DNA from: Solibacillus sp. FSL R5-0449
GTDB taxonomy: Bacteria > Bacillota > Bacilli > Bacillales_A > Planococcaceae
Direction: 5' to 3'
Assembly: GCF_037975215.1 (NCBI RefSeq)
Contig: NZ_CP150239.1
Coordinates: 1,030,001 to 1,094,000 of the forward strand
DNA length: 64,000 bases
The notes under the pieces are model-generated. The model was not told the DNA's origin. It did not search any database and saw nothing but the letters and a program-made list of their open reading frames with translations. The first letter of the stretch is position 1; every line of letters starts with the position of its first letter. Of the stretch, positions 1-64,000 are shown piece after piece. The translations under genes and the position numbers were made by a program.

Positions 1-1
1 A

Positions 2-382
2 CAGCTAGGAACACCGGATATGCGTGTACCGATCCAATATGCGCTTAGCTACCCGGACCGTTTACCGCTTTCAAACGGCCAACGTTTAAATTTGGCCCAA
101 ATTGGACAGCTTCATTTTAAGGAAGTGGATTTTGACCGTTTCCGCGCATTAAAACTTGCATATGATGCAGGGCGAATGGGCGGTACAATTTTAACGGCAA
201 TGAACGCGGCGAATGAGGCAGCTGTTGCATTGTTTTTACAGGAAAAAATTACTTTTTTACAAATTGAAGAATGTATTGAGCGTATTATGAATAGTCATAA
301 CAATATCGCTTTGCCAGATTTAGCAACTATTTTACATGTAGACAGTGAAACGAGAAAAACAGTCGCAAGCATGGTAAAATAG
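2..382 (+). CDS. dxr: 1-deoxy-D-xylulose 5-phosphate reductoisomerase, C-terminal part
   Basis: The window opens inside this gene, leaving about 126 codons and the stop. The enzyme converts DXP to 2-C-methyl-D-erythritol 4-phosphate with NADPH in the cytosolic MEP isoprenoid pathway. The first visible residues (QLGTPDMRVPIQYAL) are the conserved segment that precedes the C-terminal helical domain of Dxr, and NAANEAAV follows at about residue 70 of the fragment. The open frame continues to the window edge, so the ATG at 20 is internal. Followed at 140 bp by rseP, as in B. subtilis. Family assignment is secure; N-terminal catalytic residues cannot be inspected. Confidence 0.93.
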   Translation, partial: QLGTPDMRVPIQYALSYPDRLPLSNGQRLNLAQIGQLHFKEVDFDRFRALKLAYDAGRMGGTILTAMNAANEAAVALFLQEKITFLQIEECIERIMNSHNNIALPDLATILHVDSETRKTVASMVK

Positions 383-522
383 TAAAGTATGAAAAACGGA
401 CGTGAAAAACGAAAAGGTGGACATCCCCTCTTTGTACAAGCGGTGCCTTTTTCAAGAGCTTGATTGCTAGAAAAGATTGAGCGAAATAATACTCGGCTCA
501 GTTCCAATGAAGGTGGGAGATT

Positions 523-1779
523 ATGCAAACAGTTATAGCCTTTATTTTAATTTTTGGCTCACTCGTATTTTTCCATGAGCTAGGTCACTTCTTATTTGCA
601 AAGAAAGCGGGCATTATGGTGCGTGAATTTGCGATTGGTATGGGACCGAAGATTTTTGGGATGACGAAAGGTGAAACAGTCTATACGCTACGATTATTGC
701 CGATTGGCGGTTATGTAAGAATGGCCGGAGAAGATACCGATACGGTAGAATTGCAGCCTGGTTACCGCGTAGCTTTAATAACGAACGAAGAAAATATTGT
801 AGAAAAAATCATACTCAACCAAAAAACACATTACCAGAACGTCATCTTTTTAGAAGTGGAGCGTGCGGATTTAGAACGCGAACTTTGGATTGAAGGTTAT
901 GATGAGGATGATCAGTTCATCCGCTACAATGTATCACGTACAGCAAGCATCGTTGAAAATGGTACGGACCAGATGATTGCACCGCTTGATCGCCAATTCA
1001 ATTCAAAATCCGTTGGTGCTCGTGCGATGGCCATTTTTGCAGGTCCATTATTCAACTTTATTTTAGCGTTTTTCATCTTCCTGATTATCGGGCTGATTCA
1101 AGGGATTCCATCCGATGAACCGATTATTGCCGAAGTTGTGGACGACTCTGTTGCGAGCAGTGCCGGTTTGGTTGATGGGGATAAGGTTGTCAAAGTAAAC
1201 GGTCAGCCGATTTCAACTTGGGAACAATTATCCACGCAAATTTTCAATAACCCGAACAAAACTGTGACATTCGAAGTTGAACGTCCAGCGGGCAATGAAA
1301 TCATTGAACTTACACCGAAAGCTGTGGAACAAGAAGGCGGCCAACCGTATGGCCAAATCGGTGTTATGCGTTCCATTGAAAAAAATCCATTACAAGCCGT
1401 AGTGTATGGTGTGGAAGAAACGTATAACATGATTATTACAATCGGAAAACTTGTCGGCAAACTGGTTACCGGCCAATTCTCAATTGACGCTTTATCAGGA
1501 CCGGTAGGAATTTATAAAACAACTGAAACGGTCGTAACTTTCGGTTTATATAATATTCTATACTTTGCGGCAATGCTGAGCGTCAACTTAGGAATTATGA
1601 ACTTATTACCATTACCAGCACTTGATGGTGGCCGTTTACTATTCTTCGCTGTTGAAGCAGTAAGAGGAAAACCGATCGACCGTCAAAAAGAAGGTATGGT
1701 TCACTTCGTCGGAATCCTCCTCCTGATGATCTTAATGGTCGTCGTGACATGGAATGATATCCAGCGATTCTTCTTCTAA
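523..1779 (+). CDS. rseP: RIP metalloprotease RseP/RasP (site-2 protease)
   Basis: A 418-aa intramembrane zinc metalloprotease that, in Bacillus, cleaves anti-sigma factors and leftover signal peptides inside the membrane. The zinc motif HELGH is at residues 18-22 in the first membrane segment. A PDZ domain occupies the middle (around VDDSVASSAGLVDGDKVVKVNG). The second active-site motif NLLPLPALDGG lies near residue 360 between C-terminal membrane helices. Length matches B. subtilis RasP (about 420 aa). The ATG at 523 follows GAAGGTGGGAG. Lies between dxr and proS as in other Bacilli. Confident. Confidence 0.95.
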   Translation: MQTVIAFILIFGSLVFFHELGHFLFAKKAGIMVREFAIGMGPKIFGMTKGETVYTLRLLPIGGYVRMAGEDTDTVELQPGYRVALITNEENIVEKIILNQKTHYQNVIFLEVERADLERELWIEGYDEDDQFIRYNVSRTASIVENGTDQMIAPLDRQFNSKSVGARAMAIFAGPLFNFILAFFIFLIIGLIQGIPSDEPIIAEVVDDSVASSAGLVDGDKVVKVNGQPISTWEQLSTQIFNNPNKTVTFEVERPAGNEIIELTPKAVEQEGGQPYGQIGVMRSIEKNPLQAVVYGVEETYNMIITIGKLVGKLVTGQFSIDALSGPVGIYKTTETVVTFGLYNILYFAAMLSVNLGIMNLLPLPALDGGRLLFFAVEAVRGKPIDRQKEGMVHFVGILLLMILMVVVTWNDIQRFFF

Positions 1780-1799
1780 AAACAATTAAGATGATTTAA

Positions 1800-1933
1800 C
1801 TAGGTGGCGAGCAGGTTGATTGACCCTCAATGGAAATCAACCCTATGTCAGAGGTAGAATCTCTTTTAAACAAAATACGTTTTAAAATGGCAGCTTTGAG
1901 CGTTTTGTATGAATAATACTAGCGTTCAAAGCT
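1800..1933 (+). promoter_or_regulatory. Hairpin-rich leader upstream of proS
   Basis: The 209-bp gap before proS holds several inverted repeats: GTTGATT/AATCAAC, a small AGAG/CTCT hairpin, and AGCTTTGAGCG/CGTTCAAAGCT at about 1892-1934. None has the T-box core (AGGGTGG followed by CCGCG), so tRNA-sensing is not supported. The hairpins could end rseP transcription or shape the proS leader. Function is inferred only from position. Confidence 0.35.
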
Positions 1934-1967
1934 AAATTTGATTAGTATTATAGAAGTAGCAATTTAA

Positions 1968-3695
<1,728 letters not shown>

Positions 3696-3718
3696 TAAGA
3701 TTAAGATAGAGAGAACGG

Positions 3719-3754
3719 GAAAGTACAATTTTTACTGTACTTTCTTTTCTTTTT
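3719..3754 (+). terminator. Intrinsic terminator after proS
   Basis: The arms GAAAGTACA and TGTACTTTC form a 9-bp stem with an 8-nt loop, followed by a T-rich tract. It separates proS from polC. Confidence 0.85.
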
Positions 3755-3804
3755 CATTGGAAGTGAAGGAACCGCTTATTTTAAATAAAGCGGAGCATTT
3801 TTCT

Positions 3805-6800
3805 ATGCCCATCGATCCCTTCGCCTTACAATGGAAACAGCAAGATGAAAGGGTGAAACAATTGTCAAAACAGGAAGGAAGACAAAAATTCCTACTATTG
3901 TTACAGCAGCTTGAATTGACTGACGATGTCTATATGTCCTTTTTTGAAAATGGAACACTCGAACGTGTAACGGTTCATAAAAAGAAACGTATTTGGGACT
4001 TTAAAATAAAAATAGAAAATATATTGCCGTACCAAGTGTATCAGTTACTGCGAATGCGGATGGTCGAGAAATTCTCGCCTATAGCCAATGTGTTACTGAC
4101 GATTGAATCACATAATCCGGTTGTCAATGAGCAGCATATTTTAGATTACTGGCAAGTTGTAGTTGAGCAATTGGATGAAATGTCGCCATTACTGCGTGCC
4201 AATTTATCGAAACAGACACCGAAATGGACAGGGCATAAGCTGATTGTGACATCGATGCTCGAAGTCGAGTATTTATCATTAAAAGCGAAGTATACAGATA
4301 AAATTGCCGAGTCGTACAAAACATTCGGTTTCCCTCATATTCCGCTTGAATTCCAGCTTGTAGAGGAAAATGATGAATTTATCGCCCAGCAAGAAGCATT
4401 TTATCAACAACGCCAAGAAGAGGAAGAGCGACTGTCCAAACAGGCGATGGCCGATTTTGCGTCGCGTGAAAAAGAGAAGGCGGCCAATCCTGGTGCTGTT
4501 TCCAATGGAGATACACCGTTCCAGATTGGTTCACTTATTAAAAATCCGGATCCAGTCGAAATCCGTACAGTACTGGAAGAAGAACGTTCGATTGTACTGG
4601 AAGGGTTTATTTTTGCATGTGACATTAAAGAACTGCGAAGCGGACGATCATTGCTTGAATTTAAAATTTCCGACTACACCGATTCGCTAATGGTCAAAAT
4701 GTTCTCAAACGGGGACGAGGATGTCGTGAAGATGAAGCAGATGAGCAAAGGAATGTGGGTACGTGTACGCGGATCCATTCAGCTTGATACATTTGCCCGC
4801 GATTTAGTCATGATGGTAAAAGACATCAATGAAATCAAGCGTGAACCTAAAAAAGACCATGCTCCGGAAGGCGAAAAGCGTGTTGAGCTCCACCTGCATA
4901 CACCGATGAGTCAAATGGATGCAATGACATCTATCGATAAGCTTGTCGCTCAAGCAGCCAAATGGGGTCATCCTGCGATTGCGGTAACTGACCACGCTGT
5001 TGTTCAGGCATTCCCTGAAGCATATGCTGCCGGTAAGAAAAATGGCATTAAAGTCATTTACGGCGTGGAAGCAAACTTGGTTGATGATGGGAAGCCAATT
5101 GTTTATGATCCGATTGATGTGGATCTTGAAGATGCTACGTATGTCGTATTTGACGTAGAGACAACCGGCTTTTCAAATGTGTATGACACAATTATCGAGC
5201 TGGCGGCCGTAAAAATAAAAAATGGTCAAGTTATTGATACATTTGAACGTTTCTCAAACCCGCATCGTAAATTGACAGCAAAGATTATCGAGCTGACACA
5301 TATTACCGATGATATGCTCGTCAATGCACCAGAGCTGAATGATGTTATTCGCGAATTCCATGACTTTATCGGCGATGGCGTTGTTGTTGCGCATAATGCA
5401 TCGTTTGACTTAGGCTTCCTATATGTTGCCTATAAAAATGCCGGCATAGAAGTTCGCCACCCGGGTATCGATACGGTCGAATTATCCCGACTTGTGAACC
5501 CAGGGCAAAAAACACATAACTTAAAAACATTAACGAAAAAATACAATATCGAACTAACCCAGCATCACCGTGCCATCTATGATACGGAAGCAACGGGTGA
5601 GCTATTCCTGCATCTATTGAAACAGGCGGCCGATTTAGGTATTAAAAACCTGATTGAAATGAATGACCATGTCGGCGGTGAAGAAGGATATAAACAGTCA
5701 CGCCCAAGTCACTGTACAATTTTGGCGGTAGATGACGCCGGACTAAAAAATCTGTTCAAGTTAATTTCGATTTCGCATACGGAAACATTTTACCGTGTAC
5801 CACGTATTCGACGCTCCGATTTGCAGAAACTACGACAAGGTTTAATCGTTGGTTCAGGTTGCTCGAATGGCGAGCTGTTTGAAACAATGATGAATAAAAC
5901 GCAGGAAGAAGCCGAGCGTATCGCAAAATTCTATGACTATTTGGAAGTAATGCCGAAACCGGTCTATTCGCCATTAGTAGACGGTGGTACGGTCCATGAT
6001 GAATGGGCATTGGAAGACATTATCCGCCGTATCGTCAAGCTTGGCAAAAAGCTGAACTTACCGGTTGTAGCTACAGGAAATGTTCACTATCTGCATGAAA
6101 CCGATGCGAAGTTCCGTCAAATTCTTGTTGGCTCAATGGGCGGGGCAAATCCATTAAACCGGAATCCTTTACCGAAAGTCCATTTCCGGACAACGGATGA
6201 AATGCTGAAGGAATTTGACTTTTTAGGTCCGGATTTGGCGAAGGAAATTGTTGTGACCAATTCACAGCTTGTCGCAGATATGATTGGCGATGTAAAACCG
6301 ATCAAGGACGATTTATATACGCCAAAGATCGAAGGCTCGGATGATGAAGTAACGAATCTGACTTATGAAATGGCCCATAGCATTTACGGCGAAAATTTAC
6401 CGGAAATTGTCCAGGCCCGTATTGATAAAGAACTAAAGTCTATTTTAGGGCACGGGTTCGGGGTAATTTATCTGATCTCTGCCAAGCTTGTAAAAAAATC
6501 GCTTGCTGATGGTTACTTGGTAGGTTCCCGTGGTTCCGTAGGGTCATCCCTCGTTGCAACATTTATGGAAATTACAGAAGTAAATCCGCTGCCGCCGCAT
6601 TATGTTTGTCCTAAGTGCAAGCATTCCGAGTTTATCGCGGATGGTTCGGTTGCCTCAGGCTATGACTTACCGAACAAACAATGTCCGGAATGTGGTGCGC
6701 CGTATAAAAAAGACGGCCAGGATATCCCGTTCGAAACGTTCCTAGGGTTCAAAGGCGATAAGGTACCTGATATCGATTTGAACTTCTCCGGTGAATATCA

Positions 6801-8187
6801 GCCTCAGGCGCATAACTATACGAAGGTGCTGTTCGGTGAGGATTATGTATTCCGTGCAGGAACGATCGGTACGGTCGCTGAAAAGACAGCATACGGTTAT
6901 GTAAAAGGATACGGAAGCGACAATGGCATCACTTACCGAAATGCGGAAGTGGACCGACTTGTGCAAGGATGTACAGGGGTAAAACGTACGACCGGACAAC
7001 ACCCGGGGGGCATTATCGTAGTACCGGATTATATGGATATATACGACTTCTCGCCAGTACAGTTCCCGGCGGATGCCCAGGATTCGGAATGGAAAACAAC
7101 CCATTTCGACTTCCACTCGATTCACGATAATATTTTAAAGCTCGATATTCTTGGACACGATGATCCGACTGTAATTCGTATGCTGCAGGATTTATCCGGA
7201 ATCGATCCGAAAACAATCCCGACAGACGACCCGATTGTTATGAAGATTTTCAGTACGCCGGAATCGCTCGGTGTAACGGAAAAGCAAATTGGTACGAAAA
7301 CAGGAACGCTCGGAATTCCGGAGTTCGGGACAAAATTCGTACGTCAAATGCTTGAAGAAACGAAACCCTCGACATTCAGTGAACTTGTTCAGATTTCAGG
7401 ACTGTCACATGGTACAGACGTATGGCTTGGAAATGCACAGGAACTGATTAAAGACGGCACTTGTGTATTAAAAGAAGTAATCGGCTGTCGTGACGATATT
7501 ATGGTTTATTTAATTTATCAGGATTTGGACCCGTCGTTCGCCTTTAAAATTATGGAGTCTGTCCGTAAAGGTAAAGGGTTAACAGATGAGATGGAAGCGG
7601 AGATGCGTGCGAAGAAAGTGCCGGAATGGTATATCGATTCTTGTAAAAAAATTAAGTACATGTTCCCGAAAGCCCATGCCGCTGCCTATGTATTAATGGC
7701 TGTGCGTATCGCATGGTTCAAGGTACATCATCCGATTCTTTACTATGCAGCATACTTCACTGTGCGTGCATCGGACTTTGATCTGATCGCAATGACACAA
7801 GGTTCTGTCATGATCCGCAAAAAAATCGATGAGATCAACATGAAGGGGCTCGATGCAGCGCCGAAAGAGAAAAGTTTACTGACGGTTATGGAACTGGCAC
7901 TTGAAATGTGTGAACGCGGGATGAGCTTCAAAAAGGTTGATTTATACCGTTCACAGGCAAGTGAATTCATCATCGAAGGAAACTCGTTGATTCCGCCATT
8001 TGATGCCATTCCAGGCCTTGGTACGAACGTAGCGAAACAAATTGTTGAAGCTCGTAAAAACGGCGAGTTTTTATCGAAGGAAGATCTGCAGCAGCGCGGC
8101 CGTGTATCGAAGACATTAATCGAGTATATGGATGAGCTTGGCTGTCTGGAAGGAATGCCGGATGCCAACCAGCTGTCATTATTCTAA
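3805..8187 (+). CDS. polC: DNA polymerase III alpha subunit, Gram-positive PolC
   Basis: The replicative polymerase with built-in proofreading; 1460 aa from the ATG at 3805 (B. subtilis 1437). Domains in order: N-terminal region, OB fold (about 260-360), PHP domain opening with VELHLHT, an inserted DEDDh 3'-5' exonuclease ([13 protein letters not shown], later VAHNASFD), the palm with a zinc motif CPKCKH...CPECG and catalytic VPDIDLNFS, and fingers/HhH to the C terminus. A longer frame from TTG 3757 overlaps the T tract of the proS terminator and has no ribosome site, whereas GGAG precedes 3805. Cytosolic replisome component. Very secure. Confidence 0.96.
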
Positions 8188-8276
8188 TGTTTGGATTGGC
8201 TAAAAGAGAGGAATTTGTAATTACGGGTGCATATTCTCTTAATTGTTGTTAATTCTATGTGTTAACAGGCAAAATT

Positions 8277-8305
8277 TGCATTAGGATAGCCTTTGTGCTA
8301 TGCTG
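8277..8305 (+). promoter_or_regulatory. Sigma-A-type promoter for the rimP-nusA-infB operon
   Basis: TTGCAT (8277-8282) and TATGCT (8300-8305) are separated by 17 bp. Transcription would start near 8312, giving a leader of about 340 nt before rimP that contains a terminator-like hairpin and a dispersed repeat. Confidence 0.65.
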
Positions 8306-8336
8306 AATGTAATAATTTGTTGATAGTTCACCAGCA

Positions 8337-8362
8337 AAAGAGTGGGGTTTCCCGCTCTTTTC
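8337..8362 (+). terminator. Terminator-like hairpin in the rimP leader
   Basis: AAAAGAGTGGG, loop GTTT, CCCGCTCTTTT: an 11-bp stem just downstream of the predicted promoter start. Because it lies inside the leader, it could be an attenuator or NusA-responsive element rather than a plain polC terminator. That role is inference. Confidence 0.6.
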
Positions 8363-8433
8363 TGTTGTTTACACAACTATTTAATTTCGAAGAGCAAGTG
8401 TTCAGATCATTTGTTCAATGGAGTTGAACCTTT

Positions 8434-8564
8434 GGCGAATATCACAAATTTAAAATGAAAAAATAAAGTCTGTCTAAAACGTCGTATGTTACGGCAATGA
8501 CTGGCTGACCCACGTCTGTGGGCCTCAAAAGAAATCTGGACGCAATTGCATGTAGATGTAAATG
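8434..8564 (+). repeat. Dispersed palindromic repeat, family B (copy 1)
   Basis: The left border (GGCGAATATCACAAATTT) and right border (AAATCTGGACGCAATTGCA plus an inverted CAATTGCAT/ATGTAAATG hairpin) match the borders of repeats near 45.5 kb and 56.3 kb. The middle differs: it carries GACCCACGTCTGTGGGCCTC, which resembles the module in the repeats at 14.2 and 19.3 kb. No open frame. With the flanking promoter and leader hairpin it accounts for much of the 463-bp gap between polC and rimP. Confidence 0.5.
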
Positions 8565-8650
8565 TCTCCATATTTTTCAATGAAAACTCGTCTTTTGTTT
8601 AACCAATACTAAGAAGATTTAAAACAAACAAAGACGTTAGGGAGGATACG

Positions 8651-9136
8651 ATGAGCAAAGTTACGTCGATCATTGAAGAGCTAGTGACACCGATCGTGGA
8701 AGAGCTTGATTTGGAATTAGTTGATATCGAGTTCGTGAAAGAAGGACGCGACTGGTTCCTTCGTATTTATGTTGACACACCGGAAGGCGGCATTGATATT
8801 TTACAATGTGCCCAAGTGAGTGAACGTTTAAGCGAGAAATTGGATGAAAATGATCCAATCGAGCAAAACTATTACTTAGAAGTTTCTTCACCAGGAGCGG
8901 AACGTCCGTTAAAGAAACAACAGGACTTTGAAAAGGCAATCGGCAAATATATTTATGTAAAAACTTATGAACCAGTTAAGGATTTAAAAGAATTCTATGG
9001 TTATTTACGCGCATATACAGATGAATTTTTAGAAATCGAATTCCGTATTAAAACACGTAAAGTTACAGTACAAATTGAAAAAGAAAAAATTGCGCAAGCG
9101 CGTCTTGCTATCGATTTTTCAGATAAGCAAATTTAG
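8651..9136 (+). CDS. rimP: Ribosome maturation factor RimP
   Basis: A 161-aa cytosolic factor needed for assembly of the 30S subunit. The N-terminal alpha/beta domain contains the family signature LELVDIEFVKEGRDWFLRIY and EVSSPGAERPL; the C-terminal domain is Sm-like beta barrel (about 90-155). The ATG at 8651 follows TTAGGGAGG. First gene of the conserved nusA operon; nusA begins 14 bp after its stop. Confidence 0.95.
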   Translation: MSKVTSIIEELVTPIVEELDLELVDIEFVKEGRDWFLRIYVDTPEGGIDILQCAQVSERLSEKLDENDPIEQNYYLEVSSPGAERPLKKQQDFEKAIGKYIYVKTYEPVKDLKEFYGYLRAYTDEFLEIEFRIKTRKVTVQIEKEKIAQARLAIDFSDKQI

Positions 9137-9150
9137 GAGTGAAAACAAAA

Positions 9151-10278
9151 ATGAGTAGTGAATTACTAGATGCCCTAACTGCCCTTGAAGAGCAGAAAGG
9201 TATTTCAAGAGATGTATTAATTGAGGCGATTGAGGCGGCTTTAGTAACGGCGTACAAACGTAACTTCAACCAAGCGCAAAATGTTCGCGTGGACCTTAAC
9301 CTAGAAACAGGTTCAATGGTTGTTTATTCTCGTAAAGACGTAGTAGAAGAAGTAGAAGACGATCGTCTGGAAATCGCATTGGAAGATGCGAAATTCATTA
9401 ATGCAGCTTATGAAATTGGTGACGTCGTAGAAGAAGAAGTAACACCACGTAACTTCGGACGTATCGCGGCACAGACTGCTAAGCAAGTTGTAACGCAACG
9501 TGTTCGTGAAGCAGAGCGCGGTTTAATCTATGAAGAGTATGTAGACCGTGAAGATGACATCGTAACAGGAGTCATCGAGCGTCAAGATGCACGTAATATT
9601 TATGTGTCAATCGGTAAAGTGGAAGCGGCATTACCTGTGAACGAACAAATTCAAGGTGAAGTTTATAAGCCAACATCACGCATCCGTGTTTACATTACAA
9701 AAGTTGAGCGCACAACACGTGGTCCACAAGTAATCGTATCTCGTACACATCCTGGATTATTGCGCCGTCTATTTGAGATGGAAGTTCCGGAAATTTATGA
9801 TGGCACAGTTGAGATCAAATCAATTGCGCGTGAAGCGGGAGACCGTTCAAAAATCTCTGTATATGCACATAATGAAGAAGTAGATCCTGTAGGTTCATGT
9901 GTTGGAGCTAAAGGTGCACGTGTGCAAACAATTGTAAACGAATTAAACGGTGAGAAAATTGATATCGTAGAATGGTCAGAAGATCCGGTTGTATTCGTTG
10001 CAAATGCATTAAGCCCTTCAAAAGTTCTGGACGTTCAAGTAAATGAAGAAGAAAAATCAACAACAGTTGTCGTACCGGATTACCAATTATCACTAGCGAT
10101 TGGTAAGCGCGGACAAAATGCTCGTTTAGCAGCAAAATTAACGGGCTGGAAAATCGACATTAAGAGTGAAACAGATGCACGCGAATTAGGAATCTATCCT
10201 TCTGAAACGAGCACATTCGTTCCACGTGAAGAGGCAGAAGAAGTACAATTTGATTTATATGGTGATGACGAAGAGTAA
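9151..10278 (+). CDS. nusA: Transcription termination/antitermination factor NusA
   Basis: A 375-aa RNA polymerase-binding elongation factor acting in pausing and termination. Order: N-terminal RNAP-binding domain (about 1-130), S1 domain (about 135-200, [20 protein letters not shown]), KH1 ([15 protein letters not shown]) and KH2 ([19 protein letters not shown]). It lacks the extra C-terminal acidic repeats of E. coli NusA, as is usual in Firmicutes. The ATG at 9151 is preferred because AGGAGTG lies at 9134-9140; an in-frame GTG at 9139 overlaps it. Sits between rimP and ylxR. Confidence 0.96.
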
Positions 10279-10317
10279 GCCATCATCTGGAATGATTTTG
10301 CAAGGAGGGTAAGCAAT

Positions 10318-10596
10318 ATGGCAGTTAATAAAAAAATTCCTTTACGCAAATGTGTTGCAACAGGCGAGATGCTTCCGAAAAAATCAATGATTCGCGTCGT
10401 CCGCTCAAAAGAGGGCGAAGTAACTGTTGATGTTACAGGAAAAAAATCCGGTCGTGGAGCATATGTTTCTAAAACGGAAGATGCTGTTGAAATGGCGCGT
10501 AAAAAGAATATTTTAGATCGCCAGCTTGATGCAAAAGTGCCGGATGAGGTGTATGAAGAGTTGCTAACGCTAATCCGCCGGGAGTCGATTTTATGA
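10318..10596 (+). CDS. rnpM: YlxR-family RNase P modulator RnpM
   Basis: A 92-aa protein of the YlxR family, reported in B. subtilis to bind RNase P RNA and modulate its activity. The signature PLRKCVATGEMLPKKSMIRVV near the N terminus and GRGAYVSK in the middle are typical. The ATG at 10318 follows AAGGAGGGTAAGCAAT. Its stop overlaps the next start by 4 bp, so translation with ylxQ is probably coupled. Family is certain; the function is taken from B. subtilis. Confidence 0.9.
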   Translation: MAVNKKIPLRKCVATGEMLPKKSMIRVVRSKEGEVTVDVTGKKSGRGAYVSKTEDAVEMARKKNILDRQLDAKVPDEVYEELLTLIRRESIL

Positions 10597-10901
10597 CAAA
10601 CCCGGCATTGCTACAGCTATTAGGTTTAGCGGCACGTGCACGAAAAACAATATCCGGTGAAGAGCTTGTCGTAAAAGAAATTCGTAACGGCAATGCAAAG
10701 CTTGTCTTTTTAGCCTCGGACGCTTCGGCAAATACGAGTAAAAAGATTCAGGATAAATGTACGTTTTATAAAGTTGAGTATTATGTTTTCGGAGATCGTT
10801 ATGATCTAGGACATGCTACCGGGAAGGAAGCCCGTGTAGCGATTGCTATTACAGATAGCGGATTTGCTAAAAAAATGTCTAGTCTACTCAACGAAAATTA
10901 A
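10593..10901 (+). CDS. ylxQ: YlxQ, L7Ae-family RNA-binding protein
   Basis: A 102-aa small protein of the L7Ae/L30e/S12e fold, which binds kink-turn RNA in related members. The N-terminal [18 protein letters not shown] and central [16 protein letters not shown] fit the family (B. subtilis YlxQ is about 100 aa). The ATGA overlap with ylxR and the 14-bp gap to infB place it firmly in the nusA-infB operon. Its RNA target is not established here. Confidence 0.9.
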
Positions 10902-10915
10902 TCGGGGGTGAGCAG

Positions 10916-13285
10916 ATGAGCAAAGTAAGAGTTCATGAATATGCGAAAAAGGTAAATAAAACAAGTAAGGAAGTTATTGAGGTGCTTGCAAAACACAATC
11001 TGCCAGTGAAAAATCACATGGCGGTAATTGACGAGCAGGCAGTCTCAAAACTAAATTCTGTCTTTAAGCAAGCAGTGGAACCAACGAAAGATTCTCCTGC
11101 AAAGACACCTGCCAAAGCTGTAAATGTTACACCAAAACGCGGTGAACAAGGGCAGAAGAAAGTGCAGCAAGGTCAAAAGCAGGATCGTCCACAATCTGCT
11201 TCTAATAACCAACAACCGAACAAAGCTTCAAACGCCCAAGGGCAACCAAAATCGCAACAAGGCGAAAAAATAAGAAATGAAAAAGGTAACCAAAATCGAA
11301 ATATGACACAAAATAACAATAATAACCGCAAAAGCGGCACAACTCAAAACACTAGTAATAATAAAGGCGGTAACACGCCAAACAGAGGCGGAAATACGCC
11401 GAACAAGGGTGGCAACACTCAAAACAAAGGCGGCTATCAACAACGTAGAAAACCAGGTATCAATGGTGGCAAACGTCGTACGCACCGCCCGGCACCACAA
11501 CCAATGGTGCAAAAAGAATTACCGGAAAAAATTACTTTCTATGAAAGTTTATCCGTTGCAGAACTTGCAAAAAAATTACACCGTGAGCCATCGGAAATTA
11601 TTAAAAAATTATTCATGCTTGGCGTAATGGCAACAATTAACCAAGAGCTTGATAAGGATGCAATTGAGTTAATCTGTGCAGACTACGGGGTAGAAGTAGA
11701 AGAAGAAATCCGTATCGACAAAACAGATTTAGATACGTACTTCGATGACACTATCGTGGAAGTTGACGAAAACGCATTAGAAGAGCGCCCACCGGTTGTA
11801 ACAATCATGGGACACGTTGACCACGGTAAAACTTCATTGCTTGACTCAATCCGTAAAACGAAAGTTACAGCGGGTGAAGCAGGCGGTATTACTCAGCATA
11901 TCGGTGCATACCAAGTAGAAGTAAACGGAAAGAAAATTTCATTCCTTGATACTCCTGGTCACGCGGCATTCACAACAATGCGTGCGCGTGGTGCATCAAT
12001 TACAGATATCGCAATTATCGTAGTAGCAGCAGATGACGGTGTAATGCCTCAAACAGTTGAAGCAATCAACCACGCAAAAGCTGCAGAAGTACCAATTATC
12101 GTAGCAATCAACAAAATGGATAAACCAACTGCCAACCCGGACCGTGTACAACAAGAATTAACTGAGCACGGATTAGTTCCTGAAGCATGGGGTGGAGATA
12201 CAATCTTCGTACCAATTTCAGCGCTAAAAGGTGAAGGTATTGACCAGCTTCTAGAAATGATTTTATTAGTTTCTGAAGTAGGCGAATTAAAAGCGAACCC
12301 GACTCGTTCAGCGATCGGTACAGTAATTGAAGCACAGCTTGATAAAGGCCGTGGTGCAGTTGCAACACTTTTAGTTCAAGATGGTACATTACGTGTTGGT
12401 GATCCGATCGTAGTCGGTCATGCATATGGTCGTGTACGTGCAATGGTTAACGATCTTGGCCGTCGTATTAAAACAGCTGGTCCTTCTATGCCGGTTGAGA
12501 TTACAGGCTTAAACGAAGTACCACAAGCGGGTGACCGTTTCGTAGTATTCGAAGACGAAAAAACAGCTCGTCAAGTTGGTGAATCTCGTTCAATGACAGC
12601 TATCCAAGCTTCACGTTCTGAAAAACAACGTGTAACACTTGATAACTTATTCGAACAAATGAGCCAAGGCGAAATGAAAGAATTAAACTTAATCGTAAAA
12701 GCAGACGTACAAGGTACTGTGGAAGCAATGGCTTCTTCATTAATGAAAATTGATGTTGAAGGCGTTAACGTTAAAATCATCCACACTGGTGCGGGTGCAA
12801 TTACAGAATCGGATATCTCTCTTGCTGCTGCATCAAATGCAATCGTTATCGGATTCAACGTTCGTCCAGATACAAATGCAAAACGTGCTGCAGATGAAGA
12901 AGGCGTAGATATTCGTCTACACCGTATCATCTACAAAGTAATCGAAGAAATCGAACACGCGATGAAAGGGATGCTTGATCCAGAGTTCGAAGAGAAAATC
13001 GTTGGTCAAGCGGAAGTTCGTCAAACAATTAAAGTATCTAAAGTGGGTACGATCGCAGGTTCATACGTTATCGAAGGTAAAATCGTTCGCGATGCCGGCG
13101 TACGTGTAATCCGTGAAAACGTTGTTGTGTTCGAAGGTGAACTTGATTCACTAAAACGCTTCAAAGATGATGCAAAAGAAGTTGCAAAAGGGTATGAGTG
13201 TGGTATTACGATCAAAAACTACAACGACATTAAAGAAGGCGACATTATCGAAGCCTTCGTAATGGAAGAAATCGTTCGTAAATAA
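10916..13285 (+). CDS. infB: Translation initiation factor IF-2
   Basis: A 789-aa GTPase that brings initiator tRNA to the 30S subunit. The N terminus has an IF2N domain (about 1-50), then a low-complexity N/Q/G/K stretch (about 60-190) with repeated GGNTPN-type units, then a second IF2N domain ([21 protein letters not shown]). G motifs: GHVDHGKTS (G1), DTPGHAAF (G3), NKMDK (G4) and SALKGEG (G5). C-terminal domains bind fMet-tRNA. A ribosome site (GGGGTGAG) precedes 10916. The stop overlaps ylxP. Confidence 0.97.
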
Positions 13286-13563
13286 TGATTGTATACGCAG
13301 AAGTTGAATTCATGATTCAGACTGCCCACTCATTAAAAGAAAAGCGTGCCGTCCTTCAACGGATGGTGACGCGTACGAAACAAAAATTCAATGTTTCGGT
13401 TGCAGAAATTGACCATCAGGATGTATGGCAGCGTACAAAGCTTGCGCTTGTCGCAGTTGCTTCTTCCAAAGAAGCAGCTGAACGCGAGTTAATGCGCGCT
13501 GTCCATTATCTGCAGTCAAATCCGCAATGGGAACAGCTGGATTTTTACCGTGAATATTTATAA
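13285..13563 (+). CDS. ylxP: DUF503 protein YlxP
   Basis: A 92-aa protein of the DUF503/YlxP family, a small ferredoxin-like fold linked by location to ribosome assembly (next to infB and rbfA). The segments HSLKEKRAVLQRMVTRTKQKFNVSVAE and DVWQRTKLALV are the family core. Its ATG overlaps the infB stop (TAATG), so it is probably translated by reinitiation. No biochemical role can be read from the sequence. Confidence 0.88.
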   Translation: MIVYAEVEFMIQTAHSLKEKRAVLQRMVTRTKQKFNVSVAEIDHQDVWQRTKLALVAVASSKEAAERELMRAVHYLQSNPQWEQLDFYREYL

Positions 13564-13622
13564 CGTCCACATTTTGTGGCAAACTGTACTATTAATTACG
13601 CAATTTAAATGAGGTGACATTT

Positions 13623-13967
13623 ATGTCTCTACGTTCTAATCGAGTTGCTGAGCAAATGAAGAAAGAAATTACTGAAATCATTGCGCGAAAAATCAAAGAT
13701 CCGCGTGTAGGCTTCGTTACGGTTACTGATGTAGCGGTAACAGGAGACTTACAGCAAGCAACTGTTTATATTACATCGTTAGGCAATGAACGCGAACGCG
13801 CGGAAACATTGCAAGCGTTAGAAAAAGCATCCGGTTTCATCCGTTCGGAAGTCGGTTCACGTATCCGCTTACGACGTACGCCTGAACTTGCATTCGAATT
13901 CGATACAGCAATCGAATACGGAAACAAAATCGATGCATTACTACGTGGCCTACACGAAGATAAATAA
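13623..13967 (+). CDS. rbfA: 30S ribosome-binding factor RbfA
   Basis: A 114-aa KH-like protein that binds immature 30S subunits near the 5' end of 16S r[16 protein letters not shown] at the N terminus, [11 protein letters not shown] and the [14 protein letters not shown]-terminal motif are diagnostic. The ATG at 13623 is preceded by GAGGTGA; an in-frame GTG at 13614 lies inside that site. A strong terminator follows, so the rimP-rbfA unit ends here and truB starts a new block 400 bp later. Confidence 0.95.
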
Positions 13968-13974
13968 AACTAAG

Positions 13975-14011
13975 AAGTCTGCACTGCATAACTATGCAGG
14001 CAGACTTTTTT
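13975..14011 (+). terminator. Intrinsic terminator after rbfA
   Basis: AAGTCTGC, an inner CTGCAT/ATGCAG, and GCAGACTT followed by TTTTTT form a long stem ending the rimP-rbfA operon. Confidence 0.9.
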
Positions 14012-14071
14012 GCTTATAAACCGAATTGTAGAATACTTAAGTTTCGTTAAGAAAAATACTTTATGCTAAGC

Positions 14072-14290
14072 TAGAGTGACGCGAAGCGAAGGGGGGCGAG
14101 TGTAGCTGACGGCTAACGCCTTTCGCTACAAGCAGGCTTCCTGCGGGAAAAGCACGAGGGAGAGACTACAGGCTCGAGCCGTGCCCGCGGAATATTAGAA
14201 CGAATGCTAAAACCGTTACGTCGTGTAACAACGCATTCGTGACCAACGTCCTGTTGGCCTCCCGTAGCGAAGCAGAACGGATTGTATGAA
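14072..14290. repeat. Dispersed GC-rich intergenic repeat, family A (copy 1)
   Basis: This occupies most of the 403-bp gap between rbfA and truB and is much richer in GC than its surroundings. It contains GAGACTACAGGCTC followed by GCCCGCGG, then a module with CGAATGC/GCATTCG, GTTAC/GTAAC and CCAAC/GTTGG hairpins ending in GGCCTC. The module at 14199-14262 recurs at 19302-19365. No open frame. It resembles the noncoding palindromic repeats common in Bacillaceae and Planococcaceae chromosomes. Confidence 0.7.
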
Positions 14291-14370
14291 AAGTACCAAC
14301 TATAGCTAAAGCTTATATCAAAGAATCTATTAAATATCGAAATCCCTATTTCAAACAAAGGAGCAAAACA

Positions 14371-15282
14371 ATGAACGGTATTTTGCCATTATGGAAAGAG
14401 CGCGGCATGACAAGTCATGACTGTGTCTTTAAATTACGAAAAATATTGAAGACGAAAAAAGTAGGGCATACCGGGACACTTGATCCGGGTGTAGAAGGCG
14501 TCCTGCCAATCTGTATCGGCCAGGCAACACGTATTGCAGAATACTTAACAGATGCCGGCAAAACGTATGAAGCAGTCGTTTCAATCGGACGTACGACAAC
14601 TACAGAGGATGCGGAAGGCGAAACAGTCGAGCAAAATACAGATTTCAAATCATTTACTCGTGAAGAAATTTTACAAGCACTCCAAACGCTGACTGGCGAA
14701 ATCGAGCAAACGCCTCCGATGTTTTCCGCAGTAAAAGTAAACGGGAAAAAGCTTTACGAATATGCAAGAGCAGGCCAAACAGTCGAACGCCCAACACGTA
14801 AAATCACAATTTATGAGCTGGAATTACTGGATGTTGCCGAAACATTTGAAGGGGAAGAAGTGAAATTCCGGGTCCGCATCAAATGTTCGAAAGGGACGTA
14901 TATTCGTACACTAGCTGTGCAGATCGGTGAAGCATTAGGCTATCCTGCACATATGCACGAACTTGTCCGTACAGCATCAGGTACATTCACAAAAGACAAT
15001 TGCTTTACATTGGCTGAAATCGCGGAAATGATGGAAGCAGGGGAGCAGGAGAAGTTTCTGTTGCCGGTTGAATATGCATTATCCGACTATCCATACATCG
15101 AAATTACGGAAGACATTGAAAAGCAAATTTTCAATGGGCAAGTTCTCCCAATGCATACTTTATTATCAGAACATGATAAAATTGTATTTGGTGTAGAGGG
15201 ACGAGCATTTGCGGTTTACATTGCCCATCCAACAAAGAGCGGGCAAATGAAGCCGGATAAGATGTTTCCCGAAATTAATTAG
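14371..15282 (+). CDS. truB: tRNA pseudouridine(55) synthase
   Basis: A 303-aa enzyme that isomerises U55 in the T loop of tRNAs. The catalytic aspartate lies in GHTGTLDPGVEGVLPIC (about residues 31-47). KTYEAVVSIG, then the RNA-binding segment IKCSKGTYIRTLA and a C-terminal PUA-like tail complete the family pattern. The ATG at 14371 follows AAAGGAGC. The next gene, ribF, starts 10 bp later, so the two are probably cotranscribed. Confidence 0.95.
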   Translation: MNGILPLWKERGMTSHDCVFKLRKILKTKKVGHTGTLDPGVEGVLPICIGQATRIAEYLTDAGKTYEAVVSIGRTTTTEDAEGETVEQNTDFKSFTREEILQALQTLTGEIEQTPPMFSAVKVNGKKLYEYARAGQTVERPTRKITIYELELLDVAETFEGEEVKFRVRIKCSKGTYIRTLAVQIGEALGYPAHMHELVRTASGTFTKDNCFTLAEIAEMMEAGEQEKFLLPVEYALSDYPYIEITEDIEKQIFNGQVLPMHTLLSEHDKIVFGVEGRAFAVYIAHPTKSGQMKPDKMFPEIN

Positions 15283-15292
15283 GAGGCACGAG

Positions 15293-16243
15293 ATGAACGT
15301 TATTCATTTGAAATACCCCCATCAATTAGCACAGGAAATAGAAAAAGAGTCGTACTCATTAGCAATCGGATTTTTTGATGGGGTACATAAAGGACATCAG
15401 GCGGTCATTGAAGCGGCAAAGCAAAAAGCAGAGCAACTTCATATCAAAAGCGCCGTTATGACTTTTGATCCACATCCATCGATTGTATTAGGAAGACGTA
15501 ATGAAAAAGTGTTTTATATTACGCCTCTATCACAAAAATTAGATACATTAAAAAAATTGAATATCGATACAGTATTTGTTGTAAACTTTACATCAGATTT
15601 TGCAAAGCTTACACCTGAAGAATTCATTAAGTATTTTATCGTCGATTTAAATGTTCAGCATGTTACAGCTGGCTTTGACTTCTCATTCGGTCAATACGGC
15701 AAAGGCAATATGGAGCTGATGGAGCAGCTGTCTAACGGCCGTTACGGTGTGACCGTAATCGAAAAACAGCAGGATGTAGTCGAAAAAATCAGTTCCACAC
15801 GCATTCGCAAAGCATTGCAGGACGGGGAAATGGAGCAGGCTCGTAATCTATTAGGCCGTGCATTTGAAGTGCCGGGAATTGTTGTGCACGGAGATAAACG
15901 CGGACGGACAATGGGCTTCCCGACAGCAAATGTCCAGGCGATGGAAGGCTGCTATATACCGGCAACTGGTGTGTATGCAGTGAAAATTTTAGTGCAAAAT
16001 AAGTGGTATGACGGGGTGTGTAATGTAGGCTATAAACCGACATTCAACAACCCGGATGAAAAGCAGCTGTCGATTGAAGTGCATATTCTGAATTTCAATA
16101 AAAACATTTACGGTGAAGAGGTCGTTGTCGGCTGGTATAAACGGATTCGCAGTGAACGTAAATTTAACGGCATCGAAGCGCTTATTGAGCAAATTGAATT
16201 GGATAAGCAGCAAGCAATCGCCTATTTTGAACAACTACGCTAA
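15293..16243 (+). CDS. ribF: Bifunctional riboflavin kinase/FAD synthetase
   Basis: A 316-aa enzyme making FMN then FAD from riboflavin and ATP (ribC in B. subtilis). The N-terminal nucleotidyltransferase domain shows IGFFDGVHKGHQ and the FDFSFGQYGKGN loop; the C-terminal flavokinase domain shows GDKRGRTMGFPTAN and a final SERKFNGIEAL helix. Start ATG follows TTAGGAGGCACGAG. Cotranscribed with truB. No FMN riboswitch is visible upstream, as is usual for this housekeeping gene. Confidence 0.95.
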   Translation: MNVIHLKYPHQLAQEIEKESYSLAIGFFDGVHKGHQAVIEAAKQKAEQLHIKSAVMTFDPHPSIVLGRRNEKVFYITPLSQKLDTLKKLNIDTVFVVNFTSDFAKLTPEEFIKYFIVDLNVQHVTAGFDFSFGQYGKGNMELMEQLSNGRYGVTVIEKQQDVVEKISSTRIRKALQDGEMEQARNLLGRAFEVPGIVVHGDKRGRTMGFPTANVQAMEGCYIPATGVYAVKILVQNKWYDGVCNVGYKPTFNNPDEKQLSIEVHILNFNKNIYGEEVVVGWYKRIRSERKFNGIEALIEQIELDKQQAIAYFEQLR

Positions 16244-16247
16244 ATAG

Positions 16248-16277
16248 TTGCGCAATCATCAATAATTATGGTACTAT
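16248..16277 (+). promoter_or_regulatory. Probable sigma-A promoter of rpsO
   Basis: TTGCGC (16248-16253) and TACTAT (16272-16277) with an 18-bp spacer, just after the ribF stop. It would give a leader of about 95 nt before rpsO, long enough for S15 feedback control, but no specific structure is proven. Confidence 0.5.
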
Positions 16278-16379
16278 TCATTAGTACGAAATTATCGTAT
16301 GAACCTTAGCTCGGCTTTTCGCAACTCCAGCGACTGCTGTGCTATTGGGGATATTTTATTTAACAGGAGGTCATTTAAA

Positions 16380-16649
16380 ATGGCAATTACACAAGAACGT
16401 AAAAACGAAATTATCGCTGAGTACCGCGTACACGAAACAGACACTGGTTCTCCAGAAGTACAAGTAGCTGTATTAACTGCAGAAATCAACGCTTTAAACG
16501 CTCACTTAGCTACTCACAAGAAAGATTTCCACTCTCAACGTGGTCTTCTTAAAATGGTAGGTAAACGTCGTCATTTATTAAAATATTTACGTGAAAACGA
16601 CGTAGCTCGTTACCGTGAATTAATTACTAAACTTGGATTACGTCGCTAA
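16380..16649 (+). CDS. rpsO: 30S ribosomal protein S15
   Basis: An 89-aa primary 16S rRNA-binding protein of the small subunit. [35 protein letters not shown] and [19 protein letters not shown] match S15 across its length. The frame extends upstream to 16299, but AACAGGAGGTCATTTAAA before the ATG at 16380 fixes the start. Flanked by its own promoter candidate and a terminator, and followed by pnp, the standard bacterial pairing. Confidence 0.97.
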
Positions 16650-16664
16650 TACGTCGTTAGTCTG

Positions 16665-16699
16665 ATAATAAAAGCGGGATTTTTCCCGCTTTTTATTAT
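16665..16699 (+). terminator. Intrinsic terminator after rpsO
   Basis: ATAATAAAAGCGGG and CCCGCTTTTTATTAT form a stem with a 5-6 nt loop and a T-rich 3' arm. Confidence 0.9.
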
Positions 16700-16714
16700 G
16701 TTTGAAAGATTCAG

Positions 16715-16799
16715 CTTTCCATTTCAATGGTGCGATGTTTAACTTCTTTGAGCAGGTGTCAATACGCCTGTTGAAAGAAGTTAAACCATTGCTGGAAAG
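16715..16799. repeat. Long interrupted inverted repeat between rpsO and pnp
   Basis: CTTTCC/GGAAAG, CAATGG/CCATTG and GTTTAACTTCTTT/AAAGAAGTTAAAC pair in register around the centre GTGTCAATACGC, giving an extended hairpin of about 85 nt. AACTTCTTTC also forms the arms of the element at 56.16 kb. It could be a mobile-type palindrome or an RNA structure processed upstream of pnp. Confidence 0.6.
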
Positions 16800-16864
16800 T
16801 CAAAAATATTTTAAGAAATTTATCGGTAATTTTAATCAAAAAATTTAGCATAGAAAACGCTTTT

Positions 16865-16892
16865 TTGATACACTAACTATGGTACATAATAT
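16865..16892 (+). promoter_or_regulatory. Probable sigma-A promoter of pnp
   Basis: TTGATA (16865-16870) and TAATAT (16887-16892) with a 16-bp spacer, 38 bp before the pnp ATG. Confidence 0.45.
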
Positions 16893-16930
16893 GATACGTA
16901 GAGTGTTTCAATAAGAAAGGGGTTCATTTA

Positions 16931-19045
16931 ATGAACGAAAAAAAGGTCTTTTCGTATGAATGGGCAGGCCGTCCACTTGTAGTAGAAGTAGGACAGCTAG
17001 CAAAACAAGCAAATGGTGCTGCAATGATCCGCTACGGCGAAACAGCAGTTTTAGCTACGGCTACAATGTCAAAACAGCCAAAAGCATTAGATTTCTTCCC
17101 GTTAACAGTTAACTTTGAAGAACGTCTTTATGCAGCAGGTAAAATCCCGGGTGGCTTCATTAAACGTGAAGGACGTCCATCAGAAGCGGCAGTATTAACT
17201 TCTCGCTTAATCGACCGTCCAATCCGTCCAATGTTCCCGGATGGTTTCCGTAATGAAGTACAATCAATTTTAATGGTAATGTCAAATGATTCAGACTGCC
17301 CTGCAGATGTAGCAGCAATGTTTGGTTCTTCATTATCATTAGCAATTTCTGATATCCCATTCGACGGACCGATTGCAGGTGTACATGTAGGATATATCGA
17401 CGGTGAATTCGTGGTGAACCCGACTGTAGAACAATCTGCAAAATCAACAGTTCACTTAACAGTAGCAGGTAACAAAGATGCGATTAACATGGTAGAAGCA
17501 GGCGCTTTAGAAGTACCTGAAGAAATTATGCTTGAAGCGATCATGTTCGGTCATGAAGAAATTAAAAAGTTAATTGCTTTCCAAGAGCAAATTGTTGCTG
17601 AAGTTGGGAAAGAAAAACTAGAAGTAACATTATATGAATTAGACGCAGACTTAACAGCAGCGATTAAAGCTGAATGTGAAGCTGATATGAATACAGCGAT
17701 TCAAACAGTGGACAAGCAATTACGCCAAGAAAATATTACAGCGGTAAAAACACGTGTTATTGAATCTTATGAAGCGCAGGAAGCTGACGAAGATACAATG
17801 AAACAAGTGAATGCTATTTTAGATAAAATGGTAAAAGACGAAGTGCGTCGTTTAATTACAGAAGATAAAGTTCGTCCGGATGGTCGTAAGCAAGATGAAA
17901 TCCGCCCACTTTCTTCTGAAGTAGATCTATTACCACGTGCACACGGTTCAGCATTATTCACACGTGGACAAACTCAAGCATTATCAATTTGTACTTTAGG
18001 TGCTCTAGGAGACGTTCAAATTATTGACGGCTTAGGTATTGAAGAGTCAAAACGCTGGATGCACCACTATAACTTCCCACAATTCTCAGTTGGGGAAACA
18101 GGTCGTTACGGTAGCCCAGGCCGTCGTGAAATCGGTCACGGTGCATTAGGTGAGCGTGCTATTTTAGCGGTAATGCCAACAGAAGAGGAATTCCCATATG
18201 CAATCCGTTGCGTATCGGAAGTATTGGAATCAAACGGTTCTACTTCTCAAGCATCAATCTGTGCATCAACAATGGCACTTATGGCTGCAGGTGTTCCGAT
18301 TAAAGCACCAGTTGCAGGTATTGCAATGGGTCTTGTTAAAAAAGGCGAGCACTATACAGTATTATCAGATATCCAAGGTATGGAAGACCACCTTGGCGAC
18401 ATGGACTTTAAAGTGGCAGGTACAGCTAAAGGTGTAACAGCACTTCAAATGGACATTAAAATCGATGGTCTGTCTCGTGATATTTTAGAAGAAGCATTAA
18501 CTCAGGCGAAAATCGGCCGTATGCACATTTTAGAGCATATGATGTCAACGATTTCAGAGTCACGCACTTCATTATCACAATACGCACCAAAAATTGTTTC
18601 AATCAAAATTAATCCTGACAAAATCCGCGACGTAATCGGACCGGGTGGTAAAGTAATCAATAAAATTATTGATGAAACAGGCGTTAAAATTGATACAGAA
18701 CAAGATGGTACAATCTACATCGCTTCAGCTGATGAAGCAATGATTAACCGTGCGAAAGAAATGATCGAATCAATCGTACGCGAAGCTAAAGTAGGCGAGT
18801 ACTACATGGCAACAGTAAAACGCATTGAAAAATTCGGTGCATTCTGTGAAATCTTCCCAGGTAAAGACGGCTTACTGCACATTTCTGAAATTCAGGAAGA
18901 ACGTACGAAAGAAGTAGAAGACGTATTAAAACTAGGCGATGAGTTACTAGTGAAATGTATCGAGATCGACAAACAAGGTCGCGTAAACTTATCACGTAAA
19001 GTAGTAATCAAAGAAGAAAAAGAGCGTGCGGAACAAGCAAAATAA
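16931..19045 (+). CDS. pnp: Polyribonucleotide nucleotidyltransferase (PNPase)
   Basis: A 704-aa phosphorolytic 3'-5' exoribonuclease and degradosome partner. Two RNase PH domains: the first has GETAVLATA and [21 protein letters not shown], the second [14 protein letters not shown] and [24 protein letters not shown] domain ([20 protein letters not shown]) and S1 domain ([20 protein letters not shown]) close the protein. The ATG follows AAGAAAGGGG. Monocistronic by the flanking promoter candidate and terminator. Very secure. Confidence 0.97.
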
Positions 19046-19071
19046 TTGTTTTCAATCGTATCCAACAAGAT

Positions 19072-19111
19072 AAAAAGGGAGGTTGTACACTATTGTACAG
19101 CCTCTTTTTTA
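19072..19111 (+). terminator. Intrinsic terminator after pnp
   Basis: AAAAAGGGAGGTTGTACA and TGTACAGCCTCTTTTTT form a long stem with a 4-nt loop. Confidence 0.92.
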
Positions 19112-19164
19112 AATAATATTATGTTGATGGAATAGCAATATCCATAACTTGATGAAGAATAGTA

Positions 19165-19385
19165 AGGGGAGGTATGCGTAATGGAGAGGCCGACTTCTAG
19201 GGGATTAAGCGTGCGCGGAAAATCTGGTTGCTCCTGCGGTTACTCGTCTCAAAGCTTTATTCAAAGCTTTGGAGCTACGCCCCCGGAAATAATGGAACGA
19301 ATGCTAAGAGCGTCACATCGTGTGACAACGCATTCGTGACCAACATCCTGTTGGCCTCTCGGAATGAAGCATACCGGACTATATA
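19165..19385. repeat. Dispersed GC-rich intergenic repeat, family A (copy 2)
   Basis: This fills the 416-bp gap between pnp and the M16 peptidase gene. Bases 19302-19365 match the module at 14199-14262 closely (GAACGAATGCTAA, CGTGT, ACAACGCATTCGTGACCAAC, TCCTGTTGGCCTC). The CGAATGC/GCATTCG and CCAAC/GTTGG pairings are kept although several bases differ. The left part differs and holds its own CAAAGCTTT-containing palindrome. No coding potential. Confidence 0.7.
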
Positions 19386-19461
19386 AATAAGCCGCAAATT
19401 GGAATACTACTGATTTATACGTCATACTTATAATTTATTAGCCGAAATAAAGGAGAAATTT

Positions 19462-20688
19462 ATGGTACAAGTAATTACAGCAAAAAATGGCGTGCGTATT
19501 GTCACAGAGCAAATGCCGCATGTCCGGTCATTATCGGTCGGCATTTGGGTCAATGCAGGCTCACGCTACGAAACAAAAGAAGAAAATGGGATTACCCATT
19601 TCATCGAACATATGCTTTTCAAAGGAACGAAAAACCGTACAGCCCGTCAGATCGCGGAAGAATTCGACCGCATCGGCGGAGAGATCAATGCCTTCACATC
19701 GAAGGAACATACATGCTATTACGCAAAAGTGCTCGACCATCATGGTGAGCTTGCCATCGATATTCTGGCTGATATGTTCTTTAACTCTTTATTTGCAAAA
19801 GAAGAAATTGAACGTGAACGCCAAGTTGTGCTTGAAGAAATCTATATGAGTGAAGATGATCCGGCAGATGATGTCCATGAAAAATTATGGGGTGTCATGT
19901 ACCCGGATGATGCGCTGGGCCGTCCGATTTTAGGCACACCGGAAACGCTGGCAACATTCGATGAGAAGATGATCCGCACGTATATGGCGAAACATTACGG
20001 ACCTCAAAATGTTGTCATCTCGATTGCAGGGAATATTGAAAATAGTTTACTGGAAAAAGTGGAAGCATTATTCGGAAACTATGAAGCAAGTGAAGAATCG
20101 GTAATTTCCAAACCGTCTTACCCGACATTTACAGCAGGGGAAGTCGAAAAGTTACGTGATACTGAACAGGCGCATATTGCCATTTCATTCCCGGCGATTG
20201 CGGTAAAAGATCCGAAAATGTACAGCTTTATTGCGTTGAATAATATTATCGGCGGCAATATGAGTTCACGCCTGTTCCAGGAAGTGCGGGAAGAGCGCGG
20301 CTTGGCATATTCGGTATTCAGCTACCAGTCGAGCTATGAAGATGTGGGAACATTTACGATTTATGCGTCGGCATCGAAACAAAACTTGGATGCATTAAAG
20401 CAGCAGATCGACCAGACGTTATTTGACCTTGTAGCAGGCGGGGTAACGGAAACCGAGCTTGAAAATGCGAAAGAGCAGTTAAAAGGCGGTTTTGTTTTAG
20501 GGCTTGAAGGAACGGAAGACTTTATGAACCGTAACGGGGTCAATGAACTCATCCACCAAAATCACCGTTCAGTCGATGAAGTACTGGCAAAAATCGATGC
20601 GATTTCGATGGAAACGATCGATGAGTTAATTACACAAATTTTACTATCCGAACCGGCCATTGCGATTATCGGACCGGAAAACGAATAA
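19462..20688 (+). CDS. mlpA: M16 family zinc peptidase MlpA (YmxG)
   Basis: A 408-aa processing-peptidase-like protein. The inverted zinc motif HFIEH is at residues 46-50, with the downstream glutamate in the EIYMSEDDPADD region. The C-terminal half repeats the M16 fold (GGNMSSRLFQEVREERGLAYSVFS). The B. subtilis counterpart lies in the same position after pnp and is reported to affect regulation of the dipicolinate/asd/dap genes. The ATG follows AAAGGAGAAATTT. Its terminator is shared with the convergent operon. Confidence 0.92.
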   Translation: MVQVITAKNGVRIVTEQMPHVRSLSVGIWVNAGSRYETKEENGITHFIEHMLFKGTKNRTARQIAEEFDRIGGEINAFTSKEHTCYYAKVLDHHGELAIDILADMFFNSLFAKEEIERERQVVLEEIYMSEDDPADDVHEKLWGVMYPDDALGRPILGTPETLATFDEKMIRTYMAKHYGPQNVVISIAGNIENSLLEKVEALFGNYEASEESVISKPSYPTFTAGEVEKLRDTEQAHIAISFPAIAVKDPKMYSFIALNNIIGGNMSSRLFQEVREERGLAYSVFSYQSSYEDVGTFTIYASASKQNLDALKQQIDQTLFDLVAGGVTETELENAKEQLKGGFVLGLEGTEDFMNRNGVNELIHQNHRSVDEVLAKIDAISMETIDELITQILLSEPAIAIIGPENE

Positions 20689-20690
20689 CA

Positions 20691-20733
20691 AAAAGGACAG
20701 CGCGTGCTAGCAGTTAGCATACGCTGTCCTTTT
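20691..20733. terminator. Bidirectional terminator between convergent units
   Basis: AAAAGGACAGCG and CGCTGTCCTTTT form a symmetrical stem serving mlpA on + and the ABC operon on -. The stop codon of the minus-strand gene lies in its last bases. Confidence 0.9.
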
Positions 20734-21352
20734 AAAATTCTGCGGCCAAATATTTTGTTGCAGACGATTTGAAATATTGATAATAAATAATGAAACTAAT
20801 AATTATAACAATCGGAGCTCCGATTTGTTTAATACCTATAACACTAAATAGAAGCATGCTCAGTAAATGAACAAACATAAAGAGAAGAAAGTAACCAATT
20901 AATATGCCAAATGAAATTCTTGTCGAGCCCTTTGTCGGATTGCTTAAATAGTTTTTTAACATAGAGCCGATGGAAGCAACTCCGGCAGCAAAGGCAATCG
21001 AAATTAAGGAAAACTGAAAGCCCCCGATTTGATCATTCAAATATAAATAAGTTTGATAAATCCCGATAGGAACGGCAATGATAAGCAAGAGCAGCAGACT
21101 GAAAATAAATAAACTTTTCACAAAATCTTTTGGGTCAATCGGCATTATCCGTAATCGTTTCATAAAGTGGTTTTCGAGTATGTAGCTCGAGCCTAATGAT
21201 GGTGAGAACATCAATAAATAAAAAGCCAGAAAACCTATATTAATTTCGTTGCTTATTAGCCACTGAATTGCGATCATCATTGCAATAAATAAAAAAACAG
21301 TGATCAGTAGTTTTCTCGATAGATAAAAATGAACTTTCAGTAGTGCGATCAA
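20732..21352 (-). CDS. Multi-pass membrane protein of an ABC-2-type exporter
   Basis: A 206-aa, strongly hydrophobic protein with about six predicted membrane spans (such as LLITVFLFIAMMIAIQWL and FLLFMFVHLLSMLLFSVIG). It is the last gene of a four-gene operon with a GntR regulator, an ATPase and another membrane protein, and overlaps the preceding gene by 4 bp. It is probably one half of the permease; no sequence motif identifies the substrate. Similar GntR-ABC operons in Bacillus (ytr type) respond to cell-wall antibiotics, but that role is only an analogy here. Confidence 0.6.
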   Translation of the reverse strand: MIALLKVHFYLSRKLLITVFLFIAMMIAIQWLISNEINIGFLAFYLLMFSPSLGSSYILENHFMKRLRIMPIDPKDFVKSLFIFSLLLLLIIAVPIGIYQTYLYLNDQIGGFQFSLISIAFAAGVASIGSMLKNYLSNPTKGSTRISFGILIGYFLLFMFVHLLSMLLFSVIGIKQIGAPIVIIISFIIYYQYFKSSATKYLAAEF

Positions 21353-21945
21353 ACGATATCCCTCCTGTTTTCTCGTAAGTAAGAGATGCTTGCGGCGATG
21401 ATTAAAAGTATGAATACACTTACAAATAAAATGAAGCTTTGAGATGTTGTTAAACTTTCTAAAAATATAAGTAATTGAGCTACACCTAATGGAATAAGAA
21501 CTATAAATAAGTTAATAAACCGACCAAATTTACTACGGCGAAACAGGAGGAAAAAAGCGATAATAAAAAAGCTGATGCCAAAGCTAACGAATAGCTGTCT
21601 GACGGAAGGCAAAACAAGCTGCTTTTCCAGCAATGTTTGAATCGCGGTCGTTGCGACAATTGTATAAAGAATATAGTACAATGCGTAGCGCCCTAAAAAA
21701 GAGAGGTCTACAATGAAAAATGTCTTTCTGGGAATCGGAAACAGACTTGTCATGACAAGCTGGCTCTCCCGTTGATCCAGATAAACGGCACAGAGCGCTG
21801 TTATACTGATGGACAGTATAAAGTACGCCGCGAATTCGGCACCTTCGAATAATAAAGGGAGGCCGAAAATGGATGCCACAACCGGTGTAAACAAAATCCA
21901 TGCAGACAATTGCTGACCGTAAAAACGAAAAAGCATCTGGTTCAT
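21349..21945 (-). CDS. Membrane subunit of the GntR-linked ABC transporter
   Basis: A 198-aa hydrophobic protein with about six spans, beginning MNQMLFRFYGQQLSAWILFTP. It overlaps the ATPase gene upstream by 4 bp and the second membrane gene downstream by 4 bp, so all are translated as a coupled set. It probably pairs with the 206-aa protein to form the transmembrane channel. Substrate unknown, and no recognised domain beyond general ABC-2 permease character. Confidence 0.6.
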   Translation of the reverse strand: MNQMLFRFYGQQLSAWILFTPVVASIFGLPLLFEGAEFAAYFILSISITALCAVYLDQRESQLVMTSLFPIPRKTFFIVDLSFLGRYALYYILYTIVATTAIQTLLEKQLVLPSVRQLFVSFGISFFIIAFFLLFRRSKFGRFINLFIVLIPLGVAQLLIFLESLTTSQSFILFVSVFILLIIAASISYLRENRRDIV

Positions 21946-22787
21946 TTTTTCCGCCCCTTTACGAAAAACAGCATCAGATCATCAATCGTCGGTTTTTGCA
22001 GTTCAATAACCGGATTCACAAATTCACGCATGACCAAGTACTCAACCCCAAATACATAATCCCGTTTGCCGATGATGGAATGGTTCGGTATAATTTTGGC
22101 GTCTTCATACGATCCTTTCCAAATCCCGTATCCGTACAGCAGGTCATCTTTATTTTCACTGAACAGAATTTCGCCATCATGGATAAATGTGATCGTATCG
22201 GCGATTTTCTCTAAATCCGATGTAATATGGGAAGAAAAGAGGATGGCATGATCTTCCTGTTCCATAAAGTTTTGCAGTATACCGAGCACTTCATCGCGCA
22301 CGATCGGATCAAGACCGCTCGTTGGTTCATCGAGCAGCAAAAGTTTCGGCCGATGTCCTAGTGCAAGTGAAAGGGCGAGCTTCATTTTCGCTCCTTTGGA
22401 CATCGTTTTGATTTTGTCGTACTTCGGCACATCCAACTGCTCCAGCAATTGATAAAAATAAGGGCGGTCCCACGTAGGATAAACATTTCCGTACAGAACA
22501 TCGAGTTCTTTTGGTGTGAAATTTTCCGGTACATGCAGTTCATCGAATACAACCCCGATTTGCGCCTTCAACTCCACTTCATGTTCGATATGGTCTTTTC
22601 CGAATAAAAGAATATCGCCATCAATTTTTTTCAGCAAGTTTAAAATCAGTTTGATCGTTGTAGATTTTCCGGCACCGTTTTGCCCGATAAAGCCTGCAAT
22701 CGTCCCGCTCTCCACCGTGAACGAAATATTATTTAAACGGAATTTTTTAAATTGCTTCGAAACATTTTTAACTTCAATTGCGTTCAT
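21942..22787 (-). CDS. ABC transporter ATP-binding protein
   Basis: A 281-aa ATPase. Walker A is GQNGAGKST, the Q loop is near IGVVFDELHVP, the signature is MSKGAKMKLALSLALG (a variant of LSGGQ), and Walker B is LLLLDEPTSGLD. The signature variant is common in YtrB-like exporters. Three ATGs occur in a row; the third (22787) is chosen because GGAGG lies only 1 base before the first. It overlaps neither side by more than a few bases and belongs to the GntR operon. Confidence 0.85.
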   Translation of the reverse strand: MNAIEVKNVSKQFKKFRLNNISFTVESGTIAGFIGQNGAGKSTTIKLILNLLKKIDGDILLFGKDHIEHEVELKAQIGVVFDELHVPENFTPKELDVLYGNVYPTWDRPYFYQLLEQLDVPKYDKIKTMSKGAKMKLALSLALGHRPKLLLLDEPTSGLDPIVRDEVLGILQNFMEQEDHAILFSSHITSDLEKIADTITFIHDGEILFSENKDDLLYGYGIWKGSYEDAKIIPNHSIIGKRDYVFGVEYLVMREFVNPVIELQKPTIDDLMLFFVKGRKK

Positions 22788-22789
22788 CA

Positions 22790-23161
22790 TCATTCCTCCA
22801 ATAGTAAATCGAGTAGGTCGTGCAGTTCCTCTTTCGGCACATTGGCAGTTTTCGCGATGGATACCGCTTTTGTGAAATGCACTTCAATTTGACGAATCAG
22901 CTCTTCCCGCAGGAAATCCTGATTGCGTTCGGATACATAGCTTCCTTTACCGGCAATCGTGACGATAAAGCCATCCCGTTCCAAATCTGCATATGCCCGC
23001 TTTGTTGTCATCACACTGATTTTCAATTCTTTCGCCAATGCTCTGATAGAAGGTAAGGAGTCGCCTGTTACCAGTGTGCCTGTCAAAATAGCCTGTTTTA
23101 ACTGGTCGGTAATCTGTTCATAAATAGGCTTTTCACTGTTATTGCTCAATTTGATAATCAA
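22790..23161 (-). CDS. GntR-family repressor, YtrA type
   Basis: A 123-aa regulator with a winged helix (PIYEQITDQLKQAILTGTL, SIRALAKELKISVMTTKRAYADLERDGFI) and only a short C-terminal helical part, which is the YtrA/YhcF subfamily rather than HutC or FadR. It starts with TTG at 23161, supported by GAGGTG a few bases upstream; the nearby ATG is out of frame. It heads the minus-strand ABC operon and probably controls it from a 19-bp palindrome 27 bp upstream. Confidence 0.85.
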   Translation of the reverse strand: MIIKLSNNSEKPIYEQITDQLKQAILTGTLVTGDSLPSIRALAKELKISVMTTKRAYADLERDGFIVTIAGKGSYVSERNQDFLREELIRQIEVHFTKAVSIAKTANVPKEELHDLLDLLLEE

Positions 23162-23187
23162 TCATTTCACCTCACATGTTCAAACTG

Positions 23188-23206
23188 TGTATATACAGTA
23201 TATACA
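23188..23206. promoter_or_regulatory. Operator palindrome for the GntR/ABC operon
   Basis: TGTATATAC-A-GTATATACA is a perfect 19-bp inverted repeat located just upstream of the GntR gene and overlapping a likely -10 on the minus strand. YtrA-type regulators bind such TGTA-rich palindromes, so autoregulation is the likely role. Confidence 0.75.
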
Positions 23207-23389
23207 GACATGGAATAATATGTCTACTGCAAATTTGAAAAATATAAATTTAAGCAATCTTTTTTCCGAACCCGTGCTGAGTGACTCACTGCCCACGAAT
23301 AGGTCCTTCAAACTTAAATGATGAACCATTTCACTTCTGCCAAAGTTGATGCATATAGTAATGTAGGCTCTTACAAGAGGAGGGATGCA

Positions 23390-23662
23390 ATGCTTTTATC
23401 AGAGCTCGCTGAAAAAGAACTGATCGAAATGGAAAACGGTGTTCGATATGGATTTTTAGCTGAGACGGAATGTATTTTTGATGCCAAAACAGGGAAGATT
23501 GCCGGATTTGAAATGCCCGCGCAAATGGTGAAGATGCCATTCCAAAAGAAAAAGACGGGGATGGTAAAATACATTCCTTGGAGTGAAATTATTTTAATCG
23601 GGGAAGACCGGGTATTATTTCAAAAAACAACATCGACATTAAAGCATGCCAATGATGACTGA
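23390..23662 (+). CDS. ylmC: YlmC/YmxH family PRC-barrel sporulation protein
   Basis: A 90-aa protein of the YlmC/YmxH family (PRC-barrel fold), associated with sporulation loci. LLSELAEKELIEMENG, CIFDAKTGKIAGFEMP and YIPWSEIILIGEDRVLF are typical. The frame opens at 23318, but GAGGAGGG before the ATG at 23390 sets the start. It overlaps the start of dpaA by 17 bp. In B. subtilis ymxH has the same position between mlpA and spoVFA. Confidence 0.88.
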   Translation: MLLSELAEKELIEMENGVRYGFLAETECIFDAKTGKIAGFEMPAQMVKMPFQKKKTGMVKYIPWSEIILIGEDRVLFQKTTSTLKHANDD

Positions 23663-24431
23663 ACGCTGGCTTGTGATCGGTACAGATGAGCGGATGAAGT
23701 TTTTGGCGAAGCAATTATCGACAAATGATCGCACGGTGTATTACAAAAATACGACTGTTTGGGATGAAGCACTGAACAAAGTAGCATTGGAGCTGCACCC
23801 GACAGAAGTTGTGTTGCCGATCCACCCTTTATCGATTCAAGTGGAGGAGCTTTTAGGTATTCGTCAGGCACGATTTTTTGCGGGTAAATTAACAGATGAA
23901 TGGAAACAGATTCTTGAAAACAAGCGCTTGCATTACTATTTGGAAGATGAAACGTTCATCTGGAAAAATGCTGCGCTTACTGCAGAGGGCTTTTTAGCGC
24001 ATTTGTATAAAGAGAAAGTAAATGTGCAGTATAAAACAATTATGATTACAGGGTTTGGACGTGTAGCAAAGATGCTTGCCCTGTTTTTAACACGTCTCAA
24101 TGCAAAGGTCATCATCGCCGTACGTTCGGAAACGCAAAAAGCCGAGGCCCTTGCATATGGCTACCAAGGTATTGAATTAAATGAGAAAAATAGGATGGAA
24201 GCGGATTTTCTGATTAATACGATTCCGACGAAATGGCTGACAAAGGATTTTGCATCATGGATGGTCCGTCCGATTTATGATGTCGCATCAAACCCGGGAT
24301 GTTTGAACGATATCAAATTATCGCAATATGAGCTGCTACCTGCATTACCTGGGAAATACTTTCCGCAAGCTGCAGCAAACTTATTATATGAAACGATACT
24401 AGAATTACGAAAGGAGGAAGCAAATGCTTGA
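23646..24431 (+). CDS. dpaA: Dipicolinate synthase subunit A
   Basis: A 261-aa putative dehydrogenase subunit that makes dipicolinic acid from a lysine-pathway intermediate in the mother cell during sporulation. The C-terminal Rossmann segment (IMITGFGRVAKMLALFLTRLNAKV) and LINTIPTKWL match SpoVFA. It is about 35 aa shorter than B. subtilis DpaA. The start is uncertain (ATG at 23646, 23652 or 23655; no strong ribosome site) because translation is probably coupled to ylmC. Partner dpaB overlaps its end by 8 bp. Confidence 0.9.
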   Translation: MPMMTERWLVIGTDERMKFLAKQLSTNDRTVYYKNTTVWDEALNKVALELHPTEVVLPIHPLSIQVEELLGIRQARFFAGKLTDEWKQILENKRLHYYLEDETFIWKNAALTAEGFLAHLYKEKVNVQYKTIMITGFGRVAKMLALFLTRLNAKVIIAVRSETQKAEALAYGYQGIELNEKNRMEADFLINTIPTKWLTKDFASWMVRPIYDVASNPGCLNDIKLSQYELLPALPGKYFPQAAANLLYETILELRKEEANA

Positions 24432-25014
24432 GGGAAAACGCATTGGTTTAGGAATTACCGCATCACATTGTACGTATGAAGAAGTCGTACCGAAAATTAC
24501 CCAATTTCGTGAAGCCGGTGCAACCGTTGTACCGATTATAACGCCTTCTGTATTACATGCTGCTACACGATTTGGAACTGGTGAAGAATGGATTGAGAAA
24601 ATCGAAGCGCTTGCGGGGGAAAAGGTTGTCAGCTCGATTGCGGAAGCGGAACCATTCGGACCGAGTAATCCGTTAGACTGTATGGTAATCGCACCGATGA
24701 CAGGGAACTCGATCAGTAAATTCGCAAATGCTGCAACAGATAGTGCCGTACTCATGGCAGCAAAGGCGACACTTCGAAATGGTTCACCTGTTGTACTTGG
24801 TATTTCTACGAATGATGCGCTTGGGTTAAACGGAATGAATTTAATGAAATTAATGAATGCAAAAAACATTTTCTTCATTCCATTCGGTCAGGACGATCCA
24901 ATTAAAAAACCGACGTCGCTCATAGCGGATTTCACAAAAATGCTCGATACTGTAGCATATACGCTCGCTCATAAAAAACAGATCCAGCCAATATTTATAC
25001 AATATTTTAAATAA
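24424..25014 (+). CDS. dpaB: Dipicolinate synthase subunit B
   Basis: A 196-aa flavoprotein-like subunit (SpoVFB). IGLGITASHCTYEEVVPKI at the N terminus and the CMVIAPMTGNSISKFANAATD motif are the UbiX/flavoprotein signatures found in DpaB. The ATG at 24424 follows AAAGGAGGAAGCAA within dpaA, so the two subunits are translationally linked. Adjacent asd and dapA supply the substrate branch. Presence of dpaAB is direct evidence of an endospore former. Confidence 0.93.
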   Translation: MLEGKRIGLGITASHCTYEEVVPKITQFREAGATVVPIITPSVLHAATRFGTGEEWIEKIEALAGEKVVSSIAEAEPFGPSNPLDCMVIAPMTGNSISKFANAATDSAVLMAAKATLRNGSPVVLGISTNDALGLNGMNLMKLMNAKNIFFIPFGQDDPIKKPTSLIADFTKMLDTVAYTLAHKKQIQPIFIQYFK

Positions 25015-25098
25015 TCAAATTATCTCACACAATTTTAATAATATATGATACAATATCCAACATTATATACATACCGATATTTTTAGGAGAGATGAGAC

Positions 25099-26139
25099 AT
25101 GACAAGAAGATTGAATGTTGCCGTAGTTGGGGCAACAGGAGCTGTAGGTACAAAAATGATGGAGAAGCTGATTGAGCGTAAATTTCCAATTGCATCGATC
25201 AAGTTTTTAGCTTCTGCTCGTTCAGCGGGAAAACAAGTTGAATTCAATGGTGAAAACTATACGATAGAAGAAGCGAAACCGGAAAGTTTTGAAGGGATCG
25301 ATCTAGCATTATTTTCAGCAGGCGGGGCTGTATCAGAGGCACTTGCACCTGAAGCAGCAAAGCGTGGAGCGATTGTTATTGATAACACAAGCCATTTCCG
25401 TATGGATCCAGAGGTACCGCTTGTTGTACCGGAAGTAAATCGCCATGCATTAAAAACAGTTCCAAAAGGGATTATCGCAAACCCAAACTGTTCGACTATT
25501 CAAATGGTTGCAGCATTACAGCCAATCCGTGAAAAATTCGGTTTAACAAAAGTGGTTGTATCGACATATCAAGCGGTATCCGGTTCTGGTGTGGCAGCAA
25601 TTGAAGAACTGCGTGAGCAAAGTGCACAGTGGGATGCAGGGAAAAATGTAGAAGCGAAAGTTTTACCGGTTAAATCAGATAAAAAACATTATCCTATCGC
25701 ACGTAATGTCATTCCGCAAATCGATAAATTTACGGAAAATGGCTTTACATATGAAGAGATGAAAATGATCAACGAAACGAAAAAAATTATGGAATTACCT
25801 GAGCTGAAAGTCGCTGCAACATGTGTACGTGTTCCGGTTGTTTCAGGCCACTCAGAATCGGTTTATATCGAACTGGAGCAAGAAGCAACAGTACAGCAAA
25901 TTTTTGACGCATTAACAGGTGCACCGGGTATTGTTTTGCAAGATGATATTCGCGAACAGCTTTACCCGATGCCGATTTTTGCGGAAAATGAAGAACCGAC
26001 ATATGTTGGACGTATTCGCCAAGATTTAGACAACAAAAAAGGATTCCACTTATGGATTGTGTCAGATAATTTATTAAAAGGGGCTGCACTCAACTCTATT
26101 CAAATTGCAGAAGCTATGCTAGAGGATCACTTACTATAA
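25099..26139 (+). CDS. asd: Aspartate-semialdehyde dehydrogenase
   Basis: A 346-aa NADPH enzyme reducing aspartyl phosphate to aspartate semialdehyde for the lysine, threonine and methionine branches. The Rossmann start VAVVGATGAVGTKMMEKL, catalytic cysteine in NPNCSTIQMV, and the CVRVPVVSGHSES segment are diagnostic. Start ATG follows TTTTAGGAGAGATGAGAC. It is followed after 17 bp by dapA; the aspartokinase gene dapG that separates them in B. subtilis is absent. Confidence 0.96.
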   Translation: MTRRLNVAVVGATGAVGTKMMEKLIERKFPIASIKFLASARSAGKQVEFNGENYTIEEAKPESFEGIDLALFSAGGAVSEALAPEAAKRGAIVIDNTSHFRMDPEVPLVVPEVNRHALKTVPKGIIANPNCSTIQMVAALQPIREKFGLTKVVVSTYQAVSGSGVAAIEELREQSAQWDAGKNVEAKVLPVKSDKKHYPIARNVIPQIDKFTENGFTYEEMKMINETKKIMELPELKVAATCVRVPVVSGHSESVYIELEQEATVQQIFDALTGAPGIVLQDDIREQLYPMPIFAENEEPTYVGRIRQDLDNKKGFHLWIVSDNLLKGAALNSIQIAEAMLEDHLL

Positions 26140-26156
26140 GGGGAGGATTATTAGTT

Positions 26157-27068
26157 ATGGATTTCGGACGTATTGGTACAGCGATGATTACGCCGTTTAA
26201 AAAGGACGGTACGATTAATTATCCTGAGTTAGAACGTATTATTGACCATTTAATTGAAAATGGTACAGATTCAATTATTGCTTGTGGAACAACTTCTGAA
26301 AACCCGACGATGTCAACTGAGGAAAAAATCGAGGTCGTGCGTTTTACAGTCGAAAAAGTGGCTGGACGCATACCTGTTATTGCCGGTACAGGGGATAACG
26401 AAACAGCCTATTCGATTATGATGACTCACAAAGCAGAGGAAAATGGGGCAAACGGAATCATGCTAGTAACCCCATATTATAATAAACCTAACCAGCGCGG
26501 CATGTATGCCCACTTTAGTACGATCGCAAAAGAAACGAAACTCCCTGTCATGCTTTATAATGTCCCTGGACGTACGGGTGCCAATATTTTAGCGGAAACA
26601 ACGATTGCGATCAGCAAAGATGTACCGAATATTACATGCATCAAAGAAGCGAGCGGTAACTTGGATCAAATGGGGGACATCATTGAAAATGTGGATCCGG
26701 ATTTCCATGTGTATTCAGGGGATGACGGGTTAACATTGCCACTGCTTGCAATCGGTGGTCGCGGCATTATTTCTGTTGCTTCACATGTAGTAGGGAAAGA
26801 TATGCAGCAAATGGTCCGTGCATTTGAAGAAGGCCGTCATCAGGAGGCTGCACAAATTCACCGTGCATTATTGCCGCTTGTCCGTGCGCTATTTGCACAA
26901 CCGAATCCATCACCAATTAAATACGCGATGACTAAATTAGGCTTTGATACACTTGATGTACGGATGCCGATGATGGAAATGCTACCGGAAGAAAAGGCAG
27001 CATTCGATGAAATCTGGGATACGTATCAGGAAAAAGCAAAGAGTTTCCGCGCATTACAAGTAAACTAA
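26157..27068 (+). CDS. dapA: 4-hydroxy-tetrahydrodipicolinate synthase
   Basis: A 303-aa TIM-barrel lyase condensing pyruvate with aspartate semialdehyde. The Schiff-base lysine is in CIKEASGNLDQM, the tyrosine loop in MLYNVPGRTG, and the substrate loop in IIACGTTSENPTMS (the family GTTGE is GTTSE here). The ATG follows AAGGGGAGGATTATTAGTT. It forms a two-gene unit with asd and ends at a strong terminator. Its product feeds both diaminopimelate and dipicolinate. Confidence 0.95.
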   Translation: MDFGRIGTAMITPFKKDGTINYPELERIIDHLIENGTDSIIACGTTSENPTMSTEEKIEVVRFTVEKVAGRIPVIAGTGDNETAYSIMMTHKAEENGANGIMLVTPYYNKPNQRGMYAHFSTIAKETKLPVMLYNVPGRTGANILAETTIAISKDVPNITCIKEASGNLDQMGDIIENVDPDFHVYSGDDGLTLPLLAIGGRGIISVASHVVGKDMQQMVRAFEEGRHQEAAQIHRALLPLVRALFAQPNPSPIKYAMTKLGFDTLDVRMPMMEMLPEEKAAFDEIWDTYQEKAKSFRALQVN

Positions 27069-27075
27069 CAAAATT

Positions 27076-27118
27076 CACAGTCACTCCTTCCGATGAGAAG
27101 CGGGTGACTGTTTTTTTT
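27076..27118 (+). terminator. Intrinsic terminator after dapA
   Basis: CAGTCAC and GTGACTG pair (with inner CC/GG), followed by eight T. A 21-bp phased array begins 15 bp later. Confidence 0.9.
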
Positions 27119-27132
27119 ATTTTTGGTCAGTT

Positions 27133-27249
27133 TGAGGATTATTGCGGATGAAGTGAGGATTAATGGTCAGAAACTGAGGATTATAAGACGAGTCTTGAGG
27201 ATTACCCGCTGCCAACTGAGGATTATCCAGTTAAAAGAGAGGAATAAAA
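27133..27249 (+). repeat. 21-bp phased word array, word TGAGGATTA
   Basis: The word starts at 27133, 27154, 27175, 27196, 27217 and (degenerate, AGAGGAATA) 27238: five exact steps of 21 bp. Spacers of 12 bp differ in every unit. Together with the terminator it fills most of the 329-bp gap between dapA and rnjB. It is not plausibly coding. Confidence 0.85.
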
Positions 27250-27397
27250 TTTTGACATTATGCAAAACGGTTATGATTTTAATTTGCCCGCAGTTCCGTA
27301 AAAAAAGAAAATCACTTTTTTATTTGTACTAACGTCATTCTCACCGTATAATGAACTTTAAGTGGTTGCTGTTCGGAACAATTTAGGAGGAAATAAA

Positions 27398-29065
27398 GTG
27401 ACAAAATCAAAAAATGAACTAATCCGTGTCATTCCATTAGGTGGAGTTGGCGAAATCGGAAAATCAATGTATGTAATAGAAATCGATGAAGAGCTTTTCG
27501 TAGTAGACAGTGGGCTCATGTTCCCAGAAGACGAAATGCTTGGAATTGATATCGTTATTCCAGATATCACGTATTTAGAGGAAAATAAAGAGCGCGTAAA
27601 AGGTATTTTCCTTACACATGGACATGAAGATGCAATTGGATCGATTGCGTATGTATTAAAGAAAATTAAAGCACCGGTGTACGGTTCAAAGTTAACGATC
27701 GCACTTGCGAAGGAGCATTTAAAAGAATTGCCTGCACCTTACCAAGTGAAATTCTTTGAAGTATCGAGCAATAGTCGAATGAACTTCAATTCTACTTATG
27801 TGACATTCTTCCATACGACACATAGTATTCCAGATTCATTAGGTATCGTGTTCCATACTTCTGAAGGTGCTATCGTTCACACAGGCGAATTCAAATTTGA
27901 CCAGTCGGCAACAGGCAAGTTCAAGCCGGATCTGGCAAAAATGGCGATGCTTGGTGAAGAAGGCGTATTCATGCTTTTATCAGAATCAATGGAAGCAGAA
28001 CGTCCTGGCTATACAACTAGTGAAGCCGTTATTGCGGAAGAATTGCAAAAAACGTTCCATTCGGCACCAGGTCGAATTATCGTAGCATTATATGCATCAA
28101 ACTTTATTCGTATTCAGCAAGTGTTTAGACAAGCTGCCGCATCGTACCGTAAAGTCGCGGTTGTCGGGAAATCATTGGAGAAAATGGTCGATATCGGTGT
28201 AAACCTGGGCTATTTGGAAATCGATGAATCAACACTCGTACCAGTAAACGAAATTCATAAATATCATGATGACGAAATTATTATTATGGCAACGGGCAAC
28301 AAAGGTGAACCACTTGATGCACTGGATAAAATTGTGCGTAAACACCACCGCGACATTAAAATCAGAAATACAGATACAGTGTTAATTACATTTACTCCGT
28401 CACCGAGCATGGAAGTGCAAATGTATAACACAATGAACCAATTGGCTAAAGCTGGCGCACATGTCATGACTTCGAACAAGAAAGTCCATGTTTCCGGCCA
28501 CGGCAGCGCGGAAGATTTAAAGCTGATGCTGAATTTCATGAAGCCGAAATACTTTATTCCTGTTCAAGGGGAGTACCGCATGTTAATTGCGCACTCGAAA
28601 CTTGCACAACAAGTAGGACTGCAAAAATCACAAATTTTCATCGCGGATAAAGGCGATATTGTCGAGTACAAAAACGGCAAAATGCGCATGACAGGACGTG
28701 TACAGGCAGGGAATGTATTAATCGATGGAATCGGTGTAGGCGATGTAGGGAATATCGTTTTACGCGACCGTAAACTGCTATCTCAAGATGGTATCTTCAT
28801 CGTCGTTGTTACATTGAACCGTGCACAGAAAAAAATTGCTTCAGGTCCCGAAATTTTATCGCGCGGATTCGTTTACGTACGCGAATCAGAGCAGTTAATG
28901 GAAGAAGCTTCTGAAATCGCACGCGAAGTGATCGAAAAGTATGTCGGTAAAGAAACGTTCGAATGGACAAACATCAAGCAAGAAATTCGCGACACATTAA
29001 ATCAGTATCTATTCCAAAAAACAAAACGTCGTCCAATGATTATTCCGATTATTATGGAGTACTAA
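27398..29065 (+). CDS. rnjB: Ribonuclease J2
   Basis: A 555-aa metallo-beta-lactamase/beta-CASP ribonuclease subunit that partners RNase J1 in mRNA decay and rRNA maturation. The motif 2 region reads THGHEDAIG (H74, H76, D78, then A79), where active J1 has histidine after the aspartate; this is the J2 signature. Later motifs (HTGEFKFD, FVVS-like beta-CASP, HVSGHGSAEDLK) are present. Length equals B. subtilis RNase J2. The GTG at 27398 follows TTAGGAGGAAATAAA; upstream in-frame ATG at 27362 lacks such a site. Confidence 0.92.
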   Translation: MTKSKNELIRVIPLGGVGEIGKSMYVIEIDEELFVVDSGLMFPEDEMLGIDIVIPDITYLEENKERVKGIFLTHGHEDAIGSIAYVLKKIKAPVYGSKLTIALAKEHLKELPAPYQVKFFEVSSNSRMNFNSTYVTFFHTTHSIPDSLGIVFHTSEGAIVHTGEFKFDQSATGKFKPDLAKMAMLGEEGVFMLLSESMEAERPGYTTSEAVIAEELQKTFHSAPGRIIVALYASNFIRIQQVFRQAAASYRKVAVVGKSLEKMVDIGVNLGYLEIDESTLVPVNEIHKYHDDEIIIMATGNKGEPLDALDKIVRKHHRDIKIRNTDTVLITFTPSPSMEVQMYNTMNQLAKAGAHVMTSNKKVHVSGHGSAEDLKLMLNFMKPKYFIPVQGEYRMLIAHSKLAQQVGLQKSQIFIADKGDIVEYKNGKMRMTGRVQAGNVLIDGIGVGDVGNIVLRDRKLLSQDGIFIVVVTLNRAQKKIASGPEILSRGFVYVRESEQLMEEASEIAREVIEKYVGKETFEWTNIKQEIRDTLNQYLFQKTKRRPMIIPIIMEY

Positions 29066-29394
29066 TTAGAGGGCGAGTCAACTATAGTTGCACTTTTATC
29101 TAATAATCAAAAAGGGTTTTCTTACATTAAGCGTGAGAAAGCCCTTTTTCTAACTGAAATTCCGGAGTGGCGCTGTGTTTTGGTGCTAGAATTTAAGAAG
29201 GCTGGATAAATGCGGTAAAGAACTGAATTTTATTTGAAAAAAACTGATTTTTCGGTACATAGCAGTAAAAGTAATTGTTAATTCAGCACAAACTAAGTCA
29301 ATTGATCAAATCACGTATCCCTATCATCCGGAAGCCTATACAGCAACTTTGGCGTCTAACAATAAGGAACAATTTTTAAGTAGGTGAACAAAGA
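29066..29394. other. Gap between rnjB and ftsK, no tepA
   Basis: After the rnjB terminator (29109-29149) no gene with a start codon is apparent. A 45-codon open stretch ends at the TGA at 29384-29386 (reading about VKVIVNSAQTKSIDQITYPY and onward) but lacks ATG and a ribosome site. B. subtilis has tepA and ylzJ here, so it might be a decayed remnant; this is speculative. Confidence 0.35.
29109..29149 (+). terminator. Intrinsic terminator after rnjB
   Basis: AAAAAGGGTTTTCT and GAGAAAGCCCTTTTT form a stem with internal wobble and a T tract. Confidence 0.88.
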
Positions 29395-31686
29395 TTGGAA
29401 AAAAAGAAAAGTACTAAAACAAAAGCAAAAGCAAAACCGACGCTGAAGCCAAAGACAAAAGAGGAGCTCCATCCGCTCGCATATGAAATTATCGGATTGC
29501 TGCTCATCGCATTGGCCATTATTGAATTTCTGGAGTTTGGACTTGTCGGCAGAATGCTTCATTCGATCGCCATGTTTTTCTTCGGCAATCTGCATTTTAT
29601 CATCCCGTTAATCTGCTTTTTAGTGGCAGGGATGCTAATGGTCAAGCGCCGGGGTGTCCCATTTAATACACGTGTCGTATATGGTGTGCTGTTTGTCGGG
29701 GCCAGCTTGACGATTTTCAGTCATAGCTTGCTATTCGAGCAGATGGCTGCAACGAACACATTGTTGTCAAATTCAGTTCTAAAGGAAACATGGAGAATAC
29801 TGATCAGTACAGATGGAATCGCCAACCGCAGCAATGCGCTCGGCGGTGGGATGATCGGCGGAATATTATTTAGCCTGTTCCATGTATTATTCGACGCATC
29901 CGGAGCAAAAATTGCTGCATTTGTATTATTGGCAATCGGGATCATTTTAATTACGGGAAAAGCACTCGTGCCCATTTTAGTGGAGAAAGCCCCGGTTATT
30001 AGGGGAAAGTTCAAAAGAACGAAACGCAGCACAAGAAGTAAGCCAAAACCTGAACCTCAAGAGAAGTTGCGTCGTTCTAAAATCGAACCAATCATTGAAG
30101 AGGAAGCGGCCGATTTGGAAGACCTGATTATTACAACAGCAACGCCGACACATCATGAGCCGATCATTTCAAACTTTGTGGAGCAAGTGAAACAGGAACA
30201 GCAAAAAGGTATCGAAATCGAAGTTGAGGAAAAAATAAGTGAGCCGATCATGGCCGTAACATCCGAAACGGACCAAACTTATATTTTGCCGTCAATGCAG
30301 CAGCTGAATCCACCACCAGAACATGATCAGAGCGGCGAATATTCGGTTATTCAAACAAATGCAAAGAAACTGGAACAAACATTTTTAAGCTTCGGTGTAA
30401 AAGCGAAAGTGACCCAAGTTCATTTAGGTCCTGCTGTGACAAAGTATGAAGTCATGCCGGACACAGGTGTAAAAGTAAGTAAAATTGTCAGCCTTCAAGA
30501 TGATTTGGCACTTGCCCTTGCCGCAAAAGATATTCGTATTGAAGCACCGATTCCAGGTAAATCGGCAGTCGGCATCGAAGTACCGAACAGTGAAGTGGCG
30601 GTCGTAACATTACGCGAAGTACTCGAAGCGAACGAGCAGGTGAAAGTCGGAGCCAAATTGCTGGTTAGTTTGGGACGTGATGTAACAGGCCAGGCAATAG
30701 CGGCAGAGTTAAACAAAATGCCGCACTTATTAGTTGCCGGTTCAACAGGCAGCGGGAAAAGTGTATGTATCAATGGCATTATTGTGTCACTATTGATGCG
30801 CGCAAAACCAAGTGAAGTAAAAATGATGATGATCGATCCGAAAATGGTTGAGCTAAGTGTATATAACGGCATTCCGCATTTATTGGCGCCAGTTGTAACA
30901 GATCCGCGTAAAGCGGCACAGGCATTGCAGAAAGTTGTATCGGAAATGGAACGACGCTATGATCTGTTTTCACATTCCGGAACAAGGAATATTGAAGGAT
31001 ATAACGAATATATCGATATAAGCAATGAAGAAGCAATGGAAAAACAGCCGAAGCTTCCGTACATTGTTGTGATTGTCGATGAGTTGGCGGACTTAATGAT
31101 GGTTGCATCAAGTGAAGTGGAAGATGCGATTACGCGACTTGCCCAAATGGCGCGAGCAGCAGGGATACACCTCATTATTGCAACACAAAGACCGTCAGTC
31201 GATGTTATCACCGGCATCATCAAAGCGAATATTCCTTCCCGAATTGCATTTGCCGTATCATCGGCTGTAGATTCCCGCACGATTTTAGATATGGGCGGTG
31301 CCGAGCGATTACTTGGCCGCGGAGATATGCTGTATTTACCGGCAGGGGCATCCAAACCAGTCCGTGTGCAAGGTGCATTTGTAAGTGATCATGAAGTGGA
31401 AAGAATTATTAACAGTGTCATTGAGCAGCAAAAAGCTCAATATGAGGAGGCGATGATTCCGACCGATGAACCGATCGTTGACGTAATGGACGAAACGGAC
31501 GATTTATATGATGAAGCCGTACAACTCGTACTGGAAATGCAAACAGCTTCCGTATCTTTACTGCAGCGCCGATTCAGAATCGGGTATTCACGTGCAGCCC
31601 GAATTGTCGATCAGATGGAGCAGCGCGGGGTTGTCGGACCACCCGAAGGAAGTAAACCGCGACAAGTTCTCGGAAATCGATTTTAG
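29395..31686 (+). CDS. spoIIIE: FtsK/SpoIIIE family DNA translocase
   Basis: A 763-aa membrane-anchored DNA pump that moves chromosomes through division or sporulation septa. A basic N terminus is followed by four membrane spans (about 30-170), a charged linker, then the RecA-like motor with Walker [14 protein letters not shown], Walker [12 protein letters not shown] and [12 protein letters not shown]. The C-terminal gamma winged helix ([24 protein letters not shown]) reads SRS-type sequences. Starts with TTG at 29395 after AGGTGAACAAAGA. Position between rnjB and ymfC matches B. subtilis spoIIIE. Confidence 0.92.
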
Positions 31687-31850
31687 CTAGTAAACCTTGA
31701 CATTGTCGCACTTTTCGGAATATATTCTTTTCTATAAGTTTTGAAATAAATTCGCTAATTTTTCACATTAACGTGACACATTTAAAGAAATATGTTTTCT
31801 TTTTTCGTTTAAAGTGTTATATTATTCACGAATTAGTAGGAATGTTGTAC

Positions 31851-31864
31851 ATCAGATGTCTGAT
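31851..31864. promoter_or_regulatory. Inverted repeat upstream of ymfC
   Basis: ATCAGA-TG-TCTGAT is a perfect 6-2-6 palindrome 26 bp before the regulator start codon, typical in size and place for a GntR-family autoregulatory operator. Confidence 0.5.
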
Positions 31865-31889
31865 CTCTATGTTATGGTGGTGATACTAA

Positions 31890-32618
31890 TTGACAATTAA
31901 AGCAGATCATCGTCATTTATACTTACAAGTTATTGATCGTTTGAAGTCAGATATAGATAAAGGGACCTATCGTGAGAACGAAAAATTACCCTCAGAATTC
32001 GAACTTTCAAAAACATTAGGTGTAAGTCGTGCAACGCTTCGTGAAGCACTGCGACTTTTGGAAGAAGAAAACATTATTGTCCGTCGTCATGGTGTCGGTA
32101 CATTCGTTAATCCAAAGCCCGTCTTTACATCAGGCATTGAACATTTATCGAGTATATCGTCTATGATTGAAAACGCTGGTATGAATCCAGGCACAATCTT
32201 CATCAGTGCGAAGGAAGAAAAAGCCACGGAAGATGATGTGGAACGTTTCCAAGCTGACATTGATGACAATGTTATCACGATTGAACGTGTTAGAACGGCA
32301 GACAATGAACCGGTCGTCTACTGTGTGGACAAGGTACCGGCAAATTTACTGCCAAATGAATTTATAAGTAATCAAAACGTTTCGATTTTCTCGGCTTTAG
32401 AGCAAACCGGATCAATTCGTGTCGCATATGCCGTGACATATATCGATCCAGTAGGCTTCCACGATGAAGTATCACCGATATTGAAATGTGGGCCGGAAAC
32501 TGCATTGCTTGTATTAAAGCAACTTCACTATGATGAAAATGATCGTGTTGTTCTTTATTCAAAAAATTATTTTAGAGCTGACAAATTCAGCTTCCATGTA
32601 GTACGTAAACGGGTGTAG
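31890..32618 (+). CDS. ymfC: GntR-family regulator, HutC type (YmfC)
   Basis: A 242-aa regulator. N-terminal winged helix ([46 protein letters not shown]) followed by a UTRA effector domain (about 90-240; [21 protein letters not shown]). The TTG at 31890 follows GGTGGTGA. It directly precedes a nucleoside-type ABC importer, which it probably controls; the ligand could be a nucleoside or derived metabolite (inference). Ortholog position after spoIIIE is conserved with B. subtilis ymfC. Confidence 0.88.
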
Positions 32619-32679
32619 AACAATAATTTCTATTATTTAATTCCTGCTAATATCAATTACCTTTGAGGGGGACTCATTA

Positions 32680-33792
32680 ATGAAAAAGCGTAAATTTGGT
32701 TTATTAATTTCTTCTGTAGTAGCAACTGGTGCAATTTTGGCGGCATGTGGAACTGACGAAGAGTCAACTGATTCAAAAGACACTTCAAACAATGATTCTA
32801 ATTCTGGTTCTGAAACAAGCACTGACGCAGGTTCTGGCGATTTCTCAATCGCAATGGTTACAGACGTTGGTGGCGTAGACGACAAATCATTCAACCAATC
32901 AGCTTGGGAAGGTGTTCAAAAGTTCGGTGCTGACAACGGCTTATCTAAAGGCGACGGTGGTTTCGACTACTTACAATCTCAATCAGACGCTGACTACAAC
33001 ACAAACTTAAACAACTTATTACGTCGTGACTTCGATTTAGTATTCGGTGTTGGTTTCATGATGGGTGATGCAATTGAAGAAATCGCTAATGACAATCCAG
33101 ATGCAATGTTAGCATTAATCGATGCTGAAGTAGCAGCTGATAACGTAGCAAGCATCCTGTTCAAAGAGCAAGAAGGTGCTTTCTTAGCTGGTGTTGTTGC
33201 AGCTTCAATGTCTGAATCAGGCAAAATCGGTTTCGTAGGTGGTACAGATATCCCAGTAATTAACCGCTTCCACGCTGGTTTCGTAGAGGGTGCAAAAGCT
33301 GTTAACCCGGATATCGAAATCCAAGTAAACTACACAGGAGTATTCGATGATGCTTCTAAAGGTAAAATCGCTGCAAACTCAATGTACTCTTCTGGTGTAG
33401 ATATTATTTTCCACGCTGCTGGTGGTACTGGTAACGGTGTATTCTCAGAAGCTAAAGAGCGTAAAGCAAAAGATAAAGACGCTAACGTATGGGTAATCGG
33501 TGTTGACGCTGACCAATATGCAGAAGGTCAAGTTGACGACTCTACAAACATCACATTAACTTCTATGTTAAAAGGTGTTAACAACGCAGTAGTGGATATT
33601 GCTACTAAAGCGAAAAACGGTGAATTCCCAGGTGGTACAACTACTGTTTACGGTTTAGCTGAAGATGGTGTTGGCTTAGCAGATTCTCGTGGTGCTATTC
33701 CTCAAGAAGTAATGGATAAAGTAGAAGAATATAAAGAGAAGATTGCTTCTGGCGAAATTAAAGTTTCAGAAGAAAAACCTAAAGATAATTAA
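32680..33792 (+). CDS. BMP-family nucleoside-binding lipoprotein
   Basis: A 370-aa extracellular substrate-binding lipoprotein (BmpA/NupN-like). Signal peptide ends at a lipobox LAAC with Cys23, followed by an S/D/T/N-rich linker to about residue 50. The mature BMP domain starts SIAMVTDVGGVDDKSFNQSAWEG, a hallmark of nucleoside-binding PnrA-like proteins, with VIGVDADQ later. RBS GAGGGGGAC precedes ATG. The two-NBD ATPase and two permeases downstream complete the importer. Very high codon adaptation fits strong expression. Confidence 0.93.
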   Translation: MKKRKFGLLISSVVATGAILAACGTDEESTDSKDTSNNDSNSGSETSTDAGSGDFSIAMVTDVGGVDDKSFNQSAWEGVQKFGADNGLSKGDGGFDYLQSQSDADYNTNLNNLLRRDFDLVFGVGFMMGDAIEEIANDNPDAMLALIDAEVAADNVASILFKEQEGAFLAGVVAASMSESGKIGFVGGTDIPVINRFHAGFVEGAKAVNPDIEIQVNYTGVFDDASKGKIAANSMYSSGVDIIFHAAGGTGNGVFSEAKERKAKDKDANVWVIGVDADQYAEGQVDDSTNITLTSMLKGVNNAVVDIATKAKNGEFPGGTTTVYGLAEDGVGLADSRGAIPQEVMDKVEEYKEKIASGEIKVSEEKPKDN

Positions 33793-33808
33793 TAATTCTT
33801 AATGGAGT

Positions 33809-33848
33809 AATCATCATAGGGGGAATTATTCCCTATGATGATTTTCTA
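33809..33848 (+). terminator. Intergenic hairpin after the binding-protein gene
   Basis: AATCATCATAGGG and CCCTATGATGATT followed by TTCT form a 13-bp stem. A partial terminator here would raise binding protein over permease output; the rest of the 260-bp gap is AT-rich. Confidence 0.75.
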
Positions 33849-34054
33849 ATTTGCAGGTCTGTTTTAAATATTCAGTAAATTTAGTATTGAGAGAAATGTA
33901 AGCGTTATATTTTCATAGAATTGTAAGATAAGTGACTTATTTAGTGTAGAATTCGTCTGAAAAATTAATAGATGAAAGATTTTACCAAAAATCTTTCATG
34001 TGTTAATTTTATAAAAATACTTTTAAAGATAAATAGCCTAAGGGAGTGAGTCTA

Positions 34055-35596
34055 GTGGAATACGTGATTGAAATGCTCGGGATCCGCAAAGAGTTCGGTA
34101 ATTTCGTAGCAAACAACAATATCACCCTCCAGTTAAAAAAAGGCGAAGTTCATGCACTACTAGGAGAAAACGGTGCAGGTAAATCGACTTTAATGAATGT
34201 ACTTTTCGGTCTATATCAACCAGAAGCCGGAGAAATTAAAGTACGCGGAGAATCAGTAAAAATTACAGATCCAAACAAAGCAAATGATTTAGGGATCGGA
34301 ATGGTGCACCAGCACTTTATGCTTGTGGAAAACTTTACGGTTACGGAAAACATCATTTTAGGCAGCGAACCTACGAAACTGGGAGCTATCAACATTAAAG
34401 ATGCTGCTAAAGATATCGCTGCATTGTCGAAGAAATACAACTTGGATGTGGATCCATATGCGAAAATTGAAGATATTTCTGTCGGAATGCAACAGCGTGT
34501 AGAAATTTTAAAAACGCTATACCGCGGTGCGGAAATCCTTATTTTTGACGAGCCGACTGCATCATTAACACCGCAGGAAATTACGGAATTGATGGCGATT
34601 TTAAAACTTCTGATCAAAGAAGGCAAGTCGATTATCATCATTACCCATAAGCTGAAAGAAATTATGGAAGTATCGGACCGTGTAACAATTATCCGTAAAG
34701 GTGAAGGGGTTGGAACAGTCGTAACAAACGAAACAAACCCGGATCAGCTTGCGGAATTAATGGTAGGCCGACAAGTAGAATTCAAAACAGAAAAAGGGGA
34801 AGCAAACCCTACTGAAGAAATCTTCAAAGTCGAAAACCTTGTTGTAACGGATTACCGGGATGTCGAAAAAGTAAAAGGTCTGAATTTATCGATTCGCCGC
34901 GGTGAGATCGTTGGTATTGCAGGGATTGACGGAAATGGTCAATCAGAATTAATCGAAGCAATTACAGGACTGCGCAAAATTAAGAGCGGTAAAGTAACTT
35001 TAGCCGGCAAAGATATTACAGGCTTAAAACCGCGTGAAATTACGGAAACAGGTGTAGGACATATTCCTCAGGACCGTCACAAACACGGGCTTGTCCTGGA
35101 TTTCCCTATTGGGCACAATATCGCACTACAAACTTACTACAAATCGCCAATTTCAAAAGGCGCTATTATGGACTATAAGAAAATTAATGAAAAAGCACGC
35201 CAAATCATTGAAGAGTATGATGTTCGTACAGGTCAGGGCGAAATGACGCCAGCACGAGCACTTTCAGGCGGTAACCAGCAAAAGGCCATTATCGGACGTG
35301 AAGTCGACCGTGATCCGGAACTGCTGATTGCAGCACTTCCTACTCGTGGATTGGACGTAGGGGCAATTGAATTTATCCACTCTCGTTTAATCGAGCAACG
35401 TGATAAAGGAAAAGCCGTATTATTGATTTCGTTTGAATTAGATGAAGTTATGAATGTTTCTGACCGCATTGCCGTTATTTATGATGGGACAATCGTTGAT
35501 ACGGTATATCCGAAAGAAACATCTGAACAAGAGCTGGGCTTATTAATGGCCGGTGAAAAACGTAAAGCAAAGGCAGTTAAGGAGGGGAACGAATAA
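34055..35596 (+). CDS. Nucleoside ABC importer ATPase with two NBDs
   Basis: A 513-aa double ATPase of the NupO/YufO type. NBD1: GENGAGKST, VGMQQRVEILK signature region and LIFDEPTASLTP. NBD2: GIDGNGQSE in place of a normal Walker A lysine motif, ALSGGNQQKAIIGRE and LIAALPTRGLDVG in place of a canonical Walker B (no DEP). The second site is thus degenerate, as is known for this carbohydrate/nucleoside importer class. GTG at 34055 follows AAGGGAG at suitable distance; GTG 34046 abuts it. Stop overlaps the first permease. Confidence 0.9.
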   Translation: MEYVIEMLGIRKEFGNFVANNNITLQLKKGEVHALLGENGAGKSTLMNVLFGLYQPEAGEIKVRGESVKITDPNKANDLGIGMVHQHFMLVENFTVTENIILGSEPTKLGAINIKDAAKDIAALSKKYNLDVDPYAKIEDISVGMQQRVEILKTLYRGAEILIFDEPTASLTPQEITELMAILKLLIKEGKSIIIITHKLKEIMEVSDRVTIIRKGEGVGTVVTNETNPDQLAELMVGRQVEFKTEKGEANPTEEIFKVENLVVTDYRDVEKVKGLNLSIRRGEIVGIAGIDGNGQSELIEAITGLRKIKSGKVTLAGKDITGLKPREITETGVGHIPQDRHKHGLVLDFPIGHNIALQTYYKSPISKGAIMDYKKINEKARQIIEEYDVRTGQGEMTPARALSGGNQQKAIIGREVDRDPELLIAALPTRGLDVGAIEFIHSRLIEQRDKGKAVLLISFELDEVMNVSDRIAVIYDGTIVDTVYPKETSEQELGLLMAGEKRKAKAVKEGNE

Positions 35597-36645
35597 TGTC
35601 AAATCGAGTTGTGAATCTGCTCGTTCCACTCATCTCGGTAGTTTTAGGATTACTCGTTGGCGGGATCATCATGGTTGTCAGCGGCTATGATGCAATTGAT
35701 GGGTATACAGCACTATGGAATGGTATTTTCGGAGATTCTTATTCTATCGGTAATACAATCCGTCAAATTACACCGTATATTTTAGCAGGTCTAGCAGTAG
35801 CATTTGCCTTCCGTACTGGATTATTCAACATCGGTGTTGAAGGTCAGCTATTAATGGGGTGGCTTGCAGCGGCATATGTCGGTTATGCAATTGAAGGATT
35901 ACCACGTATGATCCACTTGCCATTAGCATTACTAGCGGCTGCGGCAGCGGGTGCGTTCTGGGCATTTATCGTCGGTTTCCTGAAAGCAAGACTTCAAGTA
36001 CACGAAGTAATTGCTTCGATCATGTTAAACTACACAGCATTATATTTAACAAATGCTGCGATTAAATCTTTATCAGACGGCGGATTCAAAACGCCGACGG
36101 TATTAGAATCAGCTACATTACGTAATCAGTGGTTACGCGAAATTACGGACAATTCAAGTCTTCACTTAGGGATTATCGTGGCACTGATCATGGTAGTTGT
36201 TATGTGGTTTATTTTAGAAAAAACAACGCGCGGTTATGAGTTGAAAGCAGTAGGGTTCAACAAAAACGCTGCTGAATATGCAGGTATGAATGTAAACCGC
36301 AACATCATTTTAGCAATGACAATTTCCGGTGTATTCGCCGGTCTGGGCGGTGCGATGGAAGCATTGGGAACATACCAGAACGCTTCGATTAAAGCAGCAG
36401 CTTCAGGTATCGGATTTGACGGGATCGCCGTAGCATTACTAGGTGCGAACAATCCGATCGGTGTATTCTTCGGAGCTTCATTATTCGGTTCCCTAAAATA
36501 CGGTTCATTAAACATGCCGAACGAAGCAGGTATTCCGGAAGAAATCGTATCAATCATCATTGCAGTAATTATTTTATTCGTAGCTTCAGGCTATATTTTA
36601 CGTGTTGGTTTACAGAAATTCGGAAAGAAAAAGGAGGGCAAGTAA
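35596..36645 (+). CDS. Nucleoside ABC importer permease 1
   Basis: A 349-aa permease of the BPD_transp_2 family (NupP/YufP-like) with about nine to ten membrane spans. FRTGLFNIGVEGQLLMG and the GANNPIGVFFGASLFGSLKYG region are typical of inner-membrane proteins of nucleoside importers. The ATG overlaps the ATPase stop (TAATG). It is followed immediately by the second permease. Together they form the channel for the BMP lipoprotein's ligand. Confidence 0.9.
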   Translation: MSNRVVNLLVPLISVVLGLLVGGIIMVVSGYDAIDGYTALWNGIFGDSYSIGNTIRQITPYILAGLAVAFAFRTGLFNIGVEGQLLMGWLAAAYVGYAIEGLPRMIHLPLALLAAAAAGAFWAFIVGFLKARLQVHEVIASIMLNYTALYLTNAAIKSLSDGGFKTPTVLESATLRNQWLREITDNSSLHLGIIVALIMVVVMWFILEKTTRGYELKAVGFNKNAAEYAGMNVNRNIILAMTISGVFAGLGGAMEALGTYQNASIKAAASGIGFDGIAVALLGANNPIGVFFGASLFGSLKYGSLNMPNEAGIPEEIVSIIIAVIILFVASGYILRVGLQKFGKKKEGK

Positions 36646-36646
36646 C

Positions 36647-37606
36647 ATGAGCTTTTTAGAAGTGTTATACTTTATCGTCCCTTCTGCCCTTTTATACGCA
36701 ACACCGCTTATTTTAACAGGTATCGGGGCTCTATTCTCGGAGCGTGCAGGGGTAATCGGTCTTGGTGTTGAAGGGTTAATGATTGTCGGTGCATTTACAG
36801 GTATTTATATCAACTTGGAATACTATGCTGACTTTGGGAAAAACGTCATTTGGCTGGCTTTATTGGCAGCGCTATTAGCAGGGGCAATTTTCTCGTTAAT
36901 TATTGCCGTTGCAGCCGTAACATTCCGCGCAGACCAAACTGTTACAGGTGTAGCAGCAAACATGCTTGCTGCAGCGATTACAGTATTCCTGGTTAAATTA
37001 ATTTACGGTAAAGGTCAAACAGACATGGTTTCTGCACCATTACAACGTTTTGAAATACCATTTTTATCAGATATACCGTTCTTGGGACCGCTGCTGTTCC
37101 AAAATGTATACTCCACAACGATCATCGCATTGGTTGTTGCGGTAGGCGCATGGTTTGTTCTTTATAAAATGCCATTCGGTCTACGTATTCGCTCTGTCGG
37201 AGAACATCCAATGGCAGCAGATACAATGGGAATTAACGTAGCGAAAATGCGTTATATCGGTGTAATGATTTCCGGTGCATTAGCAGGTGTCGGTGGTGCT
37301 TCATTGGCTATGACATCATCTGGTGATTTCTCTGGCTCTACAGTAGCCGGACAAGGATTCATCGCCATCGCCGCAATGATCTTCGGTAAATGGCATCCAA
37401 TCGGAACATTAGGTGCCGCACTATTCTTCGGTTTAGCGCAAACATTAAGTATCGGTGGCGGGAACATCCCGTACATTCAAGATATCCCACCGGTAATCCT
37501 GCAAGTACTACCATATGTCCTAACAATCCTGGCATTAGCAGGCTTCGTAGGAAAAGCAGTAGCACCAAAAGCATCAGGCGTTCCTTATATCAAAGGAAAA
37601 CGCTAA
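36647..37606 (+). CDS. Nucleoside ABC importer permease 2
   Basis: A 319-aa permease of the same family (NupQ/YufQ-like), with about nine spans; ALFSERAGVIGLGVEGLMIVGAF and FIAIAAMIFGKWHPIGT are conserved. An in-frame ATG exists at 36602 inside the previous gene, but AAGGAGGGCAAGTAAC before 36647 marks the true start, one base after the upstream stop. Last gene of the operon; a terminator follows within 10 bp. Confidence 0.9.
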   Translation: MSFLEVLYFIVPSALLYATPLILTGIGALFSERAGVIGLGVEGLMIVGAFTGIYINLEYYADFGKNVIWLALLAALLAGAIFSLIIAVAAVTFRADQTVTGVAANMLAAAITVFLVKLIYGKGQTDMVSAPLQRFEIPFLSDIPFLGPLLFQNVYSTTIIALVVAVGAWFVLYKMPFGLRIRSVGEHPMAADTMGINVAKMRYIGVMISGALAGVGGASLAMTSSGDFSGSTVAGQGFIAIAAMIFGKWHPIGTLGAALFFGLAQTLSIGGGNIPYIQDIPPVILQVLPYVLTILALAGFVGKAVAPKASGVPYIKGKR

Positions 37607-37612
37607 TTATAG

Positions 37613-37652
37613 GACCGTCTGTACAAAGTGGATTTGTGCAGGCGGTTTTTTG
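37613..37652 (+). terminator. Intrinsic terminator after the nucleoside importer operon
   Basis: GACCGTCTGTACAAA and TTTGTGCAGGCGGT pair with G-U wobbles, followed by TTTTTT. The 37.7-kb array begins about 30 bp later. Confidence 0.88.
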
Positions 37653-37680
37653 GTGTTGATTGAGTGGGCGGGGCTTTGAT

Positions 37681-38296
37681 TTATTAGCCGAGTTGTAGGG
37701 GAAAGTAGAACATCTTGGAGGTAAAGTAGAAATTTTTCAGGCTAAAGTGGAAACTATTCATGTAAAAGTAGAACGAATCGCCGGTAAAGTAGAAAGCGTG
37801 GAAATTATTAGCCAAGTTACGGGTGAAAGTAGAACCTTTTGAAGAGAAAGTAGAAAGTTTTCAGGCTAAAGTGGAAACTATTTATGTAAAAGTAGAACGA
37901 TTCGCCGGTAAAGTAAAAAGCGTGGAAATTATTAGCCAAGTTACGGGTGAAAGTAGAACCTTTTGAAGAGAAAGTAGAAAGTTCTCCGGCTAATGTAGAA
38001 ACTATTTAGGGAAAAGTAGAATGAAACGCCGGTAAAGTAGAAACACAAAATTTATTAGCCAAGTTGAGAGAGAAAGTAGAATTTATTTAAGAGAAGGTAG
38101 AAAGTATTGCGGCTAAAGTGGAAACTATTTAGGGTAAAGTAGAACAAATCTTCAGGTAAGTAGAAAGTGTTGAACTTATTAGCTTATTAGCTGGAGGAAA
38201 GTAGAAACTTCAAAGTTTAAGGTAGAAACTATTCAAGGAAAAGTAGAATAGGTAGACCGTAAAGTAGAAAACCCGTTTTTATTAACCAATTTGTGT
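37681..38296 (+). repeat. 21-bp phased word array, word AAAGTAGAA, with 124-bp higher-order units
   Basis: Word starts: 37702, 37723, 37744, 37765, 37786; 37826, 37847, 37868, 37889, 37910; 37950, 37971, 37992, 38013, 38034; 38073, 38094, 38115, 38136, 38157; 38198, 38219, 38240, 38261. Steps within groups are exactly 21. Groups are separated by 39-41 bp holding TTATTAGC (37681, 37805, 37929, 38052, 38176, 38279), giving units of 124, 124, 123, 124 and 103 bp, the last short by exactly one 21-bp step. Spacers of 12 bp recur between groups in the same order. Confidence 0.92.
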
Positions 38297-38394
38297 TAAA
38301 GCGTGAACTCTGTATTTAAAGGGAATAAAATTCACCGAACCTTGCCTCAAATTAAATAAGCAGCCCAAACTTCATACAAAACCATAGTTGTGCG

Positions 38395-38596
38395 GAGTGG
38401 AGGGGCCGACTCATAGGGATTAAACGTGCCTCGAAATGAAACTTAGTTAGAATACGAAATTTAATACTAAAAGAGAAGTGCTTGGAATGGAGGGGAGGCG
38501 ACTCCAGCGGGAATAGCGTGACGCCTGAGACTACAGGCTCAGGCCACGCCCGCGGAAAGCGTCCGACCCGGAATGGAAAGCACTGGACTATATTAA
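38395..38596. repeat. Dispersed GC-rich intergenic repeat, family A relatives
   Basis: Between the 37.7-kb array and ymfF lies a fragment (GGAGTGGAGGGGCCGACTC at about 38395) and then a fuller element at 38478-38585. The latter has arms AGTGCTTGGAATGGA and GGAATGGAAAGCACT and an inner GCCTGAG/CTCAGGC hairpin followed by CCACGCCCGCGG. Parts (GAGACTACAGGCTC, GCCCGCGGAA) match the element at 14.1 kb. At 38631-38655 a further GTGCTG/CAGCAC hairpin occurs. No coding potential. Confidence 0.65.
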
Positions 38597-38772
38597 GAAA
38601 TGTACACTTTATATTAATATAGTGTACTAGTGCTGTGCCCCGGAACGCAGCACATCGGACTTGAGTTAGAACGCAGAAGCGTATTGAACATTAAAAATTT
38701 ATTTTTTTACACCTTCATACTTTTCATTCATAAATGTCACGAATTAGGGAACACTTAGTACGGATAATAACT

Positions 38773-38802
38773 TTGCACAAATCAAGGCAACACATGTATA
38801 GT
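38773..38802 (+). promoter_or_regulatory. Probable sigma-A promoter of ymfF
   Basis: TTGCAC (38773-38778) and TATAGT (38797-38802), spacer 18 bp, about 50 bp before the ymfF start. Confidence 0.55.
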
Positions 38803-38853
38803 AGAGAAGAAGCATTTATATTTATATTCACGAGGTAGTCAGGAGGAGTTTTT

Positions 38854-40116
38854 TTGTTTTTAACAACAGAAATTGCGAAAGGTGTTTCGCTTCATATACG
38901 ACAAACCGCCCAATTCAAAACGGTTAACTTTTCGATCAAATGGAGAGCACCATTAAATGAAGAAACAGCGGCACAGCGTACAGTATTATCGAATGTCCTG
39001 CAGCACAGCAACGAAAAATTTCCAACATCGGCAAGTTACCGCAGCTATTTAGATGACCTGTTCGGCACAGTATTGTATTTTGACACAGCAAAGCGCGGTC
39101 AGGAACATACCGTACTCATGAATGTCGAAACAGTAAATGACCAATATTTATCGCATGGCAATGTTCTAAATGAAGTAATCGACCTGATCCAGGAAGCGAT
39201 CTTCAAACCGAACTACGAAAACGGTGTATTTAAAGAATCAATTGTCAACCGTGAAAAAGAAATGGTCATCCAACGAATCCAATCAATTTTCGATGACAAA
39301 TCACGCTACGCACAAAAACGTTTAACAGAAATTATCCGTCCAAACAGCGCAGCATCATTTTCTGCAAACGGTAATATTGAAGCCGTAAAAGCAATTACAC
39401 CACAATCATTGACAAAAACATATGAAGATATGCTAGCAAATGATGTCATTGATATTTATGTTGTCGGTGATATTAATGTGGAAGAAATGACGCAAAAGTT
39501 GAAAGCAGCATTCCAATTTGCTGACCGCAATGCGCTGCCAAAAACACAAGAAGACAAAACGCCTGCAAACATTGAGCCATATACAAAAGAAACGCAGGAA
39601 ATGAAACAAGGGAAACTGCATATCGGCTACTCGACACCTGTTCGATTTGGCGATAAAGATTTCCCGATCATGCAAATTTTCAACGGGATCTTTGGCGGTT
39701 ATGCCCATTCAAAATTATTTATGAATGTCCGTGAAAAAGAAAGTTTAGCTTATTATGCATCAAGCTCTTACTCTTCACAATACGGATTACTGTTCGTCGT
39801 GTCTGGTATCGAGCCGGCAAATGAAGAAAAGGCACGCAAATTAATTGCCGAACAGTTAAAAGTAATGCAAAATGGTGAAATTACCGATTTGGAATTGGCG
39901 CAAACGAAGGCGATGCTCATTAACCAGTTAAAAGAAGCATTGGATTCACCTCGTGGCCAAATTGAAATTTTTGACCAATACAAAGTATTAGACGAACCGT
40001 TTACTATGGATACGTGGACTGCACGCTGGCAATCTGTGTCAAAAGAAGATGTGCAAAAAGTGGCACAGGATATTAAATTAGAAGCAACGTATTTCTTATG
40101 CGGTAAGGGGGAGTAA
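38854..40116 (+). CDS. ymfF: M16-like protein YmfF, associated with EF-P modification
   Basis: A 420-aa M16-fold protein. The zinc motif HxxEH is absent (the equivalent region reads VLQHSNEKFPTSASY), so it is probably the inactive partner of a heterodimer with YmfH, whose motif is intact. Annotation pipelines link YmfF/YmfH to the EF-P 5-aminopentanol modification because of the neighbouring ymfI. A C-terminal NVREKESLAYYASSSYSS segment is typical of M16. The TTG at 38854 follows AGGAGGAG. The next gene starts 3 bp after its stop. Confidence 0.88.
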   Translation: MFLTTEIAKGVSLHIRQTAQFKTVNFSIKWRAPLNEETAAQRTVLSNVLQHSNEKFPTSASYRSYLDDLFGTVLYFDTAKRGQEHTVLMNVETVNDQYLSHGNVLNEVIDLIQEAIFKPNYENGVFKESIVNREKEMVIQRIQSIFDDKSRYAQKRLTEIIRPNSAASFSANGNIEAVKAITPQSLTKTYEDMLANDVIDIYVVGDINVEEMTQKLKAAFQFADRNALPKTQEDKTPANIEPYTKETQEMKQGKLHIGYSTPVRFGDKDFPIMQIFNGIFGGYAHSKLFMNVREKESLAYYASSSYSSQYGLLFVVSGIEPANEEKARKLIAEQLKVMQNGEITDLELAQTKAMLINQLKEALDSPRGQIEIFDQYKVLDEPFTMDTWTARWQSVSKEDVQKVAQDIKLEATYFLCGKGE

Positions 40117-40119
40117 TCC

Positions 40120-41424
40120 ATGGAAACAATTGAATTCCAGCAACTAGATGAAACATTATATTACAAGAAACTAAACAATGGATTAGACGTATACATTTTG
40201 CCGAAAAAAGGTTTTTCAAAAACATTTGTGACATTTACAACGAAGTATGGTTCGATTGACCGTACATTCGTACCGATCGGAGAAACAGAGCCAATTACAG
40301 TTCCGGACGGGATTGCCCACTTTTTAGAGCATAAAATGTTCGAAAAAGAAGACGGGGATGTATTCCAAAAGTTCAGTGAAGTAGGGGCACAGGCAAATGC
40401 ATTCACATCATTTACCCGCACAGCGTACCTGTTCTCTGCAACAGACCATATTTATAAAAGTACGGAAACATTACTGAATTTCGTACAGGAGCCGTACTTC
40501 ACGGAAGAAACGGTCAATAAAGAAAAAGGCATTATCGGACAGGAAATTACGATGTACGATGATCAGCCGGATTGGCGTTTATATTTTGGTGCGATTGAAA
40601 ATATGTACCATAACCACCCGGTGAAAATTGATATTGCCGGCACGATCGATTCTATTGACGGAATTACAGCCGAGCATTTATATACGTGCTACAACACGTT
40701 TTACCACCCATCAAACATGCTATTGTTCGTAATTGGTGCAGTAGATCCTGTTGAAATGATGGCATTTATTGAAGATAACCAAAACAAAAAGACATTCCAG
40801 GAGCCGACAGACTTAAAACGCTTATTTGATGAAGAACCAACAAATGTAGCGGAAAAAGAGCGTGTGCTTCATATGGATGTGCAAAAGCCAAAAGTGTATG
40901 TTGGATTAAAAGCGAAGCAAGTTGGTTTAAGCGGCGAAGAAATGCTGAAGCATGAGCTTGCTGTGCAAATCGGTGTTGAATGTTTATTCGGCCGCGCTTC
41001 ATCGTTCTATACAGATGTCTATGAAAATGGCCTGATCGACGAATCGTACGGTTATGATTTTTCATTGGAAAATGGCTATGGGTTTGCGCTGATCGGCTCG
41101 GATTCCGAACAGCCGGAGCAGCTTGCCAAACTGATTAAAGACAAATTGGCAGAAACAGAGCAAGGAAACTTATTCACTTCTGAAGATGTAGAACGGATTA
41201 AACGTAAAAAAATCGGTTTCTTCCTGCGTGCACTGAATTCCATCGAATTTATCGCCAACCAGTTTACACGTTACAAATTCAATGATATGAATTTATTCGA
41301 CGTTGTACCGGTACTGGAAACAATTACAGTGGAAGATATCGAAAAAGCATTTAAAACAATTCAAGGTGAAGAGCAACAAACGGTGTTTACAATCATGCCA
41401 GTAAGCGGGCGCGATCAAAAATGA
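40120..41424 (+). CDS. ymfH: M16 zinc peptidase YmfH
   Basis: A 434-aa M16 peptidase with intact inverted zinc motif HFLEH (H67, E70, H71) followed by KMFEKEDGDVFQKFSEVGAQANAFTS. Probably the catalytic half of a YmfF/YmfH pair, which resembles the alpha/beta arrangement of mitochondrial processing peptidase. Its target is unknown; genetic linkage is to EF-P modification through ymfI, which overlaps its stop by 4 bp. Start ATG follows AAGGGGGAGTAATCC. Confidence 0.9.
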   Translation: METIEFQQLDETLYYKKLNNGLDVYILPKKGFSKTFVTFTTKYGSIDRTFVPIGETEPITVPDGIAHFLEHKMFEKEDGDVFQKFSEVGAQANAFTSFTRTAYLFSATDHIYKSTETLLNFVQEPYFTEETVNKEKGIIGQEITMYDDQPDWRLYFGAIENMYHNHPVKIDIAGTIDSIDGITAEHLYTCYNTFYHPSNMLLFVIGAVDPVEMMAFIEDNQNKKTFQEPTDLKRLFDEEPTNVAEKERVLHMDVQKPKVYVGLKAKQVGLSGEEMLKHELAVQIGVECLFGRASSFYTDVYENGLIDESYGYDFSLENGYGFALIGSDSEQPEQLAKLIKDKLAETEQGNLFTSEDVERIKRKKIGFFLRALNSIEFIANQFTRYKFNDMNLFDVVPVLETITVEDIEKAFKTIQGEEQQTVFTIMPVSGRDQK

Positions 41425-42149
41425 AGAAGTTTGCATTAGTTTGCGGTGCTTCCGGTGCGATTGGGCAAGCAATTTCCCAGCAATTAGCACAGGATGGCTG
41501 GTCACTCTATCTGCATTATCACTCTGGGCATACTGTCATTGACAGTATGCTTCAGGCGTTTACCGAGAATTTTCCGGAACAGGAGTTTATCCCGGTAAAA
41601 GCGGATTTTAGCAGTGACACAGGGGCAGATCAGATTGCCGCTCAAATTTATTCATTGCAGGCGATCGTTTTTGCGAACGGCCATGCATTCTATGATTTAC
41701 TTGAAAATACACCTGCAGAGGAAATGACCAAGCTTTGGCATGTCCATGTACAAAATCCGATGCGGACGACAGCACTGCTCGCAGGCAAATTGCGAGCGAA
41801 CAAAGTCAGCTATGTGCTTGTCATCGGTTCGATCTGGGGTGAAGTCGGTGCAGCGGGCGAAGTAGCCTACTCAGCTGTAAAAGGCGCCCAGCACAGTTTT
41901 GTGAAAGCATACTCTCAGGAAGCGGCATTTAGCGGCATTCGCGTTAATGCGATAGCACCCGGAATCATTAATACGAAGATGAATGCAAAATTTGATGCCG
42001 AGGAACGCGAAATGATCGAAAGCCAAATTCCATTGCAATCATTCGGGGAAGCGCTCGATATTGCGAATATGGCGGCTTTTTATTTGAGCGGACGCGCTGA
42101 TTATGTAACAGGACAAATAATTCGAGTTAATGGCGGCTGGTACATATAA
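41421..42149 (+). CDS. ymfI: EF-P 5-aminopentanone reductase YmfI (SDR family)
   Basis: A 242-aa short-chain dehydrogenase. The N-terminal cofactor motif is GASGAIGQA, the catalytic serine is in VIGSIWGEVG and the YxxxK motif is YSAVK. In B. subtilis YmfI reduces 5-aminopentanone to 5-aminopentanol on EF-P lysine 32, which affects swarming. ATGA overlap with ymfH supports coupled translation. Other SDR substrates cannot be excluded by sequence, but the ymfF-ymfH context makes this assignment strong. Confidence 0.9.
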   Translation: MKKFALVCGASGAIGQAISQQLAQDGWSLYLHYHSGHTVIDSMLQAFTENFPEQEFIPVKADFSSDTGADQIAAQIYSLQAIVFANGHAFYDLLENTPAEEMTKLWHVHVQNPMRTTALLAGKLRANKVSYVLVIGSIWGEVGAAGEVAYSAVKGAQHSFVKAYSQEAAFSGIRVNAIAPGIINTKMNAKFDAEEREMIESQIPLQSFGEALDIANMAAFYLSGRADYVTGQIIRVNGGWYI

Positions 42150-42196
42150 TTTCCCGATAACCGCACATACTATTTGTGCGAGAGGAGGGAAAGCAC

Positions 42197-42454
42197 ATGG
42201 GAATTTTACAAAACTGGGAACAGTGGACAAGCTTCTTAGGTAAACAAGTATCTGATGCAAAAGAAAACGGCATGCCTAACAAAATTATTGAGAAGGCGGC
42301 AGTTCAGATCGGCGAGTATCTTGCGAAAAACGTTGACCCACAAAATGAGCAAGAGCGCGTACTATCAGACTTGTGGTCCGTTGCAGAAAAGGACGAGAAG
42401 CAAGCGATTGCAAGCTGTATTATGAAGCTCGTTCAAAATAAAGCAACAAACTAA
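42197..42454 (+). CDS. ymfJ: DUF3243 protein YmfJ
   Basis: An 85-aa protein of the DUF3243 family, small and helical (ILQNWEQWTSFLGKQVSDAKENGM; EYLAKNVDPQNEQERVL). Function unknown. The ATG at 42197 follows AGAGGAGGGAAAGCAC, so the upstream in-frame ATG at 42176 is unlikely. Comes 47 bp after ymfI and ends at a clear terminator. The location between ymfI and ymfK is conserved in Bacillus. Confidence 0.88.
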   Translation: MGILQNWEQWTSFLGKQVSDAKENGMPNKIIEKAAVQIGEYLAKNVDPQNEQERVLSDLWSVAEKDEKQAIASCIMKLVQNKATN

Positions 42455-42467
42455 TTCGTTCTACGGG

Positions 42468-42505
42468 AAAAATGCCACTCACTGTATGGTGAGCGGCATT
42501 TTTTC
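42468..42505 (+). terminator. Intrinsic terminator after ymfJ
   Basis: AAAAATGCCACTCAC and GTGAGCGGCATTTTTT form a stem around TGTATG. Confidence 0.9.
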
Positions 42506-42529
42506 TATGTATGCGAAAGTTCTCTGAAT

Positions 42530-42735
42530 TGACGAATAAATAGGGAATTGACGATTAACTACTCATGATTGGCGATTAACCAGTGTAAAGTGGCGAATAA
42601 TCTACTAACGTTGACGATTAAAAGGTCAAAACTGACGAATATCTCTATATAAGTGGCGAATAAATTTCCCCCATATAAAAAGTGGCGATTATTCCATACA
42701 TATTGGCGATTAACTTAATGAGAATGACTAATAAA
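42530..42735 (+). repeat. 21-bp phased word array, word TGRCGAWTAA
   Basis: Words (TGACGAATAA, TGGCGATTAA and close variants) start at 42530, 42549, 42570, 42591, 42612, 42633, 42654, 42683, 42704 and 42725. Seven of nine steps are 21 bp; one is 19 and one is 29. The remaining part of the 511-bp gap to ymfK (42736-42965) is AT-rich and shows nothing else certain. The same word occurs at 59.1 kb and inverted at 55.8 kb. Confidence 0.85.
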
Positions 42736-42965
42736 TCCCCCTTCTTATAAACAAAATCTCCTTGCATGATTTTCTATTAGTACCAATCTCCAACTGTAAA
42801 TGCACGATTGTCCAACATTGATACTTCTAGAACGCGTTTTTTCAAAAATTATTTCAAGAAAACTAACAAAAACGTGGCTTTCTAACTTTTCAATAGGTAG
42901 AAAATCCGCTATGATGGAACTTGTAAGAAATAAATACGTTTCTATTATGAGGGGACAGATACGAA

Positions 42966-43754
42966 ATGGGCGAATGGTATTTTGAATATGAAATTCAAGT
43001 GAATCGACCAGGTTTATTAGGAGATATTGCATCGTTGTTAGGTATGCTTCGCGTTAATATTGTCTCGATTAACGGTGTGGATGAGGAGCATCGAGGAATG
43101 TTGTTATCTACAGAGAATGAAGAATCTATCCAGCGTTTTATTTCAATCGTCTCAACAATGGAAAATATTAATGTAACAAGATTTCGTGAGCCAAAACTGC
43201 GTGACCGATTGGCAGTTCGGCATGGGCATTATATTCCGAAAGATGCGGATGAAAAAAATACATTCCGGTTCGTACGTGACGAATTAGGAATTTTAGTTGA
43301 TTTTATGGCCGAATTATTTAAAAAGGAAGGGCATAAGTTAATTGGAATCCGCGGAATGCCTCGTGTCGGAAAAACAGAATCAATCGTTGCCGCAAGTGTG
43401 TGCGCGAATAAAAAATGGATTTTCATCTCTTCTACTATGATTAAACAAACCGTCCGGAGTACCTTAATGGGCGATGAGTTTAATGGAAATAATATTTTTA
43501 TATTGGATGGTGCCGTGACACGCCGCTCGACGGATGAACGCCACCAGCAGTTAGTTCGGGAAATCATGGGTATGCCGACGATTAAAGTCATTGAGCATCC
43601 AGATCTGTTCGTACAGCATTCATCATATAAAATAGAAGATTTTGACTATATTATCGAATTGCGCCATGAGCCGGATGAAGAAATAACATATGAAATTATC
43701 GAAAAGAATAATATGTTATCGAGTACAGACCATTTTGGCGGATTTGATTTTTAG
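42966..43754 (+). CDS. ymfK: DUF3388 protein YmfK
   Basis: A 262-aa protein of the DUF3388 family. The N terminus (YEIQVNRPGLLGDIASLLGMLRVNI) resembles an ACT-type ligand-binding domain, and the middle has a P-loop-like GMPRVGKTES (about residue 133) with a later NNIFILDGAV strand that could be Walker B. Function unknown. The ATG at 42966 follows GAGGGGACAGATACGAA. Precedes rodZ, as in other Bacilli. Confidence 0.85.
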   Translation: MGEWYFEYEIQVNRPGLLGDIASLLGMLRVNIVSINGVDEEHRGMLLSTENEESIQRFISIVSTMENINVTRFREPKLRDRLAVRHGHYIPKDADEKNTFRFVRDELGILVDFMAELFKKEGHKLIGIRGMPRVGKTESIVAASVCANKKWIFISSTMIKQTVRSTLMGDEFNGNNIFILDGAVTRRSTDERHQQLVREIMGMPTIKVIEHPDLFVQHSSYKIEDFDYIIELRHEPDEEITYEIIEKNNMLSSTDHFGGFDF

Positions 43755-43811
43755 TAAATAAGAGGGCCTTGTGCCAACTTAATTTGAATATATTAAAAGT
43801 AGGTGTTTTTT

Positions 43812-44705
43812 TTGACGGAACTAGGAGCTCGCTTGAAGGAAGCGAGATTAGCTAGAGGTTATAGTTTAGATGATTTGCAAAATATCACTAAAATCCAAAA
43901 ACGTTATCTAATAGGAATCGAAGAAGGCAACTATACGATTATGCCTGGTTCTTTCTATGTACGTGCCTTCATCAAGCAGTATGCCGAAGCAGTAGGATTA
44001 GATGCGGATGAAGTGTTGACAGAGTATCGCAAAGATATTCCGGAAATGCAAAAAGAAGAAGTTGCCCAATCATTCACACAAAGTCCGAGTCGCCGCAATA
44101 TGAAAGCGACATCGAGCAATAAAATGATGGAAGCGATGCCGAAATTGATCGTCGCATTGTTTGCGATTGTCATTATTATTGTTATTACAACTCTATACTT
44201 CCAAAAAACGGGCAGTACGCCGGATGGAGGAGAAGAGGAGATTGAACCGATCGAATACGAACAAAATCCGAATTCAACTCCAACAAAACCTGTTGAAGAC
44301 AACGAAGAAGACGCAGAAGAAGATGTTGAAGAAAACGTTGAGCCTGAAGAACCTGTTACAGATGAGCCTGAAGTAGCCCAAACAATTGGTGAAGGTGTTG
44401 TACAAGGCGAAAATACAACATTTGAAGTATCGGGAACAGACAGCTTAAATGTTCGTGTTGAAGTATCTGGTGAAACATGGGTAGGTATCCGAAACGAACA
44501 GCAGCAGGAACAAGTGAACGCTACGGTTTATAAAGCTGGAGATATCGTAGAAAATGATTCGACTGCTGACGGCTATGCAAGAATTCGTTTAGGGAATTCA
44601 AAAGTGGCGAAAGTATATGTAAATGATGTAGAATTGACATACGCTCAAGATCGTATGACGCAAAATATCATTTTAAAGTTAGTGAATGAAGGACAAGGAG
44701 AGTAG
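43812..44705 (+). CDS. rodZ: Cell-shape protein RodZ (YmfM)
   Basis: A 297-aa bitopic membrane protein that links MreB to the cell-wall elongation machinery. N-terminal helix-turn-helix (LGARLKEARLARGYSLDDLQ, KIQKRYLIGIEEGNY), a membrane span LIVALFAIVIIIVITTLYF (about 113-131), an acidic E/D/P/T-rich linker, then a C-terminal beta domain (DSLNVRVEVSGETWVGIRN). The TTG at 43812 sits 6 bp after AGGTG; the GTG at 43803 is inside that site. Followed closely by pgsA. Confidence 0.92.
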   Translation: MTELGARLKEARLARGYSLDDLQNITKIQKRYLIGIEEGNYTIMPGSFYVRAFIKQYAEAVGLDADEVLTEYRKDIPEMQKEEVAQSFTQSPSRRNMKATSSNKMMEAMPKLIVALFAIVIIIVITTLYFQKTGSTPDGGEEEIEPIEYEQNPNSTPTKPVEDNEEDAEEDVEENVEPEEPVTDEPEVAQTIGEGVVQGENTTFEVSGTDSLNVRVEVSGETWVGIRNEQQQEQVNATVYKAGDIVENDSTADGYARIRLGNSKVAKVYVNDVELTYAQDRMTQNIILKLVNEGQGE

Positions 44706-44751
44706 TCATCTTAAAAGATGGCTCTTTTCTTTAGACGAAAGGTGTTAACAA

Positions 44752-45330
44752 ATGAACATTCCAAATAAGATTACAGTCTCGCGTATTTTATTAATCCCAC
44801 TATTTGTGATTGTAATGATGTTTGATTTCGGTTGGGGAAATATGACGCTGTTTGGCGCGGAAATGCAAGTGAACTATTTTGTAGGGGCACTGATTTTTAT
44901 TTTCGCATCAGCAACGGACTGGGTAGATGGCTACTATGCCCGCAAATATAATTTAGTGACGAACTTAGGGAAGTTTTTGGACCCGCTTGCAGATAAGCTG
45001 CTCGTTTCTGCTGCCTTTATTTTACTGGTGGAAATCGACCTGGCACCTGCATGGATTGTCATTATCATTATTTCGCGTGAGTTCGCGGTAACGGGACTTC
45101 GATTGATTTTAGCAGGACAAGGGGAAGTCGTAGCGGCAAACCAGCTTGGTAAAATTAAAACTTGGGCCCAAATCGTGGCGATTTCTGCATTAATTTTACA
45201 CAATACGATTTTTACATTAATTGGAATACCTTTTGATATGATTATGCTTTATGTAGCATTATTCTTTACAGTATGGTCTGGATGGGATTATTTCTATTTA
45301 AACCGTCGTGCATTATTGGATTCAAAATAA
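44752..45330 (+). CDS. pgsA: CDP-diacylglycerol--glycerol-3-phosphate 3-phosphatidyltransferase
   Basis: A 192-aa integral membrane enzyme making phosphatidylglycerol phosphate. The CDP-alcohol phosphotransferase motif is complete: D56, D59, G60, A63, R64, G73, D77 and D81 (DWVDGYYAR, later GKFLDPLADK). About five or six spans. ATG follows GAAAGGTGTTAACAA, 46 bp after rodZ with a weak CATCTT/AAGATG hairpin between. Essential anionic phospholipid synthesis; location next to rodZ is conserved. Confidence 0.95.
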   Translation: MNIPNKITVSRILLIPLFVIVMMFDFGWGNMTLFGAEMQVNYFVGALIFIFASATDWVDGYYARKYNLVTNLGKFLDPLADKLLVSAAFILLVEIDLAPAWIVIIIISREFAVTGLRLILAGQGEVVAANQLGKIKTWAQIVAISALILHNTIFTLIGIPFDMIMLYVALFFTVWSGWDYFYLNRRALLDSK

Positions 45331-45442
45331 ATAAAATTTCTAAAACTAGGTTAGAATTTCTTTATGGATAGGTAAAGGTAATAAGTATCCGTAAAAGATA
45401 GAACAGGACTCGCTGATGCGAGGAATGTTTTTCTAATCTAGT

Positions 45443-45482
45443 TTTTTTTACAGCAGTTGCTAAAACAACTGCTGTAAAAAAA
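45443..45482. repeat. Perfect T/A-flanked palindrome between pgsA and cinA
   Basis: TTTTTTTACAGCAGTTG, loop CTAAAA, CAACTGCTGTAAAAAAA: 17-bp perfect arms. The T run is 5' and the A run 3', so on both strands it lacks the terminal T tract of a terminator. It lies at the left edge of the family B repeat. Confidence 0.75.
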
Positions 45483-45488
45483 GCCTCT

Positions 45489-45581
45489 GGCAGATGTCAC
45501 AGATTTTCTAAAAGTACTTTTGAGTATACGCTATAGCGTATACTCAAAAAATCTGGACTCAATTACGCCAAGGCGAAATTG
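45489..45581. repeat. Dispersed palindromic repeat, family B (copy 2)
   Basis: Borders GGCAGATGTCACAGATTT and AAATCTGGACTCAATTACGCC...GGCGAAATTG match the elements at 8.4 kb and 56.3 kb. The centre is a 32-bp perfect palindrome (45518-45549: TTTTGAGTATACGCTA and its complement). Confidence 0.65.
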
Positions 45582-45603
45582 ATATATTTAGGGGGTTTTA
45601 GGA

Positions 45604-46863
45604 ATGAATGCAGAAATAATAGCGGTAGGATCAGAATTATTATTAGGACAGATTGCCAATACGAATGCGAAGTTTATTTCGAGCCAGCTTTCGGAACTTG
45701 GCATTAATGTTTATTATCATACAGTTGTGGGGGATAACGAGGCGCGGCTTTTAGAAGCGATTAAAATTGCGGAACAGCGCGCGGATGTCATTATCTTCTC
45801 GGGTGGCTTAGGCCCGACAAAGGATGATTTAACGAAGGAAGCAATAGCGAAACATTTGAATCGCACATTAGTGTTTGATGAAACAGCACTGTTTGCAATT
45901 GAAGAATTCTTCTCGAAGCAAAGACGACCGATGACGGAAAACAATCGGAAACAGGCACTAGTACTGGATGGCTGTGATGTATTGCTGAACCAGCATGGGA
46001 TGGCACCGGGTATGTTTTTAAAGGAAAATGACCGTATTTATATTTTACTGCCAGGTCCGCCAAAAGAGTTAGAGCCGATGTTCCAGTATGAAACGAAGCC
46101 AAAACTGGCGGCACTGCTGCATGACGGCGGCGTTATTTTATCACATGTATTGCGCTTTTATGGAATCGGTGAAGCAGATCTGGAAACACGTATACAGAAC
46201 ATTTTGGAAGAACAGACAAATCCAACAGTAGCTCCGCTTGCGTCAGACGGTGAAGTAACATTGCGCATAACGGCAAAAGCGCAAAACGAACCACAGGCAT
46301 TCCGTTTGATTGAATTGAAGAAACGCGAAATTCTCGATATTGTCGGAGAATACTATTACGGTGTAAATGATGAGTCGTTAGGATTCAAGCTTGTGCAAAT
46401 GCTTCTTGAAAATGAATTGACGGTTTCCGCTGCCGAAAGTTTAACGGCCGGTCTGTTCCAGTCGGAGCTGGCAGAAGTTCCGGGTGTCGGGTCCGCATTA
46501 ATCGGCGGTATCGTAACGTATACGAAAGAAGCGAAAATCAAACATCTCGGAGTTTCGGGTGAACTGCTTGACGAATACGGGATTGTCAGCAGTGAATGTG
46601 CTGCGGCAATGGCGACACAAGTCCGTGAAAAGTTCGGTACAGATATCGGTGTCGGCCTGACAGGTGCTGCCGGACCGGGCGATCATGACGGACAGCCTGC
46701 AGGGTCGATCTGGGTTGGGATTAAGATCGGTGACACAGAGCCGTTGACGTATCGACTGCAATTATCCGGCTCAAGAAATACAAACCGTATCCGTGCAGTG
46801 AAGTTTACGTTCAGCTATTTAATGAGGGAACTGGCGAATAAAGGGTACAAAAAGCTGATTTAG
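45604..46863 (+). CDS. cinA: Competence/damage-inducible protein CinA
   Basis: A 419-aa two-domain protein. The N-terminal MoCF-like domain has EIIAVGSELLLGQIANTNAKFIS and IFSGGLGPTKDD. The C-terminal domain has AAESLTAGLFQSELAEVPGVGS and LTGAAGP, the signature of nicotinamide mononucleotide deamidase. It may thus act in pyridine nucleotide salvage. RBS GGGGGTTTTAGG precedes ATG. cinA before recA is conserved in Bacillales, though here recA has its own promoter. Confidence 0.94.
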   Translation: MNAEIIAVGSELLLGQIANTNAKFISSQLSELGINVYYHTVVGDNEARLLEAIKIAEQRADVIIFSGGLGPTKDDLTKEAIAKHLNRTLVFDETALFAIEEFFSKQRRPMTENNRKQALVLDGCDVLLNQHGMAPGMFLKENDRIYILLPGPPKELEPMFQYETKPKLAALLHDGGVILSHVLRFYGIGEADLETRIQNILEEQTNPTVAPLASDGEVTLRITAKAQNEPQAFRLIELKKREILDIVGEYYYGVNDESLGFKLVQMLLENELTVSAAESLTAGLFQSELAEVPGVGSALIGGIVTYTKEAKIKHLGVSGELLDEYGIVSSECAAAMATQVREKFGTDIGVGLTGAAGPGDHDGQPAGSIWVGIKIGDTEPLTYRLQLSGSRNTNRIRAVKFTFSYLMRELANKGYKKLI

Positions 46864-46930
46864 TTGTCGGTTTCTGTTGAAAGAGACGGTTTGGTCCTTG
46901 ATTTAATGGCATTTAGAAACATTCAAATAA

Positions 46931-46956
46931 AAAGCGAAAATATGTTCGCTTTTTTC
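46931..46956. terminator. cinA terminator overlapping the recA SOS box
   Basis: AAAGCGAA and TTCGCTTTTTT form a hairpin with a T tract suited to ending cinA transcription. The same bases contain the LexA operator. Confidence 0.65.
46935..46948. promoter_or_regulatory. LexA (DinR) SOS box of recA
   Basis: CGAAAATATGTTCG differs from the Bacillus consensus CGAACATATGTTCG at a single position and is centred about 16 bp upstream of the -35. Damage-induced control of recA is the expected role. Confidence 0.85.
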
Positions 46957-46985
46957 TTGAATGTTATCTCATTAGCAAGTATAAT
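46957..46985 (+). promoter_or_regulatory. Sigma-A promoter of recA
   Basis: TTGAAT (46957-46962) and TATAAT (46980-46985) with a 17-bp spacer, 44 bp before the recA start. Confidence 0.85.
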
Positions 46986-47029
46986 AGAGACATAAGTTAA
47001 ATAAAGCTTTTTCTTAAGGAGGAAATAGT

Positions 47030-48100
47030 TTGAGCGATCGTAAAGCAGCATTAGATATGGCGTTAAAACAAATAGAAAAACAATTCGGTAAAGGTTCTGT
47101 CATGAAGTTAGGTGAGAACTCGAATAACAAAATCGATACAACTTCATCAGGCTCTATCGCAATTGATGCAGCATTAGGTATAGGCGGATATCCGCGCGGA
47201 CGTATTGTAGAAGTTTACGGACCGGAATCATCTGGTAAAACAACGGTTACATTACATGCCATCGCAGAAGTACAAGCTAACGGCGGTACAGCAGCATTTA
47301 TCGATGCTGAGCACGCACTTGACCCAGTATATGCGCAAAAATTAGGCGTTAACATTGACGAATTATTACTATCTCAGCCGGATACAGGTGAACAAGCACT
47401 TGAAATCGCGGAAGCTTTAGTACGTTCTGGCGCGATCGATATTATTGTTATCGACTCTGTAGCAGCATTAGTACCAAAAGCAGAGATCGAAGGCGAAATG
47501 GGTGACTCGCACATGGGTCTTCAAGCGCGTTTAATGTCTCAGGCATTACGTAAATTATCAGGTGTTATCAACAAATCGAATACGCTTGCTATTTTCATCA
47601 ACCAAGTACGTGAAAAAATCGGTGTTATGTTCGGTAACCCAGAAACTACTACAGGTGGACGTGCCCTTAAATTCTACTCTTCTATCCGTTTAGAAGTACG
47701 TCGCGGTGAAGCGATTAAGCAAGGTACTGAAATTATCGGTAACAAAACGAAAATTAAAGTCGTGAAAAACAAAGTAGCACCACCATTCCGTACAGCGGAA
47801 GTGGACATTATGTACGGTGAAGGGATTTCTAAAGAAGGCGAAATCGTCGACATCGGTGCAGAACTGGACATCATCCAAAAGAGCGGTTCTTGGTATTCTT
47901 ACAACAGCGAACGAATCGGCCAAGGTCGTGAAAATGTAAAACAATTCTTCAAAGAAAACCCAGCGATCAAAGAAGAAGTAACAGAAAAAATCCGTCAACA
48001 CTTCGGTATCGGTGAACTAGGCTACACAATCGGCGCCAATGATACAACAGACGAAGAAGAACTGGACGAACTAGAATTATTCGAAGACGAAAAAGAATAA
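47030..48100 (+). CDS. recA: Recombinase A
   Basis: A 356-aa ATP-dependent strand-exchange protein and LexA coprotease. Walker A is GPESSGKT at residues 64-71, Walker B region [13 protein letters not shown], and the DNA-binding loop [16 protein letters not shown]. The acidic tail ([18 protein letters not shown]) is typical. Starts with TTG at 47030 after TTAAGGAGGAAATAG, the only start in register. Own promoter and SOS box upstream, terminator downstream. Confidence 0.97.
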
Positions 48101-48108
48101 TGACTGGT

Positions 48109-48146
48109 ACAGACCCAAGCGAAGAATTTTGCTTGGGTTTGTTTGT
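48109..48146 (+). terminator. Intrinsic terminator after recA
   Basis: ACAGACCCAAGC and GCTTGGGTTTGT form a 12-bp stem around GAAGAATTTT. Confidence 0.88.
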
Positions 48147-48188
48147 GTGGGTGGGGGTGTGGGCTTGCCTGGGTGGTGTGGGTGATTT

Positions 48189-48850
48189 TATTAGAAGAAA
48201 TATGGAGGTTATTAGAAGATCTCTGGGTGATATTAGAAGGTTTGAGGGTTTTATTAGAAAATTGTGCTGATGGGGCAGATTTTGATGGGGTTAGCTTGAG
48301 AATAGCGGTGGAAAAGTGGTCACGGGAACTTTTATTAGAAGAAATTCCGCTTTATTAGAAAATCTCGGTCCGATATTAGAAGAACGGGAAGGGATATTAG
48401 ACAATCGGGAGCACTTATTAGAAGAAGTGCGGGATATATTAGAAGTTCGAAAGTTTATTAGAACAAATAAAAATATATTAGAACATTTTAGGATTTATTA
48501 GAACTTTGAGGGGGCTATACTAGCCGGCAATTTTATTAGAAGAAATATGAGGGTTATTAGAAGAACTCAGGGTGATATTAGAAGGTTTGGAGCTTTTATT
48601 AGAAGATTGGACTGGATTGACCGATTTTGTTTGGAGTTAGTTTGAGAAAAGTGGTGAAAAAGTCCAGCAGGAACTTTTATTAGAAGAAATTTCGCTTTAT
48701 TAGAAAATCTCGGTCCGATATTAGAAGAACGGGAAGGGATATTAGACAATCGGGAGCACTTATTAGAAGAAGTGCGAGATATATTAGAAGTACGAAAGTT
48801 TATTAGAACAAATAAAAATATATTAGAACTTTTTAAGATTTATTAGAACT
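48189..48850 (+). repeat. 21-bp phased word array, word TATTAGAA, with 345-bp tandem duplication
   Basis: Word starts: 48189, 48210, 48231, 48252; 48333, 48353, 48374, 48395, 48416, 48437, 48456, 48476, 48496; then the same set 345 bp later, 48534 to 48841. Most steps are 21 bp, some 19-20. The right part of each copy is nearly identical; the left part has diverged. This explains most of the 1.1-kb gap between recA and rny. Short open frames across it (48143-48501) read heptad-like ILExxRE units but have no ribosome site. From 48851 to 49048 is plain AT-rich DNA. Confidence 0.9.
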
Positions 48851-49048
48851 TCCATCAGCCAGCCACCGAACCCCCACACACATGTATATAATGGAAAAAT
48901 AAGGTTACACTAAAACCACAGGGCACACGCGCTCTCTACAACAACTCCCAACCCTATTTAGAAAATTTTAGGTTATACCAAATCCTATCAACACCGCAAA
49001 ACCAACGCAACCAAAAAATATAAAAAACCCCTTAAACCATGGCTATTC

Positions 49049-49077
49049 TTGACATACCTTATTTTGAACTATACAAT
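49049..49077 (+). promoter_or_regulatory. Sigma-A promoter of rny
   Basis: TTGACA (49049-49054) and TACAAT (49072-49077) with a 17-bp spacer; leader of about 110 nt. Confidence 0.75.
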
Positions 49078-49194
49078 TAAAATGTATAATTTCTAAATTT
49101 TGAAATGAATAGGCGGTATGTTTGAATAATTCAGATATATTTAGCCGACTAAGAGAACATCAGACATATATAGGCATAGGAGGGAAACGATATT

Positions 49195-50748
49195 ATGGAA
49201 ATGATACTCCCTGCTTTGCTAGGATTCGCTGTCGGTGTCGCTGTTATCTATTTCTACATGAAAAACGTGAATGAATCAAAAGTGACTGGTGCAAAGCATG
49301 TTGCCGAGCAAATCGTGGAAGACGCGAAACGTGAAGCAGATGCACTTAAAAAGGAAGCACTGCTTGAAGCAAAGGATGAAACTCACAAATTTCGAACTGA
49401 AGCGGAAAACGACATTCGTGACCGTCGTGGAGAGCTTCAGAAACAAGAGAACCGTTTATTGCAAAGAGAAGAAAACCTTGACCGCAAAGATGAAACTCTG
49501 AACAAAAGAGAGATAAGCTTAGAGCGTAAGGAAGAAGCTCTAGCTAGCAGACAACAGCATATTGAACAGATGGAAAGCAAAGTAGAACAACTTGTTGCAA
49601 GTCAAAAAACTGAGCTTGAGCGCATTGCAGCTCTTACGCGCGAAGAAGCGAAAGAGGTTATCTTGAAGGAAGTTGAAAACGAACTTTCTACAGATATTGC
49701 TGTAATGACGAAAGAATCGGAATTGCGTGCAAAAGAAGAATCAGACAAAAAGGCTCGAGAAATTTTATCACTTGCATTACAACGCTTTGCAGCTGACCAT
49801 GTTGCAGAAACAACAGTGTCCGTTGTAAATCTGCCGAATGATGAGATGAAAGGCCGTATTATTGGTCGTGAAGGCCGTAACATCCGTACATTAGAAACAC
49901 TTACAGGTATCGATTTAATTATTGATGATACACCTGAAGCGGTTATTTTATCCGGCTTTGATCCGATCCGCCGTGAAACAGCTCGTCTTGCATTGGAAAA
50001 ACTAGTTCAAGATGGTCGTATTCACCCAGCACGTATCGAAGAAATGGTTGAAAAATCTCGCCGTGAAGTGGATGAGCAAATCCGCGAAACAGGTGAGCAA
50101 ACAACATTCGAAGTAGGTATCCATAACCTGCATCCGGATTTAATGAAAATTCTTGGTCGTATGAAATACCGTACAAGCTATGGTCAAAACGTATTGAAAC
50201 ACTCAATCGAAGTAGCCCATTTAGCAGGATTGCTTGCTGCTGAACTAGGCGAAGATGTGACATTAGCGCGTCGTGCAGGTTTACTGCATGATATCGGTAA
50301 AGCAATTGACCATGAAGTTGAAGGAAGCCACGTTGAAATCGGTGTGGAACTGGCAACGAAGTATAAAGAACACCCAGTTGTTATTAACTCAATTGCATCC
50401 CACCATGGTGACACAGAAGCAACTTCAGTTATCGCTGTACTTGTAGCAGCAGCCGATGCATTATCAGCAGCTCGTCCAGGTGCCCGCAGTGAAACATTAG
50501 AAAACTATATTCGCCGCCTTGAAAAGCTGGAAGAAATCTCTGAAAGCTATGACGGCGTTGAAAAATCATTTGCGATCCAAGCAGGTCGTGAAGTACGTAT
50601 CATTGTACAACCTGAAAAAATCGATGATCTTGCATCACATCGTTTAGCGCGAGATATCCGCAAACGTATTGAAGAAGAACTCGATTACCCGGGTCACATC
50701 AAAGTGACAGTTATTCGTGAAACACGTTCAGTGGAGTATGCGAAATAA
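49195..50748 (+). CDS. rny: Ribonuclease Y
   Basis: A 517-aa membrane-anchored endoribonuclease that starts mRNA decay. N-terminal membrane span ([18 protein letters not shown]), a long charged coiled coil (about 25-205), a KH domain ([20 protein letters not shown]), and an HD domain with [10 protein letters not shown] and SHHGD. Length 517 is near the Bacillus protein (520). ATG at 49195 follows AGGAGGGAAACGATATT. Usually followed directly by ymdB; here a glycan cassette lies between. Confidence 0.96.
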
Positions 50749-51123
50749 TAACAGTATTTTATATTTTCAAAAACCCCCATTTCGTAGAGGCTAATCTATG
50801 AAATGGGGTTTTTTTATTATATAAACATTAATTTACTCATTATGTCTGCTTTGAAGTGAAAGGTCTTTTAATTGCTATTTTACATTTTATAGAAGAAAAG
50901 CTTCAATCAGAGGTATATATTAGAGATTTCAAGACTATACTAATAAAAAGATAATTATAGAGTAATTTTGTAATTAGACAATTGACTAACCAAGAAAATA
51001 ATCTATTCAATACAACTACATTAATATTCTCACTCTATTATTCACAGCTAAAACCTCACTAATTAACTTAACCATCATCAATTAGTAATGTGAAAAAATA
51101 ATAGAAGGAGCTGTGATTCGTTT
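50749..51123. other. AT-rich gap between rny and the glycan cassette
   Basis: After the rny terminator this gap holds AT-rich sequence with no recognisable gene, phased array or dispersed repeat. A ribosome site (AGAAGGAGC) near its end serves the next gene. A promoter is likely but no convincing pair of boxes is seen. Confidence 0.5.
50769..50816 (+). terminator. Intrinsic terminator after rny
   Basis: AAAAACCCCCATTTC and GAAATGGGGTTTTTTT form a strong stem. Confidence 0.92.
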
Positions 51124-52035
51124 ATGCAAATTCCTGCACAGGCAAAACGCTATGCATTTACACAAGTCGTAAAGTTATCCCCAATTGCCGCAAGTAAATT
51201 ATTATACTGGAACCGATTCAAAACCCGTCTGAACTTGGAAAATCCAAAAACCTTCAATGAAAAATTAATGTGGCTCAAACTATTTGAAGATGTTGAATTT
51301 AAAAGAAGATTTACAGATAAGGTGAGGGCCCGCGAATATATGATCACAGTCGGCTACAACTATTTACTGCCGCCACTGATCGGAATTTTTGACGAAGTAG
51401 AGGATATCATTTTCGAGCAACTGCCAAGGAAATTCGTACTGAAATGCTCACACGGCGATGGCATGACGATTGTTTGCGAAAATAAACGAGAAATGGATTA
51501 CCGGGAAACTAGGCAGCAATTAGCGGAAATGATGGCAACGGACTATTCGCTTGCCTATGCGGAGCCTCACTATGCATCGATTCTTCCGAGAATTATTATT
51601 GAACGTTTTATCGAATCGACATCTGGCAATGCTGTACAAGACTACAACATTCATTGTTTCCATGGAGTGCCGAAGATTATCGAATCCACTTTCGACCGCA
51701 ATACATCGAAAGAGCAAACACTCATGTTAACACCGGATTGGTTTAATACAAATTATATAAAGAAAAAGCATCCTTTCGATGAAGGGAAAGCTAGACCTGC
51801 GCAGCTGGACGAACTGCTTGCCATTGCGAAGAAGCTGAGCAAGCCGTTTACGTATGTGCGCATCGATTTAAAAGTAGTAGATGAGAAAGTTTACTTTAAC
51901 AACTTTACCTTCACTCCGGACGCTTGTTTAAATAATCAAATTCAAGAAGACGACAGTTTGAAGCTGGGACAATGGCTTGATTTGGATATTGAGAAGTCGA
52001 GGCATCCGGTTACTGTAGCCCGTTCCAAATATTAA
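51124..52035 (+). CDS. TupA-like ATP-grasp protein
   Basis: A 303-aa protein of the TupA-like ATP-grasp family, named for teichuronopeptide synthesis in alkaliphilic bacilli and often found in surface-glycan clusters. Typical segments: NPKTFNEKLMWLKLFE, KVRAREYM, PRKFVLKCSHGDGMTIVC (ATP-binding strand) and IIIERFIE, with DYNIHCFHG near residue 178. The usual closing motif (metal-binding D/N residues, often EFTFTPxxG) is FNNFTFTPDA here. Probably ligates an amino acid or acts on a glycan; substrate unknown. Followed 27 bp later by a glycosyltransferase. Confidence 0.82.
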   Translation: MQIPAQAKRYAFTQVVKLSPIAASKLLYWNRFKTRLNLENPKTFNEKLMWLKLFEDVEFKRRFTDKVRAREYMITVGYNYLLPPLIGIFDEVEDIIFEQLPRKFVLKCSHGDGMTIVCENKREMDYRETRQQLAEMMATDYSLAYAEPHYASILPRIIIERFIESTSGNAVQDYNIHCFHGVPKIIESTFDRNTSKEQTLMLTPDWFNTNYIKKKHPFDEGKARPAQLDELLAIAKKLSKPFTYVRIDLKVVDEKVYFNNFTFTPDACLNNQIQEDDSLKLGQWLDLDIEKSRHPVTVARSKY

Positions 52036-52062
52036 TCACTTTTACTGTTTAGGAGGATTCCC

Positions 52063-53016
52063 ATGATACCGATTGTGTCTATAATTGTGGCAACACATAA
52101 TGTTGAATATTCGATTAGAGAATGTCTGAAAAGCCTGAAGCAGCAAACCTTGAAAGAAATCGAAGTGCTGATTATGAACAATGGTTCTTCTAAAGGAACG
52201 GCTCTTGTTTGTGAAGAATACGTCAGTGAAGATGAGCGTTTCAGTATATTTAATGCGCAAAGCCTGACGCTGAGTGAAGCGCGTAATTATGGAATGCAGG
52301 AAGCGGTTGGAAAATATATCGCCTTTGTGGATGGGCATGATTTTGTGGAGAGTACGATGTATGAGAAGCTTGTGCAGCGAGCTGAACAAAAGCATGCGGA
52401 CCTCGTACTGTGCGGCTATTCGAAATACTGGCCGGAAACAGAGCGCAAAAAACAGGTGAAGGTTAATGAGGCCTTATTAACAAATCCAAACCCTGTTAAT
52501 TATTATCTGACAAAGCATAATGAAACGTATATCGTCCCTTGGAATAAACTTTTTTTACGTTCGATCATTATGGGGGAGCGCTTATATTTCGATAATCATC
52601 CGTTTTTTGAGGATGTCGGTTTTATCGCACAGTACTTATCGTTTGCGAAAAAGATAGCCATAGTCAATGAACCGCAGTATAACTTTGTGCAATATGAGGA
52701 TATGCTGATGAAAAACTCTACTCCGTCGATTGCCCATTCTCATGCGCAAACGTATGCACAATTGAAGCAGTTTTTTGATAAAAGGCAGTACCGCAATGTA
52801 ATCGAAGGGTTAAATTTACGATTATATATTCATCGTTATCATCATGTGTTATTAACGACGTCAAACACACGACAAGTGAAATCGCTGGAGCGTCAAATTA
52901 TCCGGGAAAGCAAAAACTTTTCACAGCTTCCGTGGAATCTGCGCATGATGAAACCGTTAGTGAAAATGAGGGTCTATCCGACATTTTTCCGGTTAATTCA
53001 TAAAGTAAAGGCTTGA
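52063..53016 (+). CDS. Family 2 glycosyltransferase
   Basis: A 317-aa GT-A glycosyltransferase, cytosolic or peripheral. N-terminal PIVSIIVATHNVEYSIRECLKSL is typical. Two key sites are altered: the usual DDGSxD nucleotide-binding loop reads NNGSSKG (residues 39-45), and the usual DSDD metal site reads VDGHD (D90, D93). FFEDVGFIAQYL matches the family ED acceptor motif. It may be active with weaker metal binding or be drifting. ATG follows TTAGGAGGATTCCC. Middle gene of a three-gene surface-glycan cassette. Confidence 0.82.
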   Translation: MIPIVSIIVATHNVEYSIRECLKSLKQQTLKEIEVLIMNNGSSKGTALVCEEYVSEDERFSIFNAQSLTLSEARNYGMQEAVGKYIAFVDGHDFVESTMYEKLVQRAEQKHADLVLCGYSKYWPETERKKQVKVNEALLTNPNPVNYYLTKHNETYIVPWNKLFLRSIIMGERLYFDNHPFFEDVGFIAQYLSFAKKIAIVNEPQYNFVQYEDMLMKNSTPSIAHSHAQTYAQLKQFFDKRQYRNVIEGLNLRLYIHRYHHVLLTTSNTRQVKSLERQIIRESKNFSQLPWNLRMMKPLVKMRVYPTFFRLIHKVKA

Positions 53017-53073
53017 GTAAATAAACTTGCTACTATACAAGTAAAATTCGAAGCTCGATAAGGGGGAATATTT

Positions 53074-53790
53074 GTGATATTAGTCGTTGGTGGAGCGGGC
53101 TTTGTTGGAAGCCATGTCGTAAATTTATTACTGAAAAATGGGCCGGTCGTTGTGTATGATAATTTATCCACAGGACACCGCGGAGCAGTCGATGAACAAG
53201 CTATTTTTATCGAAGGCGAATTAACGGATCAGCAACGGTTAACGCAAATATTTACATTGTTTCCGATTCAGACAGTCATCCATTTTGCGGCATCGGACTC
53301 AGTCAACGAAGCAATGGGGAATCCCGAATATTACTATGAAAATAATGTCGGCGGCACATTGGCATTATTGAAAGTCATGCGGGCATGCAGAGTGAAAAAT
53401 ATCTTGCTTTCCTCAGCCGTTATAGCATGTTCTGAAGAAAATGAGCTTTTACAGGGGGAGAAATGTATGATTGAGCAGATGCTTGAAGCTTATGCGAATG
53501 CCTATGATATGAATGGGATTGTTCTCCGCTATTGTAAGAGCGCTTGGGCTAGTGGAAATCCGGAAGCTGCGATTGATGGGACAGGTAACCGGGGCAATAT
53601 TACAGAGGTAGCGAATGCCCATGTTGTAGCACTTGAAGCGTTGGAGCGGGAGAAGTCGGCATTCAGGATGTTTGATCTGTCTGAGATTAGTTCTAAAAAT
53701 ATGCAATCGGGGCATGGCTGGCATGCAGAACGAAATGTACAGGAAATGATGGAAGATGCATGGAATTGGCAAGAAAACTCAAAATGTTAA
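53074..53790 (+). CDS. Short GalE-like NAD-dependent epimerase/dehydratase
   Basis: A 238-aa protein, about 90 aa shorter than typical UDP-glucose 4-epimerases. The Rossmann motif GGAGFVGSHV and VYDNLSTGHRGAV are intact, and HFAASDSVNEAMGNPEYYYENNVGGT matches GalE. The catalytic YxxxK region appears lost: where families read YGxSKxxxE, this reads LLQGEKCMIEQM without the tyrosine. The C-terminal substrate domain is mostly missing. GTG at 53074 follows AGGGGGAA. Either a regulatory or degenerate epimerase. Confidence 0.75.
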   Translation: MILVVGGAGFVGSHVVNLLLKNGPVVVYDNLSTGHRGAVDEQAIFIEGELTDQQRLTQIFTLFPIQTVIHFAASDSVNEAMGNPEYYYENNVGGTLALLKVMRACRVKNILLSSAVIACSEENELLQGEKCMIEQMLEAYANAYDMNGIVLRYCKSAWASGNPEAAIDGTGNRGNITEVANAHVVALEALEREKSAFRMFDLSEISSKNMQSGHGWHAERNVQEMMEDAWNWQENSKC

Positions 53791-53799
53791 TGTACAACT

Positions 53800-53831
53800 C
53801 TGTTACAATTCAGTTTGTAGCAGTTTTTTTG
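53800..53831 (+). terminator. Terminator of the glycan cassette
   Basis: CTGTTACAA and TTGTAGCAG pair around the loop, followed by TTTTTTT; the T run overlaps the -35 of the ymdB promoter. Confidence 0.75.
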
Positions 53832-53858
53832 CGTCCGATGTACAAAAAGTGATAAAAT
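53829..53858 (+). promoter_or_regulatory. Probable sigma-A promoter of ymdB
   Basis: TTGCGT (53829-53834) and TAAAAT (53853-53858), spacer 18 bp, 38 bp before the ymdB ATG. Confidence 0.6.
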
Positions 53859-53896
53859 GATTAGATGTTGAAGAACAGAAAGAGTGGTTTTTAAAA

Positions 53897-54694
53897 ATGA
53901 AAGTATTATTTATTGGTGACATCGTTGGTTCAATCGGTCGCGATGCGGTAGAGCAGTATTTGCCTCGATTGAAGAAAAAATATAATTTGGATGTTGTTAT
54001 TGCAAACGGTGAAAACGCTGCAGCAGGGCGCGGTATTACACGTGCGATCTACAATGATTTACTGCAAATGGGTGTCGATGTCATTACGATGGGTAACCAT
54101 ACATGGGATAACAAAGACATTTTTGATTTTATCGATGATGCGGATTATTTAGTGCGTCCGGCAAACTTCTCGAAAGATGCACCGGGACGCGGTATGACAC
54201 AAGTGTCGAAAAACGGTGTGACGATTTCGGTTATTAATTTACACGGTCGTGTATTTTTGCCGCCGCATGAAGATCCGTTTGCGATGGCAGTCGAAATGGT
54301 CGAAGAAGCGAAAAAAACGTCGCCAATCGTATTTGTCGATTTCCATGCTGAAGCAACGAGCGAAAAAATCGCATTAAGCTGGCATTTGGACGGGAAAGCA
54401 TCGGTCGTTGTCGGTACACATACACATGTTCAAACAGCGGATAACCGTATTTACCCAGGCGGCACAGCTTATATTACGGACGTCGGTATGACAGGTCCGT
54501 ACGATGAAATTTTAGGTATGGGGAAAGACAATGTCATTTATAAATTCCTGACAAATATGCCGGCACGCTATGAAGTACCGAAAAAAGGCCGCGCTGTGTT
54601 GAGTGCATTCTTCGTAGAAATTGATGATAAAACAGGTAAAGCAATTCGCCAGGAACGTGTTTTGATTAATGAAGATAACCCGTTTCAAGCATAA
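53897..54694 (+). CDS. ymdB: Metallophosphoesterase YmdB
   Basis: A 265-aa metallophosphoesterase (TIGR00282 family) that hydrolyses 2',3'-cyclic nucleotides in vitro and affects biofilm/motility choice and nanotube formation in B. subtilis. Metal ligands are visible in FIGDIVGSIGRDAV, ANGENAAAGRG, MGNHTWDNKDI, DFHAEATSEK and GTHTHVQTAD. Start ATG follows AGAAAGAGTGGT. Monocistronic here, with promoter candidate and a terminator. Confidence 0.94.
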   Translation: MKVLFIGDIVGSIGRDAVEQYLPRLKKKYNLDVVIANGENAAAGRGITRAIYNDLLQMGVDVITMGNHTWDNKDIFDFIDDADYLVRPANFSKDAPGRGMTQVSKNGVTISVINLHGRVFLPPHEDPFAMAVEMVEEAKKTSPIVFVDFHAEATSEKIALSWHLDGKASVVVGTHTHVQTADNRIYPGGTAYITDVGMTGPYDEILGMGKDNVIYKFLTNMPARYEVPKKGRAVLSAFFVEIDDKTGKAIRQERVLINEDNPFQA

Positions 54695-54710
54695 GTGAAT
54701 ATTAATTTTA

Positions 54711-54770
54711 AACACCTATTACTGAAAAAAGAAAGGTTATTACCTTTTTGATTTAGTGATAGGTGTTTTA
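54711..54770 (+). terminator. Nested hairpin after ymdB
   Basis: AACACCTATTACT/AGTGATAGGTGTT enclose a second AAAGGT/ACCTTT hairpin; a T-rich tract follows. Confidence 0.75.
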
Positions 54771-54802
54771 TTCATTTAAGAGGAATACTACTGTACAGCT
54801 CT

Positions 54803-54900
54803 CAGGACTTGATAAGACTAGAGGAGCATAATTAAAAGACATACCTTTTGGTACCCTAAATGCGTCTCTAATTAGTTTATTTAAAGGATGGCAAGTCCTG
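54803..54900. repeat. Distant inverted repeat downstream of ymdB
   Basis: CAGGACTTG (54803-54811) and CAAGTCCTG (54892-54900) are perfect 9-bp complements separated by 80 nt. The enclosed region is AT-rich without an open frame. Significance uncertain. Confidence 0.35.
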
Positions 54901-55008
54901 TTCAAAAGTAAGAGATAATTAATATGTATAGTTTCCCAACTTGTTGAATATGTTTAAATACTAAATAAAAAGATTAGTACACTAATAACAGAAAGAAGGG
55001 GACATGTG

Positions 55009-55089
55009 ATGAAGGAGCGATGGAAATCAGGTATTATCATTGCTATTATTTTTTGTATTATATCGCTTGTCATCTCGCTTAATGCATAA
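55009..55089 (+). CDS. Tiny single-span membrane peptide (26 aa)
   Basis: A 26-codon frame, beginning MKERWKSGIIIAIIFCIISL, that consists of a basic N terminus and one membrane helix, ending VISLNA. AGAAGGGGAC lies at good distance from the ATG. A strong terminator (55122-55166) follows within 35 bp, and ymdB's terminator lies upstream, so it forms its own transcription unit. I do not recognise a family; similar tiny membrane peptides are common in spore formers. Not proven to be expressed. Confidence 0.55.
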   Translation: MKERWKSGIIIAIIFCIISLVISLNA

Positions 55090-55121
55090 AGTGACATTTA
55101 CACACTGCTATTAGAAATGTA

Positions 55122-55166
55122 GAAGAGAGTAGAACTTTGTAAATAGCAAAGTCTACTCTCTTTTTT
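55122..55166 (+). terminator. Strong terminator after the 26-aa peptide
   Basis: AAGAGAGTAGA-CTTTG and CAAAGTCTACTCTCTT form a 16-bp stem with one mismatch, then TTTTTT. Confidence 0.88.
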
Positions 55167-55451
55167 CAAGAAAAGGAACATAATACGTGTTGACAAAGTA
55201 ATTGCTTGATTAAATAGATGGAATATGAGGTCGAAGAAATCTTGGTAAAAATAAAGGGTACTAACTGTAATAAAGTAAATGGTTTATATATTATTATGAA
55301 GATTACCGCTTAATTGAATAATCTGAATATTTTCTTGCGGTAGTTGTAAAAAACGGATTCTAATTGCTTCATAAAGCGCATACAATGACGTACAGGCAAT
55401 AAAAATTGCCTAAAAAAAGATAAAGCAGTACTAGATGAGGAGGAAATAGCT

Positions 55452-55718
55452 GTGGATTCATTAAAAGTATCATCTCGTTCTAATCCTAATTCTGTTGCAG
55501 GAGCACTCGTTGCGGTTATACGAGAGCAAGGGTTTGCTGAAATGCAGGCGGTAGGTGCAGGTGCGTTAAACCAGGCAATTAAAGCAGTAGCAATCGCTCG
55601 AGGGTTTGTAGCCCCAAGCGGCACAGATCTGATTTGTGCGCCGGCTTTCGCGGACATCATCATTGCAGGAGAAGATCGGACGGCATTAAAACTACTCGTT
55701 GAAAAAAGAAATCGTTAA
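55452..55718 (+). CDS. spoVS: Stage V sporulation protein S
   Basis: An 88-aa ALBA-like protein needed for proper septation and spore coat assembly in B. subtilis, under sigma-H control there. LKVSSRSNPNSVAGALVAVI, AVGAGALNQAIKAVAIARG and LICAPAFADI match SpoVS throughout. GTG at 55452 follows GAGGAGGAAATAGCT. The long upstream AT-rich region (55170-55440) holds a distant ACCGC/GCGGT inverted repeat and the likely promoter. Terminator follows the gene. Confidence 0.95.
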   Translation: MDSLKVSSRSNPNSVAGALVAVIREQGFAEMQAVGAGALNQAIKAVAIARGFVAPSGTDLICAPAFADIIIAGEDRTALKLLVEKRNR

Positions 55719-55731
55719 TCCATGAAGACCC

Positions 55732-55777
55732 ATACACTCGCTTAGCACCCATACTGGGCTAAGCGGGTGTATTTTTG
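55732..55777 (+). terminator. Intrinsic terminator after spoVS
   Basis: ATACACTCGCTTAGC and GCTAAGCGGGTGTAT with TTTTTG following. Confidence 0.9.
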
Positions 55778-55797
55778 TTTGCGGGGTAATCGGCTTT

Positions 55798-55911
55798 TTT
55801 TTGCCAATTCTGATGGTTTATTAGTCAAATGCCTTTACTTATTAGTCAGTTTCGTTTATATTTTCGCCACTTTGGAATACATAATAGCCAATAGTTAGTG
55901 GATATTAGTCA
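55798..55911 (-). repeat. 21-bp phased word array, word TGACTAATA on the minus strand
   Basis: Read on the minus strand, words TGACTAATA, TGGCTATTA, TGGCGAAAA, TGACTAATA, TGACTAATA and TGGCAA recur with their first base at 55911, 55890, 55869, 55848, 55827 and 55806, each exactly 21 bp apart. This is the word family of the 42.5-kb and 59.1-kb arrays in opposite orientation. From 55920 to 56150 the gap shows nothing else clear. Confidence 0.85.
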
Positions 55912-56156
55912 CTTCCTCTTTTTAGAGAAAAATTCCCCTCCTATATACTGCGCTCCTTCTAAAACGCAACCATCCTACATAATCAATCGTCCTCCAATAA
56001 AAGATTTACCATATAAATTTTAGGGAATAGAAATCTTGTTTTAATTCAAAACAATTTGTGTACAGAACTTTCCGTCAAAGGTCTGATTTTTTGACTCGAT
56101 ATGACATTTGCAATAGAAGAGACGAAAACTTCATGTTAAACTAATGTAGGAAAAAT

Positions 56157-56252
56157 AACTTCTTTCAGTAGAAGTCTTCTTATATTTATAAGATGCAGGA
56201 TAGAAGCTAGTGTTTACTTTTTAAGTGGAGTCCTCATTCACTGAAAGAAGTT
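56157..56252. repeat. Inverted repeat with AACTTCTTTCAGT arms
   Basis: AACTTCTTTCAGT (56157-56169) and ACTGAAAGAAGTT (56240-56252) are 13-bp perfect arms around 70 nt. The arms resemble those of the rpsO-pnp hairpin at 16.7 kb. It directly abuts the family B copy. Confidence 0.65.
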
Positions 56253-56259
56253 AAGCACC

Positions 56260-56345
56260 GGCGGATATCACGAATTCGGAAAGGAGTTTTTTTGTGCAAG
56301 CACAAAAACCGAATTCGGATGCAATTACGCATTCGCGTAATTGAT
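56260..56345. repeat. Dispersed palindromic repeat, family B (copy 3)
   Basis: Borders GGCGGATATCACGAATTCGG and CCGAATTCGGATGCAATTACGC...GCGTAATTG match copies at 8.4 and 45.5 kb. Centre hairpin TTTTTGTGC-AA-GCACAAAAA and end hairpin CAATTACGC-ATTC-GCGTAATTG. It precedes the oxidoreductase genes and could carry part of their leader. Confidence 0.65.
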
Positions 56346-56439
56346 TTCTACATGGCTGTGCTATACGACAGCTGCTCAGTAATAAAGCACGTAATGGCTT
56401 TATTCATTTATATAATACAGAACTTAAGGAGATGTTGAT

Positions 56440-58173
56440 ATGTTACATCAGCTTTCATGGAAAGTCGGTGGGCAGCAAGGTGAAGGGATTGAGAGTACAG
56501 GTGAAATCTTCTCAATGGCAATGAATCGTCTAGGGTATTTCCTATACGGTTACCGTCATTTCTCTTCTCGTATTAAAGGTGGCCATACGAATAATAAAAT
56601 TACGGTTCGTCCGACAGAAGTACGCGCAATTGCGGACGACTTAGATATACTAGTGGCGTTTGACCAGGAAACGATCGACGTGAACTATAATGAATTAACA
56701 CCGAGCAGTATCATTTTAGCGGATGCGAAATTTGATCCGAAAAACCCGGAAGACAGTGTTGCGCCATTATACGCGGTACCGTTTACGGAAATTGCGGCTG
56801 AACTTGGTACGTCTTTAATGAAAAACATGGTTGCGATTGGTGCAACGGCAGCACTTTTAAACTTGGATGAATCGGTTTTCCAAAGTGTTGTAAATGAAAT
56901 TTTCGGACGTAAAGGTGAAGAGGTCGTTGCGAAGAATATTGAAGCGATCGAGCGTGGTCGTCAGGCGATTTCAGAGCAAATCGGTGATCGTGTAGGCACA
57001 TGGGAAATTGCGCCTGCAGACGGAAAACGCCGTATGTTCATGATTGGTAACGATGCAGCGGCATTAGGTGCATTGGCTGCCGGCTCTCGTTTCATGGCGG
57101 CATATCCGATTACACCGGCATCTGAAATTATGGAATATATGATTAAAAAGCTTCCATTAGTAGGTGGAGCGGTTATTCAAACTGAAGATGAGATTGCTGC
57201 GGCAACAATGGCAATCGGTGCAAACTACGGTGGTGTGCGTGCATTCACAGCATCAGCTGGTCCTGGTCTTTCATTAATGATGGAAGCAATCGGTCTTTCA
57301 GGTATGACGGAACAGCCGCTTGTTATTTTCGATACACAACGTGGTGGTCCATCGACAGGTTTACCGACAAAGCAGGAGCAATCGGATTTAATGGCGATGC
57401 TCTACGGTACACACGGTGAAATTCCGAAAGTTGTAATTGCGCCTTCTACAATGGAAGAAGCGTTTTATGATACGATTCAGGCGTTTAACATTGCTGAAGA
57501 ATTACAAATCCCGGTAATCGTTATGACAGACTTGCAGTTATCATTAGGTAAGCAGTCGGTTGATCCGTTCGATTACAGCAAAATTGAAATTCGTCGCGGT
57601 AAAATTGTGGAAGCGGTTGAAGATGTAGAATCAAAAGATTACTTCAAGCGTTATGAAAATACAGAAGACGGCGTTTCACCACGTGTCCTGCCAGGTACAA
57701 AAGGCGGTATTCACCACGTAACGGGTGTAGAGCACGATGAAACAGGTAAGCCATCTGAAGCAACGGGCAACCGTCGCACGCAAATGGATAAGCGTATGCG
57801 TAAATTACAGCATGTCCGCTTTGAAAACCCGGTATACGTGAACGCGCCACATGAAGAGGCAGACGTATTACTTGTAGGCTTCAACTCGACGCGCGGAGCA
57901 ATCGAAGAAGTTCAGGAAAAGCTGAACTCTGAAGGCGTAAAAGTAAACCATGCACATATTAAGCTGATCCATCCATTCCCTTCAGAAGAAATGAGTGCAT
58001 TGATGGATAAAGCGAAAAAAGTGATTGTCGTTGAAAACAATGCGACAGGTCAGCTAGCAAATATTATGAAAATGAATATCGGTGGTCACGCGAAGACGAA
58101 ATCGATTTTAAAATACGATGGTACACCATTCCTACCACGTGAATTAACAAACTTAGTGAAGGAGGAAATTTAA
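56440..58173 (+). CDS. 2-oxoacid:acceptor oxidoreductase, alpha (fused gamma-alpha) subunit
   Basis: A 577-aa subunit. The N-terminal gamma-type domain (GGQQGEGIESTGEIFSMAMNRLG, RIKGGHTNNKITV; about 1-185) is fused to the alpha domain (AAYPITPASEIMEYM, TASAGPGLSLMMEAIGLSGM, DTQRGGPSTGLPTKQEQSDL). It oxidises a 2-oxoacid, probably 2-oxoglutarate or pyruvate, passing electrons to ferredoxin or a similar acceptor. ATG follows TTAAGGAGATGTTGAT. The beta gene starts 2 bp after its stop. Substrate cannot be fixed from sequence alone; KorA is the usual annotation. Confidence 0.9.
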   Translation: MLHQLSWKVGGQQGEGIESTGEIFSMAMNRLGYFLYGYRHFSSRIKGGHTNNKITVRPTEVRAIADDLDILVAFDQETIDVNYNELTPSSIILADAKFDPKNPEDSVAPLYAVPFTEIAAELGTSLMKNMVAIGATAALLNLDESVFQSVVNEIFGRKGEEVVAKNIEAIERGRQAISEQIGDRVGTWEIAPADGKRRMFMIGNDAAALGALAAGSRFMAAYPITPASEIMEYMIKKLPLVGGAVIQTEDEIAAATMAIGANYGGVRAFTASAGPGLSLMMEAIGLSGMTEQPLVIFDTQRGGPSTGLPTKQEQSDLMAMLYGTHGEIPKVVIAPSTMEEAFYDTIQAFNIAEELQIPVIVMTDLQLSLGKQSVDPFDYSKIEIRRGKIVEAVEDVESKDYFKRYENTEDGVSPRVLPGTKGGIHHVTGVEHDETGKPSEATGNRRTQMDKRMRKLQHVRFENPVYVNAPHEEADVLLVGFNSTRGAIEEVQEKLNSEGVKVNHAHIKLIHPFPSEEMSALMDKAKKVIVVENNATGQLANIMKMNIGGHAKTKSILKYDGTPFLPRELTNLVKEEI

Positions 58174-58175
58174 TC

Positions 58176-59042
58176 ATGGCAACATTTAAAGATTTCCGAA
58201 ATTCCGTAAAACCAAACTGGTGTCCAGGTTGTGGTGACTTCTCCGTACAAGCGGCGATTCAGCGTGCTGCAGCAAACGTGGGCTATGAACCAAGCGAACT
58301 AGCTGTTATTTCAGGTATCGGCTGTTCTGGCCGTATTTCAGGCTATATTAATTCATACGGCTTCCACGGTATCCATGGTCGTGCATTACCGATCGCACAA
58401 GGCCTTAAAATGGCAAACAAAGACCTGAAAGTTATCGCTTCAGGCGGTGACGGTGACGGCTTCGCGATCGGTATGGGTCACACAATCCATGCAATCCGCC
58501 GTAACATCGACATTACGTATGTAGTAATGGATAACCAAATTTACGGATTAACAAAAGGCCAAACGTCTCCACGTTCAGCTGCTGGTTTCATTACGAAATC
58601 AACACCGGGCGGAGCAATCGAGCCATCATTAAAACCGTTGGAAGTTGCGTTAACTGCAGGTGCGACATTTGTGGCACAAGGCTTCTCGACAGATATTAAA
58701 GAACTGACAGCGATGATTGAGGCCGGTCTGAACCATAAAGGCTTCTCGTTCATCAACGTATTCTCACCATGTGTAACGTACAACAAAGTAAACACGTACG
58801 ACTGGTTCAAAGAGAATTTAACAAAGCTTGCTGACATCGAAGGCTATGATTCTTCAAACCGTGAACAAGCGATGCAAACAGTAATGCGCCATGAAGGTCT
58901 TGTAACGGGTATTATTTATCAGGATACTGAAACAACTTCGTATCAGGAGAAAATCAAAGGCTATTCAGAGCTACCGTTAACAGATATCGATATTAGCTTA
59001 TCAGAAGAACAATTTGATCAGCTGACGAAGGAATTTATGTAA
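58176..59042 (+). CDS. 2-oxoacid:acceptor oxidoreductase, beta subunit
   Basis: A 288-aa thiamine diphosphate-binding subunit. The N-terminal NWCPGCGDFSVQ and the TPP motif GGDGDGFAIGMGHTIHAIRRN ending DNQIYGLTKGQ are typical of KorB/PorB. VFSPCVTYNKVNTYDWFKE is the C-terminal conserved patch. Few cysteines, so no extra iron-sulfur domain in this pair. ATG follows GAAGGAGGAAATTTAATC inside the preceding stop. Ends at a terminator. Confidence 0.9.
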   Translation: MATFKDFRNSVKPNWCPGCGDFSVQAAIQRAAANVGYEPSELAVISGIGCSGRISGYINSYGFHGIHGRALPIAQGLKMANKDLKVIASGGDGDGFAIGMGHTIHAIRRNIDITYVVMDNQIYGLTKGQTSPRSAAGFITKSTPGGAIEPSLKPLEVALTAGATFVAQGFSTDIKELTAMIEAGLNHKGFSFINVFSPCVTYNKVNTYDWFKENLTKLADIEGYDSSNREQAMQTVMRHEGLVTGIIYQDTETTSYQEKIKGYSELPLTDIDISLSEEQFDQLTKEFM

Positions 59043-59043
59043 T

Positions 59044-59086
59044 AAAGCTATACAGGCTGGAGTTTCCGGCTTGTATAGCTTTTTTG
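59044..59086 (+). terminator. Intrinsic terminator after the oxidoreductase operon
   Basis: AAAGCTATACA-GC and GC-TTGTATAGCTTTTTT with TGGAGTTTCCG in the loop. Confidence 0.92.
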
Positions 59087-59100
59087 TTTTGGACGGGGAT

Positions 59101-59193
59101 TGGCGATTAAATCAAACGGTTTGACTAATATCTGTTTCCAGTTGACGAATAAGTTTCTGAAATGGCGAATATGCATGAATAAGTGACGAATAA
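59101..59193 (+). repeat. 21-bp phased word array, words TGGCGATTAA/TGACGAATAA
   Basis: Words start at 59101, 59122 (TGACTAATA), 59143, 59163 and 59184: steps 21, 21, 20 and 21. Same word family as at 42.5 kb. Starts 15 bp after the terminator. Confidence 0.8.
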
Positions 59194-59827
59194 ATTTAAA
59201 TCAATTTATAGTAATTTTTTGATTTTAAAAATGAGGGGGAGTCGAGCAATCATACTAGGTTTAATAAAAACATCCGAATAATTGTAAAAAAATACATAAT
59301 TTAATATAAGCAAAAAAGCGATTTAAATCTAATTTTGACGAGTTTTGTCGAAACCATTTTAAATTTTATTATAGTACTGTAACATCTATAAGTAATTGAC
59401 AACAAAAGATAAAAATACATGAAAAATTGTAATTATTTTCTGAAAACTGATGAAATTTATCATGAAAACTGTTATCTTTAATCAAGAAGTCATATTAACG
59501 AACTATATGTAAAATTATTCCATAATGCAATCCGCCTATAGTCATTGATTTAATATTAAGAATATTTTTAAGAATGTAGCTTTTAATAAATTATTGACTG
59601 TAGTAGAATAGTGGTATAAAAATACGTATTTAATTTGTTAATACGAAATTATATAGAGAGAATAGTAGTAAATACTTGTTTTGCACCATTTCATTTCACC
59701 GCAGATTTCAGAATTCAGAATGTTTGCGAAAGTGTCGTTTTGTTTAACGTGACAAATACATAATAATTGCTGTGAACAATTAAATTTGTCATAAGATAAA
59801 TATAATATTAAAGGGGATGTATTTTTT
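59194..59827. other. AT-rich leader region before the 108-aa gene
   Basis: About 630 bp without an open frame. Notable: a perfect inverted pair TGACAAAT (59750-59757)/ATTTGTCA (59784-59791) close to the gene, and TTGACT with TATAAA at 59594-59620 (15-bp spacer) as a poor promoter match. A site AAAGGGGATG precedes the start codon. The length suggests regulation, but nothing specific is identified. Confidence 0.4.
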
Positions 59828-60154
59828 ATGAACAGTCAAATTCAACTAATCGTACCAACGTGGTTTGTCCAGGATGAACTACATATTATCGAAACGATCG
59901 TTAGCAAAACGTCAGCGGATACAGGTATTGTCATTGCTGGGGAAAACTTTGACAAAACGAAGCGATGCCATCCAACTGTCCGCCTTTATATGACTCAGCT
60001 TATGAACGATCAATATGAAATTACAAAAGAATTGGATGCCTTCCAGTTCGATACAGCTGAAGAAGCGAAACAATTTTGTGCAAAGTTGCCAGAAATGACG
60101 GCAATTGATTTGGTTATGTTAATGAATAATGAAGAGCCTGTATTTTCTATTTAA
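59828..60154 (+). CDS. Conserved-looking protein of unknown function (108 aa)
   Basis: A soluble 108-aa protein with no signal or membrane segment. N terminus IQLIVPTWFVQDELHIIETIV; the middle has DTGIVIAGENFDKTKRCHPT; the C terminus TAEEAKQFCAKLPEMTAIDL. Alternating strands and helices suggest a small alpha/beta domain. I do not recognise a family. ATG follows AAAGGGGATGTATTTTTT. Monocistronic, with a long AT-rich leader and a strong terminator. It sits at the join between spoVS-type and hemW-type gene neighbourhoods. Confidence 0.75.
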   Translation: MNSQIQLIVPTWFVQDELHIIETIVSKTSADTGIVIAGENFDKTKRCHPTVRLYMTQLMNDQYEITKELDAFQFDTAEEAKQFCAKLPEMTAIDLVMLMNNEEPVFSI

Positions 60155-60165
60155 TAGATGATTCC

Positions 60166-60206
60166 AGCTTTGTTGAATGAATCTTCATTTAGCAAAGCTT
60201 TTTTTG
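60166..60206 (+). terminator. Intrinsic terminator after the 108-aa gene
   Basis: AGCTTTGTTGAATGAA and TTCATTTAGCAAAGCT pair, followed by TTTTTTG. Confidence 0.9.
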
Positions 60207-60294
60207 TTGCCCTTTTTCCGAGGGTCCGTGGTTTGTATTTTAGTGGAGAAAGGCTACAATATAGGAGAACAACTAGAATAAGGAAGTGATTTAA

Positions 60295-61440
60295 ATGGCT
60301 AGAGGTGTATATATTCACATTCCTTTTTGTCATCAAATTTGTAACTACTGCGATTTTAATAAAGTATTTTTTAAAAATCAGCCAGTTGATGAATATATTG
60401 AAGCGCTCGGACGGGAAATGGAAATGACGGTTGCCGCGATGCCGGAAGCGTTCACGAATATCGAAACGATTTTTCTCGGTGGCGGAACCCCGACTGCACT
60501 GTCCGCAGAGCAAATTGAAAAATTATTGTCGCTCATTACGAAACATATTCCAATGTCATCCGTAAAAGAGTTTAGCAGTGAAGCAAATCCGGATGAACTG
60601 ACAATCGATAAATTGCAGGCACTATATAATGGAGGCGTCAATCGTTTAAGTATGGGCGTCCAATCATTCGACCAGTCACTACTGAAAAAAATCGGACGTA
60701 CCCATTCGAATGAACATGTATATGAAACAATCCAAAACGCCAAAAACGTTGGATTTAAAAATATAAGCATCGATTTAATGTATGGTCTGCCTGGCCAGAC
60801 GATGGAACAATGGCAGGAAACGCTTGAAAAAGCCTTGGCACTGAAGCTGCCGCATTATTCAGCGTACTCGCTTATTGTAGAGCCTAAAACGATCTTTTAT
60901 ATCCAGTATGCAAAAGGAAAGCTCCATTTGCCGACAGAAGATCTGGAAGCGGACATGTATGGTGTTTTGATGGACACGATGGAAGCGCATGGACTCCAGC
61001 AATACGAAATCAGTAATTTCGCGAATGAAGGCTATGAGTCAACACATAATAAAATCTATTGGGATAATGACGAATACGCAGGATTTGGCGCTGGTGCTCA
61101 CGGTTACTTGGAAGGCGTACGCTATTCCAATGTCGCACCAATCAAAAAATATATTGAAACAGTGATGGCAGGAGAGCGTCCTTTATTGCATGAACATGAA
61201 GTGACGGGTGATGAGAAGCTGGAAGAGCAGATGTTTTTAGGTTTAAGAAAATCTGCCGGCGTGACACATGGAGAGTTTGAGAAGAAATTCGGTCAGCCGA
61301 TGCTTACTATATATAAGGAAATAATCGATCAATTACAGGAAGAACATCTCATTGAAATTGACTCTGAAGGAATCCGTTTAACAAGAAAGGGCCGGTTTAT
61401 CGGCAATGAAGTATTTCAACGGTTTTTAGTAGGGGAATAA
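60295..61440 (+). CDS. hemW: Radical SAM heme chaperone HemW
   Basis: A 381-aa radical SAM protein of the HemN-like/HemW family (once called oxygen-independent coproporphyrinogen oxidase; now seen as a heme-insertion chaperone). The cluster cysteines are C12, C16 and C19 in PFCHQICNYCDF, without the fourth HemN cysteine. GGGTPTAL, SMGVQSFDQSLLKKIGRTH and DLMYGLPGQT follow. ATG after AAGGAAGTGATTTAA. Precedes hrcA as in B. subtilis, though lepA is not upstream here. Confidence 0.92.
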   Translation: MARGVYIHIPFCHQICNYCDFNKVFFKNQPVDEYIEALGREMEMTVAAMPEAFTNIETIFLGGGTPTALSAEQIEKLLSLITKHIPMSSVKEFSSEANPDELTIDKLQALYNGGVNRLSMGVQSFDQSLLKKIGRTHSNEHVYETIQNAKNVGFKNISIDLMYGLPGQTMEQWQETLEKALALKLPHYSAYSLIVEPKTIFYIQYAKGKLHLPTEDLEADMYGVLMDTMEAHGLQQYEISNFANEGYESTHNKIYWDNDEYAGFGAGAHGYLEGVRYSNVAPIKKYIETVMAGERPLLHEHEVTGDEKLEEQMFLGLRKSAGVTHGEFEKKFGQPMLTIYKEIIDQLQEEHLIEIDSEGIRLTRKGRFIGNEVFQRFLVGE

Positions 61441-61489
61441 TCTTTTTGCGGCGGTACTTGAAAAAAGTTAAAAAAAACGGACGAATTCA

Positions 61490-61518
61490 TTGACATCAAT
61501 TTAGAGATTTGCTAATTT
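61490..61518 (+). promoter_or_regulatory. Probable sigma-A promoter of the hrcA operon
   Basis: TTGACA (61490-61495) with TAATTT at 61513-61518 (17-bp spacer), immediately upstream of the CIRCE operator. Confidence 0.6.
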
Positions 61519-61527
61519 ATAAATATA

Positions 61528-61554
61528 TTAGCACTCCTCTTAATCGAGTGCTAA
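61528..61554. promoter_or_regulatory. CIRCE operator
   Basis: TTAGCACTC, 9-bp spacer, GAGTGCTAA: a perfect match to the HrcA-binding consensus. Represses hrcA-grpE-dnaK in the absence of heat stress. Confidence 0.98.
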
Positions 61555-61568
61555 CAGAGGTGAGAAAG

Positions 61569-62594
61569 ATGTTAACAAATCGGCAGTTACAACTATTGCA
61601 AGTAATCGTAGACGAATTTGTGATGTCAGCACAGCCTGTTGGTTCGCGTCAACTATCCAAAAAAGAAGGTATTACGTATAGTGCTGCTACAATACGTAAT
61701 GAAATGGCAGATTTGGAGGAACTGGGTTTTTTAGAAAAAACGCATACTTCTTCAGGAAGGGTCCCTTCTGAAAAAGGGTATCGCTTTTATGTCGACCATT
61801 TACTTCAGCCTCAAATCATTTCGAGTGGCGAAGTAGCGCAAATCCAGTCGCTCTTTAAAAAACAGATTGTTGAAGCAGAACAAATCATTAAAGAATCCGC
61901 AAATATATTATCGGAATTGACGACATACACGACCATTTTACTCGGTCCGGATGTTCAAAAGCACCGTGTCAAGAAATTCCAGATTGTACCGTTAACAGAA
62001 CAAACAGCGGTGGCTATTATCATCACAGATAACGGTCATGTAGAAAATCGAACACTAACGTTACCACCGGGTTTTAACCCGCATGATATTGAAAAAATGG
62101 TTAACATTTTGAATGACCGTCTAGTCGGTGTGCCGTTATATGAACTTCCGGTAAAACTTCAAACTGAGGCAATTTCGGTATTGAAGTCTCATATTCATGC
62201 ATCCGATTCGATTATCCGGTCATTGTTATCCATTACTTCAAACCATCACGAAAATAAAGTTTATTACGGTGGTAAATCCAATATGTTGAATCAGCCGGAG
62301 TTCCATGATCTAGAGAAAATGCGAATGCTGATGGATCTGATCGACAAGGAAAGCCAAGTTCAAACTTTATTCAATGAACAGAAAAATGGTATTCAAATCC
62401 GAATAGGTTCAGAAAACAATCATTTAGCAATGGAAAACTGCAGTGTCATCACCGCTTCCTTCCTTGTAGGGGAAGAACAGCAGGGGGCAATCGCAATTAT
62501 CGGCCCGACGCGCATGGATTACCGACGTGTTGTGACATTATTGGATGTTATGACAAACAGTCTGTCCAGAGCGTTCTTCGATAATAAGAAGTAA
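61569..62594 (+). CDS. hrcA: Heat-inducible transcription repressor HrcA
   Basis: A 341-aa repressor that binds CIRCE and is stabilised by GroEL. N-terminal winged helix (RQLQLLQVIVDEFVMSAQPVGSRQLSKKEG, SAATIRNEMADLEELGFLEKTHTSSGRVPSEKGYR is the full motif region, residues about 4-75) and a GAF-like C-terminal domain (GAIAIIGPTRMDYRRVV). The frame reaches back to 61509 through CIRCE; the ATG at 61569 follows AGAGGTGAGAA. First gene of the operon under its own operator. Confidence 0.95.
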   Translation: MLTNRQLQLLQVIVDEFVMSAQPVGSRQLSKKEGITYSAATIRNEMADLEELGFLEKTHTSSGRVPSEKGYRFYVDHLLQPQIISSGEVAQIQSLFKKQIVEAEQIIKESANILSELTTYTTILLGPDVQKHRVKKFQIVPLTEQTAVAIIITDNGHVENRTLTLPPGFNPHDIEKMVNILNDRLVGVPLYELPVKLQTEAISVLKSHIHASDSIIRSLLSITSNHHENKVYYGGKSNMLNQPEFHDLEKMRMLMDLIDKESQVQTLFNEQKNGIQIRIGSENNHLAMENCSVITASFLVGEEQQGAIAIIGPTRMDYRRVVTLLDVMTNSLSRAFFDNKK

Positions 62595-62600
62595 AACCGT

Positions 62601-62635
62601 TGATTCAGCGGTCTTAGTAAACATAGCCGCTGAAT
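62601..62635 (+). terminator. Hairpin between hrcA and grpE
   Basis: ATTCAGCGG and CCGCTGAAT form a 9-bp stem followed by only two T. Probably an RNA processing or weak attenuation element within the operon. Confidence 0.5.
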
Positions 62636-62668
62636 TCTTGAATGATTGATACTCGAGGAGGAAAAGAA

Positions 62669-63223
62669 GTGTCAGAAACAAAAAACAATGAAGAATTGCA
62701 GCAGGAAGAAACTACGGAAGAAGTAGTGGAAACAGCTGAAACTACTGAAACAGAAGAAACTGCAGATGAAAAAGATCAGAAAATCACTGAACTTGAAGCG
62801 AAACTTGCTGAAGAGGATGCGCGCTATCTGCGTTTGCGTGCTGACTACGATAACTTAGCTCGCCGTACACGCTTAGATCGTGAAGCAGCCGAGAAATACC
62901 GTGCACAGAGCTTACTGACTGAACTTTTACCGGTGCTGGACAATTTAGACCGCGCACTGCAAGTAGAAGTAACAACAGAAGAAGCGGCTTCATTATATAA
63001 AGGTGTACAGATGGTATATGACCAGTTAGTTGCTGCTACGGAAAAAGAAGGTCTTACGATCATTCCGGCAGAGGGCGAAAGCTTCGATCCGAACTTCCAC
63101 CAAGCTGTAATGCAGGAGCAGGACAGCGAAAAGGAAACTGGCGTCATTTTACGCGAACTGCAAAAAGGGTATCAGTTAAAGGACCGTGTACTGCGTCCGT
63201 CAATGGTATCTGTAAACGAGTAA
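62669..63223 (+). CDS. grpE: Nucleotide exchange factor GrpE
   Basis: A 184-aa DnaK co-chaperone. An acidic E/T-rich N terminus (about 1-45) leads to the dimer helix (ITELEAKLAEEDARYLRLRADYDNLARR) and the C-terminal beta domain (SFDPNFHQAVMQ, LQKGYQLKDRVLRPSMVSV). GTG at 62669 follows CGAGGAGGAAAAGAA; an in-frame ATG at 62642 has no such site. Between hrcA and dnaK in the class I heat-shock operon. Confidence 0.95.
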   Translation: MSETKNNEELQQEETTEEVVETAETTETEETADEKDQKITELEAKLAEEDARYLRLRADYDNLARRTRLDREAAEKYRAQSLLTELLPVLDNLDRALQVEVTTEEAASLYKGVQMVYDQLVAATEKEGLTIIPAEGESFDPNFHQAVMQEQDSEKETGVILRELQKGYQLKDRVLRPSMVSVNE

Positions 63224-63299
63224 TTTAGTGCTTTTCGGTGCTATCTATATATTTTTTAAATTAACACATTTTGTTTTTTACTATTAGGAGGAAAATTAA

Positions 63300-64000
<701 letters not shown>

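Follow-up and report, generated by a model that had tools for sequence, protein, structure and literature searches.

Tandem repeats of constant length (20–21 or 52 nt) and species-specific sequence have been described in Bacillus and beyond (Subirana & Messeguer 2021; PMC8161180). As set out there, these repeats carry short conserved signals, are mostly non-coding and are enigmatic in function, the proposals being either a polymerising DNA protein with a nucleoid role or small RNAs, and the equivalence of the unit to two helix turns was pointed out (PMC8161180). The genomes of that work are labelled Bacillus, and its main text carries no mention of Solibacillus, of Lysinibacillus or of a name in Planococc- (PMC8161180). 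The array reported here lies in a window of 64,000 nucleotides (positions 1,030,001–1,094,000 within a 3.58-Mb single-contig genome) and fits the published class on every feature tested against the sections of that paper used here, namely a 20–21-nt step, a lineage-specific sequence, a short signal, several families per genome and a non-coding location. The sequence-only reading of the window had known of no named class with this design; such a class, of constant-length 20–21-nt repeats, had in fact already been described (PMC8161180). Within the literature searched, part of it in excerpt, the composite element, the helically quantised gap, the rate evidence from orthologous sites and the avoidance of divergent regions appear to be new. 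A published but enigmatic repeat class thereby gains evolutionary evidence of function, with words and spacing under selection while spacers drift.

Plasmid iterons are direct repeats of about 20–22 bp in helical phase; the arrays considered here differ in occupying dozens of chromosomal sites, with no replication gene at the two loci in the window. CRISPR loci combine repeats of about 23–50 bp with unique spacers of about 25–40 bp, and a CRISPR array was ruled out by the 9-bp word, the 12-bp spacer and the many loci. REP/BIME elements bind gyrase. They resemble the arrays as dispersed extragenic repeats, and a role in supercoiling has been hypothesised for them, but BIMEs, in the accounts used here, alternate the orientation of their REP units, whereas the 51 arrays delimited below have 645 words on the array strand against 9 on the opposite one. 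Strong gyrase sites and the Topo-Seq motif have a phased composition favouring wrapping, and a phased composition is present in the gaps of this genome and G156 but absent from those of CGCTCGTA arrays; as far as the motif is set out in the sections used, it includes no fixed repeated word, in contrast to the tens of near-identical words found here (PMC12393610). The RemA-bound repeats of B. subtilis are likewise direct repeats, lying under a ring protein believed to wrap DNA, yet the sites, as described in the parts of the report used, are 7-bp AT-rich sequences at 3-bp intervals, modestly conserved and promoter-upstream, whereas the arrays have a strong 9-bp word at steps of mainly 19–21 bp (PMC8481266).

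Architecture of the array and its surroundings

The array at 37681–38287 contains 24 words of type A, AAAGTAGAA or one-base variants, arranged in five groups (5+5+5+5+4) with a 21-bp step inside each group and superunits of 124, 124, 123, 124 and 103 bp, a layout that had been read earlier and was confirmed on re-reading the sequence (Table 1). Each group is headed, as had also been noted, by TTATTAGC (at 37681, 37805, 37929, 38052 and 38176, with a degenerate sixth copy, TTATTAACC, at 38279); the distance from the last word of a group to the next header is 18–19 bp, and the header is doubled at the start of group 5. Because the headers share the 21-bp phase of the A words, they look like a sixth, B-like word and not like a separate mark. 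Tandem Repeats Finder reported a period of 124 bp with 4.1 copies and 84% matches. The spaced word pair (≤3 mismatches) had 20 matches in the window, 19 of them inside the array, compared with a mean of 0.15 and a largest value of 1 per window in dinucleotide shuffles (n=100), and an Rfam scan of the window returned no family at the array. The permease gene upstream is presumably NupQ by name.

Table 1. Coordinates of the arrays, their parts and the neighbouring genes in the window.
Feature	Position	Strand	Details
BPD_transp_2 ABC permease gene, upstream of array	36602..37606	+	Pfam PF02653
Intrinsic-terminator-like hairpin and T-run, 3′ of transporter gene, ~30 bp before array	37613..37651	+	By eye
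Superunit 1	37681..37804	+	TTATTAGCC header word, then five AAAGTAGAA-type words
Superunit 2	37805..37928	+	
Superunit 3	37929..38051	+	
Superunit 4	38052..38175	+	
Superunit 5	38176..38278	+	Doubled header, four words; then degenerate header TTATTAACC, 38279-38287
M16-type peptidase gene, downstream of array	38854..40116	+	Pfam PF05193
recA, upstream of type B array	47030..48100	+	Pfam PF00154
Type B array between recA and rny, element 1	48188..48503	+	Word T/ATATTAGAA; steps 21,21,21,81,20,21,21,21,21,19,20,20
Interior of 81-bp gap between word blocks, element 1	48260..48331	+	In the set with helically quantised length and 10.5–11-bp A/T rhythm
Type B array, tandem element 2	48533..48848	+	Identical steps
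rny (RNase Y), downstream of type B array	49195..50748	+	Pfam PF12072

Just past the array, at 38479–38582, lies a GC-rich dispersed repeat with blastn copies of 88–97% identity in four other places in the stretches of the sister genome G156; it had no Rfam match at the gathering score.

Arrays of two word families across the genome

Array words in this genome belong to two related families, AAAGTAGAA (type A) and (T/A)TATTAGAA (type B), and exact spaced pairs of both words occur 268 times in the genome, with 0 occurrences of the reversed control pattern. A census of exact 6-mers outside ORFs, in 20 sampled 20-kb stretches across the genome, placed recurrence at lag 21 above all other lags (34.8 per 10,000 sites), the opposite of the first outcome named as refuting the sequence-only reading; lag 42 followed (22.1), then lags 20 (14.0) and 39 (11.1), most lags giving 3–10 per 10,000 sites. 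The array at 37681–38287 is one of at least 51 delimited in the genome and not a single curiosity. The delimited set comes from three sources (the 20 samples, the window and 40 stretches centred on arrays) and is biased to low coordinates; a chance match led the delimiting script to start the window's first array 56 bp too early, and genes around the arrays were called by an ORF rule with no gene finder.

The distances between words in the 51 arrays were 21 bp in 300 cases, 20 bp in 80 and 19 bp in 44. The two families comprised 109 and 180 distinct units, in which, after preselection at ≤1 mismatch, word positions held 1.0–2.0 bits of information and 21 of 24 spacer positions less than 0.5 bits; one word accompanies unrelated spacers in dozens of loci.

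As to gene context, 24 of the 51 arrays have co-directional neighbours on the strand of the array and 11 have co-directional neighbours on the opposite strand, a weak bias in orientation (P=0.04), while 15 lie between convergent genes and only one between divergent genes, compared with 20 divergent cases among 93 sampled intergenic stretches of ≥200 bp (Fisher P=0.001). The arrays avoid divergent promoter regions and are therefore found behind at least one gene. A hairpin rule detected a terminator-like structure before 30 of the 39 arrays whose upstream gene is co-oriented, at a median of 33.5 bp to the first word; the rule also passed 48 of 80 array-free gene 3′ ends and 45 of 94 5′ sides, and a position specifically behind terminators was dropped on that account.

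A composite element built on the type B word

Type B words form a stereotyped element in which a gap of ~81 bp separates two blocks of words. Its plan runs 21,21,21,~81,21,21,21 (or 42),21,19,20,20 for a total of ~317 bp, with a short form of ~173 bp, and its 19/20-step signature (≤2 mismatches) retrieved 52 elements genome-wide, 31 forward and 21 reverse (control 0). Two elements stand in tandem between recA and rny, where the sister genome G156 has one. One of the 52 falls within 2.0–2.5 Mb, as against 10–12 per 0.5 Mb in 0–1.5 Mb, and this sparse zone does not coincide with the skew sign change (1.62–1.80 Mb); counted by eye, the elements had no clear replication-strand preference relative to the skew sign change.

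With 21 bp equal to seven codons, the arrays might be read as the relic of coding sequence for coiled-coil heptads, and the units are indeed readable as KVExxxx or LLExxxx in one frame. The spacers contain in-frame stops, however (20 of 436 codons in type A, 18 of 720 in type B), no ORF of ≥60 aa occurs in the array at 37681–38287, and the 124-bp superunits and the 19/20-bp steps disrupt the frame. Coding heptads were rejected on the in-frame stops and frame breaks, and such an origin is extremely improbable.

Words and spacing are conserved at orthologous sites

Divergence at the 51 sites was determined against 800 kb of the sister genome G156; 19 sites had both flanks aligned, the remainder presumably lying mostly outside the compared stretches, and word places were kept if either species had the word at ≤1 mismatch. 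At one of the 19, site 500553, G156 is without an array and the intergenic region measures 172 bp, compared with 503 bp in this genome. Type B words differed at 97 of 1,314 positions (0.074) and type B spacers at 455 of 1,592 (0.286), while type A words differed at 70 of 522 (0.134) and type A spacers at 282 of 600 (0.470), the last value, above the neutral yardstick, suggesting that some units are misaligned. The yardstick, fourfold-degenerate sites of the same genome pair, stood at 0.251 (3,454 of 13,765), flanking intergenic DNA at 0.207 (394 of 1,907), and neutral decay simulated under the keep rule predicted a word divergence of 0.225; words diverged less than fourfold sites with P=4 × 10−58 (type B) and P=1 × 10−10 (type A) when sites are treated as independent.

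The array at 37681–38287 failed the flank rule and was compared separately from the 19 sites. Against G156 (25 word places) its words diverged by 0.070 (15 of 214) and its spacers by 0.299 (81 of 271); against G154 (26 word places) the values were 0.042 (9 of 212) and 0.087 (24 of 275).

Furthermore, 131 of 142 steps of 18–22 bp between shared words were identical in this genome and G156, nine being off by 1–2 bp and two by whole units, compared with ~62% unchanged steps predicted from the flank indel rate (P=6 × 10−17). Double steps were kept in 9 of 11 cases; among the eight long gaps three were kept, and the change was 1 bp in four and 21 bp in one. Selection acts on the word and its spacing and leaves the letters of the spacer nearly free, as is evident from the divergence of words and spacers and the conservation of steps at orthologous sites; selection on spacing had been suggested in the sequence-only reading from the conserved word, the free spacers and the rigid phase.

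These rates bear on functionless minisatellite slippage, to which one might ascribe the superunits that recur inside loci and the copy number that varies by species, as at the recA site. At the same sites, however, the divergence of words is well under the neutral level while that of spacers equals or slightly exceeds it, the spacing is held, and a single word stands amid unrelated spacers in dozens of loci; simple slippage was rejected on the difference in rate between words and spacers, which makes it very improbable as an account of the arrays. A dispersing MITE-like element, its words serving as recognition sites for its own spread with no host role, would suit the stereotyped plan with its 52 copies, the patchy occurrence across species and the absence of the 500553 element from G156. 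It is rather unlikely nonetheless, as words and spacing are constrained in orthologous, stationary copies, and terminal repeats, target duplications and a companion gene were not seen in an inspection by eye.

Length and composition of the type B gap

Gaps were counted only with two phased words on each side, stray distances (for example 50, 73, 79 and 85) being left out; with tandem copies counted once (three rows dropped) and a 58-bp gap excluded, 32 gaps were obtained, which are not independent, as they include orthologous pairs and several gaps per array. Before the tandem copies were merged, the lengths in this genome were 59 (1), 71 (4), 72 (3), 81 (14) and 82 bp (3), and those in G156 were 60, 81 (2), 82 (4), 83, 91 and 92 bp, the 91/92-bp gaps of G156 holding a degenerate word at 21. 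The 32 lengths form clusters of 59–60, 71–72, 81–83 and 91–92 bp. Gap length thus clusters at whole helical turns (~60, 71, 81 and 92 bp), which extends to the gap the helical phasing first proposed from the 21-bp step. For the nine gaps off 81–83 bp the mean distance to a 10.5-bp step is 0.56 bp, compared with 2.62 bp at random; the best overall period is 10.6, its peak being broad owing to the predominance of 81–82-bp gaps. Two intervals outside the counted set fit the ladder poorly: the 58-bp gap, on a Solibacillus contig, and a 44-bp interval in an array of G157. Words, spacing and gap length are all constrained.

The gap sequence itself has drifted (mean pairwise identity 0.36 in 13 copies, against 0.26 from composition), the residual identity reflecting a common ancestry of the copies; the six off-length loci in this genome had mutual identities of ≤0.52 and were no closer to one another than to the 81/82-bp gaps (best 0.45–0.60). 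In 24 word-aligned gaps of 81–83 bp from this genome and G156, WW dinucleotides recurred with a period of 10.5–11 (power 0.69–0.89), compared with a 99th percentile of 0.13–0.15 under the null, and 0 of 1,000 random shifts reached an equally high value. The rhythm was absent from the flanks of 46 arrays and was not found in nine gaps of CGCTCGTA arrays from another genus, and it is shown for this genome and G156 only. A number of peak columns contain both A and T but almost no G or C, which points to selection on bendability, shared ancestry explaining part of the pattern. In seven orthologous gap pairs, W to S changes affected 18 of 146 peak sites versus 24 of 80 trough sites, and their rarity at peaks gives modest support for selection on the gap rhythm. 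Single-turn shifts (~31 bp) between adjacent words were not seen, and for this reason the step may reflect protein size or unit duplication and not helix face alone.

A function as transcript, either as a non-coding RNA or as an RNA sponge, would have a parallel in the 52-nt repeats of the sister class, for which transcription in B. coagulans is stated in the parts of the reports used (PMC8161180, PMC8625621). The 14 arrays folded here (drawn from arrays of 160–360 bp) gave no mean folding signal, with mean z-scores of 0.10 and −0.48 on the two strands and single arrays scattering from −3.2 to 2.8; moreover, arrays occur in either orientation, and the helical quantisation of a drifted gap is without an RNA reason. 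A role as RNA is accordingly quite improbable.

The geometry recurs in relatives with other words

A scan of named genomes for TATTAGAA triples returned 38 stretches, of which 30 belong to Solibacillus or Ureibacillus; the other 8, with triples at 21 bp, come from unrelated MAGs assigned to Bacteroidota, Clostridia, Cyanobacteria and Chlamydiae (L035, L038-L040, L043, L055, L060, L067) and may be coding leucine-rich heptads. Among 16 genus genomes, AKTAGAA pairs numbered 129–313 in six (this genome included), 16–62 in five and 0–5 in five, and two genomes of another genus, G243 and G233, had 117 and 50. The orthologous transporter site could be read in 13 of the 16 genus genomes, this one counted: the array is kept in G156 and G154, almost nothing of it is present in G153 and G159, and the site carries CGTGCGA words in G150 and CGCTCGTA words in G164.

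The alternative words were each counted as pairs. Of the 261 genomes scanned in the order, 24 had CGCTCGTA pairs, at ≤27 per genome (reversed control in 2 genomes); CGTGCGA pairs occurred in 3 of the 16 genomes of the genus (control in 1), ACGTGCGA in 3 of 398 genomes of the class sample, and AATAGACA arrays in one of the 16 genus genomes (G157, two exact pairs). The first AATAGACA array of G157, with steps of 21,21,50,21,21,21,21,21,19,21, is arranged like the TATTAGAA element but built on a different word, and has a 50-bp gap that fits the 10.5-bp ladder; the second (21,21,21,44,19,21,21) has the 44-bp interval that misses it. In 29 CGCTCGTA arrays from five genomes the word distances were 21 bp in 204 cases and 20 bp in 97, with nine gaps of 77–81 bp and others of 83, 88 and 91 bp. 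Some CGCTCGTA arrays alternate 21 and 20 bp, a mean of ~20.5 bp and near two turns; long runs of 21,20,21,20 word steps averaging ~20.5 bp were seen in L255 and L244 (G168), and the alternation could also have arisen as a 41-bp unit was duplicated. Four congeners, sampled word-blind at 100 kb each, yielded few array words. Relatives keep the 20–21-bp geometry but use unrelated words (CGCTCGTA, ACGTGCGA, AATAGACA).

The change of word bears on the possibility that the arrays are gyrase loading sites, where phasing would favour chiral wrapping on gyrase behind transcription units, as at strong gyrase sites. Such a function would agree with the scarcity of arrays in divergent promoter regions (1 of 51) and with the 10.5–11-bp phased A/T within the gap, and a preprint, in the portions used, describes an E. 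coli motif of ~130 bp with periodic G/C arms and ascribes the strength of the Mu site to phased anisotropic bending (PMC12393610). A conserved enzyme, however, would not be expected to use an invariant lineage-specific 9-bp word, and gyrase alone, being a conserved protein, would not explain the change of word between species; the CGCTCGTA gaps are without the rhythm, and the hairpin rule gives the arrays no special link to terminators. Gyrase loading is therefore unlikely.

A proposed DNA-bending or DNA-wrapping protein

We favour the reading of the arrays as phased binding sites for a DNA-bending or DNA-wrapping protein (probability about 0.6), because word, distance and phase are constrained while RNA folding and coding are unsupported. 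A protein-binding or nucleoid role, as the sequence-only reading had put forward, is also the best reading of the array at 37681–38287 as far as its sequence can tell. The protein, the wrapping and the role are what we infer. The arrays would be direct sites on duplex DNA for one putative protein or its polymer, which would touch the same helix face every two turns and bend or wrap the DNA; the 9-bp word would provide the base-specific contact and the 12-bp spacer would set the distance only. In the type B element, the ~81-bp gap between the word blocks would come to about one superhelical turn for DNA wrapped around a core, and the gap would then require the right helical phase, and perhaps bendability, with no fixed letters. 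The resulting nucleoprotein body behind genes might take up supercoils generated by transcription, serve as an insulator between neighbours or have a part in organising the nucleoid. By likeness, ring proteins of the LrpC or RemA type (PMC8481266) and gyrase (PMC12393610) are candidates for the protein.

Word and reader may change together across lineages, as is suggested by lineages that switch the word and keep the geometry; if the reader does change between species while the geometry stays, these arrays would amount to a natural experiment on how a chromosome-architecture protein and its sites evolve together. A more specific version is tentative and on balance doubtful, namely a DNA-wrapping signal made of lineage-specific 8-9-bp words two turns apart and of gaps of one superhelical turn selected for phase and bendability only, with a fast-evolving architectural protein building nucleosome-like bodies behind genes. 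If true, it would explain why the enigmatic repeats measure mainly 20–21 nt, equal to two turns, and 52 nt, equal to five.

Other repeats and RNAs in the window

A 21-bp repeat at 11363–11433 lies in apparent coding sequence, which we take to be perhaps that of a translation initiation factor, and by eye seems unconnected with the arrays. The window further contains two copies of Bacillaceae-1 RNA (Rfam RF01690), at 14191–14257 and 19288–19354, with scores of 70.5 and 77.5 bits.
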